Below are positions 1-64,000 of a DNA stretch of 64,000 bases, piece by piece. This DNA comes from Ornithinimicrobium sp. F0845 (lineage in GTDB: Bacteria > Actinomycetota > Actinomycetes > Actinomycetales > Dermatophilaceae). Every line of letters starts with the position of its first letter. Position 1 is the first letter of the stretch. Where the stretch lies: positions 171,478 through 235,477 of the forward strand of contig NZ_JALKAL010000001.1 of NCBI RefSeq assembly GCF_023015765.1, read 5' to 3'. Made by a program: the position numbers and the translations under genes. A model generated the notes under the pieces. That model was not told the DNA's origin. It was given only the letters and a program-made list of their open reading frames with translations, and searched no databases.

Positions 1-2
1 TG

Positions 3-539
3 TTCCACTCCCTCGACGGTGCCGTCGAGAGCCCGGACCAGTGGCAGTTCGACAGCTTCGACCCCGAGCTGGAGGAGTTGATGATGCGGACCATCGGCAG
101 CATCGACGAGACCGTGATGGGCCGGGTGACCTATGAGGAGTGGGCCGGCTACTGGCCGTCCCCGGAGCGGGAGGCGGACGATGAGTTCGCCACCTTCATC
201 AACACCGTGCCCAAGCACGTGGCCTCGACCACGCTGACCGGGCCGCTGGAGTGGCAGAACTCGACTCTCATCGAGGGCGACCTGCACGACCACGTCCGCT
301 CGCTGAAAGAGCAACAGGGCCAGGACATCGGCGTGCAGGGCAGCACCAGCATCGTGCGCGACCTGTTCCTCGCCGGGCTGCTCGACGAGCTGATCCTGAT
401 CACCCACCCGGTGGTGGCTGGCGGCTCCTTCCGGCGCCTGTTCCAGCCGGGTGATCCCACCACCCGGCTGGAACTAGTCGACCTGGTGCGGACCTCGGCC
501 GGCAACGCGGTGCAGACCTACCACCTGCGTCGCGACTGA
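3..539 (+). CDS. Dihydrofolate reductase family protein (RibD C-terminal-like), 5' truncated
   Basis: The reading frame is open from nucleotide 3, so the start lies outside the window and 178 residues remain. The visible N-terminus reads FHSLDGAVESPDQW, the usual beginning of the small RibD/DHFR-like proteins (normally S-LDGVVE-P--W), so only a few residues are missing. A later GVQGSTSIVRDLFLAGLLDEL stretch matches the family's nucleotide-binding loop followed by the L-DEL helix. The family uses NADPH to reduce pterin- or pyrimidine-like substrates; the real substrate is usually unknown, and these proteins should not be called true folate reductases. An internal ATG at 78 would cut off the first conserved strand and is rejected as the start. 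The gene is convergent with the GH15 gene at 863-2713. Confidence 0.85.
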   Translation, partial: FHSLDGAVESPDQWQFDSFDPELEELMMRTIGSIDETVMGRVTYEEWAGYWPSPEREADDEFATFINTVPKHVASTTLTGPLEWQNSTLIEGDLHDHVRSLKEQQGQDIGVQGSTSIVRDLFLAGLLDELILITHPVVAGGSFRRLFQPGDPTTRLELVDLVRTSAGNAVQTYHLRRD

Positions 540-634
540 CCGCCGTCCTCGCCCCAGCGGGCGCCACACACCAGTTGCGCCACACCTCATTTGCGCCACA
601 GGCGCCCAGTCGCACCTCCGCGCGGCCACCGCCA

Positions 635-705
635 CTCGTCTTCGAGCGCCCCCGCGTTCTTCGAGCCGACTGCAGTCGGCCTGAGGAACGGTGAGGGGCT
701 CGAAG
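635..705. repeat. Dispersed palindromic repeat family 1, copy A
   Basis: The arms CTTCGAGC (from 640) and GCTCGAAG (to 705) enclose a second symmetric pair, GTTCTTCGAGCCGACTG and CGGCCTGAGGAAC. Similar elements lie at 14775-14847 and about 61650-61708. The copy sits between two convergent gene ends, so it could fold as a terminator for both, but the matching sequence elsewhere shows it is a repeated element and not a one-off hairpin. Confidence 0.7.
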
Positions 706-855
706 TAGTGGGAAGCCGCCGTGTGCGGGGCCGAAGTAGTGGGGAGCCGGCGTGGGGAGCGAAGTGGTGGGAGGCGGCGCGGGGACCGAAGTGGTGAGCT
801 CGAAGTGGGCGAAGCGGTAGGGGAGCCGGCGTGGGGGCGAAGCGGTGGGGAGTCG
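701..855. repeat. Degenerate tandem array of about 28 bp units
   Basis: The heptad CGAAGYRGT recurs at 701, 732, 760, 787, 810 and 838, with partial units between; the spacing is mostly 27-31 bp and the unit resembles CGAAGTGGTGGGGAGCCGG plus a G-rich tail. The array fills the space between palindrome copy A and the 3' end of the GH15 gene. No protein family is evident in any frame. Bases 540-634 before the palindrome show nothing recognisable. Confidence 0.65.
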
Positions 856-862
856 AACTGGC

Positions 863-2713
<1,851 letters not shown>

Positions 2714-2813
2714 GCGTCCTCCGTCCCACACCGTCGCGGCCCGACGGCACTCTCCCGTCCTACCGGTCGAGCGCCCGACCCGCAACCGAACGGTCCCGCC
2801 ACCCCGTGGGAAG

Positions 2814-2831
2814 ACCCCCCAGGTGGGGGGT
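2814..2831. other. G/C-run hairpin in divergent intergenic region
   Basis: ACCCCCC and GGGGGGT form a perfect 7-bp inverted repeat around a 4-nt centre, midway between the divergent starts at 2713 and 2899. The position suits an operator or a transcript-leader hairpin, but no regulator can be named and it may be chance in G+C-rich DNA. Confidence 0.3.
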
Positions 2832-2898
2832 GGTGCCGACGCGCGTGGTGCCGGACGGTGGATTCAGCGGCCGATCCTCGGCCGGGTGAGGGAGCGTC

Positions 2899-4101
2899 AT
2901 GGACGACGAGGTCATGGTGATCGGCGGGGGACCGGGAGGGTTGTCCTGCGCGGCCGAGCTCGGGGCGCGCGGGGTCTCCGCGACGGTGCTGGAGCGCGGC
3001 GACGGTCCGGGGGCGGCCTGGGCGAGGCGCTACGACGCGCTCCGGTTCAACACCAGCCGGCGCAACTCCCACCTGCCGGGAGCGCCGTTCCCCCGGGAGT
3101 GGGGCCAGTTCCCCACGCGCGATCACTACGTGGACTACCTGAGGCAGTATGCCGAGGCGCGCCGCGTGCGGGTCCGCACCGGTGTCGACGTGGGCCGGTT
3201 GGACCCGGTCGACGACATGTGGCGGGTGACCACCAGCCAGGGGGAGGCGACGGCCCGCCACGTGGTCGTGGCGACCGGCCTGGCGAACCGCCCGGTGCTC
3301 CCGGGCTGGGCGCACGACCCGGCCTTCGGCGGGACGGTGCTGCACCCGGACGACTACCGCAACCCGGCCCCCTTCCAGGGGCAGGACGTGGTGGTCGTCG
3401 GGGCCGGCTCCTCGGGGCTGGAACTGTCCCACGACCTGGCCACCGGGGGAGCGGGCCGGGTCAGTCTCGCCATCCGGACGCCACCCAACATCCTGTTCCG
3501 CGAGGTCGGCGGCGCGCCCTCCGACCTGCCCGTGCCTCTGTTCCTGCACCTGCCGGACTGGCTCGTGGACCGGATGCTCGCTGCCCTGCAGCGACGGGTC
3601 GTCGGTGACCTCACGGCATACGGACTGCCGCCCGCGCCGGAAGGGGCGATCACCGGCCTGAAGCGCCGCGGCGCCGGAACGGCGGTGGTGGACCCGGAGG
3701 TGATTGACTCCATCCGGGAGGGACTCATCAGGGTGGTGCCGGCTGCGACGGGCCTCGACGCGGACGGTGTGGTGCTGGCCGGCGGGCAGCGGCTGCGTGC
3801 CGACGTGGTTCTGGTGGCGACCGGCTATGCCACGGGCCTGGAACCGCTCGCCGGCCACCTGGACGTGCTCGACGATCGCGGGATGCCGTGGGCCAGGTCC
3901 GCGGAGGAGGCGCTGCCCGGGCTGCGGTTCGTGGGCTATGTGTACCGGCCGGGGCTCACCGGCTTCGTCGGGCGACAGGCTCGGCGGGTCGCACGCGAGA
4001 TCGCGGCTCGTGGGACAGCAACGCCGCCAGCTCGGGACGGCTGGACACCCCCAGCTTCGCGAAGACCGACTTCACGTGACCGCGCAGGGTCTCCGGGCTG
4101 A
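2899..4101 (+). CDS. FAD-dependent NAD(P)-binding monooxygenase-like oxidoreductase
   Basis: The protein has 400 residues. VIGGGPGGLSCAAELGARG near residues 7-25 is the FAD-binding Rossmann motif, VVVVGAGSSGLELSHDLA near 165-182 is the NAD(P)H-binding Rossmann motif, and VLVATGYATGLEPLAG near 305 is the ATG hinge typical of class B flavin monooxygenases and related oxidoreductases. Such enzymes oxygenate amines, sulphides or ketones; the substrate is unknown. Start ATG at 2899 follows GAGGGA. Family similarity appears to end near VAREIAARG; the last 30 or so residues run antisense to the LuxR gene, giving a 146-bp convergent 3' overlap. That tail may be a read-through after loss of an earlier stop codon. 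Confidence 0.85.
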   Translation: MDDEVMVIGGGPGGLSCAAELGARGVSATVLERGDGPGAAWARRYDALRFNTSRRNSHLPGAPFPREWGQFPTRDHYVDYLRQYAEARRVRVRTGVDVGRLDPVDDMWRVTTSQGEATARHVVVATGLANRPVLPGWAHDPAFGGTVLHPDDYRNPAPFQGQDVVVVGAGSSGLELSHDLATGGAGRVSLAIRTPPNILFREVGGAPSDLPVPLFLHLPDWLVDRMLAALQRRVVGDLTAYGLPPAPEGAITGLKRRGAGTAVVDPEVIDSIREGLIRVVPAATGLDADGVVLAGGQRLRADVVLVATGYATGLEPLAGHLDVLDDRGMPWARSAEEALPGLRFVGYVYRPGLTGFVGRQARRVAREIAARGTATPPARDGWTPPASRRPTSRDRAGSPG

Positions 4102-5113
4102 TCCAGAGCTCCCGGGCGATCTGGCCCGTAGACATCCCGTGGAGCAACAACTGGGTGACCTCGCGCTCGCGGTCGGTGAGCTGGTGGAGGCCGAGCAGCA
4201 GGGGCGCCAGGTCGGCCCGCCGGGCGGGCTCGAGCACGAGCGCGGTGGTGCCGCGCTGACCGTTGCCGTCCCCGTCCGAGAGACGGACCCCGCGCACCAC
4301 CAGCCACTCGCCGTCCCGGGAGCGCGCCCGCGCCATGGCGGGCTGGTCCAGCGGGGCGCCAGGCGACCTGTCGTCAGCCGAACCGTTCGGTGACGCGTCG
4401 CCCGCCGGGCCCGCGGCCAGGACACGGGCCTGCTGGGCCACCTCGTGGAGCACGATCGCGGCGTCAACCTCCTGGGGTTCGCCGAGCCAGGCGGTCGCCT
4501 GCGCGGTGAGTGAGACCACGGCTCCCTCGTCGTCGAGGACCACCATGGCGGGTGACTGTCCCGGCTCGCCGCCCGTGAGGTCGCCGAGCAGGTAGCAGGT
4601 GCGGATGCCGTTGCCCACGTGCGGCGCGATGGCAGCGACCAGGTCGACCTCCTCGGCGGTGAAGAAGGGGTCGTCGGCCCGGCGGGTCAGGCAGGCGTGG
4701 CCCCACGCCACCCGTCCGGTGGCGAAGACGGCCCGGAGCTCGTCGCCGTAGCCGTGCGGCCCGTAGATCCGCGCCCACCGGGTGCTCTGTGCTAGGTCGC
4801 CGGCGGTGCTCGCGCTGAGGGCGACGGCCGTCAAGCCCTCCCGCGCCAGCTCCCAGAACTTGTTGAGGTCGTCCTCGGTGAGCTCGCACGCGATGAGGTC
4901 ACGGTGCAGGTCGTGGTCCACGTCCTCGCCGTAGACGGCGTTGATGAGCATGGTGTCCGGGTCGATGAGGATCCACCCGGCCGCCGCGTAGGGCACCTCG
5001 GTCCGGACCAGGGTGGCCACGGACTCGAACAGTTCCAGGGGGTCCTGCGCACGCGCGCACACCCTGGCCACCCGTTCGACCAGGCGGTCACGATGGCTGC
5101 GGTGCGGCAGCAT
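3956..5113 (-). CDS. LuxR-family transcriptional regulator with GAF-like sensor region
   Basis: The protein has 385 residues. Residues roughly 10-170 look like a GAF-type sensory domain (for example GWILIDPDTMLINAVYG and EEVDLVAAIAPHVGNGIR). The C-terminus carries a LuxR/NarL helix-turn-helix at about 305-372, with LTDREREVTQLLLHG, TGQIARELWISPETLRGHV and KSVFAKLGVSSRPEL all present. It probably binds DNA in response to a small ligand or redox cue. ATG 5113 is chosen because conserved sequence starts there; upstream in-frame codons would translate a repeat region. A weak CACAAT box lies 8 nt upstream, compatible with an almost leaderless transcript. Three 19-nt direct repeats at 5174-5256 lie just upstream and may be its operators. 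The 3' end overlaps the flavin monooxygenase gene. Confidence 0.85.
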   Translation of the reverse strand: MLPHRSHRDRLVERVARVCARAQDPLELFESVATLVRTEVPYAAAGWILIDPDTMLINAVYGEDVDHDLHRDLIACELTEDDLNKFWELAREGLTAVALSASTAGDLAQSTRWARIYGPHGYGDELRAVFATGRVAWGHACLTRRADDPFFTAEEVDLVAAIAPHVGNGIRTCYLLGDLTGGEPGQSPAMVVLDDEGAVVSLTAQATAWLGEPQEVDAAIVLHEVAQQARVLAAGPAGDASPNGSADDRSPGAPLDQPAMARARSRDGEWLVVRGVRLSDGDGNGQRGTTALVLEPARRADLAPLLLGLHQLTDREREVTQLLLHGMSTGQIARELWISPETLRGHVKSVFAKLGVSSRPELAALLSHEPRSRVRPAEPVARRSR

Positions 5114-5173
5114 GCTGTGCCATTGTGCCGCGTCTCCCGACGCGGGTCCACAGGCGTCCGCCGCGGTGAGGCG

Positions 5174-5256
5174 CGCAAAACCAGTACGAGAATGCCTGGG
5201 GGCCTGCAAAACCCCTGCGAAAATACGTGAGGGGCCCGCAAAACCCCTGCGAAAAT
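5174..5256. promoter_or_regulatory. Three 19-nt direct repeats with 32-bp period (candidate operator array)
   Basis: Copies begin at 5174 (diverged), 5206 and 5238; the last two are identical, GCAAAACCCCTGCGAAAAT. The 32-bp spacing is about three helical turns, placing the repeats on one face of the DNA. They fill the gap between the 3' end of the ABC transporter operon and the start of the LuxR gene, both on the minus strand. Cooperative regulator binding, perhaps autoregulation, is the simplest reading, but no binding evidence exists here. Confidence 0.5.
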
Positions 5257-5259
5257 TGG

Positions 5260-6108
5260 TTAGAGGCGGCCGGCGTCGATCACGCGGCGCAGGAACTCCT
5301 GGGTCCGGGGCTGGGTGGGCTCGCCCAGCACCCGGGCGGGCGGTCCCTCCTCGCACACCACCCCCTGGTCGAGGAAGACCACGTGGTCGGCGACCTGCTT
5401 GGCGAAGCCCATCTCGTGCGTGGCCATCAGGATCGTGGCGCCGCCTGCCGCGAGCTCGCGCACGAGAGCGAGCACCTCGCCGACCAGTTCGGGGTCCAGC
5501 GCCGAGGTGATCTCGTCCAGCAGCAGCACCCGGGGCTCGACCGCGATGGCGCGGGCGATCGCGGCCCGCTGCTGCTGCCCGCCGGAGAGCCGGTCGGGGT
5601 AGGCGTCGGCCTTGTCGGCCAGTCCGACCCTGGACAGCAGCGCGTGCGCGCGCTGCCGGGCCTCCTTGGGTGCCACGCCGTGCACCACCCGGGGCGCGAG
5701 GGTGATGTTGTCGAGCACGGTCATGTGCGGGAACAGGTTGAAGGCCTGGAAGACCACGCCGAAGCGGGCGCGCACGTCGTCGGCATCGATCCGCGGGTCG
5801 CTGATGTCCTGGCCGTCGAGCAGGATCTGCCCGTCGCTGATCGGCTCGAGCACGCCGGCGCAGCGCAGCAGGGTCGACTTGCCGGAGCCGGAGGACCCGA
5901 TGAGGGTGACCACCTCGTGCTCGGCCACGGTGAGGTCGATCCCTCGGAGCACCTCAGCGTCGTCATACGCCTTGACCAGGCCGCGCACGTCCAGGACGAC
6001 GTCGTCACTGCGCCGCGGACCCGGCGGAAGATCGAGGGAGGTGTCCCGCGCGGCCGGGCCTGGCGGCATACTGCCGTCGCCGGTGGAGGACCTGAGCCGC
6101 CGGATCAC
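5260..6108 (-). CDS. Polar amino-acid ABC transporter ATP-binding protein
   Basis: The 282-residue ATPase is of the GlnQ/HisP type. Walker A GSSGSGKST lies near residue 68, the signature LSGGQQQRAAIARA near 172, Walker B VLLLDEITSALDP near 195, and the H-loop sits in ATHEMGFAKQVADHV. It powers uptake of an amino acid or related compound together with the permease and binding protein encoded directly upstream. GTG 6108 overlaps the permease stop codon in a GTGA junction and is chosen for coupling; an ATG at 6069 is the alternative but lacks a ribosome-binding site. The N-terminal 35 residues before VLDVRGLVKAY are longer than usual and poorly conserved. Confidence 0.92.
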   Translation of the reverse strand: MIRRLRSSTGDGSMPPGPAARDTSLDLPPGPRRSDDVVLDVRGLVKAYDDAEVLRGIDLTVAEHEVVTLIGSSGSGKSTLLRCAGVLEPISDGQILLDGQDISDPRIDADDVRARFGVVFQAFNLFPHMTVLDNITLAPRVVHGVAPKEARQRAHALLSRVGLADKADAYPDRLSGGQQQRAAIARAIAVEPRVLLLDEITSALDPELVGEVLALVRELAAGGATILMATHEMGFAKQVADHVVFLDQGVVCEEGPPARVLGEPTQPRTQEFLRRVIDAGRL

Positions 6109-6956
6109 AGCATCGCCCCGCTCTGCTCGCGGCGCGCCGCTCGGGCCGCGGCCCAGTCGGCGGCCCGCGCGGTGGGGACCGACAGCAGGACGAAGAGGAG
6201 GGCGGCCACGACGTAGGGAGTGAAGTTGAAGGTGCTCTGCGAGGCGATCTGCGCGGCGCGCACAGCGTCCAGGGGACCGAGCAGGGAGATCAGGCCGACG
6301 TCCTTCTGCATCGCGACGAAGTCGTTGAGCAGCGGGGGCGTGACCCGACGCACCGCCTGGGGGAGCACGACCAGCTTCATCGACTGGCCGTAGCTCAGGC
6401 CGAGGGAGCGGGCGCCGAGCCGCTGGCTGGGGTGGACGCTGTCGATGCCGGCGCGGAAGACCTCCGAGACGTACGCCGCGTAGGTGAGCACCAGGGCGAT
6501 CGTGCCCAGGTAGACCGGGTTGATCCGCTCGTCGGTGAAGCGGAGCGCCGGCACGCCGAAGCCGATGAGGTACAGCAGCACGATCAGCGGGATCCCGCGG
6601 AACAGATCGACGAACCCGGTGGCGAGCAGACGCAGCGGCAGGAAGACCGGCCCCCGGAGCGTGCGCAGCACCGCGATGACCAGCGCCAGCACGAGGGTGG
6701 CGACGGCCGCGACCGCGAGCACCCGGATGTTGAGCCACAGCCCCTCGAGGATCTTGGGCAGTGAGTCCCACGCGACCTGCGGGTTGAGGAAGGTCGCCTG
6801 GGTGCGCGGCCACCCGGGGGCGCTGGTGACGGCCAGGTAGAGGACCGTCGCGAAGACCAGCGTGCTGACCAGTGCGGTCAGGGTCGAGCGCCGCGAGCGT
6901 CCCGCGCGCAGCCTGCGGCGGGACAGCTCGAGCGGGGTCGGGTGATCCAGGCTCAC
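6105..6956 (-). CDS. Polar amino-acid ABC transporter permease
   Basis: The 283-residue inner-membrane protein is of the HisM/GlnP class (BPD_transp_1). Several hydrophobic segments are visible, and the family's EAA loop appears as ARSLGLSYGQSMKLVVLPQAVRR about two thirds along, preceded by VFRAGIDSV. A DLFRGIPLIVLLYLIGFG segment matches the family's FRGTPLLVQL-type helix. One permease gene suggests a homodimeric channel. GTG 6956 overlaps the TGA of the binding-protein gene (GTGA); a start further upstream at 6992 would overlap the binding protein by 40 bp and is less likely. The gene lies between its binding protein and ATPase. Confidence 0.9.
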   Translation of the reverse strand: MSLDHPTPLELSRRRLRAGRSRRSTLTALVSTLVFATVLYLAVTSAPGWPRTQATFLNPQVAWDSLPKILEGLWLNIRVLAVAAVATLVLALVIAVLRTLRGPVFLPLRLLATGFVDLFRGIPLIVLLYLIGFGVPALRFTDERINPVYLGTIALVLTYAAYVSEVFRAGIDSVHPSQRLGARSLGLSYGQSMKLVVLPQAVRRVTPPLLNDFVAMQKDVGLISLLGPLDAVRAAQIASQSTFNFTPYVVAALLFVLLSVPTARAADWAAARAARREQSGAML

Positions 6957-7882
6957 TGCAGCTCGGGGGCCCCCGCGACGTCGGCGAGCCACTCGGTCGC
7001 CAGGTCGTCCAGGGTGCCGTCCTCGCGCAGGGCGTCGACGGCCTGCGTCGCGCAGTCGGTCAGCGGGCTGCCCAGGTCGAGGACGAAGCCGAGCTGCTCG
7101 GTGTCACCGGTCAGCGGCAGCTGCCCCACGATGACGCCGCCTTCGATCTCGACCGCGGTCAGGTAGAACGCGGTCGGCAGGTCGACCACGATCGCGTCGA
7201 CCTGGTTGTTGTCGAGGGCGAGCTTGGCCTCCTCGTTGCTGTTGAAGATCAGCGGGTCCTGGGTCGGGGCGATGGACTCCTCGATGGAGGCCAGGCTCGT
7301 GGTGCCGACCTGGGCGCCGAGGAGGGAGTCCTTGAGGTCGGCCAGGCTGGTGGCGTCGGCCGCGCCGGCCCCCTCCTTGGAGACCACCGCCTGTCGCACG
7401 TCGTAGTAGCCCGAGGTGAAGTCGACGGCCTGCCTGCGCTCCTCGGTGATGGAGAACTGGTTGATCGCCAGGTCGAAGTTCTTCGGGCCGGGGGAGATGG
7501 TCGCCTCGAACGGGTTGCGCACCCACTCGACGGTGTCGGCCTCGAAGCCGAGCTGCTCGGCCACCGCGTAGGCGACGGCCGACTCGAAGCCCTCGCCGTT
7601 GGCCGGGTCGTCGTCCACCATCCACGGCTCGAAGGCCGGCTCGGAGGTGCTCAGCGTCAGCGTCCCCGCGGTCACCGTCTCCAGCGAGTCTGGGGAACAG
7701 GCGCCGGCGTCCGCGGTGTCCTCACCGGCGTCAGCGGTCTGGTCTGCGTCGTCCGCGGTGTCCTGGGTGTCGGTCTCGACGGCATCCGTCGGCTCTGGCT
7801 CGTCGGCGCCCCCGCCGCAGGCGGTGAGCAGGACGGCCGTGGCCGAGAGGGTGGCGAGGAGGGAGAGGCGGGTGCGGGCCAT
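6953..7882 (-). CDS. Amino-acid ABC transporter substrate-binding lipoprotein
   Basis: The 309-residue protein has a lipoprotein signal with LTAC, lipidated Cys at 22, then an acidic, Asp/Glu/Thr-rich spacer to about residue 60. The SBP_bac_3 fold follows: GTLTLSTSEPAFEPW opens lobe one, FDLAINQFSITEERRQAVDFT is the characteristic ligand-pocket segment, and LGAQVGTTSLASIEE starts lobe two. It is anchored outside the membrane and delivers an amino acid to the permease encoded next. It is the first gene of a three-gene operon with overlapping stops and starts. The ligand (Gln, Glu, Asp, Arg, cystine or other) cannot be read from sequence. Confidence 0.92.
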   Translation of the reverse strand: MARTRLSLLATLSATAVLLTACGGGADEPEPTDAVETDTQDTADDADQTADAGEDTADAGACSPDSLETVTAGTLTLSTSEPAFEPWMVDDDPANGEGFESAVAYAVAEQLGFEADTVEWVRNPFEATISPGPKNFDLAINQFSITEERRQAVDFTSGYYDVRQAVVSKEGAGAADATSLADLKDSLLGAQVGTTSLASIEESIAPTQDPLIFNSNEEAKLALDNNQVDAIVVDLPTAFYLTAVEIEGGVIVGQLPLTGDTEQLGFVLDLGSPLTDCATQAVDALREDGTLDDLATEWLADVAGAPELQ

Positions 7883-7959
7883 GTCGTGCTCCAGGGTGTG
7901 CGCTGAGTATGTCGTCCGGTCGTCTCGGGCGTGAGCGCAAGCGTATCCCCCTGTTGAGG

Positions 7960-8033
7960 TGGCCAGGGGCGGGGTCGAACCGCCGACCTTCCGATTTTCA
8001 GTCGGACGCTCGTACCAACTGAGCTACCTGGCC
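7960..8033 (-). tRNA. tRNA-Phe (GAA)
   Basis: The minus strand folds as a full cloverleaf. The acceptor GGCCAGG pairs with CCTGGCC, the D-arm is AGCTCAGTTGGT, the anticodon loop CTGAAAA gives GAA, and the T-arm is GGCGG TTCGACC CCGCC. The discriminator base is A and the CCA end is not encoded. Confidence 0.96.
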
Positions 8034-8101
8034 GGGTGTGCGTGGGCCGAGGGTGACGTGGCCTGCGCACACAACACGCCGGAGCGATCCGGCGCGGGAT
8101 C

Positions 8102-8107
8102 ACTATA
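8102..8107 (-). promoter_or_regulatory. Probable -10 box for tRNA-Phe
   Basis: TATAGT on the minus strand lies about 69 nt upstream of the mature tRNA 5' end, within a locally A+T-richer stretch. No convincing -35 box is seen. The rest of 8034-8214 holds nothing recognisable. Confidence 0.4.
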
Positions 8108-8214
8108 CCCGAAACGCGGGAACCTCCTGTTTCGCGCCAGCAGCCGGGCCGACGCCCGCAACGGCCCGACACCCGCACGACCCTCCGACGCAGGCCCGTC
8201 CTTGCGGCTACACC

Positions 8215-9672
8215 TCAGGCACTGCGGGCGCCGTCGCTGGTTGTGCTGCTCTGGTCGGTGTTGCCCTCGAAGCGGCGGCTCGGCGTTTGCTGCGGCGTCG
8301 TCTCCCCGGACAGGACGGCGCTGATCTGCTCGGCCTCGGATGTCACCGTGTCGGCCTCGACAAGGTCCGACGCGTGGTGGGTCAGCACGTCGACCCAGCC
8401 GTCCAGCACCTGCTGCGCCACACCGCTGTCGACGAGCTCGGCCTGAAGGTCGGCCAGGGCGTCGCCGTAGAGCGCGGCGAAATCGGCGTTCGCCTCGAAC
8501 CGCTCTGCCAGGATGTTGCCGCCCATGCCGCCCATGTCGCCTGGTCGGCCGCCGGGGAACCCGTCCTGCTGGTCGTCCGGCGGGGTCATGCCCTCGGGGA
8601 GTTCGCCGGGGTTCTCCGGTGGGGTCATGCCCTCGGGGAACTGACCACCGGGGAACTGACCACCTCCCGCCCGCCCGCCGCGGTCATCGCCCATCTGGCC
8701 GCCGAAGGCCAGGTTGTGGTCCCAGGCGACCACGGTCATCACCCCGGTGTCGGCATCCCAGCGTAGGAAGGAGTTGTTGCCCGGACCGGCGATGTCGTCG
8801 AAGTTGCCCACCAGGTCCTCGAAGGCCAGGTAGCGCGCGAAGGACTCCACGTCCACGTACTCGTCGAGATCGGCGGCGAAGTCCTCGTCGCTGGAGTTGT
8901 TCACGAAGTCCAGGAACTCCACCAGTGGGGCATAGTCCTCCTCGCCGGCCTCGACGTCGAAGGCCTCGGTGTAGGCGGTCGGGTCGTCGCCCCGGTAGCT
9001 GTAGTCGCCCTCTGCGTCCGCCTTGTAGAGGATGCCCTCGGAGCTGAAGTTCTCCTCGTCCCAGGTGTCGTCGAGGTTCTGCACCACGAGTCGCAGCTCG
9101 GACTCACTGCCGTTGACCGTGAAGGTCGAGGCCACGGCGTGCTCGGAGGCCAGACCGGCCGCCTCGAGCAGATCGAGCGCCACCGCCTCGTTGAGCGAGG
9201 TCTGGCTGTTGTTGGCACGCACCACGAAGTCGGTGTAGCCATCGAGCTGCTGGCTGTCGACATACTTGTCCAGCCGGATCCGCCACGGCAGCGTCACCGG
9301 ATCGGTGTCGGCGGTGGCGCCCCGGAGGCTGGAGTTGCCCTTCAGCTTGGCCCCGACGTTCTCGAAGGTCTCACCGTCGATGGTCACCGTGGCCGTGATC
9401 CATTCCTTGTCGCCGGAGGACACGTAGGTGTCGATCATCGCGGCGTACTCGGCGTCGTCGAGCTCCAAGGAGAACGAGTGCAGCGTCGAGGCGTCGAATA
9501 CGGTCTCCTCGGTGCCTGCGCTGGCGCCGGTCGCGGTCAGGTCGGCCTCCCCGTCGACGGCCGGGTCGGTCGGCGGCGGCTCGCTGGTCGGGGTCCCGGT
9601 GCAGGCTGCCAGCGCGATCGTCGCGGCCAGCGCCAGCAGTGCGGTGCCACGAGGGCGGGGACGGTGTGTCAT
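8215..9672 (-). CDS. CotH-kinase family lipoprotein
   Basis: The 485-residue exported protein has a lipoprotein signal ending LAAC, Cys 24. After a Thr/Pro-rich spacer, a strand-rich region with ITATVTIDGETFENVGAKLKGNSS matches the start of the CotH domain. DGYTDFVVRANNSQTSLNEAVALDLL and, near residue 300, TVVAWDHNLAFGG match the nucleotide/metal-binding segments of this atypical kinase fold. CotH proteins phosphorylate spore-coat proteins in Bacillus, but members also occur in non-sporulating bacteria as secreted proteins of unknown role. A Gly/Pro/Met-rich insertion (residues about 310-365, with GGQFPGGQFPEGMTPP repeats) follows the catalytic motif, as in many actinobacterial members. A good AAGGAG site precedes ATG 9672. 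It stands alone. Confidence 0.85.
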   Translation of the reverse strand: MTHRPRPRGTALLALAATIALAACTGTPTSEPPPTDPAVDGEADLTATGASAGTEETVFDASTLHSFSLELDDAEYAAMIDTYVSSGDKEWITATVTIDGETFENVGAKLKGNSSLRGATADTDPVTLPWRIRLDKYVDSQQLDGYTDFVVRANNSQTSLNEAVALDLLEAAGLASEHAVASTFTVNGSESELRLVVQNLDDTWDEENFSSEGILYKADAEGDYSYRGDDPTAYTEAFDVEAGEEDYAPLVEFLDFVNNSSDEDFAADLDEYVDVESFARYLAFEDLVGNFDDIAGPGNNSFLRWDADTGVMTVVAWDHNLAFGGQMGDDRGGRAGGGQFPGGQFPEGMTPPENPGELPEGMTPPDDQQDGFPGGRPGDMGGMGGNILAERFEANADFAALYGDALADLQAELVDSGVAQQVLDGWVDVLTHHASDLVEADTVTSEAEQISAVLSGETTPQQTPSRRFEGNTDQSSTTSDGARSA

Positions 9673-9918
9673 GACAGCTCCTTCTGGTGTGGAGCCCCCA
9701 CTTCACCCCGCGGCGCTCGGCGGAGCCTGTGCCATCCCTGTCAGTGACCTGTGACGTGCGCAGTTGTCCTTGATCCGCACGCCGAGACGGTGTGACGACG
9801 CACGCACCGACGTCGGGAACACCACACGTTACTGGAGCGTTTACCTACACGCCGGACGGATTCCGTGACCATTCGGCTTCTCTTACCCCAAACGACATCC
9901 CCGAGGGAGGGATCAACT

Positions 9919-10443
9919 GTGGCGAGGCGTCGCAAGAAGTACATCGAGATTGAGGAAGTGCCCGGCAAGCCGCTGCGCTACTGGCCGCACGTGCTGGGAG
10001 GCGGGCTGGTCGCCGAGGGTGCCGTGGTGGACCCGCAGGCCTACGTCCACGAGTCGGCCTACGTGGACCCCGGTGCCCGCGTGCTCCGAGGTGCCCGGGT
10101 GAGCTCCGGTTCCTGGGTCGCCGAGGACGCGTTCGTCGATGAAGACGCCGTTGTCGGCACGAACTCGTGCGTCGGGCGTGGCTCCCGGCTGGGTCGGGGG
10201 GCCCGGCTCGGCATGCGAGCGATCCTGGGCGACCGCGTCCGGGTGGCCGACTTCCACACCGTCGATGCGGACGAGCGGGTGCCCGCCGGGGCCGTGCTCG
10301 GTGTGACGCAGGAGCCGGTGACCACGTCCGCGACAGCAGTGAACCCGCCTGCGCAGCGCGTGCCCGCCCCCGCGAAGGCGGCGGACAAGCCCGCCCAGCG
10401 CGTGCCGGCCCGGGCCAAGGAGCTGGACCGCAGCGCCGCCTGA
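9919..10443 (+). CDS. Left-handed beta-helix-like (hexapeptide-repeat) protein
   Basis: The protein has 174 residues. After a basic start (ARRRKKY), residues about 35-110 show imperfect hexapeptide periodicity: VVDPQAYVHESAYVDPGARVLRG and similar turns such as DAVVGTNSCVG. This is the pattern of left-handed parallel beta-helix acyltransferases and gamma-carbonic anhydrases, but no catalytic His or partner domain is clear. The tail (about 125-174) is Ala/Pro/Lys-rich, with a repeated AQRVPA element, and is probably disordered. GTG 9919 follows GGGAGGGAT at good spacing; an ATG at 9865 lacks such a site. No signal peptide. Function unknown; it could be a scaffold or a degenerate acyltransferase. 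A strong hairpin terminator follows at 10482. Bases 9673-9918 hold no confident promoter. Confidence 0.6.
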   Translation: MARRRKKYIEIEEVPGKPLRYWPHVLGGGLVAEGAVVDPQAYVHESAYVDPGARVLRGARVSSGSWVAEDAFVDEDAVVGTNSCVGRGSRLGRGARLGMRAILGDRVRVADFHTVDADERVPAGAVLGVTQEPVTTSATAVNPPAQRVPAPAKAADKPAQRVPARAKELDRSAA

Positions 10444-10481
10444 CCCCGGTTTCGCGAACTGGTATAAGGACCTGCAGAAAT

Positions 10482-10523
10482 GGTCGCGCGGTTGATGTCG
10501 CATTCGACGTCAACCGCGCGACC
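10482..10523. terminator. Bidirectional terminator; 42-nt palindrome family, copy 1
   Basis: A 19-bp stem with a single mismatch surrounds the 4-nt loop CATT; the outer arms are GGTCGCGCGGTTGA and TCAACCGCGCGACC. TTTT follows on the plus strand and a short T run on the minus strand, between convergent genes ending at 10443 and 10633. The same 42-nt length and sequence plan recurs at 38875, 40138 and 47052, so it also belongs to a dispersed repeat family. Confidence 0.8.
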
Positions 10524-10548
10524 TTTTCTGCCTGTCGCAGGGAGGGAC

Positions 10549-10613
10549 GTGCACGTGAACGCATCCTTCCCCGATCTGCCGGCGGGTGGCGGGAACGATC
10601 CATGCACGTGCAC
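10549..10613. repeat. Inverted repeat with GTGCACGTG arms
   Basis: GTGCACGTG at 10549-10557 and its reverse complement CACGTGCAC at 10605-10613 lie 47 nt apart; weaker symmetry continues inward. The element fills the remaining gap before the lipoprotein gene's 3' end at 10633. It may be a second terminator structure or a protein-binding site. Confidence 0.45.
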
Positions 10614-10632
10614 GGCCAGGGAGGGTGGGGCG

Positions 10633-12000
10633 TCAGCCCGCGGCGTTCCAGGCGGCGGCGATCGCCTCCAGGTCGGGGATGGTGAAGATCGAGTCGATGT
10701 CCTCGGCGGTGAGCGTCGGCGCGGTGGTGAGGTCGACCGAGTCCCGGTGATCCTCGCCGTTCGTGAGGTTGACGCGTAGGCCGTCGGGCAGGATGTCCCG
10801 CAGCTCCGGGACGGTCTCGACCACGGGCCGCGCCAGGGTGATGCGCACCCCGGGCACCGAGGGCTGGCCCGGCTGCGGGCTGTCCGGGTCGAAGACCGGC
10901 AGCGGGGAGGTGACCCAGACCCGCGTGACGTCCTCGCTGCTCAGCAGGTCGAGGAAGAGCGGCAGCAGCTCGTCGTCCCCGCCCGGGAAGCGCACGAAGC
11001 GGTTCCCGGCGTCGGCGTCAGGCAGGGAGACCTGGATCCGCAGGGTGAGGTCCTCGTCGAACTCCGGGTGCTCCATGGCCGCGTCGTAGATCCCTCGGAC
11101 CGCAGCGGGGTCCCGTGTCGCCACCGCCACGCTCATGTGGTTGGGGTCGACGGTGACGGAGGTGACCCCCTCCACCGCGCGCAGCGCGTCGGGGATGTGC
11201 GCCAGGTCCGCCATGGCAGCTGCCTTCTCCGGGCTCAGGCTGCCCTGCATGAGCGTGACGGGCAGGCCGGGACCTGCCGCCGCGGTCGCGGCCTCCTGGG
11301 TCGCCTCCAGCTCGGCGGTGGGGGTGACGGCGACTCGCAGCCCCTCGTCGGTCAGCTCGAAGGTGACGATCTGTTGCTCGGCGGCCACCGCGTCGAGGGT
11401 GGCCTGCAGGGTGTCCGGCAGCTCCGGCCAGGAGTGGTCGATCGTGCCCGTGGGGGTGTTCACCTCGGCCTCCAGGCGCAACTCCCCGTCGCCGTCCCAG
11501 ACCTGTCGCACCACCTCGGCATCCCGGGTGACGTCCGCCAGGGTGCCCTTGTAGACGGAGTGGCTGCCGTAGATCGCCGCCGGGCACAGCCAGCTGCCCT
11601 GCAGAGCCAGCCCGTCGGCATACAAGGCATCGCGCAGCGACTGCATCTGGTCCTGCTGCTCGTTGTCCAGGCAGACCCCGACCCCGTTGGCGACCAGGCC
11701 GATCGGCTGGTAGTTGCTGTTCGCGTCGGGAGCCCACGTGGTCAGGTCGTCCAGGATGGTCGCGAACACCTCCGGCGGGGTGTCGTCGGCCAGGACCAGC
11801 GTGCCGGCCATCTCGCCGCCGACCCACGGCAGCTTGTCCGAGGCCGCTGTCAGGGTGTCCACGACGTGGTCGGGGTAGGTCTGGGTGAAGTGGTCGATGA
11901 ACTCCTGCTCCGCCTGGTGCCCGGGGTCGATCCCGCAGCCTGAGGTGAGCACGACGAGGGAGGCGGTGGCAAGGGCCGCGAGCGATCGTGTGGTCCGCAT
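10633..12000 (-). CDS. Predicted lipoprotein of unknown function
   Basis: The 455-residue exported protein has a lipoprotein signal with LTSGC, Cys 22. The mature part is rich in Asp, Glu, Leu and Thr and appears to consist of several alpha/beta units of similar size; VTSVTVDPNHMSVAVATRD and LRIQVSLPD read like small ferredoxin-like folds, but I do not recognise a named family. It has one Cys pair in the middle (GVCLDNEQ and WLCPAA) that could form a disulphide outside the membrane. ATG 12000 is preceded by GGAAGGAT. The gene is single, downstream of the tRNA-Asp gene, and convergent with the beta-helix gene. Confidence 0.75.
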   Translation of the reverse strand: MRTTRSLAALATASLVVLTSGCGIDPGHQAEQEFIDHFTQTYPDHVVDTLTAASDKLPWVGGEMAGTLVLADDTPPEVFATILDDLTTWAPDANSNYQPIGLVANGVGVCLDNEQQDQMQSLRDALYADGLALQGSWLCPAAIYGSHSVYKGTLADVTRDAEVVRQVWDGDGELRLEAEVNTPTGTIDHSWPELPDTLQATLDAVAAEQQIVTFELTDEGLRVAVTPTAELEATQEAATAAAGPGLPVTLMQGSLSPEKAAAMADLAHIPDALRAVEGVTSVTVDPNHMSVAVATRDPAAVRGIYDAAMEHPEFDEDLTLRIQVSLPDADAGNRFVRFPGGDDELLPLFLDLLSSEDVTRVWVTSPLPVFDPDSPQPGQPSVPGVRITLARPVVETVPELRDILPDGLRVNLTNGEDHRDSVDLTTAPTLTAEDIDSIFTIPDLEAIAAAWNAAG

Positions 12001-12211
12001 GGTGACGGATCCTTCCGGGCAGGTGTCGAGGTTGCCCGTATGACGTGGGATCGGGTCAGGCCGTTCCCCCCGGGCTCGACGCTCCGGAACCGTACCAAAG
12101 GACGGGCGTGGACGCAGCGGACGGCGAGGCACGCCGGGCGGCCCGCGGGTCGGGGGACGGGCCGCGGAACAACAAAGCGCCGCCACCCGAGATGGGTGAC
12201 GGCGCCGGTGG

Positions 12212-12285
12212 CGACCCCGACGGGACTCGAACCCGCGACCTCCGCCGTGACAGGGCGGCGCGCTAACCAACTGCGCTACGGGGCC
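12212..12285 (-). tRNA. tRNA-Asp (GTC)
   Basis: The minus strand gives a full cloverleaf. The acceptor GGCCCCG pairs with CGGGGTC, the anticodon stem CCGCC/GGCGG holds loop CTGTCAC (anticodon GTC), and the T-arm is GCGGG TTCGAGT CCCGT. The discriminator is G, as expected for Asp. It lies 56 nt downstream of tRNA-Glu and is probably co-transcribed with it. Confidence 0.95.
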
Positions 12286-12306
12286 TGGTGTCAGGCCTTC
12301 CTGCGT

Positions 12307-12341
12307 GCGGTCCGTAGACCGCGATCTGGTCCGAAGACCAG
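12307..12341. other. Twin 6-bp hairpins in the tRNA-Glu/tRNA-Asp spacer
   Basis: GCGGTC-CGTA-GACCGC (12307-12322) and CTGGTC-CGAA-GACCAG (12326-12341) are two perfect hairpins of identical size, 3 nt apart, with related stems. They occupy most of the spacer between two tRNAs. They are likely to guide processing of the dicistronic precursor; neither has a T-run, so termination is less likely. Confidence 0.6.
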
Positions 12342-12414
12342 TATCCCCAACGGGATTCGAACCCGTGTTACCGCCGTGAAAGGGCGGGGTCCTAGGCCAC
12401 TAGACGATGGGGAC
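12342..12414 (-). tRNA. tRNA-Glu (TTC)
   Basis: The minus-strand cloverleaf has anticodon loop CTTTCAC (anticodon TTC), D-arm CGTCTAGTGGCCTAGG and T-arm ACGGG TTCGAAT CCCGT. The acceptor pairs GTCCCCA with TGGGGAT, with a terminal G-U wobble. A TATGCT box 58 nt upstream (12472-12477, minus strand) may be its -10 element. Confidence 0.94.
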
Positions 12415-12556
12415 CTGTCCTGCAGGCCCCCCGCCGCCAAGCGCAGCTCGGATCCTTCGAGGACGTCCGGAAGCATACGTCAGCCACGGACCAAACTCCA
12501 AAGTGAGTCCTCGCGGCGACCGGTGGGCGCGACGTCGGACTGTCGCCGTCCGGCGT

Positions 12557-12562
12557 TATGTT
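12557..12562 (+). promoter_or_regulatory. Leaderless promoter -10 box for the BTAD regulator
   Basis: TATGTT ends 6 nt before GTG 12569, so transcription is predicted to begin at the first base of the start codon. No ribosome-binding site is present, which supports a leaderless message. Confidence 0.5.
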
Positions 12563-12568
12563 GGTGTT

Positions 12569-14281
12569 GTGGCTGGGGCCCAGCTCCGCGTCCACCTCCT
12601 GGGCGGCTTCGCCGTCTCGGTGGACGGGCACCCCCTGCCCGTGACGGCGTGGCGGCAGCGCCGGCCGGCCGACCTCCTCGCGCTTCTGGCGCTGACCCCG
12701 GGAGGCGGTATGCCGCGCGACCAGGTGATCGAGGCGCTGTGGCCCGACCTGGGGCCGGCGGCGGGCGCCGCGAACCTGCGCAAGGCCGCGTTCCACCTCC
12801 GGCGGCTACTGGAGCTGCCCGAGGCGTGCGTGCTGGAGGAGCGCCGGGTCGGGCTGCTGCCCGGGGGTGAGGTCAGCACCGATGTCGACGACTTCGTGGG
12901 ACCCGCGGAGAGGGCGCTGGCTGCGGGTGATCCAGCCGGGTGCCGGGAGGCCGCGCAGGCCTATCGCGGCCCCCTGCTGCCCGACGATCCCTATGCGGAC
13001 TGGGCGGAGGAGCACCGAGTGCGGCTGCGCGATCTCTACCTGGAGCTGCTGGAGGCCGGGCGGATGTGGGGAAGGCTGGTCGCGGAGGATCCGACGCGGG
13101 AGCTCGCCCACCTGGAGCTCATGCGCGCACACCTGGCCCGCGGCGACCGTGCCGCCGCGATCCGGCAGTTCGGCCGTGCCCGGCAGGTGCTCCGGGATGA
13201 GTTGGGCGTCTCGCCGGGCACCGAGCTGACCGGCCTCTACGAGCGGGCGCTCGAGGCGGAGGGCCGGGCCGCCGCAACGCCCGCGATGCGGGCCCGGGCA
13301 CTGCTGATGTGGGGCGGCATCCACTACGAGCGGTCCGAGCTCGCCGAGGCCGAGCGCGCGGCCCGTGAGGCGAAGGCCCTGGCCGTGGACGCCGGCCTGA
13401 CCACCGAGCTCACGGGAGCCAGCGAGCTGCTGGGCCTGACGGCATACTCCCGTGGTGCCTGGAAGGAGGTCTTCGCCGAGGAGTTCCTGACCATGCTGTC
13501 GGCGGCCCCGGAGCTGGTGCCCTTCCTCTACGACGCGAACATGTGCATGGTGGAGTTCGCCCTCGGGGAGGCCGACGGGCTGCGTGCGGTGAGTGAGTAT
13601 GGCGCGGGCCTGCTCGCCGAGGGGGAACGTAGCGACGCGGTGGCGGCTCGCGCGCTGGGTCGGCTGCTGCGGGGGGAGGCGGGGGTGCTGGGCGGTGAGC
13701 CGCCGGACGCGGTGCGTGCGGATCTCGAGGTGGCGCTCGAGCTGCACGACGACATCGGTGCGGTGACGGGCCGGACGGTCGCCACCGAGCGGCTGGCACA
13801 GCTCGCCAGCGTCGACGGCGACCCGGCACGGGCGCAGCGCGGGCATCGCGAGGCGCTGGAGGCCGCACGGGCGAGTGCGGTGCCGCAGCACCTGGTGCCG
13901 TGGGTGCTCGGCGGCATGGTGGAACACGCTCCCGACCTGACCCGTGCGGTCGAGCTGCTCGATCAGGCCGAGGCGGTGTGCGCGGACCTGCAGGTGTGCG
14001 CACCGTGCGCGATGGGGCTGCGCGTCGCGGGCGCCAGGGTCGGTGCCGCGCACGGTGACCGTGACCGGGCCGAGGAGCTGCTCGCGCTGGCCGAGCCCGT
14101 GGCTCAGATGTGGACCGGCGGGCCGTGGCACGCGGCCCTGGCCGAGGCCCGGGCGCACCTCCTGGCGGGATCTGGTGAGCCCGCTGAGGTGGCTGCTCAG
14201 CTGGCCGCGGCCGCCGAGCAGTTCGAGGCTGCCCAACGGCCGCGGGAGGCGGCGCGCTGCCGTGCCGGGGCGGCACTCTGA
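12569..14281 (+). CDS. SARP/AfsR-type regulator with BTAD domain and helical repeat region
   Basis: The protein has 570 residues. Residues 3-85 form an OmpR-like winged helix (LRVHLLGGFAVSVDGHPLP through LWPDLGPAAGAANLRKAAFHLRRLL). Residues about 90-235 form the bacterial transcriptional activation (BTAD) domain, with WAEEHRVRLRDLYLELLEAG and ARQVLRDELGVSPGTEL. The remainder is a run of Ala-rich helices resembling TPR units, without the NB-ARC ATPase found in full-length AfsR. Such proteins activate metabolic or signalling genes; no target is adjacent. GTG 12569 is chosen because the domain begins immediately and a -10 box sits at leaderless spacing. The gene stands alone between the tRNA pair and a DUF4242 gene on the opposite strand. 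Confidence 0.85.
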   Translation: MAGAQLRVHLLGGFAVSVDGHPLPVTAWRQRRPADLLALLALTPGGGMPRDQVIEALWPDLGPAAGAANLRKAAFHLRRLLELPEACVLEERRVGLLPGGEVSTDVDDFVGPAERALAAGDPAGCREAAQAYRGPLLPDDPYADWAEEHRVRLRDLYLELLEAGRMWGRLVAEDPTRELAHLELMRAHLARGDRAAAIRQFGRARQVLRDELGVSPGTELTGLYERALEAEGRAAATPAMRARALLMWGGIHYERSELAEAERAAREAKALAVDAGLTTELTGASELLGLTAYSRGAWKEVFAEEFLTMLSAAPELVPFLYDANMCMVEFALGEADGLRAVSEYGAGLLAEGERSDAVAARALGRLLRGEAGVLGGEPPDAVRADLEVALELHDDIGAVTGRTVATERLAQLASVDGDPARAQRGHREALEAARASAVPQHLVPWVLGGMVEHAPDLTRAVELLDQAEAVCADLQVCAPCAMGLRVAGARVGAAHGDRDRAEELLALAEPVAQMWTGGPWHAALAEARAHLLAGSGEPAEVAAQLAAAAEQFEAAQRPREAARCRAGAAL

Positions 14282-14360
14282 GACGGGCCGGTGCACGCGT
14301 GATGGGGCGGTGCTACCGATCTGATCCGCTCGTTGCCCGCACCCGCGTGCCCACGCTCGG

Positions 14361-14612
14361 TCAGCCCTGGACGACCGGGTGGATCTCGTCGGCCAGCAGG
14401 CCGTGGGCCTCCCGGTGGACCGCCGCCGCGGTCTGCGCGTCGGGAGCTTCCACGAGGCAGAAGATCTTCCCTGCCTCGGCGTCGAGCCAGTAGTTCAGGT
14501 ACTGCGTCCCGTACTTGTCCTGCACGGACAGGTCGGCCTGGTGGGCCTGGGCGACGGCTGCCGCGTCGGCGCCCTCGGGGATGGTGTGGTGGACGTCCAT
14601 GAACAGGGCCAT
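14361..14612 (-). CDS. DUF4242 family protein (SCO4226-like, nickel-binding type)
   Basis: The 83-residue protein opens MALFMDVHHTIPEGADAAAV and continues with QYLNYWLDAEAGKIFCLVEAPD and AVHREAHGLLADEI, the standard pattern of the DUF4242/SCO4226 family. In Streptomyces the family forms a ferredoxin-like dimer that binds nickel; the cellular role is unclear. His residues in DVHHT and HREAHG are the likely metal ligands. ATG 14612 follows GGAAGGAG at good spacing. It is a single-gene unit. Confidence 0.85.
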   Translation of the reverse strand: MALFMDVHHTIPEGADAAAVAQAHQADLSVQDKYGTQYLNYWLDAEAGKIFCLVEAPDAQTAAAVHREAHGLLADEIHPVVQG

Positions 14613-14774
14613 GGCGGTGCTCCTTCCGGTGGTGTCGAGGTGCCTCTCACCTCGTGCCACCGACGCTAGGCAGCGGGCCGTTCCCTGGGCGTTCCCTGGC
14701 GACGGGGTGCGCTCGCTGGTCGGCCGCGCTCACCGGTTGGCCCGCGCTACTGCCCACGGCACGCTGCCGGGCTG

Positions 14775-14847
14775 CGTCTTCGAGCGCCTGGGCGCTCCTC
14801 GGGCCGACTGCAACCAGCCCGAAGAACGGGGAGGCGCTCGAAGACGA
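14775..14847. repeat. Dispersed palindromic repeat family 1, copy B
   Basis: This is the cleanest copy: 14-bp perfect terminal inverted repeats (CGTCTTCGAGCGCC / GGCGCTCGAAGACG) enclose an inner pair around GGGCCGACTG and CAGCCCGAAGAACG. It lies in the 323-nt gap between the DUF4242 and PHP genes, both on the minus strand, where no other signal is seen. Confidence 0.75.
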
Positions 14848-14935
14848 GCGAGCGACTCGGGAGGCTGACCGCCGTCCAACGCCTGGGATCAACTGTGTGG
14901 TGGTCGGAGGGAGGGGAGCGGTGCAGTCGCCCTGC

Positions 14936-15964
14936 TCAGGTGCCTGGGTTCGCCCAGGCGAGGAGCTGCTCCAGCGGCCAGGTGTTGACGATCCGATCGA
15001 GGGGGACGCCGAGTCGCTCGGCGCGCTCGCAGCCATAGGCCTGGAAGTCCAGCTGCCCGGGGGCGTGCGCGTCGGTGTTGATGGCGAACAGGCAGCCCGT
15101 CTCGATGGCCAGTGTCAGCAGGTCGTCGGGCGGGTCGGTGCGTTCTGGCCGGCTGTTGATCTCGACGGCCGTGTTGCTCTCGACGCAGGCCTCGAAGACG
15201 GCGGGCGCGTCGAAGCTGCTCTGCGGGCGCTTGCCGCGGTCGCCGGTGATGAGCCGGCCGGTGCAGTGACCCAGGACGTTGGTGTGTGGGTTGCGCACGG
15301 CGTCGACCATGCGGCGGGTCATCGCCGCTGACTCCATCTTCAGCTTGCTGTGGACCGAGGCGACCCGGACGTCGAGCTGGTCCAACAGCTCCTCGCTCTG
15401 GTCCAGGGCGCCGTCGTCGAGGATGTCCACCTCGATCGCCTTGAGCAGCCGGAAGTCCGGACCGACGGCGGTGTTGATGGCGTCGACCACGCCCAGCTGC
15501 TTGGTCAGCCTCGCAGCCGTGAGCCCGTTGGCGACGGTCAGCCGGGGGGAGTGGTCGGTCAACGCGAGATAGGAGTGGCCGAGCTCCATCGCGCTGGCCA
15601 CCATCTCCTGGATCGGGGACCCTCCGTCGGACCAGTCGGAGTGGCTGTGCAGGTCGCCCCGCAGCACGGCACGCACCGCCTCCCCGCCCTCGACGAGGGG
15701 GCCCCCGACCTCCGCCTCGAGCTCGGCGAGCTTGTCCGGCACCCGACCGGCGCAGGCCTGCTCGATCACGGCGGCCGTCGACGGGCCGATGCCGTCCAGC
15801 TGCTTGAGGGTGCCCCGCCGCACCCGCTCGTGGACCTCGGTCTCCGGGATCGCGAGCAGGGTGTCCGCGGCCTGGCGGTAGGCCTTGACGCGATAGGTCG
15901 AGGCACGGCTGCGCTCCAGCAGGAACGCGATCCGTCGCAGGGCATCAACCGGCTCGATGGTCAT
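14936..15964 (-). CDS. PHP-domain phosphoesterase with helix-hairpin-helix N-terminus (PolX C-terminal-like)
   Basis: The protein has 342 residues. The first 95 residues are helical with KQLDGIGPSTAAVIEQ, a helix-hairpin-helix DNA-binding motif of the DNA polymerase beta/PolX lineage. Residues about 100-340 are a PHP domain: DLHSHSDWSDG, LALTDHSPRL, KAIEVDI, ASVHSKLKM, LGHCTGRL and NTDAHAPGQL carry the metal-binding His/Asp/Glu set. The polymerase catalytic domain of PolX is absent. Related stand-alone proteins are annotated as histidinol-phosphatase-like or as DNA 3'-end processing nucleases; the HhH motif favours a role on DNA. ATG 15964 is served by a leaderless -10 box. It is divergent from the GNAT gene at 16049. 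Confidence 0.88.
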   Translation of the reverse strand: MTIEPVDALRRIAFLLERSRASTYRVKAYRQAADTLLAIPETEVHERVRRGTLKQLDGIGPSTAAVIEQACAGRVPDKLAELEAEVGGPLVEGGEAVRAVLRGDLHSHSDWSDGGSPIQEMVASAMELGHSYLALTDHSPRLTVANGLTAARLTKQLGVVDAINTAVGPDFRLLKAIEVDILDDGALDQSEELLDQLDVRVASVHSKLKMESAAMTRRMVDAVRNPHTNVLGHCTGRLITGDRGKRPQSSFDAPAVFEACVESNTAVEINSRPERTDPPDDLLTLAIETGCLFAINTDAHAPGQLDFQAYGCERAERLGVPLDRIVNTWPLEQLLAWANPGT

Positions 15965-15971
15965 GAGGTCG

Positions 15972-15977
15972 ACGGTA
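15972..15977 (-). promoter_or_regulatory. Leaderless promoter -10 box for the PHP gene
   Basis: TACCGT on the minus strand predicts a transcription start at 15965, one base before ATG 15964. No ribosome-binding site is visible. Confidence 0.45.
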
Positions 15978-16036
15978 GTTCACGGCCTCTGGTGCCGCCC
16001 TCCTGCGGGACGGGCGGGGAGACGGGCGTCCCGGCA

Positions 16037-16042
16037 TACTGT
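16037..16042 (+). promoter_or_regulatory. Leaderless promoter -10 box for the ElaA-type GNAT gene
   Basis: TACTGT ends 6 nt before GTG 16049, so the predicted transcript starts at the start codon. The box overlaps one copy of the over-represented GGCATAC heptamer. Confidence 0.5.
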
Positions 16043-16048
16043 GGGAGC

Positions 16049-16510
16049 GTGACCGGACCACAGTTGCGCGTCGCCCGCTTCGAGGACCTGACCGCCCGCG
16101 AGCTGCACGATCTGCTGCGCCTGCGCGTGGATGTCTTCGTCGTGGAGCAGGAGTGCGCCTACCCCGAGATCGACGGGCGGGACACCGAGCAGGGGACCCA
16201 GCACCTGTGGATCGAGGTGGGCGGCGCCCTGGCCGCCTACGTGCGGGTTCTTGAGGGGGACGGCCACGCGATCATCGGCCGGGTCGCGACCCACCCCGAG
16301 CACCGGGGTCACGGGCACGCCGCGGAACTGGTCGAGGTCGCGCTGGACCGCATCGGTGACCGGCCCACGCGGATCGGCGCCCAGGCGCACCTGGAGCGGT
16401 GGTACGGCCAGTTCGGGTTCGTGCGCTCCGGTCCGGACTACGTGGAGGACGGGATCCCGCACCTGCCGATGGTGCGCGACGCACCGGGCGGGGGACAGCA
16501 CCGCGGGTGA
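16049..16510 (+). CDS. ElaA-family GNAT acetyltransferase
   Basis: The 153-residue protein matches ElaA: LLRLRVDVFVVEQECAYPEIDGRD at the N-terminus and HLWIE, then IIGRVATHPEHRGHGHAAELVEVAL, which is the acetyl-CoA binding R/Q-x-x-G-x-G/A loop, and QAHLERWYGQFGFVRSGPDYVEDGIPHLPM at the end. It transfers an acetyl group from acetyl-CoA to an unknown small molecule or protein amine. GTG 16049 is supported by the -10 box at leaderless distance. The glycerophosphodiesterase pseudogene starts 15 nt after its stop, so the two were probably one transcription unit. Confidence 0.88.
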   Translation: MTGPQLRVARFEDLTARELHDLLRLRVDVFVVEQECAYPEIDGRDTEQGTQHLWIEVGGALAAYVRVLEGDGHAIIGRVATHPEHRGHGHAAELVEVALDRIGDRPTRIGAQAHLERWYGQFGFVRSGPDYVEDGIPHLPMVRDAPGGGQHRG

Positions 16511-16525
16511 GGTTGTGAACTTGCA

Positions 16526-18322
16526 GTGACTCCCGAGCCGGTCCGGCCCCGGACGCGGGTGGAGATCGGGCGCGCCCTGCGGACCGCGCTCCGATTGCTC
16601 CGTGCCCGGTGGGTCGTGGTCGCCGTCGCGATGCTTGGCGTCCAGGGGGCACTGCTGTGGACCATGCCTCTGCTCACCGCACTGGTGCGCTGGACGCTGC
16701 ACCGCCTCGGGATCAGCGGGGTGAACCTCTACACCCTGGACACCGTGGTCACCTCGCCGCTGGCCGTGCTCGTGCTGCTGGTGATCGCCTGGGTGGCGAC
16801 CCTGCTGGTCTTGGCGCGAGATCACCCTGTTCGCGGTGATCGGTCACCTGGCGCTCGACGGCGGACCGCTAACCTTCACCGCCGTCCTGCGGCGGTCCTG
16901 GCAGACGGTCCGCAAGGCGGCCAGCTGGCAGGGTCTGCTGCTGGTCCCGTACCTGACGGTGCTGCTCCCGGTCTCGGGGGTGGGGTTCGCCTCGGTGATG
17001 ACCGAGCGGGTCGCGCTGCCGAAGTTCATCAGCGGCGAGCTGCTGAAGACCGTGCCGGGGACGGTGCTCTACGCGGGGGTCTGGGTCGTCCTCTGCTACG
17101 CCATGCTGCGCCTGCTGCTGTTCCCCGCGCTCCTGGCCGGCTCGGACATCACCATCCTGCAGGCACTGGGCCGCAGCGTGCGACTCACCACCTGGCGCAC
17201 GCTGCTCGGCTTCGGGGTGGTCGGGCTGGGTGCGGTGCTGGTCGCGTCCCTCGTGCTGACACTCCTGGCGGGTGTCGGCGTGGTCCCGGTCGCGCTGACC
17301 GGCACCCACACGGCGGCGGGGGTCGTCCTCGGACTGCTGGAGCTGGCGCGCTTCGCCGTGGCCGGACTCACCACGGCCTTCGTGGCGTTCTTCTTCGTGG
17401 CCTACGTCCGCCAGGCGCACGGCCGACCGGTGGAGGTGCCACGGGCCGGTGTCTCCAGCCGAGGCACCCGGGTGGCGGCCCTGGGGCTGGTCGCCGTCGC
17501 TGGGCTGAGCGCGCCGCCCACGGTGGTCACCGCGGCCGACGCGGCGGTCCTGGCGGCGCAGGTGGACCCGCGGATCATCGGGCACCGCGGCAACCCCTCG
17601 CAGGAGGTGGAGAACAGCATCGCGGGGCTGCGTTCGGCGCAGGCGGCTGGTGCCGATGTCGTCGAGACCGACATCCAGGAGACCCGGGACGGGGGGTGGG
17701 TGGTGATGACGACGTCGGGCTCGGCCGGTTGACCGGCGACGACCGGAACGTCTATGAGCTGACCGAGGAGGAGGTCACCTCACTCACGCTGCGGCAGAAC
17801 GGGCAGAGCGCCCCGGTGCCGACGCTCGAGGCGTTCGTCGAGGAGGCTGACGACCTGGGGGTCCGGTTGCTCGTGGAGGTGAAACCGCACGGCCGCGAGC
17901 CGCCCGGCTTCGCGCGCCGCATCGTCGCCCAGCTGGACCGGCTCGACCCCGACCACACCCACATGATCCAGTCCCTCGACCGGAGCCTGATCGAGGAGAT
18001 CGCCCGGCTCGACCCCGAGCGTCCGACGGCCTATGTGGTGGGCTTCCAGATCGGTGAGCTGCCGCCCACCAGCACGGGGGCGGTGGTCATTGAGGCCTGG
18101 TCCGTCAGCGACGAGATGCTGGTGGATGCCCACGCGCAGGACCGCGATCTCTACGTCTGGACGGTGAACGACCTCGGCGACCTCACCGATCACCTCGCTC
18201 GCGGCGTGGACGGCGTCATCACCGACGAGGTCGCCCGGGCGTCGGCGGCCCGGGAGCGGTTGGTCTCGGGCCCCGTCCCTCTCTATGTGGAGCGGGCCCG
18301 CGGGCTGGTCACCCTCGGGTAA
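16526..18322 (+). pseudogene. Membrane-domain glycerophosphodiester phosphodiesterase, two compensating frameshifts
   Basis: GTG 16526 opens a membrane domain (VVVAVAMLGVQGALLW and TSPLAVLVLLVIAWVATLLV). The frame must slip near 16815, where one extra base seems present, to continue as EITLFAVIGHLALDGGPLTF in the frame that ends at 17732. That frame holds more membrane helices and the start of the catalytic TIM barrel (IIGHRGNPSQEVENSIAGL and VVETDIQETRDGGWVVM). Near 17710 one base seems missing, exactly where the conserved His-Asp (MHD) codons belong, and the original frame resumes with VGLGRLTGDDRNVYELTEEE to the stop at 18322. Together the parts make a normal GDPD with a GPDPase-type membrane region that cleaves glycerophosphodiesters. 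Either the gene is inactive or these are two sequencing errors. Confidence 0.75.
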
Positions 18323-18359
18323 GCAACCCCCGCCGGCACCAGAGACGGTGACCGGGCGC

Positions 18360-19127
18360 CTAACCCCGGCGCAGGGTGATGTCGCCCACGGCGGTGCGCA
18401 CGTCGATCGTCCGCGTCGAGGCCTCGTCTGTGGCCAGGGTGTTGCGCACCTCGCCCACCGAGGCCGTCGCCACCACCCGGTAGGTGGCGTCGCCGGGCAC
18501 GGTTATGGTCACATCGCCCGTGGAGGAGCTGGCCTGGAGGGCGACGGGATCGGCGATCAGCTCGAGGGTCACGTCCCCGACGCTGCTGCGCGCCGTCACC
18601 TGCTCGCTCCCGAGACCGGTCGCCGTGAGACCACCCACGCTGGAGGTCAGTGACAGTGGCCCGGTGACGTTCTCCACCGTGACCTCGCCGACCGCGCTCA
18701 CCACGGTCACCGCGGTGTCGGCGGGCACCAGGATCTCCCACTGCACCGAGCAGGTCGCCCACCAGCGGTTCTGACAGGTGTCGGTGAGGGTGGCGGTGCC
18801 TCCGTCGACGGCGACCTCGGCCTGCGCGTCGACCAGTCCGGAGCGCAGGGTCGCCTGGGCACCAGGCTGCTCGCCGGCGCCCACGGCCCGGATCTCGACG
18901 TCACCGACATCGCTGTCCACGGTGAGCTCGGACAGGTCCGCGGGCAGCGCGTGGCTGGTCCGCTCCGTGCTCTCCAGGAGGCGGCTCGCGGTGGGCACGG
19001 CCAGGGCGAGCACGATGAGCACGGCCACGATGCCTCCGATGATGACGATGAGACGTCGGCTCGAGGGGGCCATCGGGGGGCGCGGGGGTGTCGGCGCCGT
19101 GGTCGGTGGGTTCTGGGTCGTCGTCAT
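18360..19127 (-). CDS. Membrane-anchored DUF4097 (toastrack-type) protein
   Basis: The protein has 255 residues: a Pro/Thr-rich cytoplasmic N-terminus, one membrane helix at about 24-46 (RLIVIIGGIVAVLIVLALAV), and an extracytoplasmic right-handed beta-solenoid-like region. There, short strands repeat every 20 or so residues: VDSDVGDVEIRAVG, VVSAVGEVTVENVTG, TSSVGGLTATGLG, ARSSVGDVTLELI, SSSTGDVTITV, ATASVGEVRN and VRTAVGDITLRRG. This SxVGDV pattern is typical of DUF4097 adhesin-like proteins, often linked to envelope-stress systems such as LiaFSR. A Cys pair (DTCQNRWWATCS) may form a disulphide. ATG 19127 overlaps the regulator's TGA, so it is the last gene of the operon with the kinase and regulator. 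Confidence 0.8.
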   Translation of the reverse strand: MTTTQNPPTTAPTPPRPPMAPSSRRLIVIIGGIVAVLIVLALAVPTASRLLESTERTSHALPADLSELTVDSDVGDVEIRAVGAGEQPGAQATLRSGLVDAQAEVAVDGGTATLTDTCQNRWWATCSVQWEILVPADTAVTVVSAVGEVTVENVTGPLSLTSSVGGLTATGLGSEQVTARSSVGDVTLELIADPVALQASSSTGDVTITVPGDATYRVVATASVGEVRNTLATDEASTRTIDVRTAVGDITLRRG

Positions 19128-19798
19128 GACTGCTCCTGGCTGCCGTGGTCGAGCCACCGCAGCACCGCCAGGACCCTGCGGTGGTCCTGGTCGGTCGGGG
19201 GCAGGTCGAGCTTGGTGAAGATGGAGGAGACGTTCTTCTCCACCGCGCCCTCGCCGATGAACAGGCGCTGGGCGATGGCGGCGTTGGTCCTGCCCTGCGC
19301 CATCAGGCCGAGCACCTCGCGCTCGCGGGGCGTCAGCCGGTCCAGGGGGTCGGCGTTGCGGGCCCGCGACAGCAGCTGCATCACCACCTCGGGATCCAGC
19401 ACCGTGCCGCCGCCGGCCACCTCCCGCAAGGCCGCGATGAAGTCGGCGGTGTCGGCGACCCGGTCCTTGAGCAGATAGCCCACCCCCTTGGCCCGGCTGG
19501 CGACGAGCTCGGTCGCGTACTGCTCCTCGACATACTGGCTCAGGACCAGCACCGTCGTGTCGGGATAACGCTCCCGGACCTCCAGGGCCGCCCGGATCCC
19601 CTCGGAGGTGAAGGTCGGGGGCATCCGGACGTCGACGACGACCAGGCCCGGCCGGTGCTGCTCGACCGCCTCCAGAAAGGTGACGGCGTCCGGGCAGGCG
19701 GCCACGACCTCGAAGCCGCCCTCGGTGATCAGGCGGACCAGCCCGTCGCGCAGCAGCGCCGAGTCCTCGGCGAGCACGACCTGCACAGGCGTTGTCAT
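19124..19798 (-). CDS. NarL/LuxR-family response regulator
   Basis: The protein has 224 residues. The receiver domain has acidic residues ED at 11-12, phospho-acceptor Asp 56 in VVVDVRMP, and the conserved Lys in GVGYLLKDRV. The C-terminal helix-turn-helix (LTPREREVLGLMAQGRTNAAIAQRLF then VEKNVSSIFTKLDL) binds DNA. ATG 19798 overlaps the kinase stop (ATGA) and its own stop overlaps the DUF4097 start, so all three are translationally coupled. It is the partner of the adjacent kinase; the divergent MMPL exporter is a plausible target, by position only. Confidence 0.93.
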   Translation of the reverse strand: MTTPVQVVLAEDSALLRDGLVRLITEGGFEVVAACPDAVTFLEAVEQHRPGLVVVDVRMPPTFTSEGIRAALEVRERYPDTTVLVLSQYVEEQYATELVASRAKGVGYLLKDRVADTADFIAALREVAGGGTVLDPEVVMQLLSRARNADPLDRLTPREREVLGLMAQGRTNAAIAQRLFIGEGAVEKNVSSIFTKLDLPPTDQDHRRVLAVLRWLDHGSQEQS

Positions 19799-21189
19799 CG
19801 GGTCTCCTCCGGGGCGGTGTCGGGGGTCGGTATGTCGTGGCGCGGGTCGGTGGTGCCGGTCCCGGTCGGTGGTGGGCCCGGCGGGGGTGGGCCATAGGGG
19901 TCGGCAGCGGGCACACGTCGGGCCGGCAGGAGGATCTGGACGCGGGTCGGGCCACCGCCGGGGGACTCGAGGTGGATCACGCCGTCGACCGCCATGACGC
20001 GCTGGCGCAACCCGTTGAGTCCGCTGCCGCCCCGCGGGTCCGCGCCGCCGACCCCGTCGTCCTCGACCTCGATCACCAGGGCGGGTGGCGTCAGGCCGTG
20101 GTCCAGGGCCAGCCGCACCCGGGCGCGGTCGGCGCGGGCGTGCTTGGCGACGTTGGTGAGCAGCTCGGACACGCAGAAGTAGCCGATCGCCTCGGTGGTC
20201 GGGTCCAGCCGACCGATCTGCGCGGCCTCGACGGTGACCGGCACCGCTGACCGGGCTGCCAGGGCCGACACCGCCGCGTCCAGCCCGCGGTCCGCCAGGA
20301 TCGGCGGGGTGATCCCGCGGGCCACGTGGCGCATCTCGGTGATGGCCTCCTTGGCCGCCAGGTGGGCCTTGTCGAGCAGCTCCCCGGCGCCATCGGGGTC
20401 GCGGGCGAGCCGTTCCCGGGCCATGCCCAGGTCCATCGCGATGGCGACCAGACGCTGCTGCGGCCCGTCGTGCAGGTCCCGCTCGATGCGTCGCCGTTCG
20501 ACCTCCACGGAGTCGACGGTCTCGCTGCGCGAGGTGGTCAGTGTCTCCACCCGTTCCGACAGGTGCGCGATCTGCTCCTCAGGGTCCTGCCCCAGCAGGC
20601 TGCGCGCCAGCCCTGCGTCCACCTGCGTCAGGTGGCGCGCGGCGAACGGCGCGACGAGCAGGACCGCCAGTGCGGCGATCCACGCCGCCGCGACAGCGCC
20701 CGGCTGCTCCAACGGGACCAGGCCGAACAGGCGCGCCTCGTCGTGCGTCACGAGGGTGCTGGTGAGCGGCAGGGTCAGCACCGCTACGCAGGTGGCCAGG
20801 GCGAGGCTGGTCAGGGCCCCGGTCAGCAGCCCCCAGAGCGCGTGCAGGCCGGAGTATGCCGCAGCTCGCCGGTGCGCGCTGCTCACCCCCAGCGTGGTCA
20901 CCCACGGCGGCTCGCCGGAGGTCTCGCGGGGGACGATCCGGTGGCTCGTGAAGGCCTCGATCCGGCTCCGCTCGCCCTTGGCGAACAGCCAGGTCAGCCA
21001 CAGGGTGGGCCACAGCAGCAGCAGTCCCAGGCCGGCGGCTGCGAGCAGGATGACGCCGATGAGCAGGCACAGGACCAGGGCGAGCGCGACGAGCCCGGTC
21101 AGCAGGTTGAGCACCAAGAAGGCCACGTGCGCCCAGCCCTGCCACCACTGGCGGAGCAGGCCGGGACGGGGGAGCGCGGTGCTGGACAT
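19795..21189 (-). CDS. Sensor histidine kinase (HisKA_3 family)
   Basis: The protein has 464 residues. The first 205 residues contain about four membrane helices arranged as in the PF13796-type sensor of actinobacterial kinases, such as LLTGLVALALVLCLLIGVILL and the later LALATCVAVLTLPL. The DHp helix follows with the phospho-His in ERRRIERDLHDGPQQRLVAIAMDLG near residue 236. The ATPase domain shows FCVSELLTNVAKHARA (N box) and EVEDDGVGGADPRGGSGLNGLRQR (G boxes). The C-terminal 35 residues are Pro/Gly-rich and probably disordered. It likely senses envelope or antibiotic stress. A TAGGGT box lies at perfect leaderless distance from ATG 21189, making this the promoter-proximal gene of the operon. 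Confidence 0.92.
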   Translation of the reverse strand: MSSTALPRPGLLRQWWQGWAHVAFLVLNLLTGLVALALVLCLLIGVILLAAAGLGLLLLWPTLWLTWLFAKGERSRIEAFTSHRIVPRETSGEPPWVTTLGVSSAHRRAAAYSGLHALWGLLTGALTSLALATCVAVLTLPLTSTLVTHDEARLFGLVPLEQPGAVAAAWIAALAVLLVAPFAARHLTQVDAGLARSLLGQDPEEQIAHLSERVETLTTSRSETVDSVEVERRRIERDLHDGPQQRLVAIAMDLGMARERLARDPDGAGELLDKAHLAAKEAITEMRHVARGITPPILADRGLDAAVSALAARSAVPVTVEAAQIGRLDPTTEAIGYFCVSELLTNVAKHARADRARVRLALDHGLTPPALVIEVEDDGVGGADPRGGSGLNGLRQRVMAVDGVIHLESPGGGPTRVQILLPARRVPAADPYGPPPPGPPPTGTGTTDPRHDIPTPDTAPEETR

Positions 21190-21195
21190 GCCCCA

Positions 21196-21201
21196 ACCCT
21201 A
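21196..21201 (-). promoter_or_regulatory. Leaderless promoter -10 box for the kinase-regulator-DUF4097 operon
   Basis: TAGGGT on the minus strand ends 6 nt before ATG 21189; the predicted transcript starts exactly at the ATG. It drives the operon away from the MMPL exporter gene at 21321. Confidence 0.5.
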
Positions 21202-21320
21202 GGAGCGGGACGCGCCGGCCAGCAGCCCGTTAGCAACCGCGTCGTGGTGGGGATAACCCCCCGAGCGATCAGGGTGGTCACGCCAATGTCTGCGAGTCGT
21301 CATCTCTGCAGGCTGGAGAC

Positions 21321-23543
21321 ATGATCCAGAACCCGACTGAAGTGATGTCGCCGCCCCGTGCCCCGCAGGCACGGAGCGAGTCCGCGGCCGAGGACGTCGC
21401 CTACCGTCCCGAGCTGCCACGCAGCCCCGTCGCGCTGTTCTCGGCCCGGCACAAGTGGCTCGTCCTGGCCACCTCCCTGCTGGTGGTCCTCGGAGGCGTC
21501 GGACTGCTCGGCACCCTGGGGATCACCACGCAGCACGTCAACGAGCAGCTGGTCGGTGACTCCGCCGTGGCCATGGAGATCATGGACGGTGCGGACTTCG
21601 GGGACGCACCGACCGAGTTCGTCATCGTCACCGACCCCGCCGGTGCGCTCGACCCGGGCCGCGCCCAGGCTCTGGGCGCCGAGCTGGTCGCCACCTACCA
21701 GGACACCCCGGGGGTCACGAGTGTGGGGGAGCCGTTCCCGGGCGTCGACGGGAGCCTCGTGCTGCCGCTGGAGTTCGCCGCGGACGCGGACGGCGCGGCC
21801 CTGGAGGTTGACGGCTCGCTCGAGGCCACGAGCGACCTGGCCGACCAGCACCCCGATCTCACGGTCGGCCAGTTCGGCCAGACCTCGCTGGACCAGGAGA
21901 TGAACGAGACGGTCGGGGAGGACTTCGAGCGCGCCGAGCTCTTCGCGATCCCGGCCACCCTGATCATCCTGCTGCTCGCCTTCGGCGCCGTGCTGGCCGC
22001 CGGCGTGCCGCTGCTGATCGGGCTGGGCAGCGTGGCGGTCGCGCTCGGCCTGACGGCTGTCATCTCGACCTGGGTGCCGGTCGACCAGAACAGCCAGGCC
22101 ATCGTGCTGCTGATCGGCCTGGCGGTCGGGGTCGACTACGCCCTGCTGATCGTGCGACGGGCTCGGGAGGAGCGGCACGCCGGGGCCTCGGTGCTCGACT
22201 CGATCGGCATCGCCGGGGCCACCGCCGGCCGGGCCGTGACGATCTCCGGGCTCACCGTCGTCATCGCGATGTCCGGGATGCTCGTCGCGGGCGGGATGTT
22301 CACCTCGCTGGGGCTGGGGGCCATGTTCGTGGTCGCCGTCGCGGTGGCGGCCGCGATCTTCGTGCTGCCCGCCGTGCTGGCCCTGCTCGGAGACCGCATC
22401 GAGGCGCTCCGGCTGCCGTTCACCCGGCGGCGCGAGGCACGCCGCGGCACGGACCGCTCGCTCTGGGGCCGTCTGGCCGGCGCGGTGACCCGGCGGCCCG
22501 CCACCGCCCTCCTCGTCGTCGGAGGCGCCATGGTCGCCCTGGCGATGCCCGCACTCGGGATGAAGACGGCCATCGGGGGCGTGGAGACACTGCCGCAGGA
22601 TCTGGCGGGCGTCCAGGCCTACCAGCAGTTCCACACCGCGGTCCCGGCGGAGGGCGATGCCCTGCAGGTCGTCGTCTCGGCTCCGGCGGAGGCCGCCGAC
22701 GAGGTGGAGGCGGCGCTCCTGGGAGCCGCCGACCGTGCCGAGGGAATCGAGCTCGTCTCGGACGCCGCGGACCAGGTCGACCAGTCCGTCGACGGCACGG
22801 TCACCGTCTGGAACATCGGCGTGGAGGTCAGCAGCAGCGACGAGCGGTTGAGCGCCGTCGTCGAGGACGTCCGCGGGGAGGTCCTGCCGCAGTTGCGTGC
22901 CGACCTGTCCGACGTGCCGGGCGCCGAGGTGCACCTGGGCGGGCAGGCCGTCGTCACCGACCTGACGTCGTGGATGGACGACCGGCTGCCCTGGGTGGTG
23001 GGCCTGGTGCTGACCCTGTCCCTCGTCGTCATGCTGCTGTCGTTCGGCTCGCCGTCCCTCGCCCTGGCCACCGTGGGCCTGAACCTGTTGTCGGTCGGCG
23101 CGGCCTACGGCGTCCTGTCGCTCGTCTTCGGCGGCACCTGGGCCGAGGGGCTGCTCGGGTTCACCTCCACCGGCGCGGTCGCCTCGTGGATCCCGATGAT
23201 GCTGTTCGTGCTGCTCTTCGGCCTGTCGATGGACTACCACATCTTCGTCACCAGCCGGGTCCGCGAGGCCTTCGACGGGGGTCACTCCGCGCGCGAGGCC
23301 ATCCGCTACGGGGTGGCACGGTCGGCCGGCGTGGTCACCGCGGCGGCGGCCGTGATGGTCGGTGTCTTCTCGATCTTCGGGACGCTGTCCATGCTGGAGA
23401 TGAAGCAGCTCGGCGTGGGCCTGGCCGTCGCGGTCCTCGTCGACGCGACCGTCGTGCGCGGCGTGCTGCTGCCCGCGGTGCTGGCGCTGCTGGGGAAGCG
23501 GGCGCACACCGGCCCCGCGTGGCTGCCCAAGCTGCACCACTGA
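21321..23543 (+). CDS. MMPL/RND-family transporter
   Basis: The 740-residue protein has 12 predicted membrane helices in two pseudo-repeats. Each half has a helix (about 43-60 and about 388-405), a soluble loop outside the membrane, then five packed helices. The LIGLAVGVDYALLIVRRAREE segment in the first half and LFGLSMDYHIFVTSRVREAF in the second carry the Asp-Tyr pairs used for proton relay in MMPL transporters. Such proteins export lipids, siderophores or drugs using the proton gradient. It is divergent from the two-component operon with 131 nt between, and a hairpin terminator follows. It could be regulated by that system. Size is standard for short MMPLs. Confidence 0.9.
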   Translation: MIQNPTEVMSPPRAPQARSESAAEDVAYRPELPRSPVALFSARHKWLVLATSLLVVLGGVGLLGTLGITTQHVNEQLVGDSAVAMEIMDGADFGDAPTEFVIVTDPAGALDPGRAQALGAELVATYQDTPGVTSVGEPFPGVDGSLVLPLEFAADADGAALEVDGSLEATSDLADQHPDLTVGQFGQTSLDQEMNETVGEDFERAELFAIPATLIILLLAFGAVLAAGVPLLIGLGSVAVALGLTAVISTWVPVDQNSQAIVLLIGLAVGVDYALLIVRRAREERHAGASVLDSIGIAGATAGRAVTISGLTVVIAMSGMLVAGGMFTSLGLGAMFVVAVAVAAAIFVLPAVLALLGDRIEALRLPFTRRREARRGTDRSLWGRLAGAVTRRPATALLVVGGAMVALAMPALGMKTAIGGVETLPQDLAGVQAYQQFHTAVPAEGDALQVVVSAPAEAADEVEAALLGAADRAEGIELVSDAADQVDQSVDGTVTVWNIGVEVSSSDERLSAVVEDVRGEVLPQLRADLSDVPGAEVHLGGQAVVTDLTSWMDDRLPWVVGLVLTLSLVVMLLSFGSPSLALATVGLNLLSVGAAYGVLSLVFGGTWAEGLLGFTSTGAVASWIPMMLFVLLFGLSMDYHIFVTSRVREAFDGGHSAREAIRYGVARSAGVVTAAAAVMVGVFSIFGTLSMLEMKQLGVGLAVAVLVDATVVRGVLLPAVLALLGKRAHTGPAWLPKLHH

Positions 23544-23569
23544 GAGCGGGACCATCTGAGGCCATCCGC

Positions 23570-23600
23570 GAGGGCCGACCCACCACGGGCCGGCCCTCGT
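23570..23600. terminator. Hairpin terminator between convergent genes
   Basis: A 13-bp stem with one mismatch, CGAGGGCCG-CCC / GGGCCGGCCCTCG, encloses a 5-nt loop, 27 nt after the MMPL stop. The MarR gene ends from the other side at 23688. There is no strong T-run, as is common in actinobacteria. Confidence 0.6.
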
Positions 23601-23687
23601 CGCCGCGGTCTGGGGCGCTCTGGCGCCCCCGGCTTCCCCACGAGATCCGGGTGGGGACGGCGGTGCCGCTGTGGCAGGCGGGCCGCG

Positions 23688-24191
23688 CTAGGTCCCGGGC
23701 TGGTCGCCCACCAGCCCGGCCCGAGCGGTCGCGCCGGCCTCCGCCGTGCGCCGCAGGAAGTCGGCGATCAGGTCGAGCTGCTCCGGGGTGTAGGCCGCGC
23801 ACAGCGAATCCATCGCATCGTTCATCCCGGCGTAGTGGCCGATCAGCTCGCGGTTGCGGTCAGGGAGGGGTTGCACGCGCACGGTGCGCCGGTCGGTGGC
23901 CTCCGGATCGCGCTGCCGAGTGATCCACCGAGCCCGCTCGAGCCGGTCGAGGATGCCGGTGAGCGTGGCCGGGTGCAGCCCTGTCAGCCGGGACAGCGCC
24001 GAGGGGGTGATCGGCCCGTGCTGGTTGATCAGGTCGAGGCAGTCCAGGTCGGCGTCCTTGAGGGCGACCAGGCCACCCACCTCATGCTGGAGCACGGCCA
24101 GCTGGCTGCGCAGGGTGCGGAGCGCCAGTTTCACCTGGGTGGTTGACGATCGCTGGCGGCGCCGCTCTTGTGCAGATAGTTCGAAACTCAT
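23688..24191 (-). CDS. MarR-family transcriptional regulator
   Basis: The 167-residue protein has the typical MarR winged helix: LKDADLDCLDLINQHGPITPSALSRLTGLHPATLTGILDRLERARWITRQRDPEATDRRTVRV, in which the R-x-x-D-P-x-D-R-R wing is intact. Flanking helices form the dimer interface. It probably represses itself and the divergent gene at 24242; a 14-bp near-palindrome at 24207-24220 lies between them. GGAGG precedes ATG 24191. The inducer is unknown; MarR proteins next to thiol-type proteins often sense oxidants or phenolics. Confidence 0.9.
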   Translation of the reverse strand: MSFELSAQERRRQRSSTTQVKLALRTLRSQLAVLQHEVGGLVALKDADLDCLDLINQHGPITPSALSRLTGLHPATLTGILDRLERARWITRQRDPEATDRRTVRVQPLPDRNRELIGHYAGMNDAMDSLCAAYTPEQLDLIADFLRRTAEAGATARAGLVGDQPGT

Positions 24192-24206
24192 AACATATCC
24201 TCCACG

Positions 24207-24220
24207 AACAATATTGCTCT
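24207..24220. promoter_or_regulatory. Candidate MarR operator
   Basis: GAACAATATTGCTC is a 14-bp palindrome with six of seven pairs matched and a perfect CAATATTG core. It is strikingly A+T-rich for this DNA and centred in the 50-nt divergent gap between the MarR gene and the gene at 24242. This is the expected form and place of a MarR-type operator. Confidence 0.6.
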
Positions 24221-24241
24221 CAATCTACCAAGGGGTGACCC

Positions 24242-24823
24242 ATGGACAAGCCAGAGACCAGACGGTTCGTGCGAGGAGATATCGTCCCGCGCCGTGTGCT
24301 GACCACCATTGACGGGACCCGTGTGGCCGTCCCCGATGCCGATGCCCTGATCCACCTGCAGTTCCGCCGGTTCGCGGCCTGCCCGATCTGCAACGTCCAC
24401 CTGGGGACCCTTGTGCGCCGTCATGAGGAGATCAGTGCGGCAGGGGTGATCGAGGTCGTGGTCTTCCACTCAGAGGCCAGTGCCATGCGTCCGCACCAGG
24501 CTGGCCTGCCGTTCGCTGCGGTTGCCGACCCAGAGCGCGTCCTCTATGACGAGTTCGGCGTCGGGCGGTCGGTGCGCTCGCTGCTGAACCCCCGGGCGTG
24601 GACGTCCCCACTCAATCCAGCCGCGTGGCAGGTCGCCGCACGGGAGTGGCGCGACCCGGACTCACGCCCCTTCCAGGTGCGCGGTGGCTCGATCACGGGC
24701 CTGCCCGCCGACTTCCTCATCGCACCCGGCGGGGCGGTGCAGGCCGTCCGTTACGGGCAGCACGCCAACGACCAGTGGAGCGTTGACGAGCTGTTGGACC
24801 TCGTGGAGTCCGACGCGGCCTGA
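24242..24823 (+). CDS. Peroxiredoxin-like (AhpC/TSA) family protein
   Basis: The 193-residue protein has a thioredoxin-like fold: LIHLQFRRFAACPICNVHLGTLVRRHEEI contains a CPIC dithiol near residues 47-50, where AhpC/TSA-like proteins carry their reactive Cys. Strands EVVVFHSEAS and FAAVADPERVLYDEFGV, then LPADFLIAPGGAVQAVRYG complete the fold. It likely reduces peroxides or protein thiols. It belongs to the 'peroxiredoxin-like family' group often paired with a MarR regulator, as here. ATG 24242 follows AAGGGGTG. The last helix, WSVDELLDLVE, is normal for the group. Confidence 0.8.
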   Translation: MDKPETRRFVRGDIVPRRVLTTIDGTRVAVPDADALIHLQFRRFAACPICNVHLGTLVRRHEEISAAGVIEVVVFHSEASAMRPHQAGLPFAAVADPERVLYDEFGVGRSVRSLLNPRAWTSPLNPAAWQVAAREWRDPDSRPFQVRGGSITGLPADFLIAPGGAVQAVRYGQHANDQWSVDELLDLVESDAA

Positions 24824-24860
24824 CAACGTCCGGTCATCACGCCGTTTGCCCTCAGGGCCC

Positions 24861-25490
24861 TCAGGCGCTCACGACCGGGCGCAGCCACTCCAGCAGCGGA
24901 CGCACAGCGCGCCAGTCCACCCGCACCTGCTCCACCAGCCGGGGCGTGGTGACGATGTCGGCGTCCTCGACCCACCGCATCGCCGAGATCGTCCGGTGCC
25001 GCAGCAGGTCGATCCGCTCGTGGTCGCGAGGAAAGCCCCGCGGCGCGGTCTTGAGTCGGTCCCCGCCGACCTCCCACCCGGCCTCCCGCAGCTCCCCGAC
25101 CAGGCGCTCCAGCTCGGCCCCGCGCGGTCCGGCGACGTCCGTCCGAAACGCCGCCAGCACCGCCGGCTCCATCTGGTAGCACCCGCCCCCGAGACGGAAC
25201 CCCTCGGCCGACACCTCGGCATACCAGCCGGTGCGTGAGCCGGTGGTGACGTATCCACCCTGGTGCGTCTTGTAGGGGCTCTTGTCCGCGGAGAAGCGCA
25301 CGTCCCGGTTCGGCCGGAACACCTTGCCCGACCCGAACTCCTCCTCCAGCTCGGCCAGCAGCGCGGTCATCGGGCCGCGCACGCTGATCTCGTAGCGCTC
25401 GCGCTGCGCCCGCCAGAACCCGGTGCTGTTGTCCAGCTCCAGCTCGGCATAGAAGTCGGTGGCATCGTGCGGGAAACCCTCGAACGTCAT
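24861..25490 (-). CDS. DUF2461 family protein
   Basis: The 209-residue protein matches DUF2461 along its length: FEGFPHDATDFYAELELDNSTGFW, VFRPNRDVRFSADKSPYKTHQGGYV, GWYAEVSAEGFRLGGGCYQM and GDRLKTAPRGFPRDHERIDLLRHRTISAM are all diagnostic. The family is widespread and uncharacterised; no catalytic residues are established, although the conserved R-x-N-R-D-x-R-F-S-x-D-K-S-P-Y segment suggests phosphate or nucleic-acid binding. Start ATG 25490 has a leaderless -10 box. It is divergent from the GNAT gene at 25585. Confidence 0.88.
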   Translation of the reverse strand: MTFEGFPHDATDFYAELELDNSTGFWRAQRERYEISVRGPMTALLAELEEEFGSGKVFRPNRDVRFSADKSPYKTHQGGYVTTGSRTGWYAEVSAEGFRLGGGCYQMEPAVLAAFRTDVAGPRGAELERLVGELREAGWEVGGDRLKTAPRGFPRDHERIDLLRHRTISAMRWVEDADIVTTPRLVEQVRVDWRAVRPLLEWLRPVVSA

Positions 25491-25497
25491 GGGCGAC

Positions 25498-25503
25498 AGA
25501 GTA
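25498..25503 (-). promoter_or_regulatory. Leaderless promoter -10 box for the DUF2461 gene
   Basis: TACTCT on the minus strand predicts a start at 25491, one base before ATG 25490. It overlaps one GTATGCC heptamer. Confidence 0.45.
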
Positions 25504-25571
25504 TGCCGCGAGCCGGGGCCGTCGACCCGGTCACCGGCGGCGCGGGCTGGGACGGAGGCCTGTCCCGGGTG

Positions 25572-25577
25572 CAGAAT
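25572..25577 (+). promoter_or_regulatory. Leaderless promoter -10 box for the double-GNAT gene
   Basis: CAGAAT predicts a start at 25584, one base before ATG 25585. The first position is off consensus (C for T). Confidence 0.4.
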
Positions 25578-25584
25578 CGTCCCC

Positions 25585-26514
25585 ATGTCCCTCACCTGGC
25601 GAACAGTGACCCGTGACGACGTCCGTGCGGTGGTGGCGTTCACCAACCTGGTCGGCGAGCGCGACGGCACCGGGGAGGTCACCACCGAGCAGGCGACGAC
25701 CGAGATGTTCGAGGCGCCACGGTTCGACGTCTCGACCGACGTGGTCACCGTCTGGGAGGACGACGAGCTCGTGGGGCTGGGCAGCGTCTTCTGTCGCGAC
25801 ACGGTGGTCGAGGGGCGCGCGATGGTCAGCGTCCAGGGTGCTGTCCACCCCGACCACCGCGACCGCGGTCTGGGCAGCGAGCTGTTGAATCGGCTGGAGG
25901 CCCGTGCCCGCGAGCTGGCGACCGAGCGGCTCCCCGGAGAGCCCGTGCGGCTGCGCACCTCCGGCGGCCTCCCGGACTCCTCGGCCCAGCGGCTGCTGGA
26001 GGACCGCCGATACCGGCCGGACAACTACTTCATCACGATGCAGGTGCAGCTCGCAGACTGGGTCGACCAGGGTGAGGAGACCGCCGCGGTCCGCCCGGAC
26101 GCAGAGCAGCTGAGCGCCACCCGTGACGCCCACAACGACGCGTTCCGCGACCACCGCAACTTCAGCCCGATCCCGGAGGACCACTGGGAGTTCTGGGGGA
26201 AGTCCTCCACGCAGCGGCCCGAGCAGAGCCGCGTCGTCGTCGAGGGCGATCGGGTGCTGGCCTACTCCCTGGTCGCCGAGCACGAGCCCGGCGTGAGCCA
26301 CGTCGAGCTGGTGGGCACCCGCCGCGAGGCCCGCGGCCGCGGTCTGGCCCGCCAGGTGCTGCTGAGCTCGCTGCGGGCTGCCCGTGCTGCGGGTCAGCGG
26401 GTCAGCGAGCTCGAGGTCGACTCGACCAGCCCGACCGGCGCCGACCGCCTCTACGTCTCGGTCGGCTACCAGCCGGTGCGGGTTGTCTCGCGCTACGTCC
26501 GCGACGTCGACTGA
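25585..26514 (+). CDS. Tandem-GNAT acetyltransferase
   Basis: The 309-residue protein contains two GNAT domains. The first (about 1-150) has SVQGAVHPDHRDRGLGSELLNRLEARA, with an intact R-x-x-G-x-G acetyl-CoA loop. The second (about 165-305) has HVELVGTRREARGRGLARQVLLSSLRAA and TSPTGADRLYVSVGYQPV. Two-domain GNATs of this size include mycothiol synthase (MshD), but the conserved MshD signature is not obvious, so only the fold is claimed. The substrate is unknown. ATG 25585 is supported by the -10 box at leaderless spacing. It is divergent from DUF2461. Confidence 0.82.
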   Translation: MSLTWRTVTRDDVRAVVAFTNLVGERDGTGEVTTEQATTEMFEAPRFDVSTDVVTVWEDDELVGLGSVFCRDTVVEGRAMVSVQGAVHPDHRDRGLGSELLNRLEARARELATERLPGEPVRLRTSGGLPDSSAQRLLEDRRYRPDNYFITMQVQLADWVDQGEETAAVRPDAEQLSATRDAHNDAFRDHRNFSPIPEDHWEFWGKSSTQRPEQSRVVVEGDRVLAYSLVAEHEPGVSHVELVGTRREARGRGLARQVLLSSLRAARAAGQRVSELEVDSTSPTGADRLYVSVGYQPVRVVSRYVRDVD

Positions 26515-26717
26515 CGAACCGCTGCAAGCACACAAGTCGGCGCGGCGTGTGCCGAATCCGCGCCCTGGCGTGCTTTCTGCACATGCCGGCCCCACGCCTT
26601 GATGTCACTGGTGGTCGGGCGACCCGCCGGGAGCCGGTATCATGGGAGCTGCACAGGGACTTCACGCGCCAGGGGCTGGGATGGCGCGAGTCCGCTGTAC
26701 CCCCCTCGGAGGTTCTG

Positions 26718-27989
26718 TTGTCACCCGTGGCGTCCTACCGTCACCTCTTCTCGCTCACCGGCCCGTTGTATGTCGTCGTGGCCTTCCTCGGTCGCCTGCC
26801 GCTGGCGATGTCCCAGCTCGGTGTCCTCCTGCTCGTCTCGGGCGTGACCGGCTCCTACGGGGCCGGCGGTGCGACGGCGGGTGCGCTCGCCGTCGCCAAC
26901 GCGATCGGTGCGCCGGTGGCCGGCGCCCTCACCGACCGGCTCGGTCAGCGCCCGGTGCTGCTCGTGCAGTCGGTCGTCGGCTCGCTCGGACTGTTCGCGG
27001 TGGTCGCGCTCGCCGGCACCTACGAGAGCGGCGACCCGTGGTGGCCGCTCACCCTGGTCGCCGCCCTCGCCGGTGCCTTCACCCCCCAGGTCGGGACGAT
27101 GGCCCGCGTCCGCTGGCGCCCGATTAGCCGCCGGGCGGGCCGGGAGAAGCGCGAGCTCGTGGACGCCGCCTTCTCCTACGAGGGTGCCGCCGACGAGGCC
27201 TCCTTCGTCCTCGGCCCGGCGCTCGTCGGCCTGGTCGGCGCGCTGCTGAACCCGTCCGCCGCGATCCTGGCTGCCGGCATACTGCTGCTGCTGTTCGGGA
27301 CCTGGTTCGCCGTCCACCCCACCGCCGGCCTGGTCGGCCCCTCGACGGTGAGCGCGCAGGCCGCCGCCCGCCTGCTCACCCCGGCCCTCGTGCTGCTCGC
27401 GCTGGTGCAGCTGTCCGTGGGCATGGTCTTCGGGTCGGTCCAGACCGGCACCTCGGTGCTGGCGACCGCCGCCGGGGAGCCGGGTCTCACCGGCCTGTTC
27501 CACGCCCTGCTCGGGGTGGGGAGCGTGGTCGCGGGCCTGGCAGTCGTCGCGGTGCCGGAGACCTTCGCCTATGAGCGCCGGCTGCGGCTGTTCACCATCG
27601 CCCTGGCCCTGCTGTCGCTGCCGCTGCTCGCGGTGGATGGTCTGGGATTGCTCGCCGTGGTGCTGCTGGTCCTCGGGCTGGCGGTGGCGCCGACCATGAT
27701 CACCACGTTCACCGTGACCGAGCGGATCACCGATGTCCGGCGCCTGGGGGCGGCGATGACGATCCTGGCGGCGACGACCGGCATGGGGTATGCCGTGGGG
27801 TCCAGTGTCGCCGGGCGGCTCGCCGACTGGGGTGGTCACCGGCCGGCCTTCGCGGTCACCGTGGCCGCGAGCTTCCTGGCGCTTGGCCTGGCGCTGACCG
27901 GTGCGCGCACGCTGCGGATGGCCCAGGCCCGTGCGGCCGCGGCCCCCGAGCGGGTCCCCGCCGGGTCGGTCCCCTCTGTGTCCGCCTGA
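26718..27989 (+). CDS. Major facilitator superfamily transporter
   Basis: The roughly 423-residue protein has about 12 membrane helices, for example LYVVVAFLGRLPLAM, AGALAVANAIGAPVAGALTDRLGQRPVLL (the MFS loop 2-3 motif G-x-L-x-D-R-x-G-x-R), LLALVQLSVGMVFGSVQTG and MTILAATTGMGYAVGSSVAGRLADW. A cytoplasmic mid-loop has FSYEGAADEASFVLGPALVG, seen in MFS exporters related to drug or sugar efflux. TTG 26718 is chosen because GGAGG lies 5 nt upstream; GTG 26727 is an alternative. The 203-nt gap before it holds a TATCAT hexamer at 26638 but no clear promoter. A perfect hairpin terminator follows. Confidence 0.85.
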   Translation: MSPVASYRHLFSLTGPLYVVVAFLGRLPLAMSQLGVLLLVSGVTGSYGAGGATAGALAVANAIGAPVAGALTDRLGQRPVLLVQSVVGSLGLFAVVALAGTYESGDPWWPLTLVAALAGAFTPQVGTMARVRWRPISRRAGREKRELVDAAFSYEGAADEASFVLGPALVGLVGALLNPSAAILAAGILLLLFGTWFAVHPTAGLVGPSTVSAQAAARLLTPALVLLALVQLSVGMVFGSVQTGTSVLATAAGEPGLTGLFHALLGVGSVVAGLAVVAVPETFAYERRLRLFTIALALLSLPLLAVDGLGLLAVVLLVLGLAVAPTMITTFTVTERITDVRRLGAAMTILAATTGMGYAVGSSVAGRLADWGGHRPAFAVTVAASFLALGLALTGARTLRMAQARAAAAPERVPAGSVPSVSA

Positions 27990-27993
27990 CAGA

Positions 27994-28029
27994 GCAGGGC
28001 CCCGACCGCTGGTGCGGTCGGGGCCCTGC
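27994..28029. terminator. Perfect 15-bp bidirectional terminator hairpin
   Basis: GCAGGGCCCCGACCG pairs without mismatch with CGGTCGGGGCCCTGC around a 6-nt loop, 4 nt after the MFS stop and 38 nt before the convergent betaine-binding protein stop. Confidence 0.85.
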
Positions 28030-28067
28030 CCGTCCAGGACCGCCGGGTGGCCGTCCGTCGGGGTCTG

Positions 28068-29051
28068 TCAGCTCGCGGGGATCACGTCCGGGAACTCCTC
28101 GAGCCAGGCGTCGATGGCCTCGGCCTCGTTGCCCTCGCCGAACTCGTTGACCACCATGTCCTCGAGAGCGCCATACTGCTCGTCGTTGAGCTTGATGGAG
28201 CCGATGATCTCGGCCGCCTGCGGGAACTCCTCGGAGAAGCCCTCGGTGGCCAGGAAGTGCAGGGCCTCGGGCTCACCCAGGGCACCCTCGGGGTCCTCCA
28301 GGTCCTTGACCGGGAAGGCGCTGTTGGCCCAGAACGGCTTCCAGAGGGTGACCACGATGGGCTCCTCGTTGTCCGTGGCGTCCTTGAGCTGGGCCAGCAT
28401 CGCGGTCGTCGAGGACTCCACGAGGGTGAAGTCGTCCAGCCCGTAAGCCGGCATCACCGACTCCTTGGTCGTCCGGGTCAGGCCGGCGCCCGGCTCGATC
28501 CCGATGATCTCGCCGCCCAGCTCGTCCACGTGGTCGGGCAGGTCGGCGATCGACTCGATGTCGCTGTAGGTCGGGACCGCGAAGGTGAGCTTGGCGTTGT
28601 CGTAGTAGGAGCCCAGGTCCTCGATGCGGTCGCCGTACTCCTCCATGTAGTCGGCGTGCGTGGCCTCGGGCCAGGCGCTCGGATACATGTCGACGTCGCC
28701 GTTGGCCACCGCGGAGTAGAGCAGGGCCGCCTCGGTCAGGGTCTGCATCTCGACGTCGTAGCCCTCCTCGGTGAGGAGGTGCTCAAGCAGGTAGGCGGTG
28801 GACAGGCCGTCCGTCCAGGACGGGATGAAGCCGAGGGTGATCGTGCCGGAGGCCTCGCCTCCCGCCGCCTCGGTGTCGGCGGAGTCGTCGGCCATGTCCT
28901 CGGAGCCGTCGTCGCCGGCGCCCTCCTCGGCCTCGGCCTCGGTGCCCTCGGAGTCGCCGCCGTCCTCGGAGCCACAGGCTCCGAGGATCAGGGAGAGGGC
29001 GAGCGCGGACGTGATCACGCCCGCGGCGCGTCGGTTGCGCTGCAATCTCAT
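28068..29051 (-). CDS. proX: Glycine betaine/proline ABC transporter substrate-binding lipoprotein
   Basis: The 327-residue protein has a lipoprotein signal with LGAC, Cys 26, then a strongly acidic spacer (Asp/Glu/Gly) to about residue 68. The OpuAC fold follows: TITLGFIPSWTDGLSTAYLLEHLLTEEGYDVE, VANGDVDMYPSAWPEATHADY and PIVVTLWKPFWANSAF carry the aromatic residues (several Trp and Tyr) that form the cage for a quaternary amine. It captures glycine betaine, proline betaine or a similar osmolyte outside the membrane. It is the last gene in the ProV-ProW-ProX order, and AAGGAAC precedes ATG 29051. The symbol reflects function in the cassette, not proven substrate. Confidence 0.9.
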   Translation of the reverse strand: MRLQRNRRAAGVITSALALSLILGACGSEDGGDSEGTEAEAEEGAGDDGSEDMADDSADTEAAGGEASGTITLGFIPSWTDGLSTAYLLEHLLTEEGYDVEMQTLTEAALLYSAVANGDVDMYPSAWPEATHADYMEEYGDRIEDLGSYYDNAKLTFAVPTYSDIESIADLPDHVDELGGEIIGIEPGAGLTRTTKESVMPAYGLDDFTLVESSTTAMLAQLKDATDNEEPIVVTLWKPFWANSAFPVKDLEDPEGALGEPEALHFLATEGFSEEFPQAAEIIGSIKLNDEQYGALEDMVVNEFGEGNEAEAIDAWLEEFPDVIPAS

Positions 29052-29111
29052 GGGATCGTTCCTTTCTTCCTTCTGGAGCCGGCACGGGCCGGCCTTGCTC
29101 GGACAGTCGGG

Positions 29112-29158
29112 GGTCTCAGATGCAGTTGGGGGTCTCAGGTGCAGTTGGGTCTCAGATG
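29112..29158. repeat. Direct repeats carrying the permease stop codon
   Basis: GGTCTCAGATGCAGTT-type units begin at 29112, 29131 and 29148. On the minus strand each contains CTGAGACC, and the third includes the permease's own TGA at 29154-29152. So a 17-19 bp segment bearing the stop codon has been duplicated twice downstream of the gene end. Confidence 0.6.
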
Positions 29159-30072
29159 CCGGTCGTCACGCGCTGTGCCACGGATCGACCCCTGCTGCGC
29201 CGGATGAGCGCGCCCAGGGACTTGTCCGACCCCGACCCGCCGATGGAGGCGGTGAGCCGGTCGAGGTAGATGGCCAGGACGACGACGGACAGGCCGGCCT
29301 CGGCGCCCAGGCCCACATCGAGGCGGGCGATGGACTCCACGATGAGCTTGCCGAGACCGTCGGCCCCGGCCATGCCGGCGATGACGGCCATCGACAGGGC
29401 GAGCATGATCACCTGGTTGACGCCGGCCATGATCGTGGGAGTGGCCAGCGGCAGCTGGATGCCGCGCAGGATCTGTCGGGGGGTGGCCCCGAAGGCCTGC
29501 CCGGCCTCGACCGTCTCGGCGTCGACCTGCCGGATGCCCAGCTCGGTGAGCCGCACCCCGGGTGGCAGCGCGAAGACGATCGTGGACAGCAGGCCCGGCA
29601 CGAAGCCGATGCCGAACAGGATCACGGCCGGGACCAGGTAGACGAAGGCAGGCATGGTCTGCATGAAGTCCAGCACGGGCTGCACGATGTTGCTGACCAC
29701 GCGGTTGCGGGCGGCCAGCACGCCGATCGGGACGGCGATCAGGACCGCGACCACCGTCGCGAACACGACGATCCCCAGGGTCTGCATGGCCGCCTCCCAC
29801 ATGCCCATGGCCACCACGGCGGACAGGCCGAGCGCCGAGCCCACGGCGAACTGCCACGAGCGGAGGATGAGCCCCAGCAGGACCAGCACCACGATCATCA
29901 GGTCGGGCGGCACGAACAACAGGGCGTCGATCAGCCCGTTGATGAGGGTCTCCAGGACGTCGCTGAACGTGCGGAAGATCTCGCGGAAGTTGCCGGTGAG
30001 CCAGTCCACCCCGCTCTCGACCCAGTCGCCGACCTGGATGCTCGGGATGACCGTGCTCTCCTGGTCCTCCAT
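29152..30072 (-). CDS. proW: Glycine betaine/proline ABC transporter permease
   Basis: The 306-residue permease has an N-terminal soluble segment of about 40 residues, then around six membrane helices. The conserved ProW region is present: AVPIGVLAARNRVVSNIVQPVLDFMQTMPAFVYLVPAVILFGIG and the EAA loop AGQAFGATPRQILRGIQLPLATPTIMAGVNQ. It forms the membrane channel with ProV. ATG 30072 shares one base with the ProV stop codon (TGATG), so translation is coupled. The 3' end carries a duplicated stop-codon segment (29112-29158). Confidence 0.92.
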   Translation of the reverse strand: MEDQESTVIPSIQVGDWVESGVDWLTGNFREIFRTFSDVLETLINGLIDALLFVPPDLMIVVLVLLGLILRSWQFAVGSALGLSAVVAMGMWEAAMQTLGIVVFATVVAVLIAVPIGVLAARNRVVSNIVQPVLDFMQTMPAFVYLVPAVILFGIGFVPGLLSTIVFALPPGVRLTELGIRQVDAETVEAGQAFGATPRQILRGIQLPLATPTIMAGVNQVIMLALSMAVIAGMAGADGLGKLIVESIARLDVGLGAEAGLSVVVLAIYLDRLTASIGGSGSDKSLGALIRRSRGRSVAQRVTTGI

Positions 30073-31328
30073 CAGACCACCTCCGCCGTGCTGCCGTCGA
30101 TCGGGGTCTGTATGTCGTGAGGAGATACCCCGGGCGTCTCTCCGTTGCCGCCCGGTTGCCCGTTGCCCATGGCCGCCAGGAGGGTCACGTCCGGGATGAC
30201 CCCCAGGAGTCGGCCGGCGTCGTCGCGGACGATGAGCGGGGCCGGGCTGCTCGCGGCCTCTGCGAACAGGTCGTTGAGCGTCGTGTCGGGGGAGGTGAAC
30301 CGCAGCCCGTCCCGATAGAGCGGGAGGGCGTCCTGCCCGTCGTGCACGGCGGAGGCTACCCCGTGCGACCACAGGAGCCCCTCGACCGTGCGGTCCCGGT
30401 TGACGACCAGCAACCAGTTGAGCTGGTGCTCGCGCATGAGCTTCTGCGCGGCGCGAGGGCCTGCGCCCGACCCGAGCAGGGCCACCGGCTGTTCCATGAT
30501 GTTGGCGGCGGTGAGGACCCTCGTGCGGTCGACGTCCTGGACGAACTCGGCGACGTAGTTGTTGACCGGGTTGTTGAGGATCTCCTCGGCGGTGCCGATC
30601 TGCTCGATCCTCCCGTCGCGCATCATCGCGATGTGGTCTCCGAGACGCATGGCCTCGTTGAGGTCGTGCGTGATGAACAGGATCGTCTTGTCCAGGCGCT
30701 GCTGCAGGTCGATGAGCTGGTCCTGCATCTCGCGGCGGATGAGCGGGTCGAGCGCGCTGAACGCCTCGTCCATCAGCATGATGTCGGTGCCGGCGGCCAG
30801 CGCCCGGGCGAGCCCGACCCGCTGCCGCATTCCCCCGGAGAGCTCCGACGGCAGGGAGGCGCCCCAGCCGTCCAGCCCCACCATCCCCAGGGCCTCCTCG
30901 GCGCGGGCCTCGCGGTCGCTGCGGTTCACCCCCTGCACCTCCAGGCCGTAGGCGGCGTTCTCCCCGACCGTGCGGTGCGGCAGCAGGGCGAAGTGCTGGA
31001 AGACCATGCTGACCTTCTCGCGGCGAACCTGCCGCAGGGCGGCCCCGTCGAGGCTGCTGATGTCGGTCCCGCCGATGACGACGGACCCGGCGGTCGGGTC
31101 GAGCAGGCGGTTGACGGTGCGGATCAGGGTCGACTTGCCCGAGCCGGACAGACCCATCACCACGAAGATCTCCCCAGGATCCACCGAGAAGGTGGCGTCA
31201 ATGACGGCCGGGGTCAGGCCCCGTGCGCGCAGCTCCTCCCGGTCGCGTCCCTCCTGCAGGGCTCGGACGCCCCGCTCAGGGCGGCGCCCGAAGATCTTGA
31301 ATACTCCGTGGGCCTCTATCGCAGACAC
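30072..31328 (-). CDS. proV: Glycine betaine/proline ABC transporter ATP-binding protein with CBS domains
   Basis: The protein has 418 residues. Walker A VMGLSGSGKSTLIR lies near residue 60, the signature LSGGMRQRVGLARA near 165, Walker B IMLMDEAFSALDP near 185, and ITHDLNEAMRLGD near 215. Residues from about 280 form a tandem CBS region (VLTAANIMEQPVALLGSGAG and DGLRFTSPDTTLNDLFAEAASS) which in OpuA-type importers senses ionic strength and gates uptake. The N-terminus has the ProV-specific IFGRRPERGVRALQEG stretch. GTG 31328 is chosen because GGGAGA precedes it and conserved sequence starts here. It is the first gene of the operon. It energises osmolyte import under high osmolarity. Confidence 0.92.
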   Translation of the reverse strand: MSAIEAHGVFKIFGRRPERGVRALQEGRDREELRARGLTPAVIDATFSVDPGEIFVVMGLSGSGKSTLIRTVNRLLDPTAGSVVIGGTDISSLDGAALRQVRREKVSMVFQHFALLPHRTVGENAAYGLEVQGVNRSDREARAEEALGMVGLDGWGASLPSELSGGMRQRVGLARALAAGTDIMLMDEAFSALDPLIRREMQDQLIDLQQRLDKTILFITHDLNEAMRLGDHIAMMRDGRIEQIGTAEEILNNPVNNYVAEFVQDVDRTRVLTAANIMEQPVALLGSGAGPRAAQKLMREHQLNWLLVVNRDRTVEGLLWSHGVASAVHDGQDALPLYRDGLRFTSPDTTLNDLFAEAASSPAPLIVRDDAGRLLGVIPDVTLLAAMGNGQPGGNGETPGVSPHDIQTPIDGSTAEVV

Positions 31329-31566
31329 AGGTCTCCCGTTGTCGGTGTCACAAACTCTCGGCACCCACACCACGAAGGACGGCCAAGACACTCAGGGGCC
31401 GTCACGAAAAGCGCAGACTCGGCATGCCGAGACCTCTCGACCGTAGCAACCTGGGCGACCAGGTGCCACAAAGTCACCGGTTGGTCACGCCGGGATCACA
31501 AACAGGTCAACGAAATTCGAGTGCTCAGGAGGACGGTGGTGCCGTGGTGCGCCACCCGCGGCGGAG

Positions 31567-31646
31567 CGTCAACGCACCCGTGGTTGCGGCAGCTCGGGCG
31601 GCGGGACGTCAGCGCACCCGTGGTTGCGGCAGCTCGGGCGGCTGGG
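31567..31646. repeat. 40-bp tandem duplication spanning the Tricorn-like gene's stop codon
   Basis: The two 40-bp copies (31567-31606 and 31607-31646) are nearly identical and include ACCCGTGGTTGCGGCAGCTC. The right copy encodes the last residues, ELPQPRVR, and TGA of the protease gene at 31611-31609. The left copy repeats that coding end and a second in-frame-like TGA downstream. The rest of 31329-31566 shows no clear signals. Confidence 0.7.
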
Positions 31647-34600
31647 CGCTCGGTGTCTCCTCCAGCCGCGCCAGCACCTCGGTGATCGCCCGGTCCAGCT
31701 GCGGGTCGGCCGCACCGAAGAAGTCGCCGGGGGAGTGGACGACCTCGATGTCGGGGTCGACGCCGTGGTTCTCCACGCCGAAGCCCTTGCCCTCCAGCCA
31801 GAAGGCATAGCGCGGCTGGGTGATCCCGGTGCCGTCGACCAGGTCGAACCGTCCGTCGATGCCCACCACGCCGCCCCAGGTCCGGACCCCGACGACCGGG
31901 CCGATGCCGAACGCCTGGGCGCCGGCGTTGACGATGTCGCCGTCCGACCCGGAGTTCTCGTTGGCCACGAGCACGACCGGCCCCCGGGGGGCTTGGTCCG
32001 GGTAGGTGTAGGCCGACGCGTAGTGCCGGCCCAGCCCCCAGCCGACCACGCGACCCAGCAGCCGGGAGAGCACCATCTGACTGGTGTGGCCACCGCGGTT
32101 GTAGCGCACGTCGGCGATCAGCCCCTCGGCCTGGGTGGCCCGTCCCAGGTCCCGGTGCAGCTGTGCCCAGCCGGTGCTGGTCATGTCGGGCACGTGGAGG
32201 TAGCCGACCCGGCCGTCGGAGTGCTCCCGGACGTAGTCCCGCCGGGAGCGGACCCAGTCCTGGTAGCGCAGGACCTCCTCGTCCTCCAGCGGCACGACGA
32301 CCACCCGACGGGCCTGGCCGTCCCGGCGAAGAGTGAGCTCGACGGGCTTGCCCGCGGCGCCCACCAGGCGGGGGGCCGGCCCGAAGGCGGGGTCGACGGG
32401 GCTGCCGTCGACCGCCACGACCACATCACCCTCGCGGGCATCGACACCGGCTGCGCGCAGCGGGGAGCGGGCGTCGGGGTCCGTCGTCTCCCCGGGCAGG
32501 ATCCGGTCGATCCGCCAGCCGTCCTCGACCCGCGACAGGTCCGCACCGAGCAGCCCCAGCCGGCGCGACTGGTCACCCAGCGGCTCCGCGGGAGTGACGT
32601 AGGCGTGCGAGGTGTTCAGCTCGGCCACCACCTCCCAGAGGAGGTCCACGAGGTCGTCGTGGGTGCGCACCGCCGCCACGAGCGGGCGGTAGCGCGCGAC
32701 GACCCCCTCCCAGTCGACGCCGTCCATGTCCTCGCGCCAGTAGTGGTCCCGCATGATGCGGGCGTTCTCGTCATACATCTGGAGCCACTCGGCCACCGGG
32801 TCGATCTCCAGCCGCAGCCGGGACAGGTCCACGCTGACGGACTCGCCGGAGTCCTCCTCCGGCTTGTGGTCGCTGGGCTGCACCGACACCTTCTCCTTGG
32901 CCCGCACGACGACCTTCTCGCCGTCCCCCGAGACGGCGTAGGTGTCAGCCGCGTCGGCGACGGTGGTGACCCGGCGCTGCTCGAAGGACCAGTAGTCCAG
33001 CGTGTCGGTCATCGGCTCGCCGCTGACCCCGGCGCGACGCGTGCCCAGCACACCTGCCTCGCCCGCGACCTTGACCCACAGCACACCGCCCTTGGCGGAC
33101 CGCAGGTCCCGGTAGTCGCCCGAGGGGACGGGGAAGGGCACGAGGCGGTCCTCGGCGCCGTCGACGTCCAGGTCGGGGCTCGTCGGTGGCTCTGTGGACG
33201 AGTCGGCCCCGGCCCCGGACTCGCCCGCGTCCTTGTCATCCGGCGGCTTGCTGATGCGCCAGCCCTCCGCGCTCGGGCCGAAGGGGGCCGGCTCGGTCGC
33301 CGAGAGGGGCAGCAGCCACGGGCGGGTGGACCGGCTGAAGGACAGCATGAACTCGTGGGTGTCGTAGGTCGGGTCGAAGGTCCGGTCGGACAGGAACACC
33401 AGGTAGCGCCCGTCGTCGGTGAAGGCGGGAGACCGGTCGTTGAGGTTGCCCTCGGTGAGCGCGACGGGCTCGCCGCCGCCCGCCAGGTCCGCGACGACCA
33501 GCTGGAAGCGAGCACCCTCGCGGGTGGGTCGGGCCCAGGCCAGGTAGCGCCCGTCGGGGGAGAAGGTCAGCGAGACCGGCTCACCCTCCGGGGAGTCACT
33601 CAGCTCGCGGACGGACCCGTCAGCGACGGTGACCAGGCTGACCCGCCCGTCGTGGGAGACGGTCGCCACCCGCTCCCCGGCGGGGTCGGAGGCAGTATGC
33701 AGCACGCGGCCCAGCGCTCCGCCGCACAGTCTGCGGGGTGGCTGGCTCCCGTCGAGGTGGTGCACCTCCAGGGCGTCCTCCCCGTCGGCGTCGGTGACCA
33801 GGAGAGCCTGACCGGTCCGGCCGAGCAGCTCGGGCTCGCGCACCCGGACGGCCGAGTCCGCGACCAGCGCGCGGGCCGGCCCCTCGCGGTGGCTGAGCCA
33901 GAAGGCGCTACCCCGCCAGCCGACCAGGCTGCCGTCGCCACCGTGGTCCGGCACGATCGTGTGCAGCCGGTCGGTGGGGTCGGCGGAGCGGGTGAGGGGC
34001 CGCGGCCCCGGCAGGTCGATCTCGACGCGGTGCGGGGTGCCGTCGAGGTCCTCGAGCAGCCACAGCGCACCGCGGGAGTGCCAGACGATGCGGGCGCCGT
34101 CGCTGCTGGCGTCACGGACGTAGCCGTCCTCCGGACCCTGCTGGGTGAGCTGTCTCGGCTCGCCCTGACCGGGGTCGTCCCAGACCCAGAGGTTGGCCTG
34201 GTCGCTGCTGATGGACGGTGTCCCGTGCGACGGATTGTCGGCCGAGGGGGAGCCCGCGCCACGGTCCGAGACGAAGACCAGGCGGTCACCGACCCACAGC
34301 GGGTCGACCAGTCCCGCCGCCTCGGAGGGCAGCAGCCGGGTCCACTCACCGCCGCCGGTCGGGTCGAGCCAAAGGCGGGATGCCGTGCCGCCGCGGTAGC
34401 GCTTCCAGTGCGCGGGCTGCCGGCTGCCGGGCGTGCTCAGGGCCACCGCGCCGTCCGCTCGCTCCGCCACGCCCCACGCCGGTCCGTAGCGAAGCCGCTC
34501 GACCGAGCCGTCCAGGGAGACGGCCCGCACGGTCAGGTGTCGGAGGTTGGCCTCCCCGGCGTGGGAGGCCGCGAGGACCCGGCCGTCGGTGGTCCAGCCC

Positions 34601-34875
34601 AGCACCAGGGTGTTCTTCGCGCCCCACCAGGTGAGGCGTCGCGACTGTCCGGTCGCGACGTCGACCGCCACGACCTCCGGGTGCCCGTCGCGGTGCGAGA
34701 CGTAGGCGATGTGCTGCCCGTCCGGGGAGAAGCGCGGGTTGCGGGCCGGGGACCCGTCGTCCGAGACCCGCCACGCCCGTCCCCCCGCGGCCGGGGCCAG
34801 CCAGACGTCGTCAGCCGCCACGAAGGTGAGGAGGTCGCCGTGCAGATGGGGGTAGCGCAGGTATGCCGAAGTCAC
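31609..34875 (-). CDS. Tricorn-like S41 serine protease
   Basis: The 1088-residue protein has the Tricorn architecture. An N-terminal region of TolB/WD40-like blades contains repeated FSPDG and FTDDGRYL elements (residues about 40-520). A helical linker, then the core with ELNTSHAYV near 755 follows; a PDZ domain (GVDAREGDVVVAVDG) sits near 805. The catalytic S41 fold carries DVRYNRGGHTS near 905 and NENSGSDGD near 970. Ser/His of TSHAY and Ser of SGSDGD match the Tricorn tetrad by spacing. In Thermoplasma and Streptomyces, Tricorn degrades peptides released by the proteasome. It lacks a signal peptide and should be cytoplasmic. GTG 34875 has a leaderless -10 box. Confidence 0.92.
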   Translation of the reverse strand: MTSAYLRYPHLHGDLLTFVAADDVWLAPAAGGRAWRVSDDGSPARNPRFSPDGQHIAYVSHRDGHPEVVAVDVATGQSRRLTWWGAKNTLVLGWTTDGRVLAASHAGEANLRHLTVRAVSLDGSVERLRYGPAWGVAERADGAVALSTPGSRQPAHWKRYRGGTASRLWLDPTGGGEWTRLLPSEAAGLVDPLWVGDRLVFVSDRGAGSPSADNPSHGTPSISSDQANLWVWDDPGQGEPRQLTQQGPEDGYVRDASSDGARIVWHSRGALWLLEDLDGTPHRVEIDLPGPRPLTRSADPTDRLHTIVPDHGGDGSLVGWRGSAFWLSHREGPARALVADSAVRVREPELLGRTGQALLVTDADGEDALEVHHLDGSQPPRRLCGGALGRVLHTASDPAGERVATVSHDGRVSLVTVADGSVRELSDSPEGEPVSLTFSPDGRYLAWARPTREGARFQLVVADLAGGGEPVALTEGNLNDRSPAFTDDGRYLVFLSDRTFDPTYDTHEFMLSFSRSTRPWLLPLSATEPAPFGPSAEGWRISKPPDDKDAGESGAGADSSTEPPTSPDLDVDGAEDRLVPFPVPSGDYRDLRSAKGGVLWVKVAGEAGVLGTRRAGVSGEPMTDTLDYWSFEQRRVTTVADAADTYAVSGDGEKVVVRAKEKVSVQPSDHKPEEDSGESVSVDLSRLRLEIDPVAEWLQMYDENARIMRDHYWREDMDGVDWEGVVARYRPLVAAVRTHDDLVDLLWEVVAELNTSHAYVTPAEPLGDQSRRLGLLGADLSRVEDGWRIDRILPGETTDPDARSPLRAAGVDAREGDVVVAVDGSPVDPAFGPAPRLVGAAGKPVELTLRRDGQARRVVVVPLEDEEVLRYQDWVRSRRDYVREHSDGRVGYLHVPDMTSTGWAQLHRDLGRATQAEGLIADVRYNRGGHTSQMVLSRLLGRVVGWGLGRHYASAYTYPDQAPRGPVVLVANENSGSDGDIVNAGAQAFGIGPVVGVRTWGGVVGIDGRFDLVDGTGITQPRYAFWLEGKGFGVENHGVDPDIEVVHSPGDFFGAADPQLDRAITEVLARLEETPSAQPPELPQPRVR

Positions 34876-34882
34876 CTACCCC

Positions 34883-34888
34883 AAGGTA
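34883..34888 (-). promoter_or_regulatory. Leaderless promoter -10 box for the Tricorn-like gene
   Basis: TACCTT on the minus strand predicts a start at 34876, one base before GTG 34875. The 226-nt region up to the SPFH gene end at 35115 otherwise holds only a GGACCCCGGGTCGCG / CGACCCGGGGTCC inverted repeat (about 35066-35101), a likely terminator of the SPFH operon. Confidence 0.45.
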
Positions 34889-35065
34889 CGTGTCGCCTCC
34901 TCTTCCAGTGTTAGGTTCCGGTCAAGGTTGGGCAAGGAGTCGGCCACCTCGACCGAGCCCGTCGTGGTGCGTTGTCACCGCCACCGAGCCCCGCACGGTG
35001 GGCGCCGCCGTCCTCACCTCCCCCGAGCGTGCGGACGGCGGGCTCCGCCATGCTCCCCCATGCAC

Positions 35066-35101
35066 GGACCCCGGGTCGCGACGAGGCGACCCGGGGTCCG
35101 T
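35066..35101. terminator. Probable terminator of the SPFH operon
   Basis: ACGGACCCCGGGTCGC and GCGACCCGGGGTCCGT-type arms form a long near-perfect hairpin just after the second SPFH gene's stop codon at 35115, in the minus-strand direction. No T-run is evident. Confidence 0.6.
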
Positions 35102-35114
35102 GCACGGTGGATGA

Positions 35115-36503
35115 CTACTGGTTGCGTCCCCGGACGGCCTGGACCGCACGCTGGGCGACGTTGCCGGCGGCCGCGGCGACCTCGTCGGAGGACTGCTGCG
35201 CCGCCTGCCGCACGGCCTGCCGCGGACGCGACGCGGCACCGGCCTGGATCTGCGGGAGCAGCTGGGCCATGAGCAGCGTGGACAGCGCCGAGTTGTCGCC
35301 GGTGCCGGCGTCCGTGTGCACGATGACCGGGCGGGGTGCGTTCTCGGCCAGGTTGGCGCCGACGTCGAGCCGGCGCCGAGCCAGCTCGTAGCCGAGCACG
35401 GCCCGGTTGTCGCGGTACGCCGTCGCCAGCTGCTCCTGGGCCTTGGCCTCACCCTGGGCGGCCACCAGGTTGGTGCGGGCCTTGGTCTCGATCTCGTAGC
35501 GGATCGCCTGGGCCTCGGTCTCGCGCTCCTCGAGCATCTGCGCGACGTCCTTGCGGGCCTTGTTCAGCGAGGCCTTGACCTCGACGATCTTGGCGTCGCG
35601 GATCTTCTTGGACCGCTCGATCTCCATGAGCAGGGTGTCGATCCGCCGCTTGCGCGTCAGCTCCCACTCCTTCTCATAGGCCACCAGCTCCTTGGCCACA
35701 CGCTCGCGGGTGGCCAGGTGCTCGCGGTACTGGTCGGGCAGCTGCACGTCCGGGATGTTGCAGCCCATGATCTGCACGCCGTAGCGGGTCAGCTGACGGT
35801 TGAGCAGGTCCTGCATGTCCTTGACGTCGCTGCCGCGCAGGTCGTAGGCGCGCTCGGTGCGCACCTGCCGGCTGCGCTGCCGGATCGCGTCCTGGACCGA
35901 GTTGGACAGCACGAGGTCGAAGTTGCCGGCCCCGATCGTCTGCACGAACCGGATCGCGTCGACGATGCGGAAGCGCAGGAAGAACTCGATCGACTTCAAC
36001 GGGACGTTCTCGTGCGTCGGGGAGGACAGCACGGGTGCGGCGTAGGGGATCTCCGTGGTGACGTCGACGACGTAGGCGACACGTGCCCACGGGTGCCAAA
36101 GGTAGTGCCGACCCGGTGCCAGCCCCGGACCGCTGATGGCCCCGAACTTGGTCAGCACACCGACGGTGCCCTCCTCGATCTCGACGATCGAGGAGCGCCA
36201 CCACCACAGCGCGGCCAGGATGAAGGCCAGGATCGCGACGATGACCGCCGGGACCCCCCAGTTGCCGCGCATCAGCATGAAGCCGCTGATCAGGGCCCAC
36301 AGGCCGAACCACACCAGGGTCGTCCAGCGCAGGCCACGGTTGTCCCGGGGTATGACGACGGGCACCAGGGCGCCGGAGTCACCTCCGCGCAGCAACCGGG
36401 CGACGTCGCTCCAGCCGGAGACGACCTCCTTGATCGAGCTCATGCCCTGGGCGCGCACGGCGCGTGTCGTCTGCTCCACCATCTGCTCAGCCACGGTCCT
36501 CAC
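35115..36503 (-). CDS. SPFH-domain membrane protein (second of a pair)
   Basis: The 462-residue protein has two membrane helices near residues 60-95 (WTTLVWFGLWALISGFML and VPAVIVAILAFILAALWWW). An SPFH/band-7 domain follows: SSIVEIEEGTVGVLTKFGAISGPGLAPGRHYLWHPW, then IEFFLRFRIVDAIRFVQTIG. A long charged coiled coil (RERVAKELVAYEKEWELTRKRRIDTLLMEIERSKKIRDAKIVEVKAS and on) is flotillin-like. SPFH proteins form ring-shaped membrane scaffolds. It overlaps the first SPFH gene by 17 bp, so the pair probably builds a hetero-oligomer. GTG 36503 is given; GTG 36494, just behind GAGGGTGAGG, is equally likely. Confidence 0.85.
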   Translation of the reverse strand: MRTVAEQMVEQTTRAVRAQGMSSIKEVVSGWSDVARLLRGGDSGALVPVVIPRDNRGLRWTTLVWFGLWALISGFMLMRGNWGVPAVIVAILAFILAALWWWRSSIVEIEEGTVGVLTKFGAISGPGLAPGRHYLWHPWARVAYVVDVTTEIPYAAPVLSSPTHENVPLKSIEFFLRFRIVDAIRFVQTIGAGNFDLVLSNSVQDAIRQRSRQVRTERAYDLRGSDVKDMQDLLNRQLTRYGVQIMGCNIPDVQLPDQYREHLATRERVAKELVAYEKEWELTRKRRIDTLLMEIERSKKIRDAKIVEVKASLNKARKDVAQMLEERETEAQAIRYEIETKARTNLVAAQGEAKAQEQLATAYRDNRAVLGYELARRRLDVGANLAENAPRPVIVHTDAGTGDNSALSTLLMAQLLPQIQAGAASRPRQAVRQAAQQSSDEVAAAAGNVAQRAVQAVRGRNQ

Positions 36504-38577
36504 CCTCGTTCTTCATCTCGTCGTGCTGCGGGCGCTCCGGGTGCCGCGGCGGCTGACCCGGGGGCGGGGGGAACTGGCCGGGCGGAGGTCCCTGGGGGAA
36601 CTGGCCCTGCGGCGGTCCCTGGGGGAACTGGCCCTGCGACGGTCCCTGGGGACGCTCGCCCTGCGGCGGCCCCTGCGGGAACTGGCCCTGCGGAGGTCCC
36701 TGGGGACGCTCGCCCTGCGGAGGTCCCTGGGGGAACTGTCCCTGCGGAGGTCCCTGGGGACGCTCGCCCTGCGGGGACTGGCCGGGGTCGGACACGGGAG
36801 CGGACGGCATACTGCTGGGGCCGGAGACGGGAGCGGACGGCATACTGCTGGGGCCGGAGACGGGAGCGGACGGCATACTGCCGGGGTCGTCGCCGCGCGG
36901 TGATTCGGCCCGCTCGGGTGCGCCACCGGAGGTGCGCACCTCCTCCAGGTCGGCCGTGACGTGCTCGTCGCTGACCGAGCGCCGGATCTGGTCCAGCACC
37001 TGCTCGCCCTCGGGGTCGTCGACCGGTTCGGACGCCGGGATGATCTCAACCTCGGTGGCCTCGGGGGCCTGCAGCAGGACCTCGATCTCGTCCTTGCGGC
37101 CGGCGACGCGCTGGGCGATGTCGGCTTCGCGAGCCCGGATGGCCTCCATGTCCTCGGCGGAGAACAACTTGTCGTCCTGCCCACCGACCAGCTCGCGGGC
37201 GATCTGCAGGTAGTCGACGCCGTCGGCCTCGCCGCCCACGCGCACGATCTGCGGCAGCGAGCCGGCCAGGCTCTCCATCTTGTCCAGCATGTCCTGCTGG
37301 TAGCGGTAGTCCAGGATCTCCGGGGCCAGCGCCGCGCTCAGGGCACGGATGTCCAGGGCCTGGGCCTCGAGCATGGCCGCGTTGGCGTGCGCGGTCGACT
37401 CCGACTCGACGAAGCGCTGACGGGCCATCGCGTTGGCGCGGTTGGTCTCGCGCTCGAGGGCGGTGTCCATCTGCGCCTGGTAGCGGGCGATGTCGGCCTG
37501 GATCGCCGAGAGGTTCTCGCTGAGCGAGGCGAGGTCCTTGTTCAGGTCACCCTCGTTCTGCTCCTTCTTGAGGTTCAGCTCGTACTCGTAGGTGTAGGCC
37601 TCCTTGGCCACGCGGATCATCTCCGGGGCGGCCAGGTCCATGCGGTACTCCTGCGCGGACGGCTCGGCGTGGGTGATGTTGGCCGTGGTCAGCTCGACCG
37701 CCGGGGCGAACTGCGCGTTGAGCTGCTCGAGCAGGCGCGCGGTGCTCTCACCGACCAGGTCGTAGATGCCGGAGGCCTCCTGGTCGTAGATGAGGGACCG
37801 GGTGGTCTCCGAGATCGCGTTGTTGAGCTTGTCCTGGAACCCTTGGACCGCGCCGAGCACGAAGACGAACTCGCGCGCGCTGACGATCCGGAACTGCAGG
37901 AACAGGTCGACCGAGGCCTGGACACCGGACTTGGTGGGCGCCTGGCGGATCGGGGCGTTGAAGGGGTACTCACGCGTGGTGTTGACGATGTAGGACACCC
38001 GCTTCCACGGGTTCCACAGGGTGACCCGGCCGGGGCCGACCTCGGCCTCGACCTTGCCGAACCGGCTGATGAGCGCGGTGCAGCCCTCGGGCACCATCAC
38101 CATGCCCTGGCGCCACCACATGAACGCGGCCAGCAGCACGACCAGGACCCAGTAGTGCACGCCGAAGACGCCCGTGCTCATCCCGTCGAAGGGGAGCAGC
38201 ACGACATAGCCGACGATGCCGACGATGACCATCAGGATCACCGGCATCATGGCGCGGATCTTGCGCCCGCGCGGCATGACCATCGGCGTGATGACGTGCA
38301 CGGGGCCGCTGGGACCCATCTCGAAGTGGCTGCGGCTCAGCTTCTCGGCCGCGTCGTCGAGCGAGACGCTCTCGGAGGCGATGCGGGTGCCGGCCGAGCC
38401 GCCCTCCCCGCGCGCTGCCGGGAAGTCCCGGGCGTTGAGGTCGAAACCTGCACCGCCGGACGCGCCCGCGCCGCCTCCCATGGCCTGCTGGAGCGACTGC
38501 CCCACGACGTCACGGACGTCCGCGCCGCCCGCAACCTGCCGGGCGGCCTCGATGAACTGTTGTGATCTGTTGCTCAC
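36487..38577 (-). CDS. SPFH-domain membrane protein with proline/glutamine-rich repeat tail (first of a pair)
   Basis: The 696-residue protein has a Gly-rich N-terminus, two membrane helices near 100-145 (MMPVILMVIVGIVGYVVLL and VHYWVLVVLLAAFMWW), then an SPFH domain beginning MVMVPEGCTALISRFGKVEAEVGPGRV. A coiled coil runs from about 300 to 420 (ELNLKKEQNEGDLNKDLASL and following). The last 110 or so residues are disordered: three copies of an 11-residue SSMPSAPVSGP unit and a run of PQGPPQGERPQGPPQGQF repeats. Close sequence kinship with the next gene suggests a duplicated scaffold pair. GTG 38577 follows AGGGGAAGA. Membrane microdomain scaffolding or protease control is likely, from knowledge of flotillin/HflKC families. 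Confidence 0.82.
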   Translation of the reverse strand: MSNRSQQFIEAARQVAGGADVRDVVGQSLQQAMGGGAGASGGAGFDLNARDFPAARGEGGSAGTRIASESVSLDDAAEKLSRSHFEMGPSGPVHVITPMVMPRGRKIRAMMPVILMVIVGIVGYVVLLPFDGMSTGVFGVHYWVLVVLLAAFMWWRQGMVMVPEGCTALISRFGKVEAEVGPGRVTLWNPWKRVSYIVNTTREYPFNAPIRQAPTKSGVQASVDLFLQFRIVSAREFVFVLGAVQGFQDKLNNAISETTRSLIYDQEASGIYDLVGESTARLLEQLNAQFAPAVELTTANITHAEPSAQEYRMDLAAPEMIRVAKEAYTYEYELNLKKEQNEGDLNKDLASLSENLSAIQADIARYQAQMDTALERETNRANAMARQRFVESESTAHANAAMLEAQALDIRALSAALAPEILDYRYQQDMLDKMESLAGSLPQIVRVGGEADGVDYLQIARELVGGQDDKLFSAEDMEAIRAREADIAQRVAGRKDEIEVLLQAPEATEVEIIPASEPVDDPEGEQVLDQIRRSVSDEHVTADLEEVRTSGGAPERAESPRGDDPGSMPSAPVSGPSSMPSAPVSGPSSMPSAPVSDPGQSPQGERPQGPPQGQFPQGPPQGERPQGPPQGQFPQGPPQGERPQGPSQGQFPQGPPQGQFPQGPPPGQFPPPPGQPPRHPERPQHDEMKNEGEDRG
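36560..36885. repeat. In-frame tandem repeats encoding the SPFH tail
   Basis: Two arrays lie side by side. One has three 33-bp units at about 36796-36885 (11-residue SSMPSAPVSGP, each containing GGCATACTG). The other is a longer, less regular set of Pro-Gln-Gly units at about 36560-36780. All keep the reading frame, so copy number can vary without loss of the protein. Confidence 0.8.
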
Positions 38578-38874
38578 GCCATCTTCCCCTCTGTACTTCC
38601 GTCGGGCACGACCTCGCCGCGCGGCACCGAGTCTTTCACAGGGGCAGACGTGATCGGGAGGCCAGCGGTTCCGTGGCGGTGTCGGTGTGCCGTGGGCCGG
38701 CTGCCGCTTGCGCGCCCGGCTGTCGCGAGGTCCGAGGCTTCGTGAGTCGACTACGCCGAGTTCCTGTCCCAGCGGGTGATGCCGTGGCAAGGGTGCCCCC
38801 GAGTGCCGGCTGTGGTGCGATTCCAGGGGATCTGTAGTGCCCGGCGAGTGTCATCGGCTGCGCTCAGTGGTTTT

Positions 38875-38916
38875 GGTCGTGCAGTTCTTGTCGCATGCGA
38901 CCAGATCCGCGTGACC
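38875..38916. repeat. 42-nt palindrome family, copy 2
   Basis: It opens GGTCGTGC, carries the perfect centre GTCGCATGCGAC, and closes ATCCGCGTGACC, flanked by TTTT and AAAA. It has the same length and orientation as copies 3 and 4. It lies downstream of the DUF559 gene and upstream of the first SPFH gene; nothing else is seen in 38578-38874. Confidence 0.75.
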
Positions 38917-38958
38917 AAAACTGCCGGTCGCAGGTGATGGGCCCCCGCTGGCGCCACC

Positions 38959-39099
38959 CAGCGGACTCCACCTGGCACGACTCAGCGGACTCCACCCGGA
39001 GCGAGGCGGCGCCGGAGGAAGGCCAGCGTTCCACGACCCAGCGGGCTCCACCCGGCGTCACCCGGCGGGCTCCACCCGGCGCCACCCAGCGTGGCTCTA
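38959..39099. repeat. 24-bp degenerate tandem array beside palindrome copy 2
   Basis: Units resembling CAGCGGGCTCCACCCGGCG start at 38959, 38983, 39039, 39063 and 39087; four of these are exactly 24 bp apart, and a degenerate unit lies at 39024. The array runs into the stop codon of the DUF559 gene at 39097. Confidence 0.65.
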
Positions 39100-40068
39100 C
39101 CCCGGGCTACCGACCCGGCGGGCGCCGGCCTCCTCGAGGCCGCGTGCGACCTGGTCGAGGAACTTCTCGGGCTGCGTCCGCAGACCGAGCACCGGGATGC
39201 GCAGCGTGATGTCCTGGTTCAGCGCGATCTCGTTCTGGCGGAACGCGTCGCTGACCATCGCCATGCCCAGCTGGTGGTGACAGCCATCGACTTCGACGTG
39301 CAGGTCGAGGTCCTCCCAGTAGACGTCGAGGTAGTAGTGACCGTTCGGACCCTCGCGGAGCGTCTGTCGAGACGGAGCGGGCAGTCCACGGTCTCGGCAC
39401 AGCGCCGCAAAGTCGAGCTCGCCCAGGCTGTGGGCGCCGTCGCAGATGTCCCGGATGACGGCCGTCAGGAAAGCTGCCCGAGGTGAACGCTGCACCCGCT
39501 GCCACTCGGCAAGCAGGTCCTGCGGGCGTACAAGGCGTTGCTGCACCGTCATGGCGAGGATCGTCGCGGACTGCCGGTCAGAAGTGGCCTCCTGGGCGGC
39601 GCGAACGGCCGCGACAGCGGGCGCCGTGCGGGGCAGTCCGGCGGTCATGACATCTCCGAGACGGCGCGGGTAGCCTGGTCGAACGCCGGGTAGCGGATGC
39701 GCCGTGCACCCGCTCGGCAGTGAGACCCTGATCTGGTCGTGGCTCAGGGTCCAGTTCTTCAGGCCCGCCTCGATCAGTGCGGCCTCCCCGTCCAGGACCG
39801 CCCCGGACCCGGACTCCCATACCGCCCACCACCTCCGTGCTCTGCCCTCCGTCCTGCTCACGGTGACGCCGATCGTGTGGCGGCCGAGGCGTGTCCACCG
39901 ACCGGCCTCCACCTCAGCCCGGATATCGGCGTCAGTCAGCCCGGCAGCACGAAGGTCCTTGCGCCGCGCCACGCCGTCATGCTGGTCAGCCACCGTCCGG
40001 GCGAGTCTCTGGCGACGGGCGATGACCTCCCGACGTGTCGTGGAGAACCGTGACCGCTTCCTCTTCAT
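39097..40068 (-). CDS. DUF559-type PD-(D/E)XK nuclease with AbiEi-like N-terminal domain
   Basis: The protein has 323 residues. The N-terminus after a basic start (MKRKRSRFSTTRREV) resembles the AbiEi_4 winged-helix region, with GVARRKDLRAAGLTDADIRAEVEAGRWTRLGRHTIGV. The C-terminus is a Vsr/DUF559-like endonuclease fold: YYLDVYWEDLDLHVEVDGCHHQLG supplies the D...E-x-D metal-binding residues, and NEIALNQDITLRIPVLGLRTQPEKFLDQV completes it. Such proteins are common and uncharacterised in actinobacteria; no AbiEii toxin is adjacent, so an antitoxin label would be unsafe. ATG 40068 is chosen at the first residue of the conserved basic start. The gene is bracketed by palindrome copies 2 and 3. Confidence 0.82.
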   Translation of the reverse strand: MKRKRSRFSTTRREVIARRQRLARTVADQHDGVARRKDLRAAGLTDADIRAEVEAGRWTRLGRHTIGVTVSRTEGRARRWWAVWESGSGAVLDGEAALIEAGLKNWTLSHDQIRVSLPSGCTAHPLPGVRPGYPRRLGDVMTAGLPRTAPAVAAVRAAQEATSDRQSATILAMTVQQRLVRPQDLLAEWQRVQRSPRAAFLTAVIRDICDGAHSLGELDFAALCRDRGLPAPSRQTLREGPNGHYYLDVYWEDLDLHVEVDGCHHQLGMAMVSDAFRQNEIALNQDITLRIPVLGLRTQPEKFLDQVARGLEEAGARRVGSPG

Positions 40069-40137
40069 CGGATCAGGATGCCGGGTTCGGGCCGTGCCCG
40101 GGCCGGCCTGTGGATAACGGTTGTGCACTGCAGAATT

Positions 40138-40179
40138 GGTCGCGTGGTTTCAGTCGCATGCGACAAGATCCGCGCGACC
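40138..40179. repeat. 42-nt palindrome family, copy 3
   Basis: It opens GGTCGCGTGGTT, has the central GTCGCATGCGAC and closes ATCCGCGCGACC, followed by AAAACCGCCGGTCG, which nearly matches the flank of copy 2. It sits just upstream of the DUF559 start at 40068, in the divergent gap before the pirin gene. Confidence 0.75.
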
Positions 40180-40194
40180 AAAACCGCCGGTCGT

Positions 40195-40400
40195 TGGGGG
40201 TGGGTGGCCGTGGAGGCGTCGCAGGGGGGCGTCGCGGGGGGCGAGTCGCAGGGGAGTGCGCTGTAGGGGGAGTGCGCTGCAGAAGGAGTGCGCTGTCGGG
40301 GGCGTCGCTGGGGGTGAGTCGCCGTGGGGGGCGTCGCTGGGGGTGAGTCGCCGTGGGGGCGTCGCAGGGGGAGTGCGCTGTAGGGAGCGGCTGCCGCAAG
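40195..40400. repeat. G-rich degenerate tandem array beside palindrome copy 3
   Basis: GGCGTCGCTGGGGGTGAGTC units recur; one 29-bp unit is exactly duplicated (about 40301 and 40330), and AGTGCGCTG recurs around it. No coding potential is convincing. The pirin promoter lies at its right edge. Confidence 0.65.
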
Positions 40401-40426
40401 GGGAGCCGGGAGTGCGCCCGAGTCGC

Positions 40427-40432
40427 TAGTCT
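40427..40432 (+). promoter_or_regulatory. Leaderless promoter -10 box for the pirin-pabAB operon
   Basis: TAGTCT predicts a start at 40439, one base before ATG 40440. Confidence 0.45.
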
Positions 40433-40439
40433 CAGGAGC

Positions 40440-41441
40440 ATGAGCAACCTGGAGGTCGCACCGCCCGAGGTTCTCTGTGGCGGTGAGGCCGATGTCGAGT
40501 CCACGTCCGCGGTGGAGGTGATCCCGCCGCGCGAGGTGCCGCTCGGCGGGCCGCGCGCGATGCTCGTCAGGCGCACCCTGCCCACGCGCGGGCGCACGAC
40601 GATCGGTGCGTGGTGCTTCGCCGACCACTACGGCCCGGACGCCGTGGACCAGACCGGAGGCATGGTCGTCGCGCCGCACCCGCACACCGGCCTGCAGACC
40701 GTCTCGTGGCTGTTCACCGGCGAGATCGAGCACCGCGACAGCACTGGCGTCCGCGCCATGGTCCGCCCCGGGGAGCTGAACATCATGACCGCGGGCACCG
40801 GGATCTCCCACTCCGAGGTCTCCACCGACAGCACCCGGGTCCTGCACGGGGTCCAGCTGTGGACCGTCCTGCCCGAGGAGTCGCGCTTCGAGGAGCCGGG
40901 CTTCGAGCACTACGTCCCCGAGCCCGTCGACCTCGCCAGCGGGGGCAGGCTCTCGGTCTTCCTCGGCTCGCTCGAGGTGACCGACGACGACGTGAGCGGG
41001 CCGATCAGCTCCAGCGCCACGACATACTCCCCGCTGCTCGGTGCCGAGCTGACCCTGCAACCCGGGGCGGTCGTGACCCTGAGACTGGACCCGACCTTCG
41101 AGCACGGGGTCCTGGTCGACGGCGGGCCGGTCTGCGTCGGGCCGGAGCAGATCGCGATGCACGACCTGGCCTACGTCGCGCCGGGGCAGGAGACCGTCGA
41201 CATCCACGCGGGCGAGCACGGCGGCCGGGTGATCATCCTGGGCGGCACACCGTTCGAGGAGCAGATCGTCATGTGGTGGAACTTCATCGGCCGCGATCAC
41301 GACGAGGTCGTCGCCTACCGCGAGGAGTGGCAGACCCGCGTCGAGCAGGGCGCGCAGACCCGCTACGGCCTCTTCGACTACGACGGGGACCCCCTGCCCG
41401 CGCCGCCGTTGCCCGGGGTGCGCCTGCGCCCGAGGGGCTGA
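40440..41441 (+). CDS. Pirin family protein
   Basis: The 333-residue bicupin matches pirin: CFADHYGPD, VVAPHPHTGLQTVSWLFTGEIEHRDS and NIMTAGTGISHSEVS give the first cupin with its metal-binding His/His/His/Glu set. HGVQLWTVLPEESRFEEPGFEHY links to the second cupin, which ends with GGTPFEEQIVMWWNFIGRDHDEV. Bacterial pirins act as metal-dependent quercetin dioxygenases or as modulators of enzymes. Only 3 nt separate it from the aminodeoxychorismate synthase gene, so they are co-transcribed, an uncommon pairing. The start has a leaderless -10 box. Confidence 0.9.
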   Translation: MSNLEVAPPEVLCGGEADVESTSAVEVIPPREVPLGGPRAMLVRRTLPTRGRTTIGAWCFADHYGPDAVDQTGGMVVAPHPHTGLQTVSWLFTGEIEHRDSTGVRAMVRPGELNIMTAGTGISHSEVSTDSTRVLHGVQLWTVLPEESRFEEPGFEHYVPEPVDLASGGRLSVFLGSLEVTDDDVSGPISSSATTYSPLLGAELTLQPGAVVTLRLDPTFEHGVLVDGGPVCVGPEQIAMHDLAYVAPGQETVDIHAGEHGGRVIILGGTPFEEQIVMWWNFIGRDHDEVVAYREEWQTRVEQGAQTRYGLFDYDGDPLPAPPLPGVRLRPRG

Positions 41442-41444
41442 GGT

Positions 41445-43703
41445 TTGCCGCGTGTGCTGCTGATCGACAACGTCGACAGCTTCACCTACAACATCGCCGA
41501 CCTGCTGCACCGGGTGCTCGGGGAGGCGCCGACGATCTGGCACCACGACCACACCGCGGACGACCTCAGGGGCTTCGACGCGATCGTCGTGGGGCCCGGC
41601 CCGGGACGTCCCCAGCACGCGGCCGACATGGGGCTGAGCACCCTCGCCCTGCGCCAGCGGGACGTGCCGGTGCTCGGGATCTGCCTCGGGCACCAGGGGA
41701 TGGCGCACCTGGCCGGTGACGCAGTCGTCGAGCTCCTCCGTCCGGTCCACGGGCAGGTCAGCAAGGTCGTGCACGACGGGACGGGGCTCTTCGCGGGGGT
41801 GCCGTCGCCGTTCTCGGTGGTGCGCTACCACTCCCTGGGGGTCCGGCCGGAGCCGTCGTCACCGCTGGTGGTGACCGCGCGCGCCGCCGATGATGGGGTG
41901 GTGATGGGGCTCGCGGACCCGGCCGCCCGGCGCTGGGGCGTGCAGTTCCACCCCGAGTCGGTGCTGTCCGAACACGGCGAGGCGATCGTCACCAACTTCC
42001 TCAGTATGTCGGGGCTCGAGTTGGCCGGTTCCGCCGAGCCGAGCGCGGGTCGGGACGGAGTGGTCGCCGTCGGCGACGTGCACCGTCCGCTGCCGACGGG
42101 GCGGGCGGGTGCGCGGGCGGTGCAGGCCACGTCCGTGCTGCTCAGCCCGGACCGGGTGGAGTCCCCGGGCGCGTCCCCCGACACCTGGGCCCTCCACCAG
42201 GCGCTGTACGCCGACAGCCCCACCTCCTTCTGGCTCGACGCCTCCTCCTCGGCGCGCTGGTCGGTGATGGGTGACGCGAGCGGGCCGCTGTCCTATGTGC
42301 TCACGCACCGGGTGGGGTCCGGTCCCGAGCGGTCCCCACTCACTGAGCTGTCCACCGGCGAGCGGCTCGAGGGGCCGCTGCTGCCGAACCTCGCCGCGCT
42401 ACGCGGTCGGCTGGAGGTGCACCGTGGGGACGACCTCCCGGGACCGTTCCGGCCGGGGTTCGTGGGCTATCTCGGCTATGAGCTGAAGGCCGAGCTCGGT
42501 GGCAGCGCCGCGCACCGCTCCGCGTTCCCGGACGCCCGGCTGGTGCTCGCCGACCGGGCGGTCGTGGTCGACCACCAGGACGGCACGGTCCACGCGGTCT
42601 ATCTGTGGGACGAGGCGACGCGCGCGGAGCAGCAGACCTGGATCGAGCGCGTGCGGCAGGTCCTGACCGTTCGTGAGGACTGGGCAGGTGCACGGGTTCT
42701 ACCCACGGATCCCCCCGGCACCGGGGTAGAACCCGGGCACGTGCCCGGGGCGGGTCAGGGCGGGGATAGTCAGGGCGGGGATGGTCAGGGCGGGGCGGGT
42801 CAGGGCGGGGAGGGTCCGGACGGTGAGGCAGGGGGAGAGCCGGCCTTCCGGCATACTCGCGCGGCCTATCTGGACCTCATCGACCACTGTCAGGCGCAGA
42901 TCCGGGCGGGGGAGTCCTACGAGATCTGCCTGACCAACGCCGCGACGTGGCCGGGGCGGGTCGAGGAGACCGCGCTGGCCCGGGCCATGCGGGAGGCCAG
43001 CCCCGTGCCGTTCGCCGCCTGGCTGCGCGGACAGGGCCCGAGCGTGCTCAGCGCCTCGCCGGAGCGGTTCGTGTCGGTCTCCGCCGACGGGGTGGTGGAG
43101 GCGCGGCCGATCAAGGGGACCCGACCGCGCGGGGCCGACCCCTCCGCCGACGCCGCGCTCGCCGAGGAGCTGCGCACCAGCGTCAAGGACCGGGCGGAGA
43201 ACCTGATGATCGTCGACCTGCTGCGCAACGACCTGCACCGCGTCTGCCGCTCCGGGTCGGTGCACGTGCCCGGGATCTTCGAGGTCGAGAGCTATGCCAC
43301 CGTCCACCAGCTGGTCTCGACCGTGCGGGGTCAGCTCGCCGCGGGCATGGACTGCCTCGATGTGATCGGCACCTGCTTCCCCGGCGGCTCGATGACCGGT
43401 GCGCCGAAGGTCCGGACCATGGAGATCCTGGACCGACTCGAGGGCGGGCCGCGTGGGGTGTACTCCGGCGCCCTGGGGTGGATCGGGCTGGACGGCGCGA
43501 TGGATCTCTCCATCGTCATCCGCACCGTCACGGTGATGGACGGTGTGGCCGAGTTCGGCGTGGGCGGCGCCATCACCGCACTGTCCGACCCTGCCGAGGA
43601 GTATGACGAGACGCAGGTCAAGGCGCGGGCCCTCACCTCCGCGCTGCGAGCGTCGACCGTCGGGGTGAGCGGCGGCCCCATGGAACCGCGCGCCGACGGG
43701 TAG
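41445..43703 (+). CDS. pabAB: Fused aminodeoxychorismate synthase (PabA-PabB)
   Basis: The 752-residue enzyme makes 4-amino-4-deoxychorismate from chorismate and glutamine for folate synthesis. The N-terminal glutamine amidotransferase (1-190) has DNVDSFTYN, GPGPGRP, the nucleophile Cys in LGICLGHQG near 79, and the His-Glu pair in VQFHPESV near 168. The synthase half has PIKGTRPRG near 556 with the active-site Lys, then LMIVDLLRNDL, CFPGGSMTGAPK and YSGALGW. Between them at about 420-465 lies a Gly/Asp-rich linker encoded by repeats. TTG 41445 is taken as start after GAGGGGCTGAGG; GTG 41454 is possible. Anthranilate synthase is excluded by the PIKGT Lys, but isochorismate-type relatives cannot be ruled out entirely. 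Confidence 0.9.
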   Translation: MPRVLLIDNVDSFTYNIADLLHRVLGEAPTIWHHDHTADDLRGFDAIVVGPGPGRPQHAADMGLSTLALRQRDVPVLGICLGHQGMAHLAGDAVVELLRPVHGQVSKVVHDGTGLFAGVPSPFSVVRYHSLGVRPEPSSPLVVTARAADDGVVMGLADPAARRWGVQFHPESVLSEHGEAIVTNFLSMSGLELAGSAEPSAGRDGVVAVGDVHRPLPTGRAGARAVQATSVLLSPDRVESPGASPDTWALHQALYADSPTSFWLDASSSARWSVMGDASGPLSYVLTHRVGSGPERSPLTELSTGERLEGPLLPNLAALRGRLEVHRGDDLPGPFRPGFVGYLGYELKAELGGSAAHRSAFPDARLVLADRAVVVDHQDGTVHAVYLWDEATRAEQQTWIERVRQVLTVREDWAGARVLPTDPPGTGVEPGHVPGAGQGGDSQGGDGQGGAGQGGEGPDGEAGGEPAFRHTRAAYLDLIDHCQAQIRAGESYEICLTNAATWPGRVEETALARAMREASPVPFAAWLRGQGPSVLSASPERFVSVSADGVVEARPIKGTRPRGADPSADAALAEELRTSVKDRAENLMIVDLLRNDLHRVCRSGSVHVPGIFEVESYATVHQLVSTVRGQLAAGMDCLDVIGTCFPGGSMTGAPKVRTMEILDRLEGGPRGVYSGALGWIGLDGAMDLSIVIRTVTVMDGVAEFGVGGAITALSDPAEEYDETQVKARALTSALRASTVGVSGGPMEPRADG
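42747..42840. repeat. GGTCAGGGCGGGG repeats in the pabAB linker
   Basis: Five imperfect 13-15 bp units, GGTCAGGGCGGGG-like, encode a Gly/Gln/Asp-rich spacer between the two catalytic halves. The phase is preserved. A hydrophilic linker of varying length is the probable effect. Confidence 0.7.
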
Positions 43704-43706
43704 CGT
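43701..43706 (+). promoter_or_regulatory. Possible -10 box for the lipoprotein gene at 43716
   Basis: TAGCGT predicts a start near 43713, 3 nt before ATG 43716. It overlaps the pabAB stop codon, so read-through transcription is equally possible. Confidence 0.35.
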
Positions 43707-43715
43707 CCCTGTGCC

Positions 43716-44570
43716 ATGACTCGAAAGATACTGACGCGGCGGGCCGGTGGGGTCCTGGCCGCGACCGGACTTGTCCTGGCCCTGGCCGCCTGCGCCGACG
43801 ATCAGCCCCAGCCCTCGGCCGGTCTCCCGGCGGAGTCCACTGCCGAGGGGGAGGCGGACGGCGGGGAAGCAGCGACGTCCGAAGAGACACAGGGCGCCGG
43901 CGAGGCCGAGACGTCTGAAGAGGCGGCGGAGACGGCTGAGGGGACAGCGGAGACGTCTGAAGAGGCGGCCGAGACGGCTGAGGGGACAGCGGAGACGTCG
44001 GAGGCACCCGAGACGGTTGCGGCTGCCGACGTCGAGGCGGCCCGGGCGGGTCTGGCCGCCTACCTCGAGGCGAACATGCCGGCCACCCCGCAGACCAGCA
44101 CCAACATCCCGGGGTGCCCGGTCATCGAGCGGGCGGCGCTGGAGGAGGCGCTGGCCGGAGCGGGCTACCCGGGGACCTCGCTGGAGGGGTGGGGCACCGA
44201 GATCGAGTGGGACGAGTACGAGGGCGTCGGGGAGGACGTCATCGGCATCGTGTGTGGCGGTGACAGCGACGGGAGCCCGAACGACTCGGACTTCGGGGTG
44301 GCGGCCGGGATCATCGCAGTCGACCTCAAGGGCACGGGCGCCGTGCCGGAGGACATCCTCGGTGACACCGAGCTCGTCCCGGGACCCGAGGGTCTCGGTG
44401 GGGAGATCGCCAGTCTGTGCCAGGACGACACGTTCTGCCTCGCGGCCTGGATCAGCGACGACCTCGTGCTCGGCACCGTGCTCAACACCGACGGGGCCAG
44501 CGCGGAGAGCGCCCGGGCCATGCTGGACGCCACGCTCCCGGAGCTGCTCGAGACGCTCGCCGCCAACTAG
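43716..44570 (+). CDS. Predicted lipoprotein with acidic repeat spacer
   Basis: The 284-residue exported protein has a lipoprotein signal ending LAAC, Cys 26. Residues about 45-100 are a low-complexity Glu/Thr/Ala spacer made of a 14-residue unit (ETSEEAAETAEGTA), encoded by exact 42-bp repeats. The folded part, from about 105, is a small alpha/beta domain with CPVIERAALEEALAGAGYPGTS, GIVCGGDSDGSPNDSDFGVAAG and SLCQDDTFCLAAWISDD; its four Cys may pair outside the membrane. I recognise no family. It starts 12 nt after the pabAB stop. Confidence 0.7.
   Translation: MTRKILTRRAGGVLAATGLVLALAACADDQPQPSAGLPAESTAEGEADGGEAATSEETQGAGEAETSEEAAETAEGTAETSEEAAETAEGTAETSEAPETVAAADVEAARAGLAAYLEANMPATPQTSTNIPGCPVIERAALEEALAGAGYPGTSLEGWGTEIEWDEYEGVGEDVIGIVCGGDSDGSPNDSDFGVAAGIIAVDLKGTGAVPEDILGDTELVPGPEGLGGEIASLCQDDTFCLAAWISDDLVLGTVLNTDGASAESARAMLDATLPELLETLAAN
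43908..44005. repeat. 42-bp in-frame tandem repeats in the lipoprotein spacer
   Basis: GAGACGTCTGAAGAGGCGGC begins at 43908 and 43950, and a partial third unit begins at 43992, exactly 42 bp apart. They encode an acidic 14-residue unit that probably holds the folded domain away from the membrane. Confidence 0.85.
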
Positions 44571-44589
44571 GCCAGCGGCCGCCGGCTAT

Positions 44590-44629
44590 GTCCTGCAGCC
44601 TCAGGGCTCTGACGCTGGGGGTGCAGGAC
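44590..44629. terminator. Hairpin downstream of the lipoprotein gene
   Basis: GTCCTGCA and TGCAGGAC form a perfect 8-bp outer stem, with further G/C pairing inside, 20 nt after the stop at 44570. No T-run. The rest of the 211-nt gap to 44782 is G+C-rich and holds other weak symmetries only. Confidence 0.5.
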
Positions 44630-44781
44630 GTAGTCCGTGCCGCAGGTGGTCGCGGCCGACACTCGCCCGCGCGACTCGACCACCCCGGGGCCGCGCGGGC
44701 GACCGGTCCTGCCGCTGGATAGGTGGTGTCCCCACCAGTCACGGGACCACACGGTAGTGCCCGACGTGGCAGCATGCGTAG

Positions 44782-45267
44782 GTGGACACGAGCCGGATCC
44801 TGCACGAGGGGCACGCCCCCACGCCGTTCACCGCAGAGCAGATCCGGACCCACTGTCCGGACGGCCTGCGGGTCACCCTCGCCGTGGAGAGCCCTGAGGG
44901 GACCACCTTCCACACGGACACCTTCCGGGACGGGGACCGCGAGGGGGTCACCCTGGAGTCCTGCCCGTCGGACGCTCAGGGCACCCCGACCGGCCCGGCG
45001 CGCACCACCCGGGTGACCTGGCTGGATCTGCAGGAGCACGCGTCCTTCCCGGCCGAGCAGACCGCCGTCGGTGAGGAGACGATCACCGGGCCCCTCGGCA
45101 TACTGCCCTGTCTGCGGTATGACGTGCGGCTGGCTGCCGGGCCGGTCACCTTCTGGTTTGCTGTCGGCCACCCGGGCATGCCGGTGCGGTTCGAGGGACA
45201 GGGGTCGGTGACCGAGATGGTGGACCGGGTGCTGCTGCCTGAAGCGAGCGCGGCACCGCCGGAATAG
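44782..45267 (+). CDS. Hypothetical protein
   Basis: The 161-residue soluble protein has no signal peptide or membrane segment. It is rich in short beta-strand patterns such as GLRVTLAVESPEGTTFHTDTF, TTRVTWLDLQEHASF and RYDVRLAAGPVTFWFAVGHPGMPVRFEG, suggesting a small beta-barrel or lipocalin-like fold. No family recognised. GTG 44782 is the likely start; no ribosome-binding site is evident, consistent with a near-leaderless message. The codon pattern is host-like, which supports a real gene. It lies between the lipoprotein and the aldo/keto reductase. Confidence 0.65.
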   Translation: MDTSRILHEGHAPTPFTAEQIRTHCPDGLRVTLAVESPEGTTFHTDTFRDGDREGVTLESCPSDAQGTPTGPARTTRVTWLDLQEHASFPAEQTAVGEETITGPLGILPCLRYDVRLAAGPVTFWFAVGHPGMPVRFEGQGSVTEMVDRVLLPEASAAPPE

Positions 45268-45285
45268 CAGCCGGTGTCCGCGACG

Positions 45286-45291
45286 TAAACT
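45286..45291 (+). promoter_or_regulatory. Leaderless promoter -10 box for the aldo/keto reductase
   Basis: TAAACT predicts a start at 45298, one base before ATG 45299. Confidence 0.5.
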
Positions 45292-45298
45292 CGCGGGC

Positions 45299-46147
45299 AT
45301 GACGAACCCCAGTATCCCGACCATCGAGCTCAACAACGGCGTGACGATCCCCCAGGTTGGGTTCGGTGTCTTCCAGGTTGCCGACGGCCAGACCCAGCAG
45401 GTTGTCGAGCAGGCGCTCGAGGCCGGCTACCGGCACATCGACACGGCCGCGGCCTACTACAACGAGGCGGGCGTCGGGGCCGCGATCAGGGCCAGCGGTC
45501 TGCCGCGCGAGGAGGTCTTCGTCACCACCAAACTGCGCAACGGCGACCAGGGGGCGGAGAGCACCCTGACGGCCTTCGAGAACAGCCGCAAGGCGCTGGG
45601 TCTGGACGTGGTCGACCTCTACCTCGTTCACTGGCCCTATCCGAGCGCCGATCTCTACGTCGAGACCTGGGGGTCCTTCGAGAAGCTGTATGCCGAGGGC
45701 GCCGTCCGCGCGATCGGCGTCTCCAACTTCCTCCCGCAGTTCCTCGAGCGGCTGCTCGCGGAGACCGACGTCATGCCGGCCGTCAACCAGTTCGAGCTGC
45801 ACCCGACCTTCCAGCAGCCTCACACCCAGGAGGCCAGCCGGGCGGCGGGGATCGCGGTCGAGGCCTACTCCCCGCTGGGCCAGGGCAAGGACCTCCACGA
45901 CCCCACGGTGACCGCGATCGCCGAGCGGCTCGGCGTCACCAGCGGTCAGGTCGTGCTGCGCTGGCACGTGCAGCAGGGCACCATCGTGATCCCGAAGTCG
46001 GTCACGCCGGAGCGGATCGCCAGCAACCTGGACCTGTTCTCCTTCGAGCTGACCGACGAGGACATGACGGCGATCAGCGCGCTGGACACGGACGAGTTCA
46101 TCGGTGCGGACCCGGCCACCGCAGCGTTCACGCAGGTGCGCAGCTGA
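45299..46147 (+). CDS. Aldo/keto reductase
   Basis: The 282-residue NADPH-dependent reductase matches the 2,5-diketo-D-gluconate reductase type (AKR5). GYRHIDTAAAYYNEAGVGAAIR supplies catalytic Asp and Tyr near 48-53, VTTKL near 76 supplies Lys, and LYLVHWP near 110 supplies His. Cofactor contacts appear in IGVSNFLPQFLERLL, VNQFELHP, AYSPLGQG and the C-terminal IPKSVTPERIASNLDLFSFELT. It reduces carbonyls such as keto sugars or reactive aldehydes; the natural substrate is not evident. The start is supported by the -10 box. It is convergent with the membrane-protein gene. Confidence 0.93.
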   Translation: MTNPSIPTIELNNGVTIPQVGFGVFQVADGQTQQVVEQALEAGYRHIDTAAAYYNEAGVGAAIRASGLPREEVFVTTKLRNGDQGAESTLTAFENSRKALGLDVVDLYLVHWPYPSADLYVETWGSFEKLYAEGAVRAIGVSNFLPQFLERLLAETDVMPAVNQFELHPTFQQPHTQEASRAAGIAVEAYSPLGQGKDLHDPTVTAIAERLGVTSGQVVLRWHVQQGTIVIPKSVTPERIASNLDLFSFELTDEDMTAISALDTDEFIGADPATAAFTQVRS

Positions 46148-46204
46148 CGGACTCCGGCTGCGGCATGGACTGATCGACCTCCACACTCCAGCGACCGGGT
46201 GAGG

Positions 46205-46813
46205 TCAGGCCATGGCCGAGGCCGGCTCGGCCTCCGGGAGCGCAGCGCGGGACCGCAGTGACAGCACCGTGATGATGAGCAGCCCGAGCGCCAGAAGCCC
46301 GGCACCGAACGAGCCGATAGCCGGGGTGGAGATCGCGCCGAGGATCATCAGAACCGCTCCGACCCGGCTGTGTCCTGCGCGCCACAGGGTGATGGCGAAG
46401 ACGATCATCGCGACCATGAAGAACACCCAGATGCCGAACATCGAGACCTGGAGCATGCCGCCGTCGGTGGCGTTGACGATCTCTGGTGCCTGCGGAGTCA
46501 GCCAGGTCAGCACGAACCCCTGCACATAGTGGCTCACCGCCTGCAGGGCCAGGGCGATCTGCACCAAGGGCACGACCCAGGCCGGGGGTGTGCCGCGCTG
46601 GCCGGCGTGAACCAGCGCGGGCACCAGGGGAATGAGCAGGGTCAGCAGGAACCAGCTGATCCCCTGGGCCCACCCGAAGGCCGGGACCGAGGCGGTGTCG
46701 CTGAACTCCTCAGCGGGAGCCAGGATCCAGAACGGGCTTAACACGAAAGCGTTCAGCACGAGGGCACCGAGGACGGCGATCACTACGGACTGCGTGCGGG
46801 TGACAGTGGCCAC
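46205..46813 (-). CDS. Small integral membrane protein
   Basis: The 202-residue protein has about six hydrophobic helices, including SVVIAVLGALVLNAFVLSPFWIL, ISWFLLTLLIPLVPALVHA, WVVPLVQIALALQAVSHYVQGFVL, MFGIWVFFMVAMIVFAITLW and GLLALGLLIITVLSL. It contains no obvious family motif; charged residues are few. GTG 46813 follows GGAAGG. Function unknown. The upstream region bears a 20-bp tandem array and palindrome copy 4. Confidence 0.75.
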   Translation of the reverse strand: MATVTRTQSVVIAVLGALVLNAFVLSPFWILAPAEEFSDTASVPAFGWAQGISWFLLTLLIPLVPALVHAGQRGTPPAWVVPLVQIALALQAVSHYVQGFVLTWLTPQAPEIVNATDGGMLQVSMFGIWVFFMVAMIVFAITLWRAGHSRVGAVLMILGAISTPAIGSFGAGLLALGLLIITVLSLRSRAALPEAEPASAMA

Positions 46814-46920
46814 GGGACTTCCTTCCGGGAGGGCCGGGCTGGTCCCGACCGCTGGGGCACCACGCTGGCGTTCCCGGTTTCCCGGGCGACAGGGGCGCAG
46901 TTCCCGATAGGGACGTGGTG

Positions 46921-47008
46921 CCGTGCCGGGTGGTCCTGCTGCGTGCCGGGTGGGCCTGCTGCGTGCCGGGTGGGCCTGCTGCGTGCCGGGTGGTCCTGCT
47001 GCGTGCCG
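46921..47008. repeat. 20-bp tandem array upstream of the membrane-protein gene
   Basis: GCGTGCCGGGTGGGCCTGCT is repeated about four and a half times with an exact 20-bp period and two single-base variants (GGTCC/GGGCC). It lies about 110-200 bp upstream of GTG 46813, where promoter or operator sequences would be expected. Confidence 0.85.
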
Positions 47009-47051
47009 CCGTGTCGCTGTCCCGGGCCCCGAGGTTGTGACCAGTGGATTT

Positions 47052-47093
47052 GGTCGCGCAAAAGATGTCGCATGCGACCAGATCCGCGTGACC
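47052..47093. repeat. 42-nt palindrome family, copy 4
   Basis: It opens GGTCGCGC, holds TGTCGCATGCGACC at its centre and closes ATCCGCGTGACC, followed by ATTTCTG as in copy 1. Orientation matches copies 2 and 3. Confidence 0.75.
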
Positions 47094-47103
47094 ATTTCTG
47101 CTG

Positions 47104-47293
47104 AGCGTTAGGGAGGGGCGCTGGGGAGGGTCGCTGAGCGTTGGGGAGGCGCTGAGCGTTGGGAGGGGAGGGGCGCTGGGCTGGGAAGGGGCGCTGGGGA
47201 GGGGCGCTGGGGAGGGGCGCTGGGCTGGGGAGGGGCGCTGGGGAGGGGCGCTGGGGAGGGCGCTGGGCTGGGGCGCTGGGCTGGGGAGGGGTG
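47104..47293. repeat. G-rich degenerate tandem array beside palindrome copy 4
   Basis: GGGGAGGGGCGCTGG and the longer GGGAGGGGCGCTGGGCTGG alternate more than ten times from the palindrome to the 3' end of the response-regulator gene. The G-strand is on the plus strand throughout, and runs of four G could form G-quadruplexes. Confidence 0.7.
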
Positions 47294-47304
47294 CCGCGAG
47301 GGCG

Positions 47305-47931
47305 TTACTGCGCGTCGCGGGCGAGGGCGACCAGCTCGGCGCGGGTGCGGGCGCCGGTCTTGGACAGCAGGGCGCTCACGTGGTTCTGCACCGTCTTGGC
47401 CGACAGGTAGAGCGAGCGCGCGATCTCGTGGTTGTCGCGACCCTGGGCCACCAGGGTGAGCACCTCGGACTCGCGCGCCGACAACCCGGGCAGGATCGGC
47501 TCGTCGGAGGTCAGCGTGCGGCGTCGCACCGCCTCACCAACCGTGCCGCTGAGCACGGTGTCACCCTCGGCGACCGCCCGTACGGCCCGGGCGATGGCAC
47601 CGTGACCAGCCCCCTTGAGCACGTATCCCCGCGCCCCTGCGTCCAGCGCCCGGGCGACCACGGACGGTTCGTCGTGCATCGTCAGGGCGAGGATGCCCAG
47701 ATCCGGGCGGGCCGCGGAGAGGCGCCGGGCGGTGGACACCCCGTCCAGGACCGGCATGTCCAGGTCGAGGACGACCACGTCGACCTCGACGTCGGGGCGC
47801 TCGATGAGTCGCAGCAACTCGGCTCCGTCCGCAGCGACTCCGACCACCTCGATGTCGCCCGTCGACTCGAGCAGCAGTTGCAGGCCCTCCCGGAAGACCG
47901 GGTGGTCATCGGCCAGCGCGACCCTGATCAC
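47305..47931 (-). CDS. NarL/LuxR-family response regulator
   Basis: The 208-residue regulator has a receiver domain with DD at 8-9, phospho-acceptor Asp 56 in VVVLDLDMP and the conserved Lys in GYVLKGAG. The C-terminal helix-turn-helix reads LSARESEVLTLVAQGRDNHEIARSLYLSAKTVQNHV. GTG 47931 is the first codon of the domain; in-frame codons further upstream lie within the gap to the kinase fragment. It is the partner of the split kinase encoded at 47978-49485; no output genes are obvious, though the DrrAB-type exporter lies further upstream on the other strand. Confidence 0.92.
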   Translation of the reverse strand: MIRVALADDHPVFREGLQLLLESTGDIEVVGVAADGAELLRLIERPDVEVDVVVLDLDMPVLDGVSTARRLSAARPDLGILALTMHDEPSVVARALDAGARGYVLKGAGHGAIARAVRAVAEGDTVLSGTVGEAVRRRTLTSDEPILPGLSARESEVLTLVAQGRDNHEIARSLYLSAKTVQNHVSALLSKTGARTRAELVALARDAQ

Positions 47932-47977
47932 CGCAGCACCTCGCGGACGCGGGTGCGTGAACGCGGGACGAACCCGC

Positions 47978-48301
47978 TCATCGCAGAGCCCCAGGTAACT
48001 CGAACCGCACGACCGTGCCCCCCTGCTCGCTATCGGCGACACTCAGCCGCCCACCCTCCTCGACGATCCTGGTTGCCATCCCCGACCGCCCCACGCCTGC
48101 CGGTGCCCCGCCCAGGCCACCACCGTCATCGGTGACCTCGGCGAGGAGGCGACTGCCCGACATACGCACGGAGATGTGCGCCCCGGTGCCGCCGGAGTGG
48201 CGGGCCGCGTTGCGGACCGCCTCGGTGATGACCAGGTATGCCGTGGCCGAGGCCTTCTCGTCGAGCGGGGGGAGCGGGTCGGGGTGGGTGGTCAGCGTCA
48301 C
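47978..48301 (-). CDS. Histidine-kinase ATPase (HATPase_c) fragment
   Basis: The 107-residue open frame contains only the ATP-binding half of a NarX-type kinase: SATAYLVITEAVRNAARHSGGTGAHISV (N box), EVTDDGGGLGGAPAGVGRSGMATRIVEEGG (G boxes) and GTVVRFELP at the end. GTG 48301 overlaps the TGA of the upstream fragment as GTGA. It directly continues the protein encoded there if the frame slips by -1. It could be a separate, coupled subunit, the product of frameshifting, or the result of a single-base deletion. Confidence 0.75.
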   Translation of the reverse strand: MTLTTHPDPLPPLDEKASATAYLVITEAVRNAARHSGGTGAHISVRMSGSRLLAEVTDDGGGLGGAPAGVGRSGMATRIVEEGGRLSVADSEQGGTVVRFELPGALR

Positions 48302-49485
48302 GGAAAACTCTCGGAGTATGCCGCCAACTGGGTGTGCAGCGCGGGGGCCAGGTCGCGGTCGGCCAGGGCGGTCGGGCCCAGGTTGTCGATGAGCCGCCGC
48401 ACCTCGGTGAGGGCACCCTCGGTCGCGGTCCCGATCGAAGCGAGCAGGTCGTCAGCGCGGGCGGCGTCCCCGGTGGCCAGGACGTTGCGGGCGGCCTCGG
48501 CGCGCATCGAGATGGACCCGAGGACCGGGCCGAGGGAGTCGTGCAGCTCGCGGCGCAGACGTTCTCGTTCCTGGTCGCGAGCCAGACGGAGCTTGTCGTA
48601 GCGGCGGCGGAGGTCCAGGTCCCACAGTTCCTCGCGCAGCACGGCGGTGCCAATGCCGATCGGCAGCAGCAGGCCAGCGACGCCCTGCAGGATCTCACCG
48701 GTCTCGCTGGCCAGGGCCAGCGGGGCGCTGATGCCCACGGCCACGGCCGCCATCGCGACCCAGCGCAGCGCGGCCCGCTCCCGGGTGCCGGCGCGGCGCC
48801 AGCGCACGACCGGTGCGGTGGCGGCCAGCAGGACCAAGCCCGGCAGCACCAGGAAGAGGGCACTGAGCAGCCCGTCGGAGATGCCGGCGAGGGCCGGCAC
48901 GCCGAACGGGTTGGTCAGCGGTGCCAGGAACGCGTCGGCGCCGAGCTCGCCGGGCAGGAGCGCGGTGACCAGCACGGTGAGGCCGGCCCAACCCAGCACC
49001 GCCCACTCGGCAATCCTCCATCGGGGGCTGGGCAGGCTCCCGGTCGGGAAGCGCAGCAGGGTCAGCATGGACAGTGCCTGGGCCGGGATCCACATCCAGT
49101 TCGTGAGCCACCCCGCAACAGGTGCCCACGGGCTGCCACGGTCCAGCAGCCACCACGCCCCGAACATCACGAAGTTGCCCAGCATCCACGCCAGGCCGGT
49201 GCCGAGCATGAGCCAGGCGATGGTGGAGCGGGGAAGCTGCTTGGCCAGGACCGTGCCCGCCACCGCGAGGCCGACCAGCCCGACCGCGAGGAGGGCCGCC
49301 GCCACGGAACTGTTGAGCTGCTCGGCCTGCTCGGTCGGCATGCTCACGACCCCGATGAGTGACGTGGCAGCGGTCAGGACGGTCAGGGCCAGACACACCG
49401 GCGCGAGCACCCGCAGCCAGGCGTCGGGCGCCGGTCGCCCGGCCGCCAGGGTGCCGGTCGCCGAGAGAGCTCGGGCGTCACTCAC
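48298..49485 (-). CDS. Sensor histidine kinase, membrane and dimerisation part (lacks ATPase domain)
   Basis: The 395-residue protein has about nine hydrophobic segments (for example LRVLAPVCLALTVLTAATSL, SSVAAALLAVGLVGLAVAG and STIAWLMLGTGLAWMLGNFV), a linker, then the HisKA_3 helix with the phospho-His in ERERLRRELHDSLGPVLGSI near residue 308. It stops after LAPALHTQLAAYSESFP, exactly where related kinases continue into the ATPase domain. The next open frame supplies that domain. The junction has a TTTT run just before the TGA. GTG 49485 is chosen over 49491 because the TAGATT -10 box puts the transcript start exactly on it. Confidence 0.8.
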   Translation of the reverse strand: MSDARALSATGTLAAGRPAPDAWLRVLAPVCLALTVLTAATSLIGVVSMPTEQAEQLNSSVAAALLAVGLVGLAVAGTVLAKQLPRSTIAWLMLGTGLAWMLGNFVMFGAWWLLDRGSPWAPVAGWLTNWMWIPAQALSMLTLLRFPTGSLPSPRWRIAEWAVLGWAGLTVLVTALLPGELGADAFLAPLTNPFGVPALAGISDGLLSALFLVLPGLVLLAATAPVVRWRRAGTRERAALRWVAMAAVAVGISAPLALASETGEILQGVAGLLLPIGIGTAVLREELWDLDLRRRYDKLRLARDQERERLRRELHDSLGPVLGSISMRAEAARNVLATGDAARADDLLASIGTATEGALTEVRRLIDNLGPTALADRDLAPALHTQLAAYSESFP

Positions 49486-49491
49486 GTCCAC

Positions 49492-49497
49492 AATCTA
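49492..49497 (-). promoter_or_regulatory. Leaderless promoter -10 box for the split-kinase operon
   Basis: TAGATT on the minus strand ends 6 nt before GTG 49485; the predicted transcript starts on that codon. Confidence 0.5.
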
Positions 49498-49576
49498 GGG
49501 CGTGCGCTTCCCGGCGGGTAGGGGTTGATCTCCCGGTGACCGGGAAGCGTGGGCCGGTAGCCGCGGGCCACCCGCC

Positions 49577-51421
49577 TCAGCCGCACCCACCGGTCACCGG
49601 ATTGCCCTCGAACCGGTCGGCGGTCCACTCCAGGAGGTCCTCGATCAGCTCGGACTCCGGCTCGACGAGTGAGAGGTGATCGCGACCGGGATACGTCCGG
49701 TAGGCCAGGGACTGTCCCGCCGAACAGAGCCGGTCGACATACTGCCGCTGGTCAGTCGGCAGGATCAGGTCGTCCGCCTCTCCCTGGGCGAGCAGCACCG
49801 GCATGGGGAACGGGCCGGTCGGGACGTTCTCGCGGAGCCGCTCGCCGAGGGCACCCTCGGCCGGCGGCCGCGCGTAGACCGACCGGTCACGTGCCAGGGA
49901 GAATACCGAGACCACGGAGGCCAGGATGCTCGGCTCGGCCAGGCACCGCGTCGACATCTCGCGCACCAGGGTGCGGGCCGGAGCGATCACCTGCTCGTCG
50001 AGCGTGATCTCGGGGTAGTGCGCGGCGTAGGCGGCGATGACGTAGGAGGCGAAGAGCCCGCCGACGCTGGAGCCCGGCAGGCTCTCGGCGAGCGCCACGA
50101 CGTCGGCTGCCGGCGCCATCGCCACCACGCCGCGCAGGGTGAGCTCGGGGGCGTAGTCGGCGGCCAGCTGCCCGGTCCACAGCGCCGCGTGCCCGCCCTG
50201 GGAGTGACCCCAGACCACCGTGTCGGGGGAGAGGTCGACCTCGGAGAACTGCTGTGCGGCGCGGATGCCGTCGAGCACCGAGTGCGCCTCGCCCGGGCCG
50301 ATCAGGTAGGGATGGGGACCGGGTGTGCCGAGCCCGGTGTAGTCGGTGGCGACCAGCGCCCAGCCCCGGTCGACCACCTGCTCCAGGGCCGGCATCGCGC
50401 CCGCCTCGAACGGGTGCTGCAGCAGGCTCGGGGCGCACTGGGTCGCGAACCCGGTGGTGCCGTGGGCCCAGGCGATCACCGGCGGCGGCCCGGCCCCCAC
50501 GCCCTCGGGCACGAGCACGATCGCGCTGGCCGTGGCGGGGGCGCCGTCGGCCGCGGTCGTCGTGTAGAGGATGCGCCACCCGGTCGCCCCCTCCGGCACG
50601 TCGCGGGTGAACGGCTCGCTGCGCAGCAGCACGCCGGGCTCGTCCGGGACCTCGTCGGGCGTGGCGTAGAACGCGTCGACAGCCGGAGCCCCGCTGCGCG
50701 CCTGGACCCCCAGGAAGGCCGCGCCGAGGGCGAGGACCAGCGCCAGGGCCCCGCCCACCAGCTGCAGCCAGGGCCGGGCCCGTCCGGGGCCGGTCCCCGA
50801 GGCCGGGGAGTATGTCGTGCGGTCGGCTGGCCGAGCCACCGCGGGTCGGGTGGTCGCCCGCCGGACCAGCCGGATGCCGAGCATGACCAGACGCACCGCG
50901 AAGACGACCGCGACCGCCAGGAGCGTGAGGTCCGGCCAGCGGACCGCGAGGACGCCGATGACGATCTCCGCGGCGCCGAGCAGGCCGCTCGCCACCCGCC
51001 CCGGGCTTGTTTGCAGCGCGGTGACGGAGGTATCCGCCGTCCCTCCCAGTGGTGCGCCCCGCACCGCGGTCCAGATCCGGGAGGCGCCCGAGACCACGAG
51101 GACGACGCCGACGGCCAGCGCCAACAGGTCGAAGGAGGTGCGCAGCCAGACCAGGACGAGCAGGCCGAGCACCAGCCACCCCACACCGCGGGCGACATCC
51201 CACCGGGTGCGCTCCTCCCGATCGGTCAGCAACGCGACCGCACCCGTCACGACGAAGGCCGCACCCAGGGTGAGGGTCAGCGCGGAGAGCGAGGTCAGCG
51301 GCCGGGTGGCCAGGAGCACGCCGACGACGACGGCGACCACGCCCAGCACCAGCAGCAACCAGCGGGGCACCCGGTCGAGCCATGGCGCTGGCCGCTCCTG
51401 GTCAGTCGCGGACACACCCAC
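49577..51421 (-). CDS. HdeD-like (DUF308) membrane domain fused to secretory-lipase-type alpha/beta hydrolase
   Basis: The 614-residue fusion starts with six membrane helices in two triplets (residues about 20-190), the DUF308/HdeD pattern: WLLLVLGVVAVVVGVLLATRPL, ALTLTLGAAFVVTGAVALL, GVGWLVLGLLVLVWL, LLALAVGVVLVVSGASRIW and LLGAAEIVIGVLAVRWPDL. A further helix near 235 precedes an extracytoplasmic alpha/beta hydrolase (about 260-610) with VIAWAHGTTG, the nucleophile Ser in VVWGHSQGGHAA near 405, and late PVLLAQGEADDLILP and GRDHLSL giving Asp and His. This is the LIP secretory-lipase family. It probably hydrolyses acyl esters at the outer membrane face. GTG 51421 is chosen from a leaderless -10 box; GTG 51415 is possible. 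Confidence 0.8.
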   Translation of the reverse strand: MGVSATDQERPAPWLDRVPRWLLLVLGVVAVVVGVLLATRPLTSLSALTLTLGAAFVVTGAVALLTDREERTRWDVARGVGWLVLGLLVLVWLRTSFDLLALAVGVVLVVSGASRIWTAVRGAPLGGTADTSVTALQTSPGRVASGLLGAAEIVIGVLAVRWPDLTLLAVAVVFAVRLVMLGIRLVRRATTRPAVARPADRTTYSPASGTGPGRARPWLQLVGGALALVLALGAAFLGVQARSGAPAVDAFYATPDEVPDEPGVLLRSEPFTRDVPEGATGWRILYTTTAADGAPATASAIVLVPEGVGAGPPPVIAWAHGTTGFATQCAPSLLQHPFEAGAMPALEQVVDRGWALVATDYTGLGTPGPHPYLIGPGEAHSVLDGIRAAQQFSEVDLSPDTVVWGHSQGGHAALWTGQLAADYAPELTLRGVVAMAPAADVVALAESLPGSSVGGLFASYVIAAYAAHYPEITLDEQVIAPARTLVREMSTRCLAEPSILASVVSVFSLARDRSVYARPPAEGALGERLRENVPTGPFPMPVLLAQGEADDLILPTDQRQYVDRLCSAGQSLAYRTYPGRDHLSLVEPESELIEDLLEWTADRFEGNPVTGGCG

Positions 51422-51428
51422 GCCGGGC

Positions 51429-51434
51429 AGCGTA
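51429..51434 (-). promoter_or_regulatory. Leaderless promoter -10 box for the DUF308-lipase gene
   Basis: TACGCT on the minus strand predicts a start at 51422, one base before GTG 51421. Confidence 0.4.
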
Positions 51435-51618
51435 CTGGCACACCGGCGGACGGGACCGGGAAGCACTGTCGGTGCTGCGCGTCATACTCGCAGGAGAGCA
51501 CCAACCAGCTGGGTCAGCGCCGACCCGGTCCCGAAAAAAACCCGATGAGTTTCCGCGCCGGAGCAGGTCTACTGGGAAGTCGGCCTTGGAAGCGACGACG
51601 CAGAGTGAGGGAGTGCGG

Positions 51619-52620
51619 ATGAGCGACATCATCGTGGCCAGTGGACTGGTCAAGAGATACGGCGAGGTGACGGCCCTGGACGGGCTGGACCTGAGGGTGC
51701 CGGAGGGGACCGTGCTCGGTCTGCTCGGGCCCAACGGTGCGGGCAAGACCACAGCGGTCCGCATCCTGACGACGCTGCTGCGTGCAGACGAGGGACAGGC
51801 GACCGTGGCCGGCATCGATGTCGCCCGGGACCCGCAGGGCGTGCGCTCGCGGATCGGGCTGTCGGGGCAGTATGCCGCGGTTGACGAGCACCTGACCGGT
51901 TTCGAGAACCTCGACATGGTCGGTCGGCTCTACGGGCTGGGGCGCACCCGGTCCCGCGAGCGGGCGCGCGAGCTCCTTGAGCGGTTCAGCCTGGCCGACG
52001 CCGGGGACCGGCCGTCGAAGACCTACTCCGGCGGCATGCGCCGCCGGCTCGACCTGGCGGCGGCGCTCGTGGCCGAGCCCCCGGTGCTGGTGCTGGACGA
52101 GCCCACCACCGGGCTGGACGTGCGCGCCCGGCAGGAGATGTGGGACGTCATCCAGGAGCTGGTCAGCGGCGGCAGCACCCTGCTGCTCACGACGCAGTAT
52201 CTCGAGGAGGCCGACCTCCTCGCCGACGACATCATCGTGATCGACCACGGGCGGGCGATCGCCCACGGCACCGCCGACCAGCTCAAGAGCCAGGTCGGCG
52301 GGGAGCGCGTGGAGCTGGTCGTCCAGGACGAGGGCGACACCCGGGCGGCCTTCGCGGCGCTGGCGACCGTCGCCACGAGCGAGGTCCAGCGCTCGGGCGG
52401 CGGCAAGCGGCTCAGCGCCCGCGTCGACGCCGGTCAACGCGCGCTGGCCGACGTGCTGCACCGGCTCCAGGAGGCAGGGGTCGAGGTGCTCGACATCGGG
52501 CTGCGCCGGCCCACCCTGGACGACGTCTTCCTGGAGCTGACCGGCCACGTCGCCGAGGAACGAGACAACGAGGCCGACCAGGACCGTGAGCTGGTCGGCT
52601 CGAAGGAGGGATCCCGATGA
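51619..52620 (+). CDS. DrrA-type ABC exporter ATP-binding protein
   Basis: The 333-residue ATPase belongs to the daunorubicin-resistance DrrA family. Walker A GPNGAGKTT lies near 40, the signature YSGGMRRRLDLAAAL near 137, Walker B VLVLDEPTTGLDVRARQEMW near 156 and LTTQYLEEADLLAD near 190. The C-terminal DrrA-specific segment RRPTLDDVFLELTGH is present. It energises export of a lipophilic compound with the permease encoded next. ATG 51619 follows GTGAGGGAG. Its stop overlaps the permease start (ATGA). The upstream gap 51422-51618 contains a run of seven A at about 51535 but no defined promoter. Confidence 0.92.
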   Translation: MSDIIVASGLVKRYGEVTALDGLDLRVPEGTVLGLLGPNGAGKTTAVRILTTLLRADEGQATVAGIDVARDPQGVRSRIGLSGQYAAVDEHLTGFENLDMVGRLYGLGRTRSRERARELLERFSLADAGDRPSKTYSGGMRRRLDLAAALVAEPPVLVLDEPTTGLDVRARQEMWDVIQELVSGGSTLLLTTQYLEEADLLADDIIVIDHGRAIAHGTADQLKSQVGGERVELVVQDEGDTRAAFAALATVATSEVQRSGGGKRLSARVDAGQRALADVLHRLQEAGVEVLDIGLRRPTLDDVFLELTGHVAEERDNEADQDRELVGSKEGSR

Positions 52621-53465
52621 CCACCCTGACCGAGACTCGCCGTCCCGCCGCCGCGGGCCGGCGGACCACCCCGGCGACCGTGCTCGCGGACAGCTGGGTC
52701 ATCGCCAAGCGCAACCTGATCAAGATCAAGCGGGTCCCCGAGATCCTGGTCTTCATCCTGATCAGCCCGATCATGTTCGTGCTGCTGTTCGCCTACGTCT
52801 TCGGCGGTGCCATCACGCCGGCCGACCCGGAGGCCTACCGCGAGTTCCTGATCGCCGGCATCTTCGCCCAGACCGTCGTGTTCGGCTCGACGTTCACCGG
52901 CGCGGGGCTGGCCGAGGACATGCAGAAGGGCATCATCGACCGGTTCCGGTCGCTGCCGATGTCGCGGGCCGCGGTCCTCATCGGGCGCACGGCCTCCGAC
53001 GTGGTCTACAACGTGCTGACGCTGATCATCATGGCGCTGACCGGCCTGCTGGTCGGGTGGCGGATCCGCAACTCGATGTTCGACGCGCTGGCCGGGTTCG
53101 CCCTGCTGCTGGTCTTCGCCTACGCGTTCAGCTGGGTGATGGCCTATGTCGGTCTGCTGGTGCCGAGCGTCGAGGTGATCAACAACGCCTCGTTCATCGT
53201 CATCATGCCGATGACCTTCATCTCCAACGCGTTCGTGCCGCTCGAGTCGTTCCCGACACCGTTGCGGATCTTCGCGGAGTGGAACCCGGTCTCGACCGTC
53301 ACGCAGGCCTCGCGCGACCTGTTCGGCAACAACCTGCCGATGTCCGCGCCCTCGGACGCGTGGTCGCTGCAGAACCCGGTGCTCTACACCCTGATCTGGA
53401 CGGTCGTCATCGTGCTGATCTTCGCGCCGCTGTCGATCGCCCGCTACCGGCGGACCTCCGCCTGA
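52617..53465 (+). CDS. DrrB-type ABC exporter permease
   Basis: The 282-residue membrane protein has six helices and the ABC-2 motif. Key stretches are VPEILVFILISPIMFVLLFAYVFGGAI, AGIFAQTVVFGSTFTGAGLAEDMQKGIIDRFRSLPMSR (the family signature) and MPMTFISNAFVPLESFPTPLRIFAEWNPVS near the end. It is the membrane partner of the ATPase with which it overlaps by 4 nt. The pair resembles antibiotic or lipid exporters, and no biosynthetic cluster is nearby. A long perfect hairpin follows. Confidence 0.92.
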   Translation: MTTLTETRRPAAAGRRTTPATVLADSWVIAKRNLIKIKRVPEILVFILISPIMFVLLFAYVFGGAITPADPEAYREFLIAGIFAQTVVFGSTFTGAGLAEDMQKGIIDRFRSLPMSRAAVLIGRTASDVVYNVLTLIIMALTGLLVGWRIRNSMFDALAGFALLLVFAYAFSWVMAYVGLLVPSVEVINNASFIVIMPMTFISNAFVPLESFPTPLRIFAEWNPVSTVTQASRDLFGNNLPMSAPSDAWSLQNPVLYTLIWTVVIVLIFAPLSIARYRRTSA

Positions 53466-53480
53466 GACAGGTTCGCGTGG

Positions 53481-53517
53481 GCCGAGGGGCCGGGTCAGCG
53501 TGACCCGGCCCCTCGGC
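53481..53517. terminator. Perfect 17-bp terminator hairpin after the DrrAB-type operon
   Basis: GCCGAGGGGCCGGGTCA pairs without mismatch with TGACCCGGCCCCTCGGC around GCG, 16 nt after the permease stop. It lies between convergent genes (53465 and 53553). Its right arm runs into a GGCATACTG copy. Confidence 0.85.
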
Positions 53518-53552
53518 ATACTGCAGGAGAATGGTGCCCGGCCTGGGAGGGC

Positions 53553-54065
53553 TCAGTCGTTCTGGTCGAGGCCGATCACGACGATCTCTGCGGACTCGTG
53601 CAGCCAGGTGAAGGTCAGGACCGTGCCGTCCTGCTCGTGCGACCAGGCGTCGATGGTGAGGGCGTTGTCCGGGATGGCCAGGGCCAGGCGGTAGAGCTCG
53701 CCGGGGTGACGTGCCCGGGCCAGCAGCACGGTGCTGTCGGCGAAGGCGAGCCGGCCGGTGTGCGGACCGGGAGCCGCTCGGATGGCGCGCAGGGGCACGC
53801 GCCGGGTGGACAGCACGCGCAGCCGGAGCTCCAGGAGCGCCTCCAGGGTGTGCGCCCCCTCGGCCTCGACTGCCGCGAACTCCCGCGCCAGCTCGGCCTC
53901 GTCCTCCGGGGCCACGTCGGGGTCGTCCGGACGGCGGGGCCCAGGACGTGGTGCGCGGGGCTCGCGCGCCGAGGTGCCACGACGCTGACGGCGGTCCCGC
54001 AGCGCGCGGACCACGCCCAGGCCCAGCACGAGGGCCAGGGCGAGGACCAGCACCGCCCACTCCAT
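53553..54065 (-). CDS. Single-helix membrane protein of unknown function
   Basis: The 170-residue protein begins with a membrane helix (MEWAVLVLALALVLGLGVVRAL), then a basic Arg/Pro-rich linker and an acidic region (DDPDVAPEDEAELAREFAAVE). A folded C-terminal domain (about 75-165) has RVPLRAIRAAPGPHTGRLAFADSTVLLARARHPGELYRLALAI and DAWSHEQDGTVLTFTWLHESAEIVVIG. No family recognised. ATG 54065 immediately precedes the hydrophobic helix. The gene is downstream of, and possibly co-transcribed with, the MMPL gene at 54141. Confidence 0.7.
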   Translation of the reverse strand: MEWAVLVLALALVLGLGVVRALRDRRQRRGTSAREPRAPRPGPRRPDDPDVAPEDEAELAREFAAVEAEGAHTLEALLELRLRVLSTRRVPLRAIRAAPGPHTGRLAFADSTVLLARARHPGELYRLALAIPDNALTIDAWSHEQDGTVLTFTWLHESAEIVVIGLDQND

Positions 54066-54140
54066 GCCTCCAGTGTTCCGCCCCGCTGGGTGGGGCGCCA
54101 CGGAGTTAGCGCTGAGAGAGCGCGGATCGTGGGGCCGCGA

Positions 54141-56258
54141 TCACCCCGCGGAGGCAGGGACGCGGTCGACGTCAGAGCGCGCCGGTCCGTCGGGCTCCTG
54201 CGGGCCCACGCGGCGGGGCCACCAGAAGCGCTCGCCGAGCGTGAGCACGATCGCCGGCACCAGGATGGTGCGGACCAGCAGCGTGTCCAGGAGCACGCCG
54301 ATGCAGATGACGGCGCCCACCTGGGCCAGGACGACGAGGGGCAGGACGCCGAGGACCGCAAAGACCGCGGCGAGCAGGATGCCGGCGCTGGTGATCACGC
54401 CACCGGTCGCGGACAGCGCCCGCAGCACCCCCTCCCGGCTGCCGACGTGACCGGCCTCCTCCAGGGTGCGGGTGATGAGGAAGATGTTGTAGTCCACGCC
54501 GAGGGCGACCAGGAACAGGAACGAGTAGAGCGGGACGATCGCCTCGAGGCCGCTGAAGCCCAGCAGCCCGGTGAACAGCCACCACGAGACGCCGAGCGCG
54601 GCACAGAAGCTGGCGATGACGCTGGCCACGAGGATGACGGGCGCCACCACGGAGCGCAGGATCGCGGCGAGCGCGAGCAGCACCAGGATCAGGATGATCG
54701 GCAGGATCACGAGGCGGTCCCGGGAGCTCGCGTCGGAGGCGTCGGCCGCCTCTGCGGCGGTGCCGGTCACATAGGTCTCCGGCACGTCCGTCGTCACGGT
54801 GCGGACCTCGTCGAGGGCGGCGCGCGCCTCGGCCGATTCCGCAGGGGTGGTGAGCACCAGGCTCAGCTGGGTGACCCCGCCGCCCTGGGCGCCGAGGCTG
54901 ACAGAGCCCACGGGCTCCAGTGCCTCCAGGTCGGTGATGAGCTGCTCGACGGTGGCCTCGTCCTCGGTCGCGGTCACCACGACGGTCGGGTCGGCCGCGC
55001 CCTCGGGGAAGGACTCCGCCAGGCGCTCGGCAGCGACGATCGCCTCGGGCTTCTCGGTGAACTGCTCCGAGGCAGGCAACCCGAGCTGGAGCTGCGTCAG
55101 GCCGAAGGCCATCGCCGCGAGCAGCGTCAGGGTGCCGACGATGAAGGTCCGTGGCCGGACCGCCACCTGGTCACCGATCCGTCGCCAGGCCGAGCGCCGA
55201 CCGGCCTGGCTCTCCTCACCGACGCGCGGCACCTTCGGCCAGAAGATCCAGCGGCCGAACAGCACGAGCGCCGCCGGGAGCATCAGCAGCACGAAGGCGG
55301 CGGCGACGATGATGCCCACGGCGCTGGCCAGCCCCAGACCGCGGGTGTTGGGGAAGACCGAGAGCAGCAGGGTGAGCACGCCCACGACGACCGTGGCCGC
55401 GCTGGCGAGGACCGCCTCCGACGTGCGGCGCAGCGCGCGGGCCATCGCCCGGTGCCGGTCCTCGTCGGTGCGGAGCTCGTCGCGGTAGCGGGAGATCAGG
55501 AGCAGTGCGTAGTTGGTCCCCGCGCCGAAGACCAGCACCGAGAGGATGCCGATGGTGGACTCGTCCCAGGGCACCCCGAAGAGGGCGAGCACCTGGGTGG
55601 CGAGGATCGCGGCGGTGCGGTCGGCAATCGCCACCACTGTGAGCGGGACCAGCCAGAGCGTGGGGCTGCGGTAGGTCACCAGCAGCAGCAGCGCCACGAC
55701 GGAGGCGGTGAAGGCGAGCAGGGTCGTGTTGGCTCCGGCGAACACCTCGGTGAGGTCGGCCCGCACCGCCGCCGGACCGGTCACCTGCACGTCCACGCCC
55801 TCAGGCGTGGCGTCGCGGAGCGAGGTGCGCAGGTCGCTCACCGACGCGGCGACCTCGGTCGCGGTCCTGGCCGGGACGTTGACGACCGAGATCGCCGCCG
55901 TCCCGTCCTCGGAGGGCTGGAGGAAGGCGGGCGGTCCCGGCACCCCGGTGTCCAGACCCTCGACGACCTGCTCGAGCTCGCCGACGGAGGGGCCGATCTC
56001 GGAGTCCGCGCTGAACAGGATGATGGCGGTCGCTGTGTCCTCGGTGGGGAGCCGCTCCTGTAGCTCCACACCCTGCGTCGACTCGTACCCCACGGGCAGG
56101 GTGTCCGTCGGGTGGGGGTCGCGCTCGGCCTCCCCGAGCCCCGCCATCACTCCAGCGCCCACCAGAAGGCCCAGCAGGGCGACGATCCATGCGGTGCGCC
56201 TGCCGGTGACGGTGTCGATGAGCCGATCGATGACGGCGCCCAAGGGACCACTCCTCAT
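54141..56258 (-). CDS. MMPL/RND-family transporter
   Basis: The roughly 705-residue protein has two sets of six membrane helices, the N-terminal one starting WIVALLGLLVGAGVMAGL. Each half contains the proton-relay region: VLVFGAGTNYALLIS-RYRDELR in the first and SFLFLVALGVDYNIFLITRTLEE in the second, where the first half has Asn-Tyr instead of Asp-Tyr. The large external loops follow helices 1 and 7. Related actinobacterial proteins export lipids or siderophores and are often controlled by a TetR repressor; none is adjacent, but an inverted repeat of that type overlaps the start. ATG 56258 is given; TTG 56243 is also possible. It is not closely similar to the MMPL protein at 21321. Confidence 0.88.
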   Translation of the reverse strand: MRSGPLGAVIDRLIDTVTGRRTAWIVALLGLLVGAGVMAGLGEAERDPHPTDTLPVGYESTQGVELQERLPTEDTATAIILFSADSEIGPSVGELEQVVEGLDTGVPGPPAFLQPSEDGTAAISVVNVPARTATEVAASVSDLRTSLRDATPEGVDVQVTGPAAVRADLTEVFAGANTTLLAFTASVVALLLLVTYRSPTLWLVPLTVVAIADRTAAILATQVLALFGVPWDESTIGILSVLVFGAGTNYALLLISRYRDELRTDEDRHRAMARALRRTSEAVLASAATVVVGVLTLLLSVFPNTRGLGLASAVGIIVAAAFVLLMLPAALVLFGRWIFWPKVPRVGEESQAGRRSAWRRIGDQVAVRPRTFIVGTLTLLAAMAFGLTQLQLGLPASEQFTEKPEAIVAAERLAESFPEGAADPTVVVTATEDEATVEQLITDLEALEPVGSVSLGAQGGGVTQLSLVLTTPAESAEARAALDEVRTVTTDVPETYVTGTAAEAADASDASSRDRLVILPIILILVLLALAAILRSVVAPVILVASVIASFCAALGVSWWLFTGLLGFSGLEAIVPLYSFLFLVALGVDYNIFLITRTLEEAGHVGSREGVLRALSATGGVITSAGILLAAVFAVLGVLPLVVLAQVGAVICIGVLLDTLLVRTILVPAIVLTLGERFWWPRRVGPQEPDGPARSDVDRVPASAG

Positions 56259-56260
56259 AC

Positions 56261-56286
56261 AGGTTGAAAAAGGTTTGTCCAACCTT
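56261..56286. promoter_or_regulatory. Inverted-repeat operator candidate at the second MMPL gene
   Basis: AAGGTT-tgtcc-AACCTT (56270-56286) is a perfect 6-bp inverted repeat with 5-bp spacer; an overlapping AGGTTG...CAACCT pair (56261-56285) widens it. On the minus strand TTGGAC and TATGAG lie 17 bp apart across the same bases. The form and place suit a TetR-type repressor that blocks the promoter. Confidence 0.55.
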
Positions 56287-56426
56287 AGGTCACAGAGTCA
56301 GGCCGGGCGCACGCAAACTACGGCATCGACCTGTGACGGCCGCACAGCGCCTTCCCCATAGTCGCCGCGCCGACCCGCCGTCACCCCCCGAACCCGGCGG
56401 TGGCAGCTGCGGCTCGGGGGACTCTG

Positions 56427-56639
56427 CTACTTCTCGACGCGGAAGCCGAGCTTGATGCCGACCTGCCAGTCCGCGACCTTGCCCGCGTCGTCGAGGTGTC
56501 CGCGGATCTCGGTCACCTCGAACCAGTCGAGGTTGCGCACGGTCTGGCTCGCAGAGGCGAGGGCGTTGTTGACGGCGGACTCCACACTGTCCGGTGAGCT
56601 GCCCACGAGCTCTGAGATGGCATAGACGTGGTTGGCCAT
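56427..56639 (-). CDS. Dodecin family flavin-binding protein
   Basis: The 70-residue protein matches dodecin: YAISELVGSSPDSVESAVNNALASASQTVRNLDWFEVTEIRGHL and GKVADWQVGIKLGFRVEK. The Trp in LDWFEV stacks on the flavin ring; dodecamers bind FMN or riboflavin and are thought to buffer free flavin. ATG 56639 follows GGAGGATC. It is a single-gene unit between the MMPL and methyltransferase genes. Confidence 0.93.
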   Translation of the reverse strand: MANHVYAISELVGSSPDSVESAVNNALASASQTVRNLDWFEVTEIRGHLDDAGKVADWQVGIKLGFRVEK

Positions 56640-56724
56640 GGTGATCCTCCGGGGCGTCGGGCCGGACGCCGGTCGCCCGGCTCTTGCTCCAACGTAGCCC
56701 TCACGGCGCCTCGCGCAACCGCTG

Positions 56725-57330
56725 TCAGGCTGGCCGCAGGACCGCGACGAGGAAGGGTGAGTCGGTGCGGAACGGGCGCAGGTCCCACGTGGACAGCAGC
56801 ACGTCCGGCACCAACCCGGCGGCCTCCGCGTCCGCCAGGACCTCGGTGAACGGGTAGCCGCGGCCCTCCCCGTAGCCGATCACGACCCGCCCCTCGGGAG
56901 CCGTGTGCTTCCGGAGCCGGGCCAGCACGTCCCGGCGGGTGCTCGGTGCCAGGAAGGCGACGACGTTGCCGGCGCTGACGACCACGTCAAACGGATCGAG
57001 TATGCCGTGGGCCGGCAGGTCCAGCTCCGCCAGGTCCCCGGTGATCCAGGTCGGGCCGGGATGGTCCTCCTCGGCCGCGCGGACCAGCACGGGGTCGACG
57101 TCGACCCCGACGACGGTGTGTCCTAGCCGGTGCAGGTGGCCGCCGATGCGGCCACCGCCGCTGCCGGCGTCAAGGATCCGCGCGCCGCGCGGCGCCATCG
57201 CGTCCACCAGGCGCGCCTCGCCGACCACATCCGCCCCGGATGCGGCCAGCCGACGGAAGCGATCGGCATACTTCGTGGAGTGCGCAGGGTCCGCCGCGAC
57301 CTGACGCATCCACCCACTCGGTTCGACCAT
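56725..57330 (-). CDS. Class I SAM-dependent methyltransferase
   Basis: The 201-residue protein has the class I methyltransferase fold. Motif I ILDAGSGGGRIGGHL lies near 53, VVGVDVDPVLVRAA near 75 gives the acidic ribose-binding residue, and WITGDLAELDLP follows. FDVVVSAGNVVAFLAP is motif IV. The substrate is not evident; similar small proteins methylate metabolites. ATG 57330 has a TAGCCT box at exactly leaderless spacing. It is divergent from the subtilase gene, with 156 nt between. Confidence 0.88.
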   Translation of the reverse strand: MVEPSGWMRQVAADPAHSTKYADRFRRLAASGADVVGEARLVDAMAPRGARILDAGSGGGRIGGHLHRLGHTVVGVDVDPVLVRAAEEDHPGPTWITGDLAELDLPAHGILDPFDVVVSAGNVVAFLAPSTRRDVLARLRKHTAPEGRVVIGYGEGRGYPFTEVLADAEAAGLVPDVLLSTWDLRPFRTDSPFLVAVLRPA

Positions 57331-57336
57331 GACACC

Positions 57337-57342
57337 AGGCTA
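57337..57342 (-). promoter_or_regulatory. Leaderless promoter -10 box for the methyltransferase
   Basis: TAGCCT on the minus strand ends 6 nt before ATG 57330; the predicted transcript starts on the ATG. Confidence 0.5.
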
Positions 57343-57486
57343 GCCAGGCCCCACCGACCGGGCCGGGCGACCGGGTCTCCGACGCACGCATCGGCGAAAC
57401 AGATTGCGCCGCAACCCTGGTCAAGAGGAAGGCGGACTGGCTAGGGTCGTGCTCACATCCTGCTCCCCAACCGCACGGAGAGACCC

Positions 57487-60400
57487 ATGAGACCCAGATC
57501 CCGCCCACCGGTCGACGTCGCACGACTGCGGCGCCGCGGCCTCGGTGCCGTCGCCGCGAGCGCGCTCGTCGCGAGCTCGCTCGCCACGGGTGTCGCCACC
57601 GCCGACGAGGACGACGCGACCTACCTCGGCAGTGCTCCGGACTTCGGCATCGAGCCGAGCGCCACGGACACGACCTTCGACGAGGGGGTGCTGGCCGGGA
57701 GTCCCCGGGTGGCGTCCGCCTACTTCGTGCAGCTGAAGGGCAGGTCGGTCATCGAGGGGGCCAGCGCGCAGGCGGTGAGCGCGGAGCAGGAAGGGTTCCT
57801 CCAGGACGCCGCAGCTCTGGGCGCGACCGTCGACGTCCGGGAGACCTACCGCAACGTCTGGAACGGCGTGACGGTGGACGCGTCCTCGGCCGACCTGTCG
57901 GTCCTCGCCGGGGCGAGCCAGGTGGAGGCGATCTTCCCGGTGTACCTGATGGACGCCCCGGAGGTGGACCCGGACGCGGTCGCGCCGATGATGGAGTCTG
58001 CCATCGGTATGACCGGTGTGGATGAGGCGCACGAGATGGGATACACCGGCGCCGGGCTGCGGATCGGCATCATCGACACCGGTGTCGACGTGGACCACCC
58101 CGACTTCGGCGGCGGTGGCACCCCGACCGACGGCCTGCACCCGAACTGGCGGACCAGCCAGATCCAGTACGGCCTCGACCTGGTTGGTGACAACTACAAC
58201 GCCAACCCGCAGTCGGCCGCCTACGACCCCGTGCCGCTGCCGGACGGCAACCCGGACGACTGCAACGGGCACGGCACGCACGTGGCCGGCATCGCGGCCG
58301 GCAACGGTGACCCCGCTGCCGGCGGGGTGGTCGGGGTGGCGCCGGACGCCACCCTCGGTGCCTACCGCGTCTTCGGCTGTGGCGGCTCCACCACGGCGGA
58401 GATCATGCTCTCCGCGATGGAGCGCAGCTACGAGGACGGCATGGACGTGGTGAACATGTCCATCGGCTCGGCCTTCATGACGTGGAAGCAGTACCCCACC
58501 GCCGTGGCCGCCGACGCCCTCGTCGACGCCGGTGTCATCGTGGTGGCCTCCATCGGCAACAGCGGTGCGGAGGGCCTCTACTCCGCCGGTGCCCCGGGCG
58601 TCGGCGACAAGGTCATCGGCGTGGCGTCCTTCGACAACACGCAGATCGTCGTCAACGCGGTGACCATCAGTCCCGATGACACCGAGATCGGCTACGTCAA
58701 CGCCACCGGCGCGGGCCCGACCCCGACCGAGGGCACCACGGTGCTCTCCAGGCTCGGGGACCCGGGCAGCGCCGAGGCCCGGGCCTGCGTGCCCATCACC
58801 GCCGACCTCACCGGCACCACGGTGCTCATCGAGCGCGGGGCCCACGCGGATCACCCTGCCTGCGACGCCTCGTTCTACAACAAGGCCCTGCAGGGTCAGG
58901 AGGCCGGCGCCGAGGCAGTGATCATCTACAACAACGTTGCCGGTCTGATCAACCCCACCGTTGAGCCACCGTCACCGGCTGACCCGCCGGTCACCATCCC
59001 CGTCATCTTCATCCAGCAGGCCGACGGTGCGCTGATCGACGGCCGCATCGTCGCCGGTGAGACGACGCTGACCTGGACCGACCAGGAGACTTCCATCCCC
59101 TCGCCCACGGGTGGCCTGATCTCGAGCTTCAGCTCATACGGGATGACGGCCGAGCTCGACCTCAAGCCGGACATCGGCGCGCCGGGCGGCAACATCCGGT
59201 CGGCATGGCCGCTGGAGAACGGCAGCTATGCCACCATCTCGGGCACCTCGATGGCCTCCCCGCACGTCGCCGGCGCGGCAGCACTGCTGCTGCAAGCGCG
59301 CCCGGACCTGACGGTGGCCGGCGTGCGTGACGTGCTGCAGAACCACGCGGACCCGGCGCTCTGGTCGCTCAACACTGCGCCCGGCCTTCTTGAGGGTGCC
59401 TTCCGCCAGGGTGCGGGCTTGCTCGACCTCGACGACGCGATCCTGGCCACGACCTCGATCAGCCCCGGCAAGCTCTCACTGGGCGAGGGTGAGGCGGGAC
59501 CACACACGGTGTCGCTGTCGGTGACCAACACCTCGGACTCGCCGGTCACCTACGCGATCAGCAACAACGGTGAAACCATCGCGGTCGGCCCGCCGACCAC
59601 CGCTCCGTCCTACTTCTACGACCCCGCCAACATGGTCGGACCGTCCGACGTCACGGTCGGTGCCGGTGAGACCGCTGTCGTCGAGCTGACCTTCACCCCC
59701 CCGGTGATCAGCCAGCGGATGTACAGCGGCTGGGTCACCTTCACTCCCGGGGACGGCGAAACGCTCCGGGTGCCCTATGCCGGGTTTGCCGGCGACTACC
59801 AGAGCATCGAGGTGCTCACCCCCGGCTCCTCCGGTGCGCTGCCGGTGCTGGGTCAGCTCGCCGAGTGCGACCGGTTGATCGGTGACGAGTGCGTGTGGAA
59901 CGGGGTCTGGGACGGATTCTCCGACACGGGCACGGGCAATGAGCCGATCTTCACCCTGGTGGACGGGGACGTCCCGACGATCCTGGCCCACCTGGAGCAC
60001 CAGGCACGCTCGGTGACGCTCACGGCATACGAGGCCGGTGCGGACGGTTCCCAGGGCGACCAGGTCGGGGTGGTGTCCACCCAGGACTACCTCGCCCGAT
60101 CGGCCACCCAGGGCAGCTTCGACGCGTTCGTCTGGGACGGCACGTTCCAGGGCGAGGCGGTCGCCGACGGCAAGTACATCCTCGAGCTGGCCGTGCTCAA
60201 GGCTCTCGGCGATTCGGCGAATCCTGCCCACACCGAGACCTTCACCAGCGAGCCGTTCACGATCGGCGACGAGTCGGCAGCGCCGACCTCACCCGAGGTC
60301 ACCCGGTTCACCGGGACCGACCGGTTCGCCACGGCGGCGCGGATCTCGGCCGAGACCGAGCCGGGCGTCGAGACCGTCTACATCGCGACCGGTCTCGATT

Positions 60401-61194
60401 ACCCGGATGCACTCGCGGGCGCGGCCCGTGCCGGCAGCGAGGGTGCGCCGGTGCTCCTGGTCCGTGCGGACTCGATCCCGGCGGCGACGCAGTTCGAGCT
60501 CAGCCGGCTCCAGCCCCAGAACATCGTGGTGCTGGGTGGCACCTCGGTGATCCAGGGCTCGGTGACCGGTGCGTTGCGTGACTTCACCGACGGTGACGTC
60601 ACCCGCGTGTCCGGGCTGGACCGCTATGACACAGCGGTCCAGATCTCCGCGGTGCACGCGCCGGGTGTCGACACGGTCTATGTGGCGACCGGATCACAGT
60701 TCCCCGACGCGTTGGCCGGCGCAGCCCGGGCCGGTGCGGTGGATGGTCCGGTGCTCCTGGTCAAGCAGGACCGTGTTCCGGCCGTCACCAGGGCCGAGCT
60801 CGAGCGACTGGCACCGGCCAACATCGTGCTGCTCGGCGGCACGGAAGCGATCTCGGGCGCGGTGGAGACCGAGCTCGCGGCCATCGGCACGGTCGACCGG
60901 GTGAGTGGCACCGACCGCTACGGCACCGCCGCGGCGATCTCGGAGGTCTACGAGCCCGGCACCGGGGTGGCGTTCGTGGCCACCGGCCAGGACTTCCCGG
61001 ACGCGCTCGCCGGCGCGGCCAGGGCTGGTCACCTGGAGAGCCCGGTCCTCTTGGTCAAGCAGGACCACATTCCGGCCGCCACCCTGGCGCAGCTGGAGCG
61101 GCTGCAGGCCCACGAGGTCGTCATCCTCGGTGGTTTCGGCGCGGTCTCCTCCGACGTTGAGGAGCAGATCGCGGCGCTCACCTACGGCGACTGA
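57487..61194 (+). CDS. Secreted subtilisin-like protease with cell-wall-binding repeats
   Basis: The 1235-residue exported protease has a basic signal peptide ending near ATGVATA. A prodomain (about 70-165, inhibitor I9 type) has YFVQLKGRSVIEG. The S8 catalytic triad is complete: Asp in IGIIDTGVDVDHPDF near 197, His in GHGTHVAGIAAGNG near 261, and Ser in SGTSMASPHVAGAAALL near 585. A PA insertion lies at about 410-520. Fn3-like and FlgD-like beta domains fill 640-930. Three cell-wall-binding type 2 repeats end the protein (939-1234), each starting R-x-x-G-x-D-R-x-x-T-A and containing FPDALAGAARAG. It should process proteins at the cell surface. ATG 57487 follows GGAGAGA. Confidence 0.93.
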   Translation: MRPRSRPPVDVARLRRRGLGAVAASALVASSLATGVATADEDDATYLGSAPDFGIEPSATDTTFDEGVLAGSPRVASAYFVQLKGRSVIEGASAQAVSAEQEGFLQDAAALGATVDVRETYRNVWNGVTVDASSADLSVLAGASQVEAIFPVYLMDAPEVDPDAVAPMMESAIGMTGVDEAHEMGYTGAGLRIGIIDTGVDVDHPDFGGGGTPTDGLHPNWRTSQIQYGLDLVGDNYNANPQSAAYDPVPLPDGNPDDCNGHGTHVAGIAAGNGDPAAGGVVGVAPDATLGAYRVFGCGGSTTAEIMLSAMERSYEDGMDVVNMSIGSAFMTWKQYPTAVAADALVDAGVIVVASIGNSGAEGLYSAGAPGVGDKVIGVASFDNTQIVVNAVTISPDDTEIGYVNATGAGPTPTEGTTVLSRLGDPGSAEARACVPITADLTGTTVLIERGAHADHPACDASFYNKALQGQEAGAEAVIIYNNVAGLINPTVEPPSPADPPVTIPVIFIQQADGALIDGRIVAGETTLTWTDQETSIPSPTGGLISSFSSYGMTAELDLKPDIGAPGGNIRSAWPLENGSYATISGTSMASPHVAGAAALLLQARPDLTVAGVRDVLQNHADPALWSLNTAPGLLEGAFRQGAGLLDLDDAILATTSISPGKLSLGEGEAGPHTVSLSVTNTSDSPVTYAISNNGETIAVGPPTTAPSYFYDPANMVGPSDVTVGAGETAVVELTFTPPVISQRMYSGWVTFTPGDGETLRVPYAGFAGDYQSIEVLTPGSSGALPVLGQLAECDRLIGDECVWNGVWDGFSDTGTGNEPIFTLVDGDVPTILAHLEHQARSVTLTAYEAGADGSQGDQVGVVSTQDYLARSATQGSFDAFVWDGTFQGEAVADGKYILELAVLKALGDSANPAHTETFTSEPFTIGDESAAPTSPEVTRFTGTDRFATAARISAETEPGVETVYIATGLDYPDALAGAARAGSEGAPVLLVRADSIPAATQFELSRLQPQNIVVLGGTSVIQGSVTGALRDFTDGDVTRVSGLDRYDTAVQISAVHAPGVDTVYVATGSQFPDALAGAARAGAVDGPVLLVKQDRVPAVTRAELERLAPANIVLLGGTEAISGAVETELAAIGTVDRVSGTDRYGTAAAISEVYEPGTGVAFVATGQDFPDALAGAARAGHLESPVLLVKQDHIPAATLAQLERLQAHEVVILGGFGAVSSDVEEQIAALTYGD

Positions 61195-61207
61195 CCCCTC
61201 GTCGGCG

Positions 61208-61246
61208 CAACGGCTGGGGACCGCACAACGCGGTTCCCAGCCGTTG
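61208..61246 (+). terminator. Terminator hairpin after the subtilase gene
   Basis: A 16-bp stem with one mismatch, CAACGGCTGGGGACCG / CGGTTCCCAGCCGTTG, lies 13 nt after the stop and is followed by a TCGTTGT stretch. Confidence 0.8.
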
Positions 61247-61291
61247 TCGTTGTGGGCCAGGAAACCTTCTCGCATTCAAAGGAATTGGAGG

Positions 61292-61363
61292 ATGGCCGAA
61301 AGTCTGAGGCGATGCCACGATGCGTGGGAAGGCCCACCACAAGTCGGGCCGGACGCACACTAA
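61292..61363 (+). CDS. Possible 23-residue leader peptide (uORF)
   Basis: ATG 61292 lies behind GGAATTGGAGG and opens 23 codons, MAESLRRCHDAWEGPPQVGP plus three residues, ending in TAA, which is unusual here. The TAA is adjacent to the GGAGAGG that serves GTG 61377. Such placement suits translational coupling or attenuation. The peptide has a single Cys, Trp and a Pro-Pro. Coding status is uncertain because the Shine-Dalgarno is very close to the ATG. Confidence 0.35.
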   Translation: MAESLRRCHDAWEGPPQVGPDAH

Positions 61364-61376
61364 GGAGAGGGACGTC

Positions 61377-61613
61377 GTGGAACTCGTTCCAGGCAATTCA
61401 CTGATCACCGCCACACCGCAGGAGGGGCGCGAACTCGCGATCGCCATGGCCCGCAAGACCATCGGGGCGATCCAACCTGACGCCGATGTTCGTCATCTGC
61501 TGAGGCCCGGCTACGCGATGAGTGCCGACTCGCTGACGGCGGCAGGGCACGTGGTCGCGGTCGAGTTCGCGACGATCGCGGCGGCCAACAACTACTGGCG
61601 CGACAACGCCTGA
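61377..61613 (+). CDS. Hypothetical small protein
   Basis: The 78-residue soluble protein has no membrane segment. The sequence ELVPGNSLITATPQEGRELAIAMARKTIGAIQPDADVRHLLRPGYAMSADS suggests alternating helices and strands; a conserved-looking Tyr-Ala-Met and a final NNYWRDNA stand out. I recognise no family. GTG 61377 is chosen because AAGGAGAGG precedes it at good spacing; an ATG at 61320 would overlap the leader reading frame. It is downstream of the subtilase terminator, hence its own transcription unit. Confidence 0.6.
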   Translation: MELVPGNSLITATPQEGRELAIAMARKTIGAIQPDADVRHLLRPGYAMSADSLTAAGHVVAVEFATIAAANNYWRDNA

Positions 61614-61649
61614 TCGCTGCAGGCTGCGGCCTTCGGTGAGCCCACATCT

Positions 61650-61708
61650 GCGAGCGACTGCGCGTTCTTCGGGCCGACTGTGCCCGAAGATACGGAAGGC
61701 GCTCGAAG
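61650..61708. repeat. Dispersed palindromic repeat family 1, copy C
   Basis: GCGTTCTTCGGGCCGACTGT and CCCGAAGATACGGAAGGCGC with the end GCTCGAAG match copies A and B. It sits between the small gene at 61377 and the ribbon-helix-helix gene. Confidence 0.65.
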
Positions 61709-61782
61709 TCCGACTGTCCAACGCCTCACGTGCTGCCGTCGGCAACCTCACGCTGGCTCTTCCCGACAGCCCATTTTCGTTA

Positions 61783-61788
61783 TACGAT
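61783..61788 (+). promoter_or_regulatory. Leaderless promoter -10 box for the ribbon-helix-helix gene
   Basis: TACGAT, within TTATACGATTTT, ends 6 nt before ATG 61795; this is the most A+T-rich promoter in the window. The predicted transcript starts on the ATG. Confidence 0.6.
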
Positions 61789-61794
61789 TTTGCC

Positions 61795-62043
61795 ATGGTG
61801 ACTGAAGACCGGGTGACTGACGAGCAGATCAAGAAGTGGGCTGACGAGGCTGAGGCCGGATACGACGTGGAGGAGTTGAAGCGTCGCGGTCGGGGACGTC
61901 CCGGGCGGGGGGCCGAACCAAGCCAGGTGATAGCCGTGCGCCTCACGGCCGAGGAGCTCGCGGCGCTCGACGCTTACGCCGCCCGGGAGCACCTGTCCCG
62001 CTCCGAGGCCATCCGACGAGCGCTGGCCGGCTACGCCGCGTGA
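61795..62043 (+). CDS. Ribbon-helix-helix (CopG-like) protein, probable antitoxin
   Basis: The 82-residue protein has an N-terminal acidic helix (VTDEQIKKWADEAEAGYDVEEL), a basic linker KRRGRGRPGRGAEPSQ, and a C-terminal ribbon-helix-helix: VIAVRLTAEELAALDAYAAREHLSRSEAIRRALAGYAA. In this fold the strand VIAVRL enters the major groove. Toxin-antitoxin antitoxins of this size often have the order seen here, and its GTGA overlap with the next small gene supports a coupled pair. It probably represses its own strong promoter. Confidence 0.8.
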   Translation: MVTEDRVTDEQIKKWADEAEAGYDVEELKRRGRGRPGRGAEPSQVIAVRLTAEELAALDAYAAREHLSRSEAIRRALAGYAA

Positions 62044-62282
62044 AGGTCCACCGCAGCGCGCTCAAGCACGGGATTCTGCCCGAGGACGCGGTCCAGGCTG
62101 CGGACCTGTCGCTGTGGATCGAGCCGCTGGAGGAAGACGAGTGGCCGCATCGCGAGCTGCGGCTCGGCTTCGACACTCGGGCGCGGCTCCTCGAGACGGT
62201 CGTGCTCGTCTTCCGCAGCGGCGAAGAACTGGTCATCCACGCTATGCCGGCACGTCGTCCGTTCTGGGACCTTCTGCCCTGA
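62040..62282 (+). CDS. Probable toxin partner of the ribbon-helix-helix protein
   Basis: The 80-residue protein opens VKVHRSALKHGILPEDAVQAAD and ends with LGFDTRARLLETVVLVFRSGEELVIHAMPARRPF. The strand order and the final VIHAMPAR segment resemble BrnT/DUF4258-like small RNase-fold toxins, paired with ribbon-helix-helix antitoxins. Conserved His residues in KVHRSALKHG and VIHAMPAR could be catalytic. GTG 62040 overlaps the antitoxin's TGA. The family call is inference from pattern; toxicity is unproven. Confidence 0.7.
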   Translation: MKVHRSALKHGILPEDAVQAADLSLWIEPLEEDEWPHRELRLGFDTRARLLETVVLVFRSGEELVIHAMPARRPFWDLLP

Positions 62283-62395
62283 GTCAACATGCGCCCCCAG
62301 TCGCCCCTTCGATGGACACTGGTGGCCATGGGCATCATGCGAAAACTCATGAACGGCCGCGCCCACATCACGGCCCGGAGCAGCGCAAACGCGAG

Positions 62396-62468
62396 TGGGC
62401 CCCGTGGGACTCGAACCCACAACCTACGGATTAAAAGTCCGCAGCTCTAACCATTGAGCTAGAGGCCC
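62396..62468 (-). tRNA. tRNA-Lys (TTT)
   Basis: The minus-strand cloverleaf has acceptor GGGCCTC with GGGGCCC, D-arm AGCTCAATGGTTAGAGC, anticodon loop CTTTTAA (TTT), and T-arm TGTGGG TTCGAGT CCCAC. A TAGACT hexamer (62506-62511, minus strand) 38 nt upstream is a likely -10 box. Bases 62283-62395 show nothing else. Confidence 0.95.
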
Positions 62469-62644
62469 AGGGCGTCCCCAGTGCTCGGTGGCGCTCCGGC
62501 CGGTCAGTCTACGTCCGTCGGCAGCCTGCACCGAGATGAGGGAGGGCGTCGGCGGCCCGATGCCGCACCGGAGGTGACGACGGACTCCGCTCGCTGTCAC
62601 GCCATACTCCGCTCGCTGTCGCGCCGCAGGCCGAGGCCGCGCGC

Positions 62645-63901
62645 CTACGGCTTGTGCGGCAGCTTCACGTCCACCCAGACGAGCCGGTGGTCACTCGACG
62701 GGAACGGATAGGTGCCGGTCAGCCACGACAGCGGATCGCTCGACACCGGCCAGAACACCCCTGAGTCCAGGATCCGCAGGCTCTTGCCGGGCAGGACGTA
62801 GTCGACGCGGATGTTGCCCGGGGGCTCGGCGAAGTCCGCCGTGTCCAGGTGCGGGTCGCCCAGGTGCTCCAGGTTGATGCCGCCCTGCAGTTCGCTCGCC
62901 TCGGCAGCGCCCTCGCTGGTCGGGGGAGTCCCTGCGTTGACCCGCGGGTGCTCGAGCAGCTGGTTGATGGCGCCGTCATAGGAGTCCCCGTCCAACGGGT
63001 CGGCGTTCTGATCACCGGCGATGACGAACCGCGCGCCGGGCTCGAGGCCACCACGCACACCCTGGTCGTCATAGATATACGACGCCTTGCCCGGCGCCCC
63101 CACGTAGTCGGCCCAGAACCGGATCTCGTCGTGGTTGCGGCGCCCGTTGCGGTCCTCGGGGCCGTCGAAGGTGGGCGGCGTCGGGTGGCTGACCAGGAAG
63201 TGCACCGTCTTGTGCCGGTCGACCCGGATCGGCACGTCCCAGTGCGACTTGCTCGACAGCCGCAGGATCTCCTGCTCCTCGGGGGAGTAGAACTCCGTCG
63301 GCATCAGGTTGCCCGGCATGTCCTGCCACCGGAAGAGCTGGAAGGTGCGCACCGCGTCGGTGTCGATCGGGTACTTGCTGAACACGACCATGCCGTACTG
63401 CCCGGGGAAGAGCCCGAACCCGAAGGCGTCGTCGCCGCCGCCGATCACGCCGTCGTTGTTGAGGTCGTGACCGGAGGGGATCCCGGTGTTGGACGGCGCC
63501 ACGTAGTAGTACGGATAGTCGACCGGCGCCGCACCGTTCTGCCCCACGGCCAGGTAGTTGTCGCGGAACAGCTCGGCGGCCGCACCGCCCTCGACGTAGT
63601 CGAACTCGTTGACCAGCAGCACGTCGGGGTCGTTGCGCTGGATGATCTCGGCGATCACCTGCGCCTGCTCGTTGTCCGGCGTCGACAGGTCGGCCAGCAG
63701 CTGGCCCTCCGCGCCGCGGTTCAATGAGGCGTTGAAGGTCGCGAAGCGCACGTCCATGTCCGGCCTTCCGGGTGCTGTCTGGGCGGCCGCGCCGGGAGAG
63801 CGGTCCGACGTGGCCGACGCAGGCGCCAGTGCGACGCCCGCGACAAGTGTGGCGGCGGCGAGGGCCAGGGCAGCCAGTCGCCTGTTCGTGGCAGCAGTCA
63901 T
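62645..63901 (-). CDS. Secreted endonuclease/exonuclease/phosphatase family protein
   Basis: The 418-residue exported protein has a signal peptide (RRLAALALAAATLVAGVALAPASA). The EEP fold follows: MDVRFATFNASLN, PDVLLVNEFDYVEGG with the metal-binding Glu, FLVSHPTPPTFDG, ARFVIAGDQNADP with the Asp-x-Asn pair, and PSSDHRLVWVDV with catalytic Asp-His. An insertion holds HDLNNDGVIGGGDDAFG, which looks like a calcium-binding dockerin/EF-hand loop, conserved in this secreted subgroup. It probably cleaves nucleic acid or phosphodiesters outside the cell. ATG 63901 has a leaderless -10 box. The short gap 62469-62644 before it holds only the tRNA promoter. Confidence 0.9.
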   Translation of the reverse strand: MTAATNRRLAALALAAATLVAGVALAPASATSDRSPGAAAQTAPGRPDMDVRFATFNASLNRGAEGQLLADLSTPDNEQAQVIAEIIQRNDPDVLLVNEFDYVEGGAAAELFRDNYLAVGQNGAAPVDYPYYYVAPSNTGIPSGHDLNNDGVIGGGDDAFGFGLFPGQYGMVVFSKYPIDTDAVRTFQLFRWQDMPGNLMPTEFYSPEEQEILRLSSKSHWDVPIRVDRHKTVHFLVSHPTPPTFDGPEDRNGRRNHDEIRFWADYVGAPGKASYIYDDQGVRGGLEPGARFVIAGDQNADPLDGDSYDGAINQLLEHPRVNAGTPPTSEGAAEASELQGGINLEHLGDPHLDTADFAEPPGNIRVDYVLPGKSLRILDSGVFWPVSSDPLSWLTGTYPFPSSDHRLVWVDVKLPHKP

Positions 63902-63907
63902 AGGGGC

Positions 63908-63913
63908 AGGTTA
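63908..63913 (-). promoter_or_regulatory. Leaderless promoter -10 box for the exported nuclease-family gene
   Basis: TAACCT on the minus strand ends 6 nt before ATG 63901, so transcription should start on the ATG. No gene is seen in 63914-64000. Confidence 0.5.
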
Positions 63914-64000
63914 GAGGCAGGAGTATGCCGTGTCGCGCGCTCGCGATGAGCGTCCGGTGAATGCTCGGGCCGACAGAGCGGTGTGCAAAATCTCCCCAAG

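Follow-up and report, generated by a model that had tools for sequence, protein, structure and literature searches.

A sensor histidine kinase gene of Ornithinimicrobium sp. F0845 divided between two reading frames, most simply explained by the loss of one base

Results

Here we report a sensor histidine kinase gene that is spread over two open reading frames on the minus strand of a 64,000-nt stretch (referred to as the window) of the genome of Ornithinimicrobium sp. F0845 (NCBI RefSeq assembly GCF_023015765.1, contig NZ_JALKAL010000001.1, positions 171,478 to 235,477). According to the ORF list and the translations, the N-terminal fragment (49491-48298, minus strand; 397 aa) begins with GTG and ends with TGA at 48300-48298, and the C-terminal fragment (48301-47978, minus strand; 107 aa) begins with the GTG at 48301-48299, in the -1 frame relative to the first. 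The two frames overlap by the four bases GTGA, in which the start and the stop codon have two bases in common. The junction (48298-48309) reads AGT TTT CCG TGA in the first frame and GTG in the second; its T run (48307-48304) is followed by CCG and then by TGA. This is the arrangement that had been described in the original prediction, including a TTTT ending one codon before the stop; the strand, which had been left unstated, is the minus strand.

Profile searches located the HisKA_3 (DHp) domain at residues 308-376 of the first product (E = 6.3e-15; 55.9 bits, cut-off 24) and the HATPase_c domain at residues 21-103 of the second (E = 5.5e-10; 40.1 bits, cut-off 26.4). The phospho-accepting histidine expected of a HisKA_3 domain is present in the translation of the N-terminal fragment (ELHDSLG), the N-terminal part of which is hydrophobic and membrane-like as judged by eye rather than with a predictor. 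With one domain in each product, the break falls in the interdomain linker, and the proposed division between the His domain and the ATPase domain is confirmed. Since HATPase_c lies in the -1 frame, the two domains do not share a polypeptide as they do in HisKA_3 sensor histidine kinases. The adjacent response regulator (47305-47931, minus strand; 208 aa) is unbroken and consists of a receiver (Response_reg, E = 1.4e-23) and a LuxR-type domain (GerE, E = 2.3e-16).

Two further features surround the pair. Short tandem arrays occupy 46922-47291, with a 20-bp unit (4.3 copies, 97% match) within the N-terminal end of a minus-strand frame (46205-47095) and G-rich units of 13, 18 and 31 bp between this frame and the response regulator. 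On the other side, 49577-51466 (minus strand) encodes a protein of 629 aa in which DUF308 repeats (three matched stretches) lie towards the N-terminus and a secretory-lipase (LIP) domain lies at the C-terminal side; a similar frame adjoins the kinase in two genomes of the genus (G006 and G024).

A profile search of the genome contigs yielded 33 HATPase_c matches, 32 of which are in open frames no shorter than 378 codons; the exception is the split kinase, whose short frame has 157 codons from stop to stop. An internal TAG in one of the matches (L097; G000 C34:290277-290822) was rejected as a further case, as that kinase is complete (380 codons) and the profile overruns the end of its frame. 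Among the 19 HisKA_3 matches, 15 have a HATPase_c match nearby in an open frame of equal length, evidently the same frame, and three are in long frames with no HATPase_c match at the threshold (C10:85851, 652 codons; C57:163125, 456 codons; C23:43745, 450 codons), although the C-terminal end of the 456-codon frame looks ATPase-like by eye. The remaining one is the split kinase itself.

Orthologues, a comparison that had been proposed together with the original prediction, were sought in 31 genomes of the genus with the N-terminal part as query, and 25 genomes (the own genome included) gave some match at E ≤ 0.001. Close full-length orthologues were found in just three genomes besides the own (G024, G006 and G008, with 76, 72 and 58% identity). 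The ATPase half as query matched the same three genomes directly next to these hits (80, 75 and 57% identity) and, more weakly, a fourth (G009, 46%). In all three orthologues both halves of the kinase are in one uninterrupted frame (537, 504 and 566 codons from stop to stop for G024, G006 and G008), and because both fragments align collinearly with these single-frame genes, their pairing is not due to chance. None of the three shows the separation of the kinase domains that would be expected of a conserved two-protein kinase. In the nucleotide alignments, the window has a single-base gap against each of them, between a phenylalanine and a valine codon, which is the pattern of a recent frameshift mutation: intact orthologues and a difference of one base at the break. 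A family sample of 149 genomes, from which the three orthologous genomes are evidently absent, gave no match at 1e-30 except the window's own genome, and the matches listed for a wider genome collection include at least one distant partial relative (35% identity, residues 65-294).

Substitution rates were compared separately for the two halves. Between the window and L005, dN and dS were 0.182 and 0.594 for the N-terminal part and 0.124 and 0.858 for the ATPase half; the latter values are comparable to those between L005 and L006 for the same half (0.130 and 0.619). Amino-acid changes unique to the window numbered 20 in the N-terminal and 6 in the C-terminal part, against 5 and 2 for L005 and 14 and 6 for L006; the higher count of the window is taken as an earlier divergence from the other two and says little either way. 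By its substitution rates, the ATPase half is as well conserved as the remainder of the kinase, with no sign of long decay.

Further frame differences were sought by scans against the three relatives. For G006, a first scan of its ORFs against the own genome (218 kept, shadow frames included; 58,325 codons) yielded eight candidate rows, one of which is the kinase. Three others are antisense shadow frames, two at one place (window about 24855-26511) and one on the own contig outside the window, a verdict reached from one fully inspected row per place; two lie ahead of the likely start of the gene, and one is a stretch that does not resemble a coding gene. The last is a genuine frame difference on the side of G006, where the start of a symporter-like gene (L056) is out of frame; the gene is continuous in the own genome (L065, contig 1 about 152155-153741, outside the window). 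A refined scan, in which 464 kb of the own genome were set against 400 kb of G006 and which was restricted to 62 conserved gene-like ORFs of G006 (25,619 aligned codons), returned six rows, namely the kinase, two shadow rows and three of the four remaining rows of the first scan, and the kinase was the sole credible frameshift on the side of the own genome. Run in the opposite direction (60 ORFs, 24,677 codons), it returned two rows, one for the shadow place and one for the symporter-like gene; the first scan, reversed likewise (298 ORFs, shadow frames included), returned four rows, which were these two, the kinase and a short N-terminal piece outside the window. Extension by 200 kb on each side gave no new candidate rows. 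The kinase was again the sole frameshift in the scan against G024 (20 ORFs, 10,673 codons), whose ORF set overlaps with that of G006, and its break was also seen against G008, a small set in which just two ORFs had partners (691 codons). One-off frame differences are thus similarly rare on both sides, which fits ordinary mutation or ordinary error.

Short base runs are easy sites for loss during replication and for miscounts in sequencing, and a ribosome may also slip on them. At a G + C content of 71% (over 464 kb), TTTT occurs only 26 times in the 127,307 codons of 293 gene-like ORFs (0.058% of 12-nt stretches) and 11 times in the T_TTT register. That so rare a run stands at the break is noteworthy and unlikely to be accidental, although the comparison was made post hoc.

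Discussion

The three orthologues are unsplit and have one base more at the junction, so the split is this genome's own and stems from the loss of one base in a formerly continuous gene. The simplest history consistent with the sequences would be a continuous ancestral gene from which one base was lost either in the lineage of the window or in its assembly. Of the three explanations offered originally (a single-base deletion, programmed frameshifting or a true two-subunit kinase), the comparison with the orthologues favours the first.

We consider it most likely, with some confidence, that the gene carries a real and recent frameshift mutation by which the function of the sensor kinase is reduced or lost. 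A HisKA_3-type sensor kinase gene, still in one piece in the relatives, would have lost one base in the own lineage and with it its continuous frame. Translation would then end one codon (CCG) past the phenylalanine codon, giving a membrane and DHp protein without an ATP-binding domain, and the ATPase half would persist in an open frame of its own, with the former valine codon as its GTG. Kinase function should be lost or strongly reduced, with residual activity conceivable should translation restart at the overlapping GTG and the separate halves associate in trans. That the ATPase half is as conserved as the rest is expected of a recent event, but its constraint would fit a recent mutation, an artefact or a retained function alike. 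We infer that the base is missing in the organism and not merely in the assembly.

The domain content and order and the adjacent regulator are those of sensor kinases that combine HisKA_3 and HATPase_c with a LuxR-type regulator (NarL/DesK-like kinases). The orthologues are single-chain members of this type; in the present gene, in contrast, the two kinase domains are in different frames. Like other frameshifted bacterial genes, the kinase gene differs by a single base from intact orthologues and both of its halves are still conserved, whereas the position of the break in the interdomain linker and the overlap of start and stop are unlike such genes in general and make a residual function conceivable.

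The second most likely explanation, which we regard as possible but clearly less probable, is a sequencing or assembly error: the gene of the organism would be intact, and the consensus would have dropped one base beside the T run. In its favour are the draft state of the assembly (59 contigs), the rarity in this genome of the homopolymer at which the gene breaks, the normal constraint on the two halves and the three intact orthologues; an error would fit the junction itself as well as a real mutation does. However, the absence of a second credible frameshift on the own side among the 62 conserved ORFs compared with G006 argues against a local assembly with frequent errors, and a run of four bases is short for most sequencing platforms.

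A working two-chain kinase, in which termination and reinitiation at the overlap of stop and GTG would yield the DHp and the ATPase part as separate polypeptides acting in trans on the neighbouring LuxR-type regulator, is improbable. The GTGA overlap with an intact domain on either side would allow it. Where a stop and a start codon overlap, the translation of the two genes can be coupled (PMC6728339), and for overlapping pairs coupling by termination and reinitiation is described (PMC6728339, PMC10666635). According to PMC3591291, EnvZ, split into separate HisKA and HATPase polypeptides, kept activity in vitro, and 1,556 of 42,417 HisKA proteins in SMART lack HATPase. The same source describes CheA3 and CheA4 of Rhodobacter sphaeroides, whose phospho-accepting and ATP-binding parts are on separate frames as in the present case; they are, however, a biochemically characterised pair, whereas the present split is found in one genome and traced to the loss of one base. 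Coupling at the GTGA may occur, but the arrangement is found in none of the three orthologues. The overlap itself is no evidence of design, since a GTG valine codon followed by the AC- codon of threonine becomes GTGA automatically when one base is lost, and [AG]TGA ends occur in 70 of the 293 gene-like ORFs anyway. The Shine-Dalgarno-like pairing upstream of the GTG is of ordinary strength (equalled or surpassed at 52% of 10,682 internal GTG or ATG codons), and no other HATPase_c match among the 33 of the genome is on a short separate frame. There is likewise little probability that the lost base in the linker has only just given rise to a split kinase whose DHp and ATPase parts are translationally coupled and still signal.

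Programmed -1 frameshifting at TTTT, which would produce a full-length kinase beside the truncated one, is very improbable: T_TTT, scarce in gene-like ORFs, permits re-pairing after a shift of one base, and slippage would give a product with the length of the orthologues at the junction, but the site is not an X_XXY_YYZ heptamer, the junction has neither a stimulatory structure (89 nt from 6 nt past the T run fold no better than shuffles, z = 0.05, in a test that covers folds other than pseudoknots) nor a strong Shine-Dalgarno-like element upstream (-4.7 kcal/mol, about the background median), and there is no conserved slippery site, as none of the three orthologues, which read straight through, has a TTTT in this gene. 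A literature search found no paper that combines histidine kinase and programmed frameshifting in its title or abstract.

The locus is thus unlikely to encode a purpose-built two-part kinase; most likely, it holds an ordinary gene that was disrupted recently, or else the sequence contains a slip. This is mainly a matter of annotation: the two-component system should be flagged as having a frameshifted kinase rather than listed as a novel split sensor. Should both chains nevertheless cooperate, the locus would offer a recent natural case of the birth of a split kinase, and would show how a single step can give rise to a two-protein kinase.
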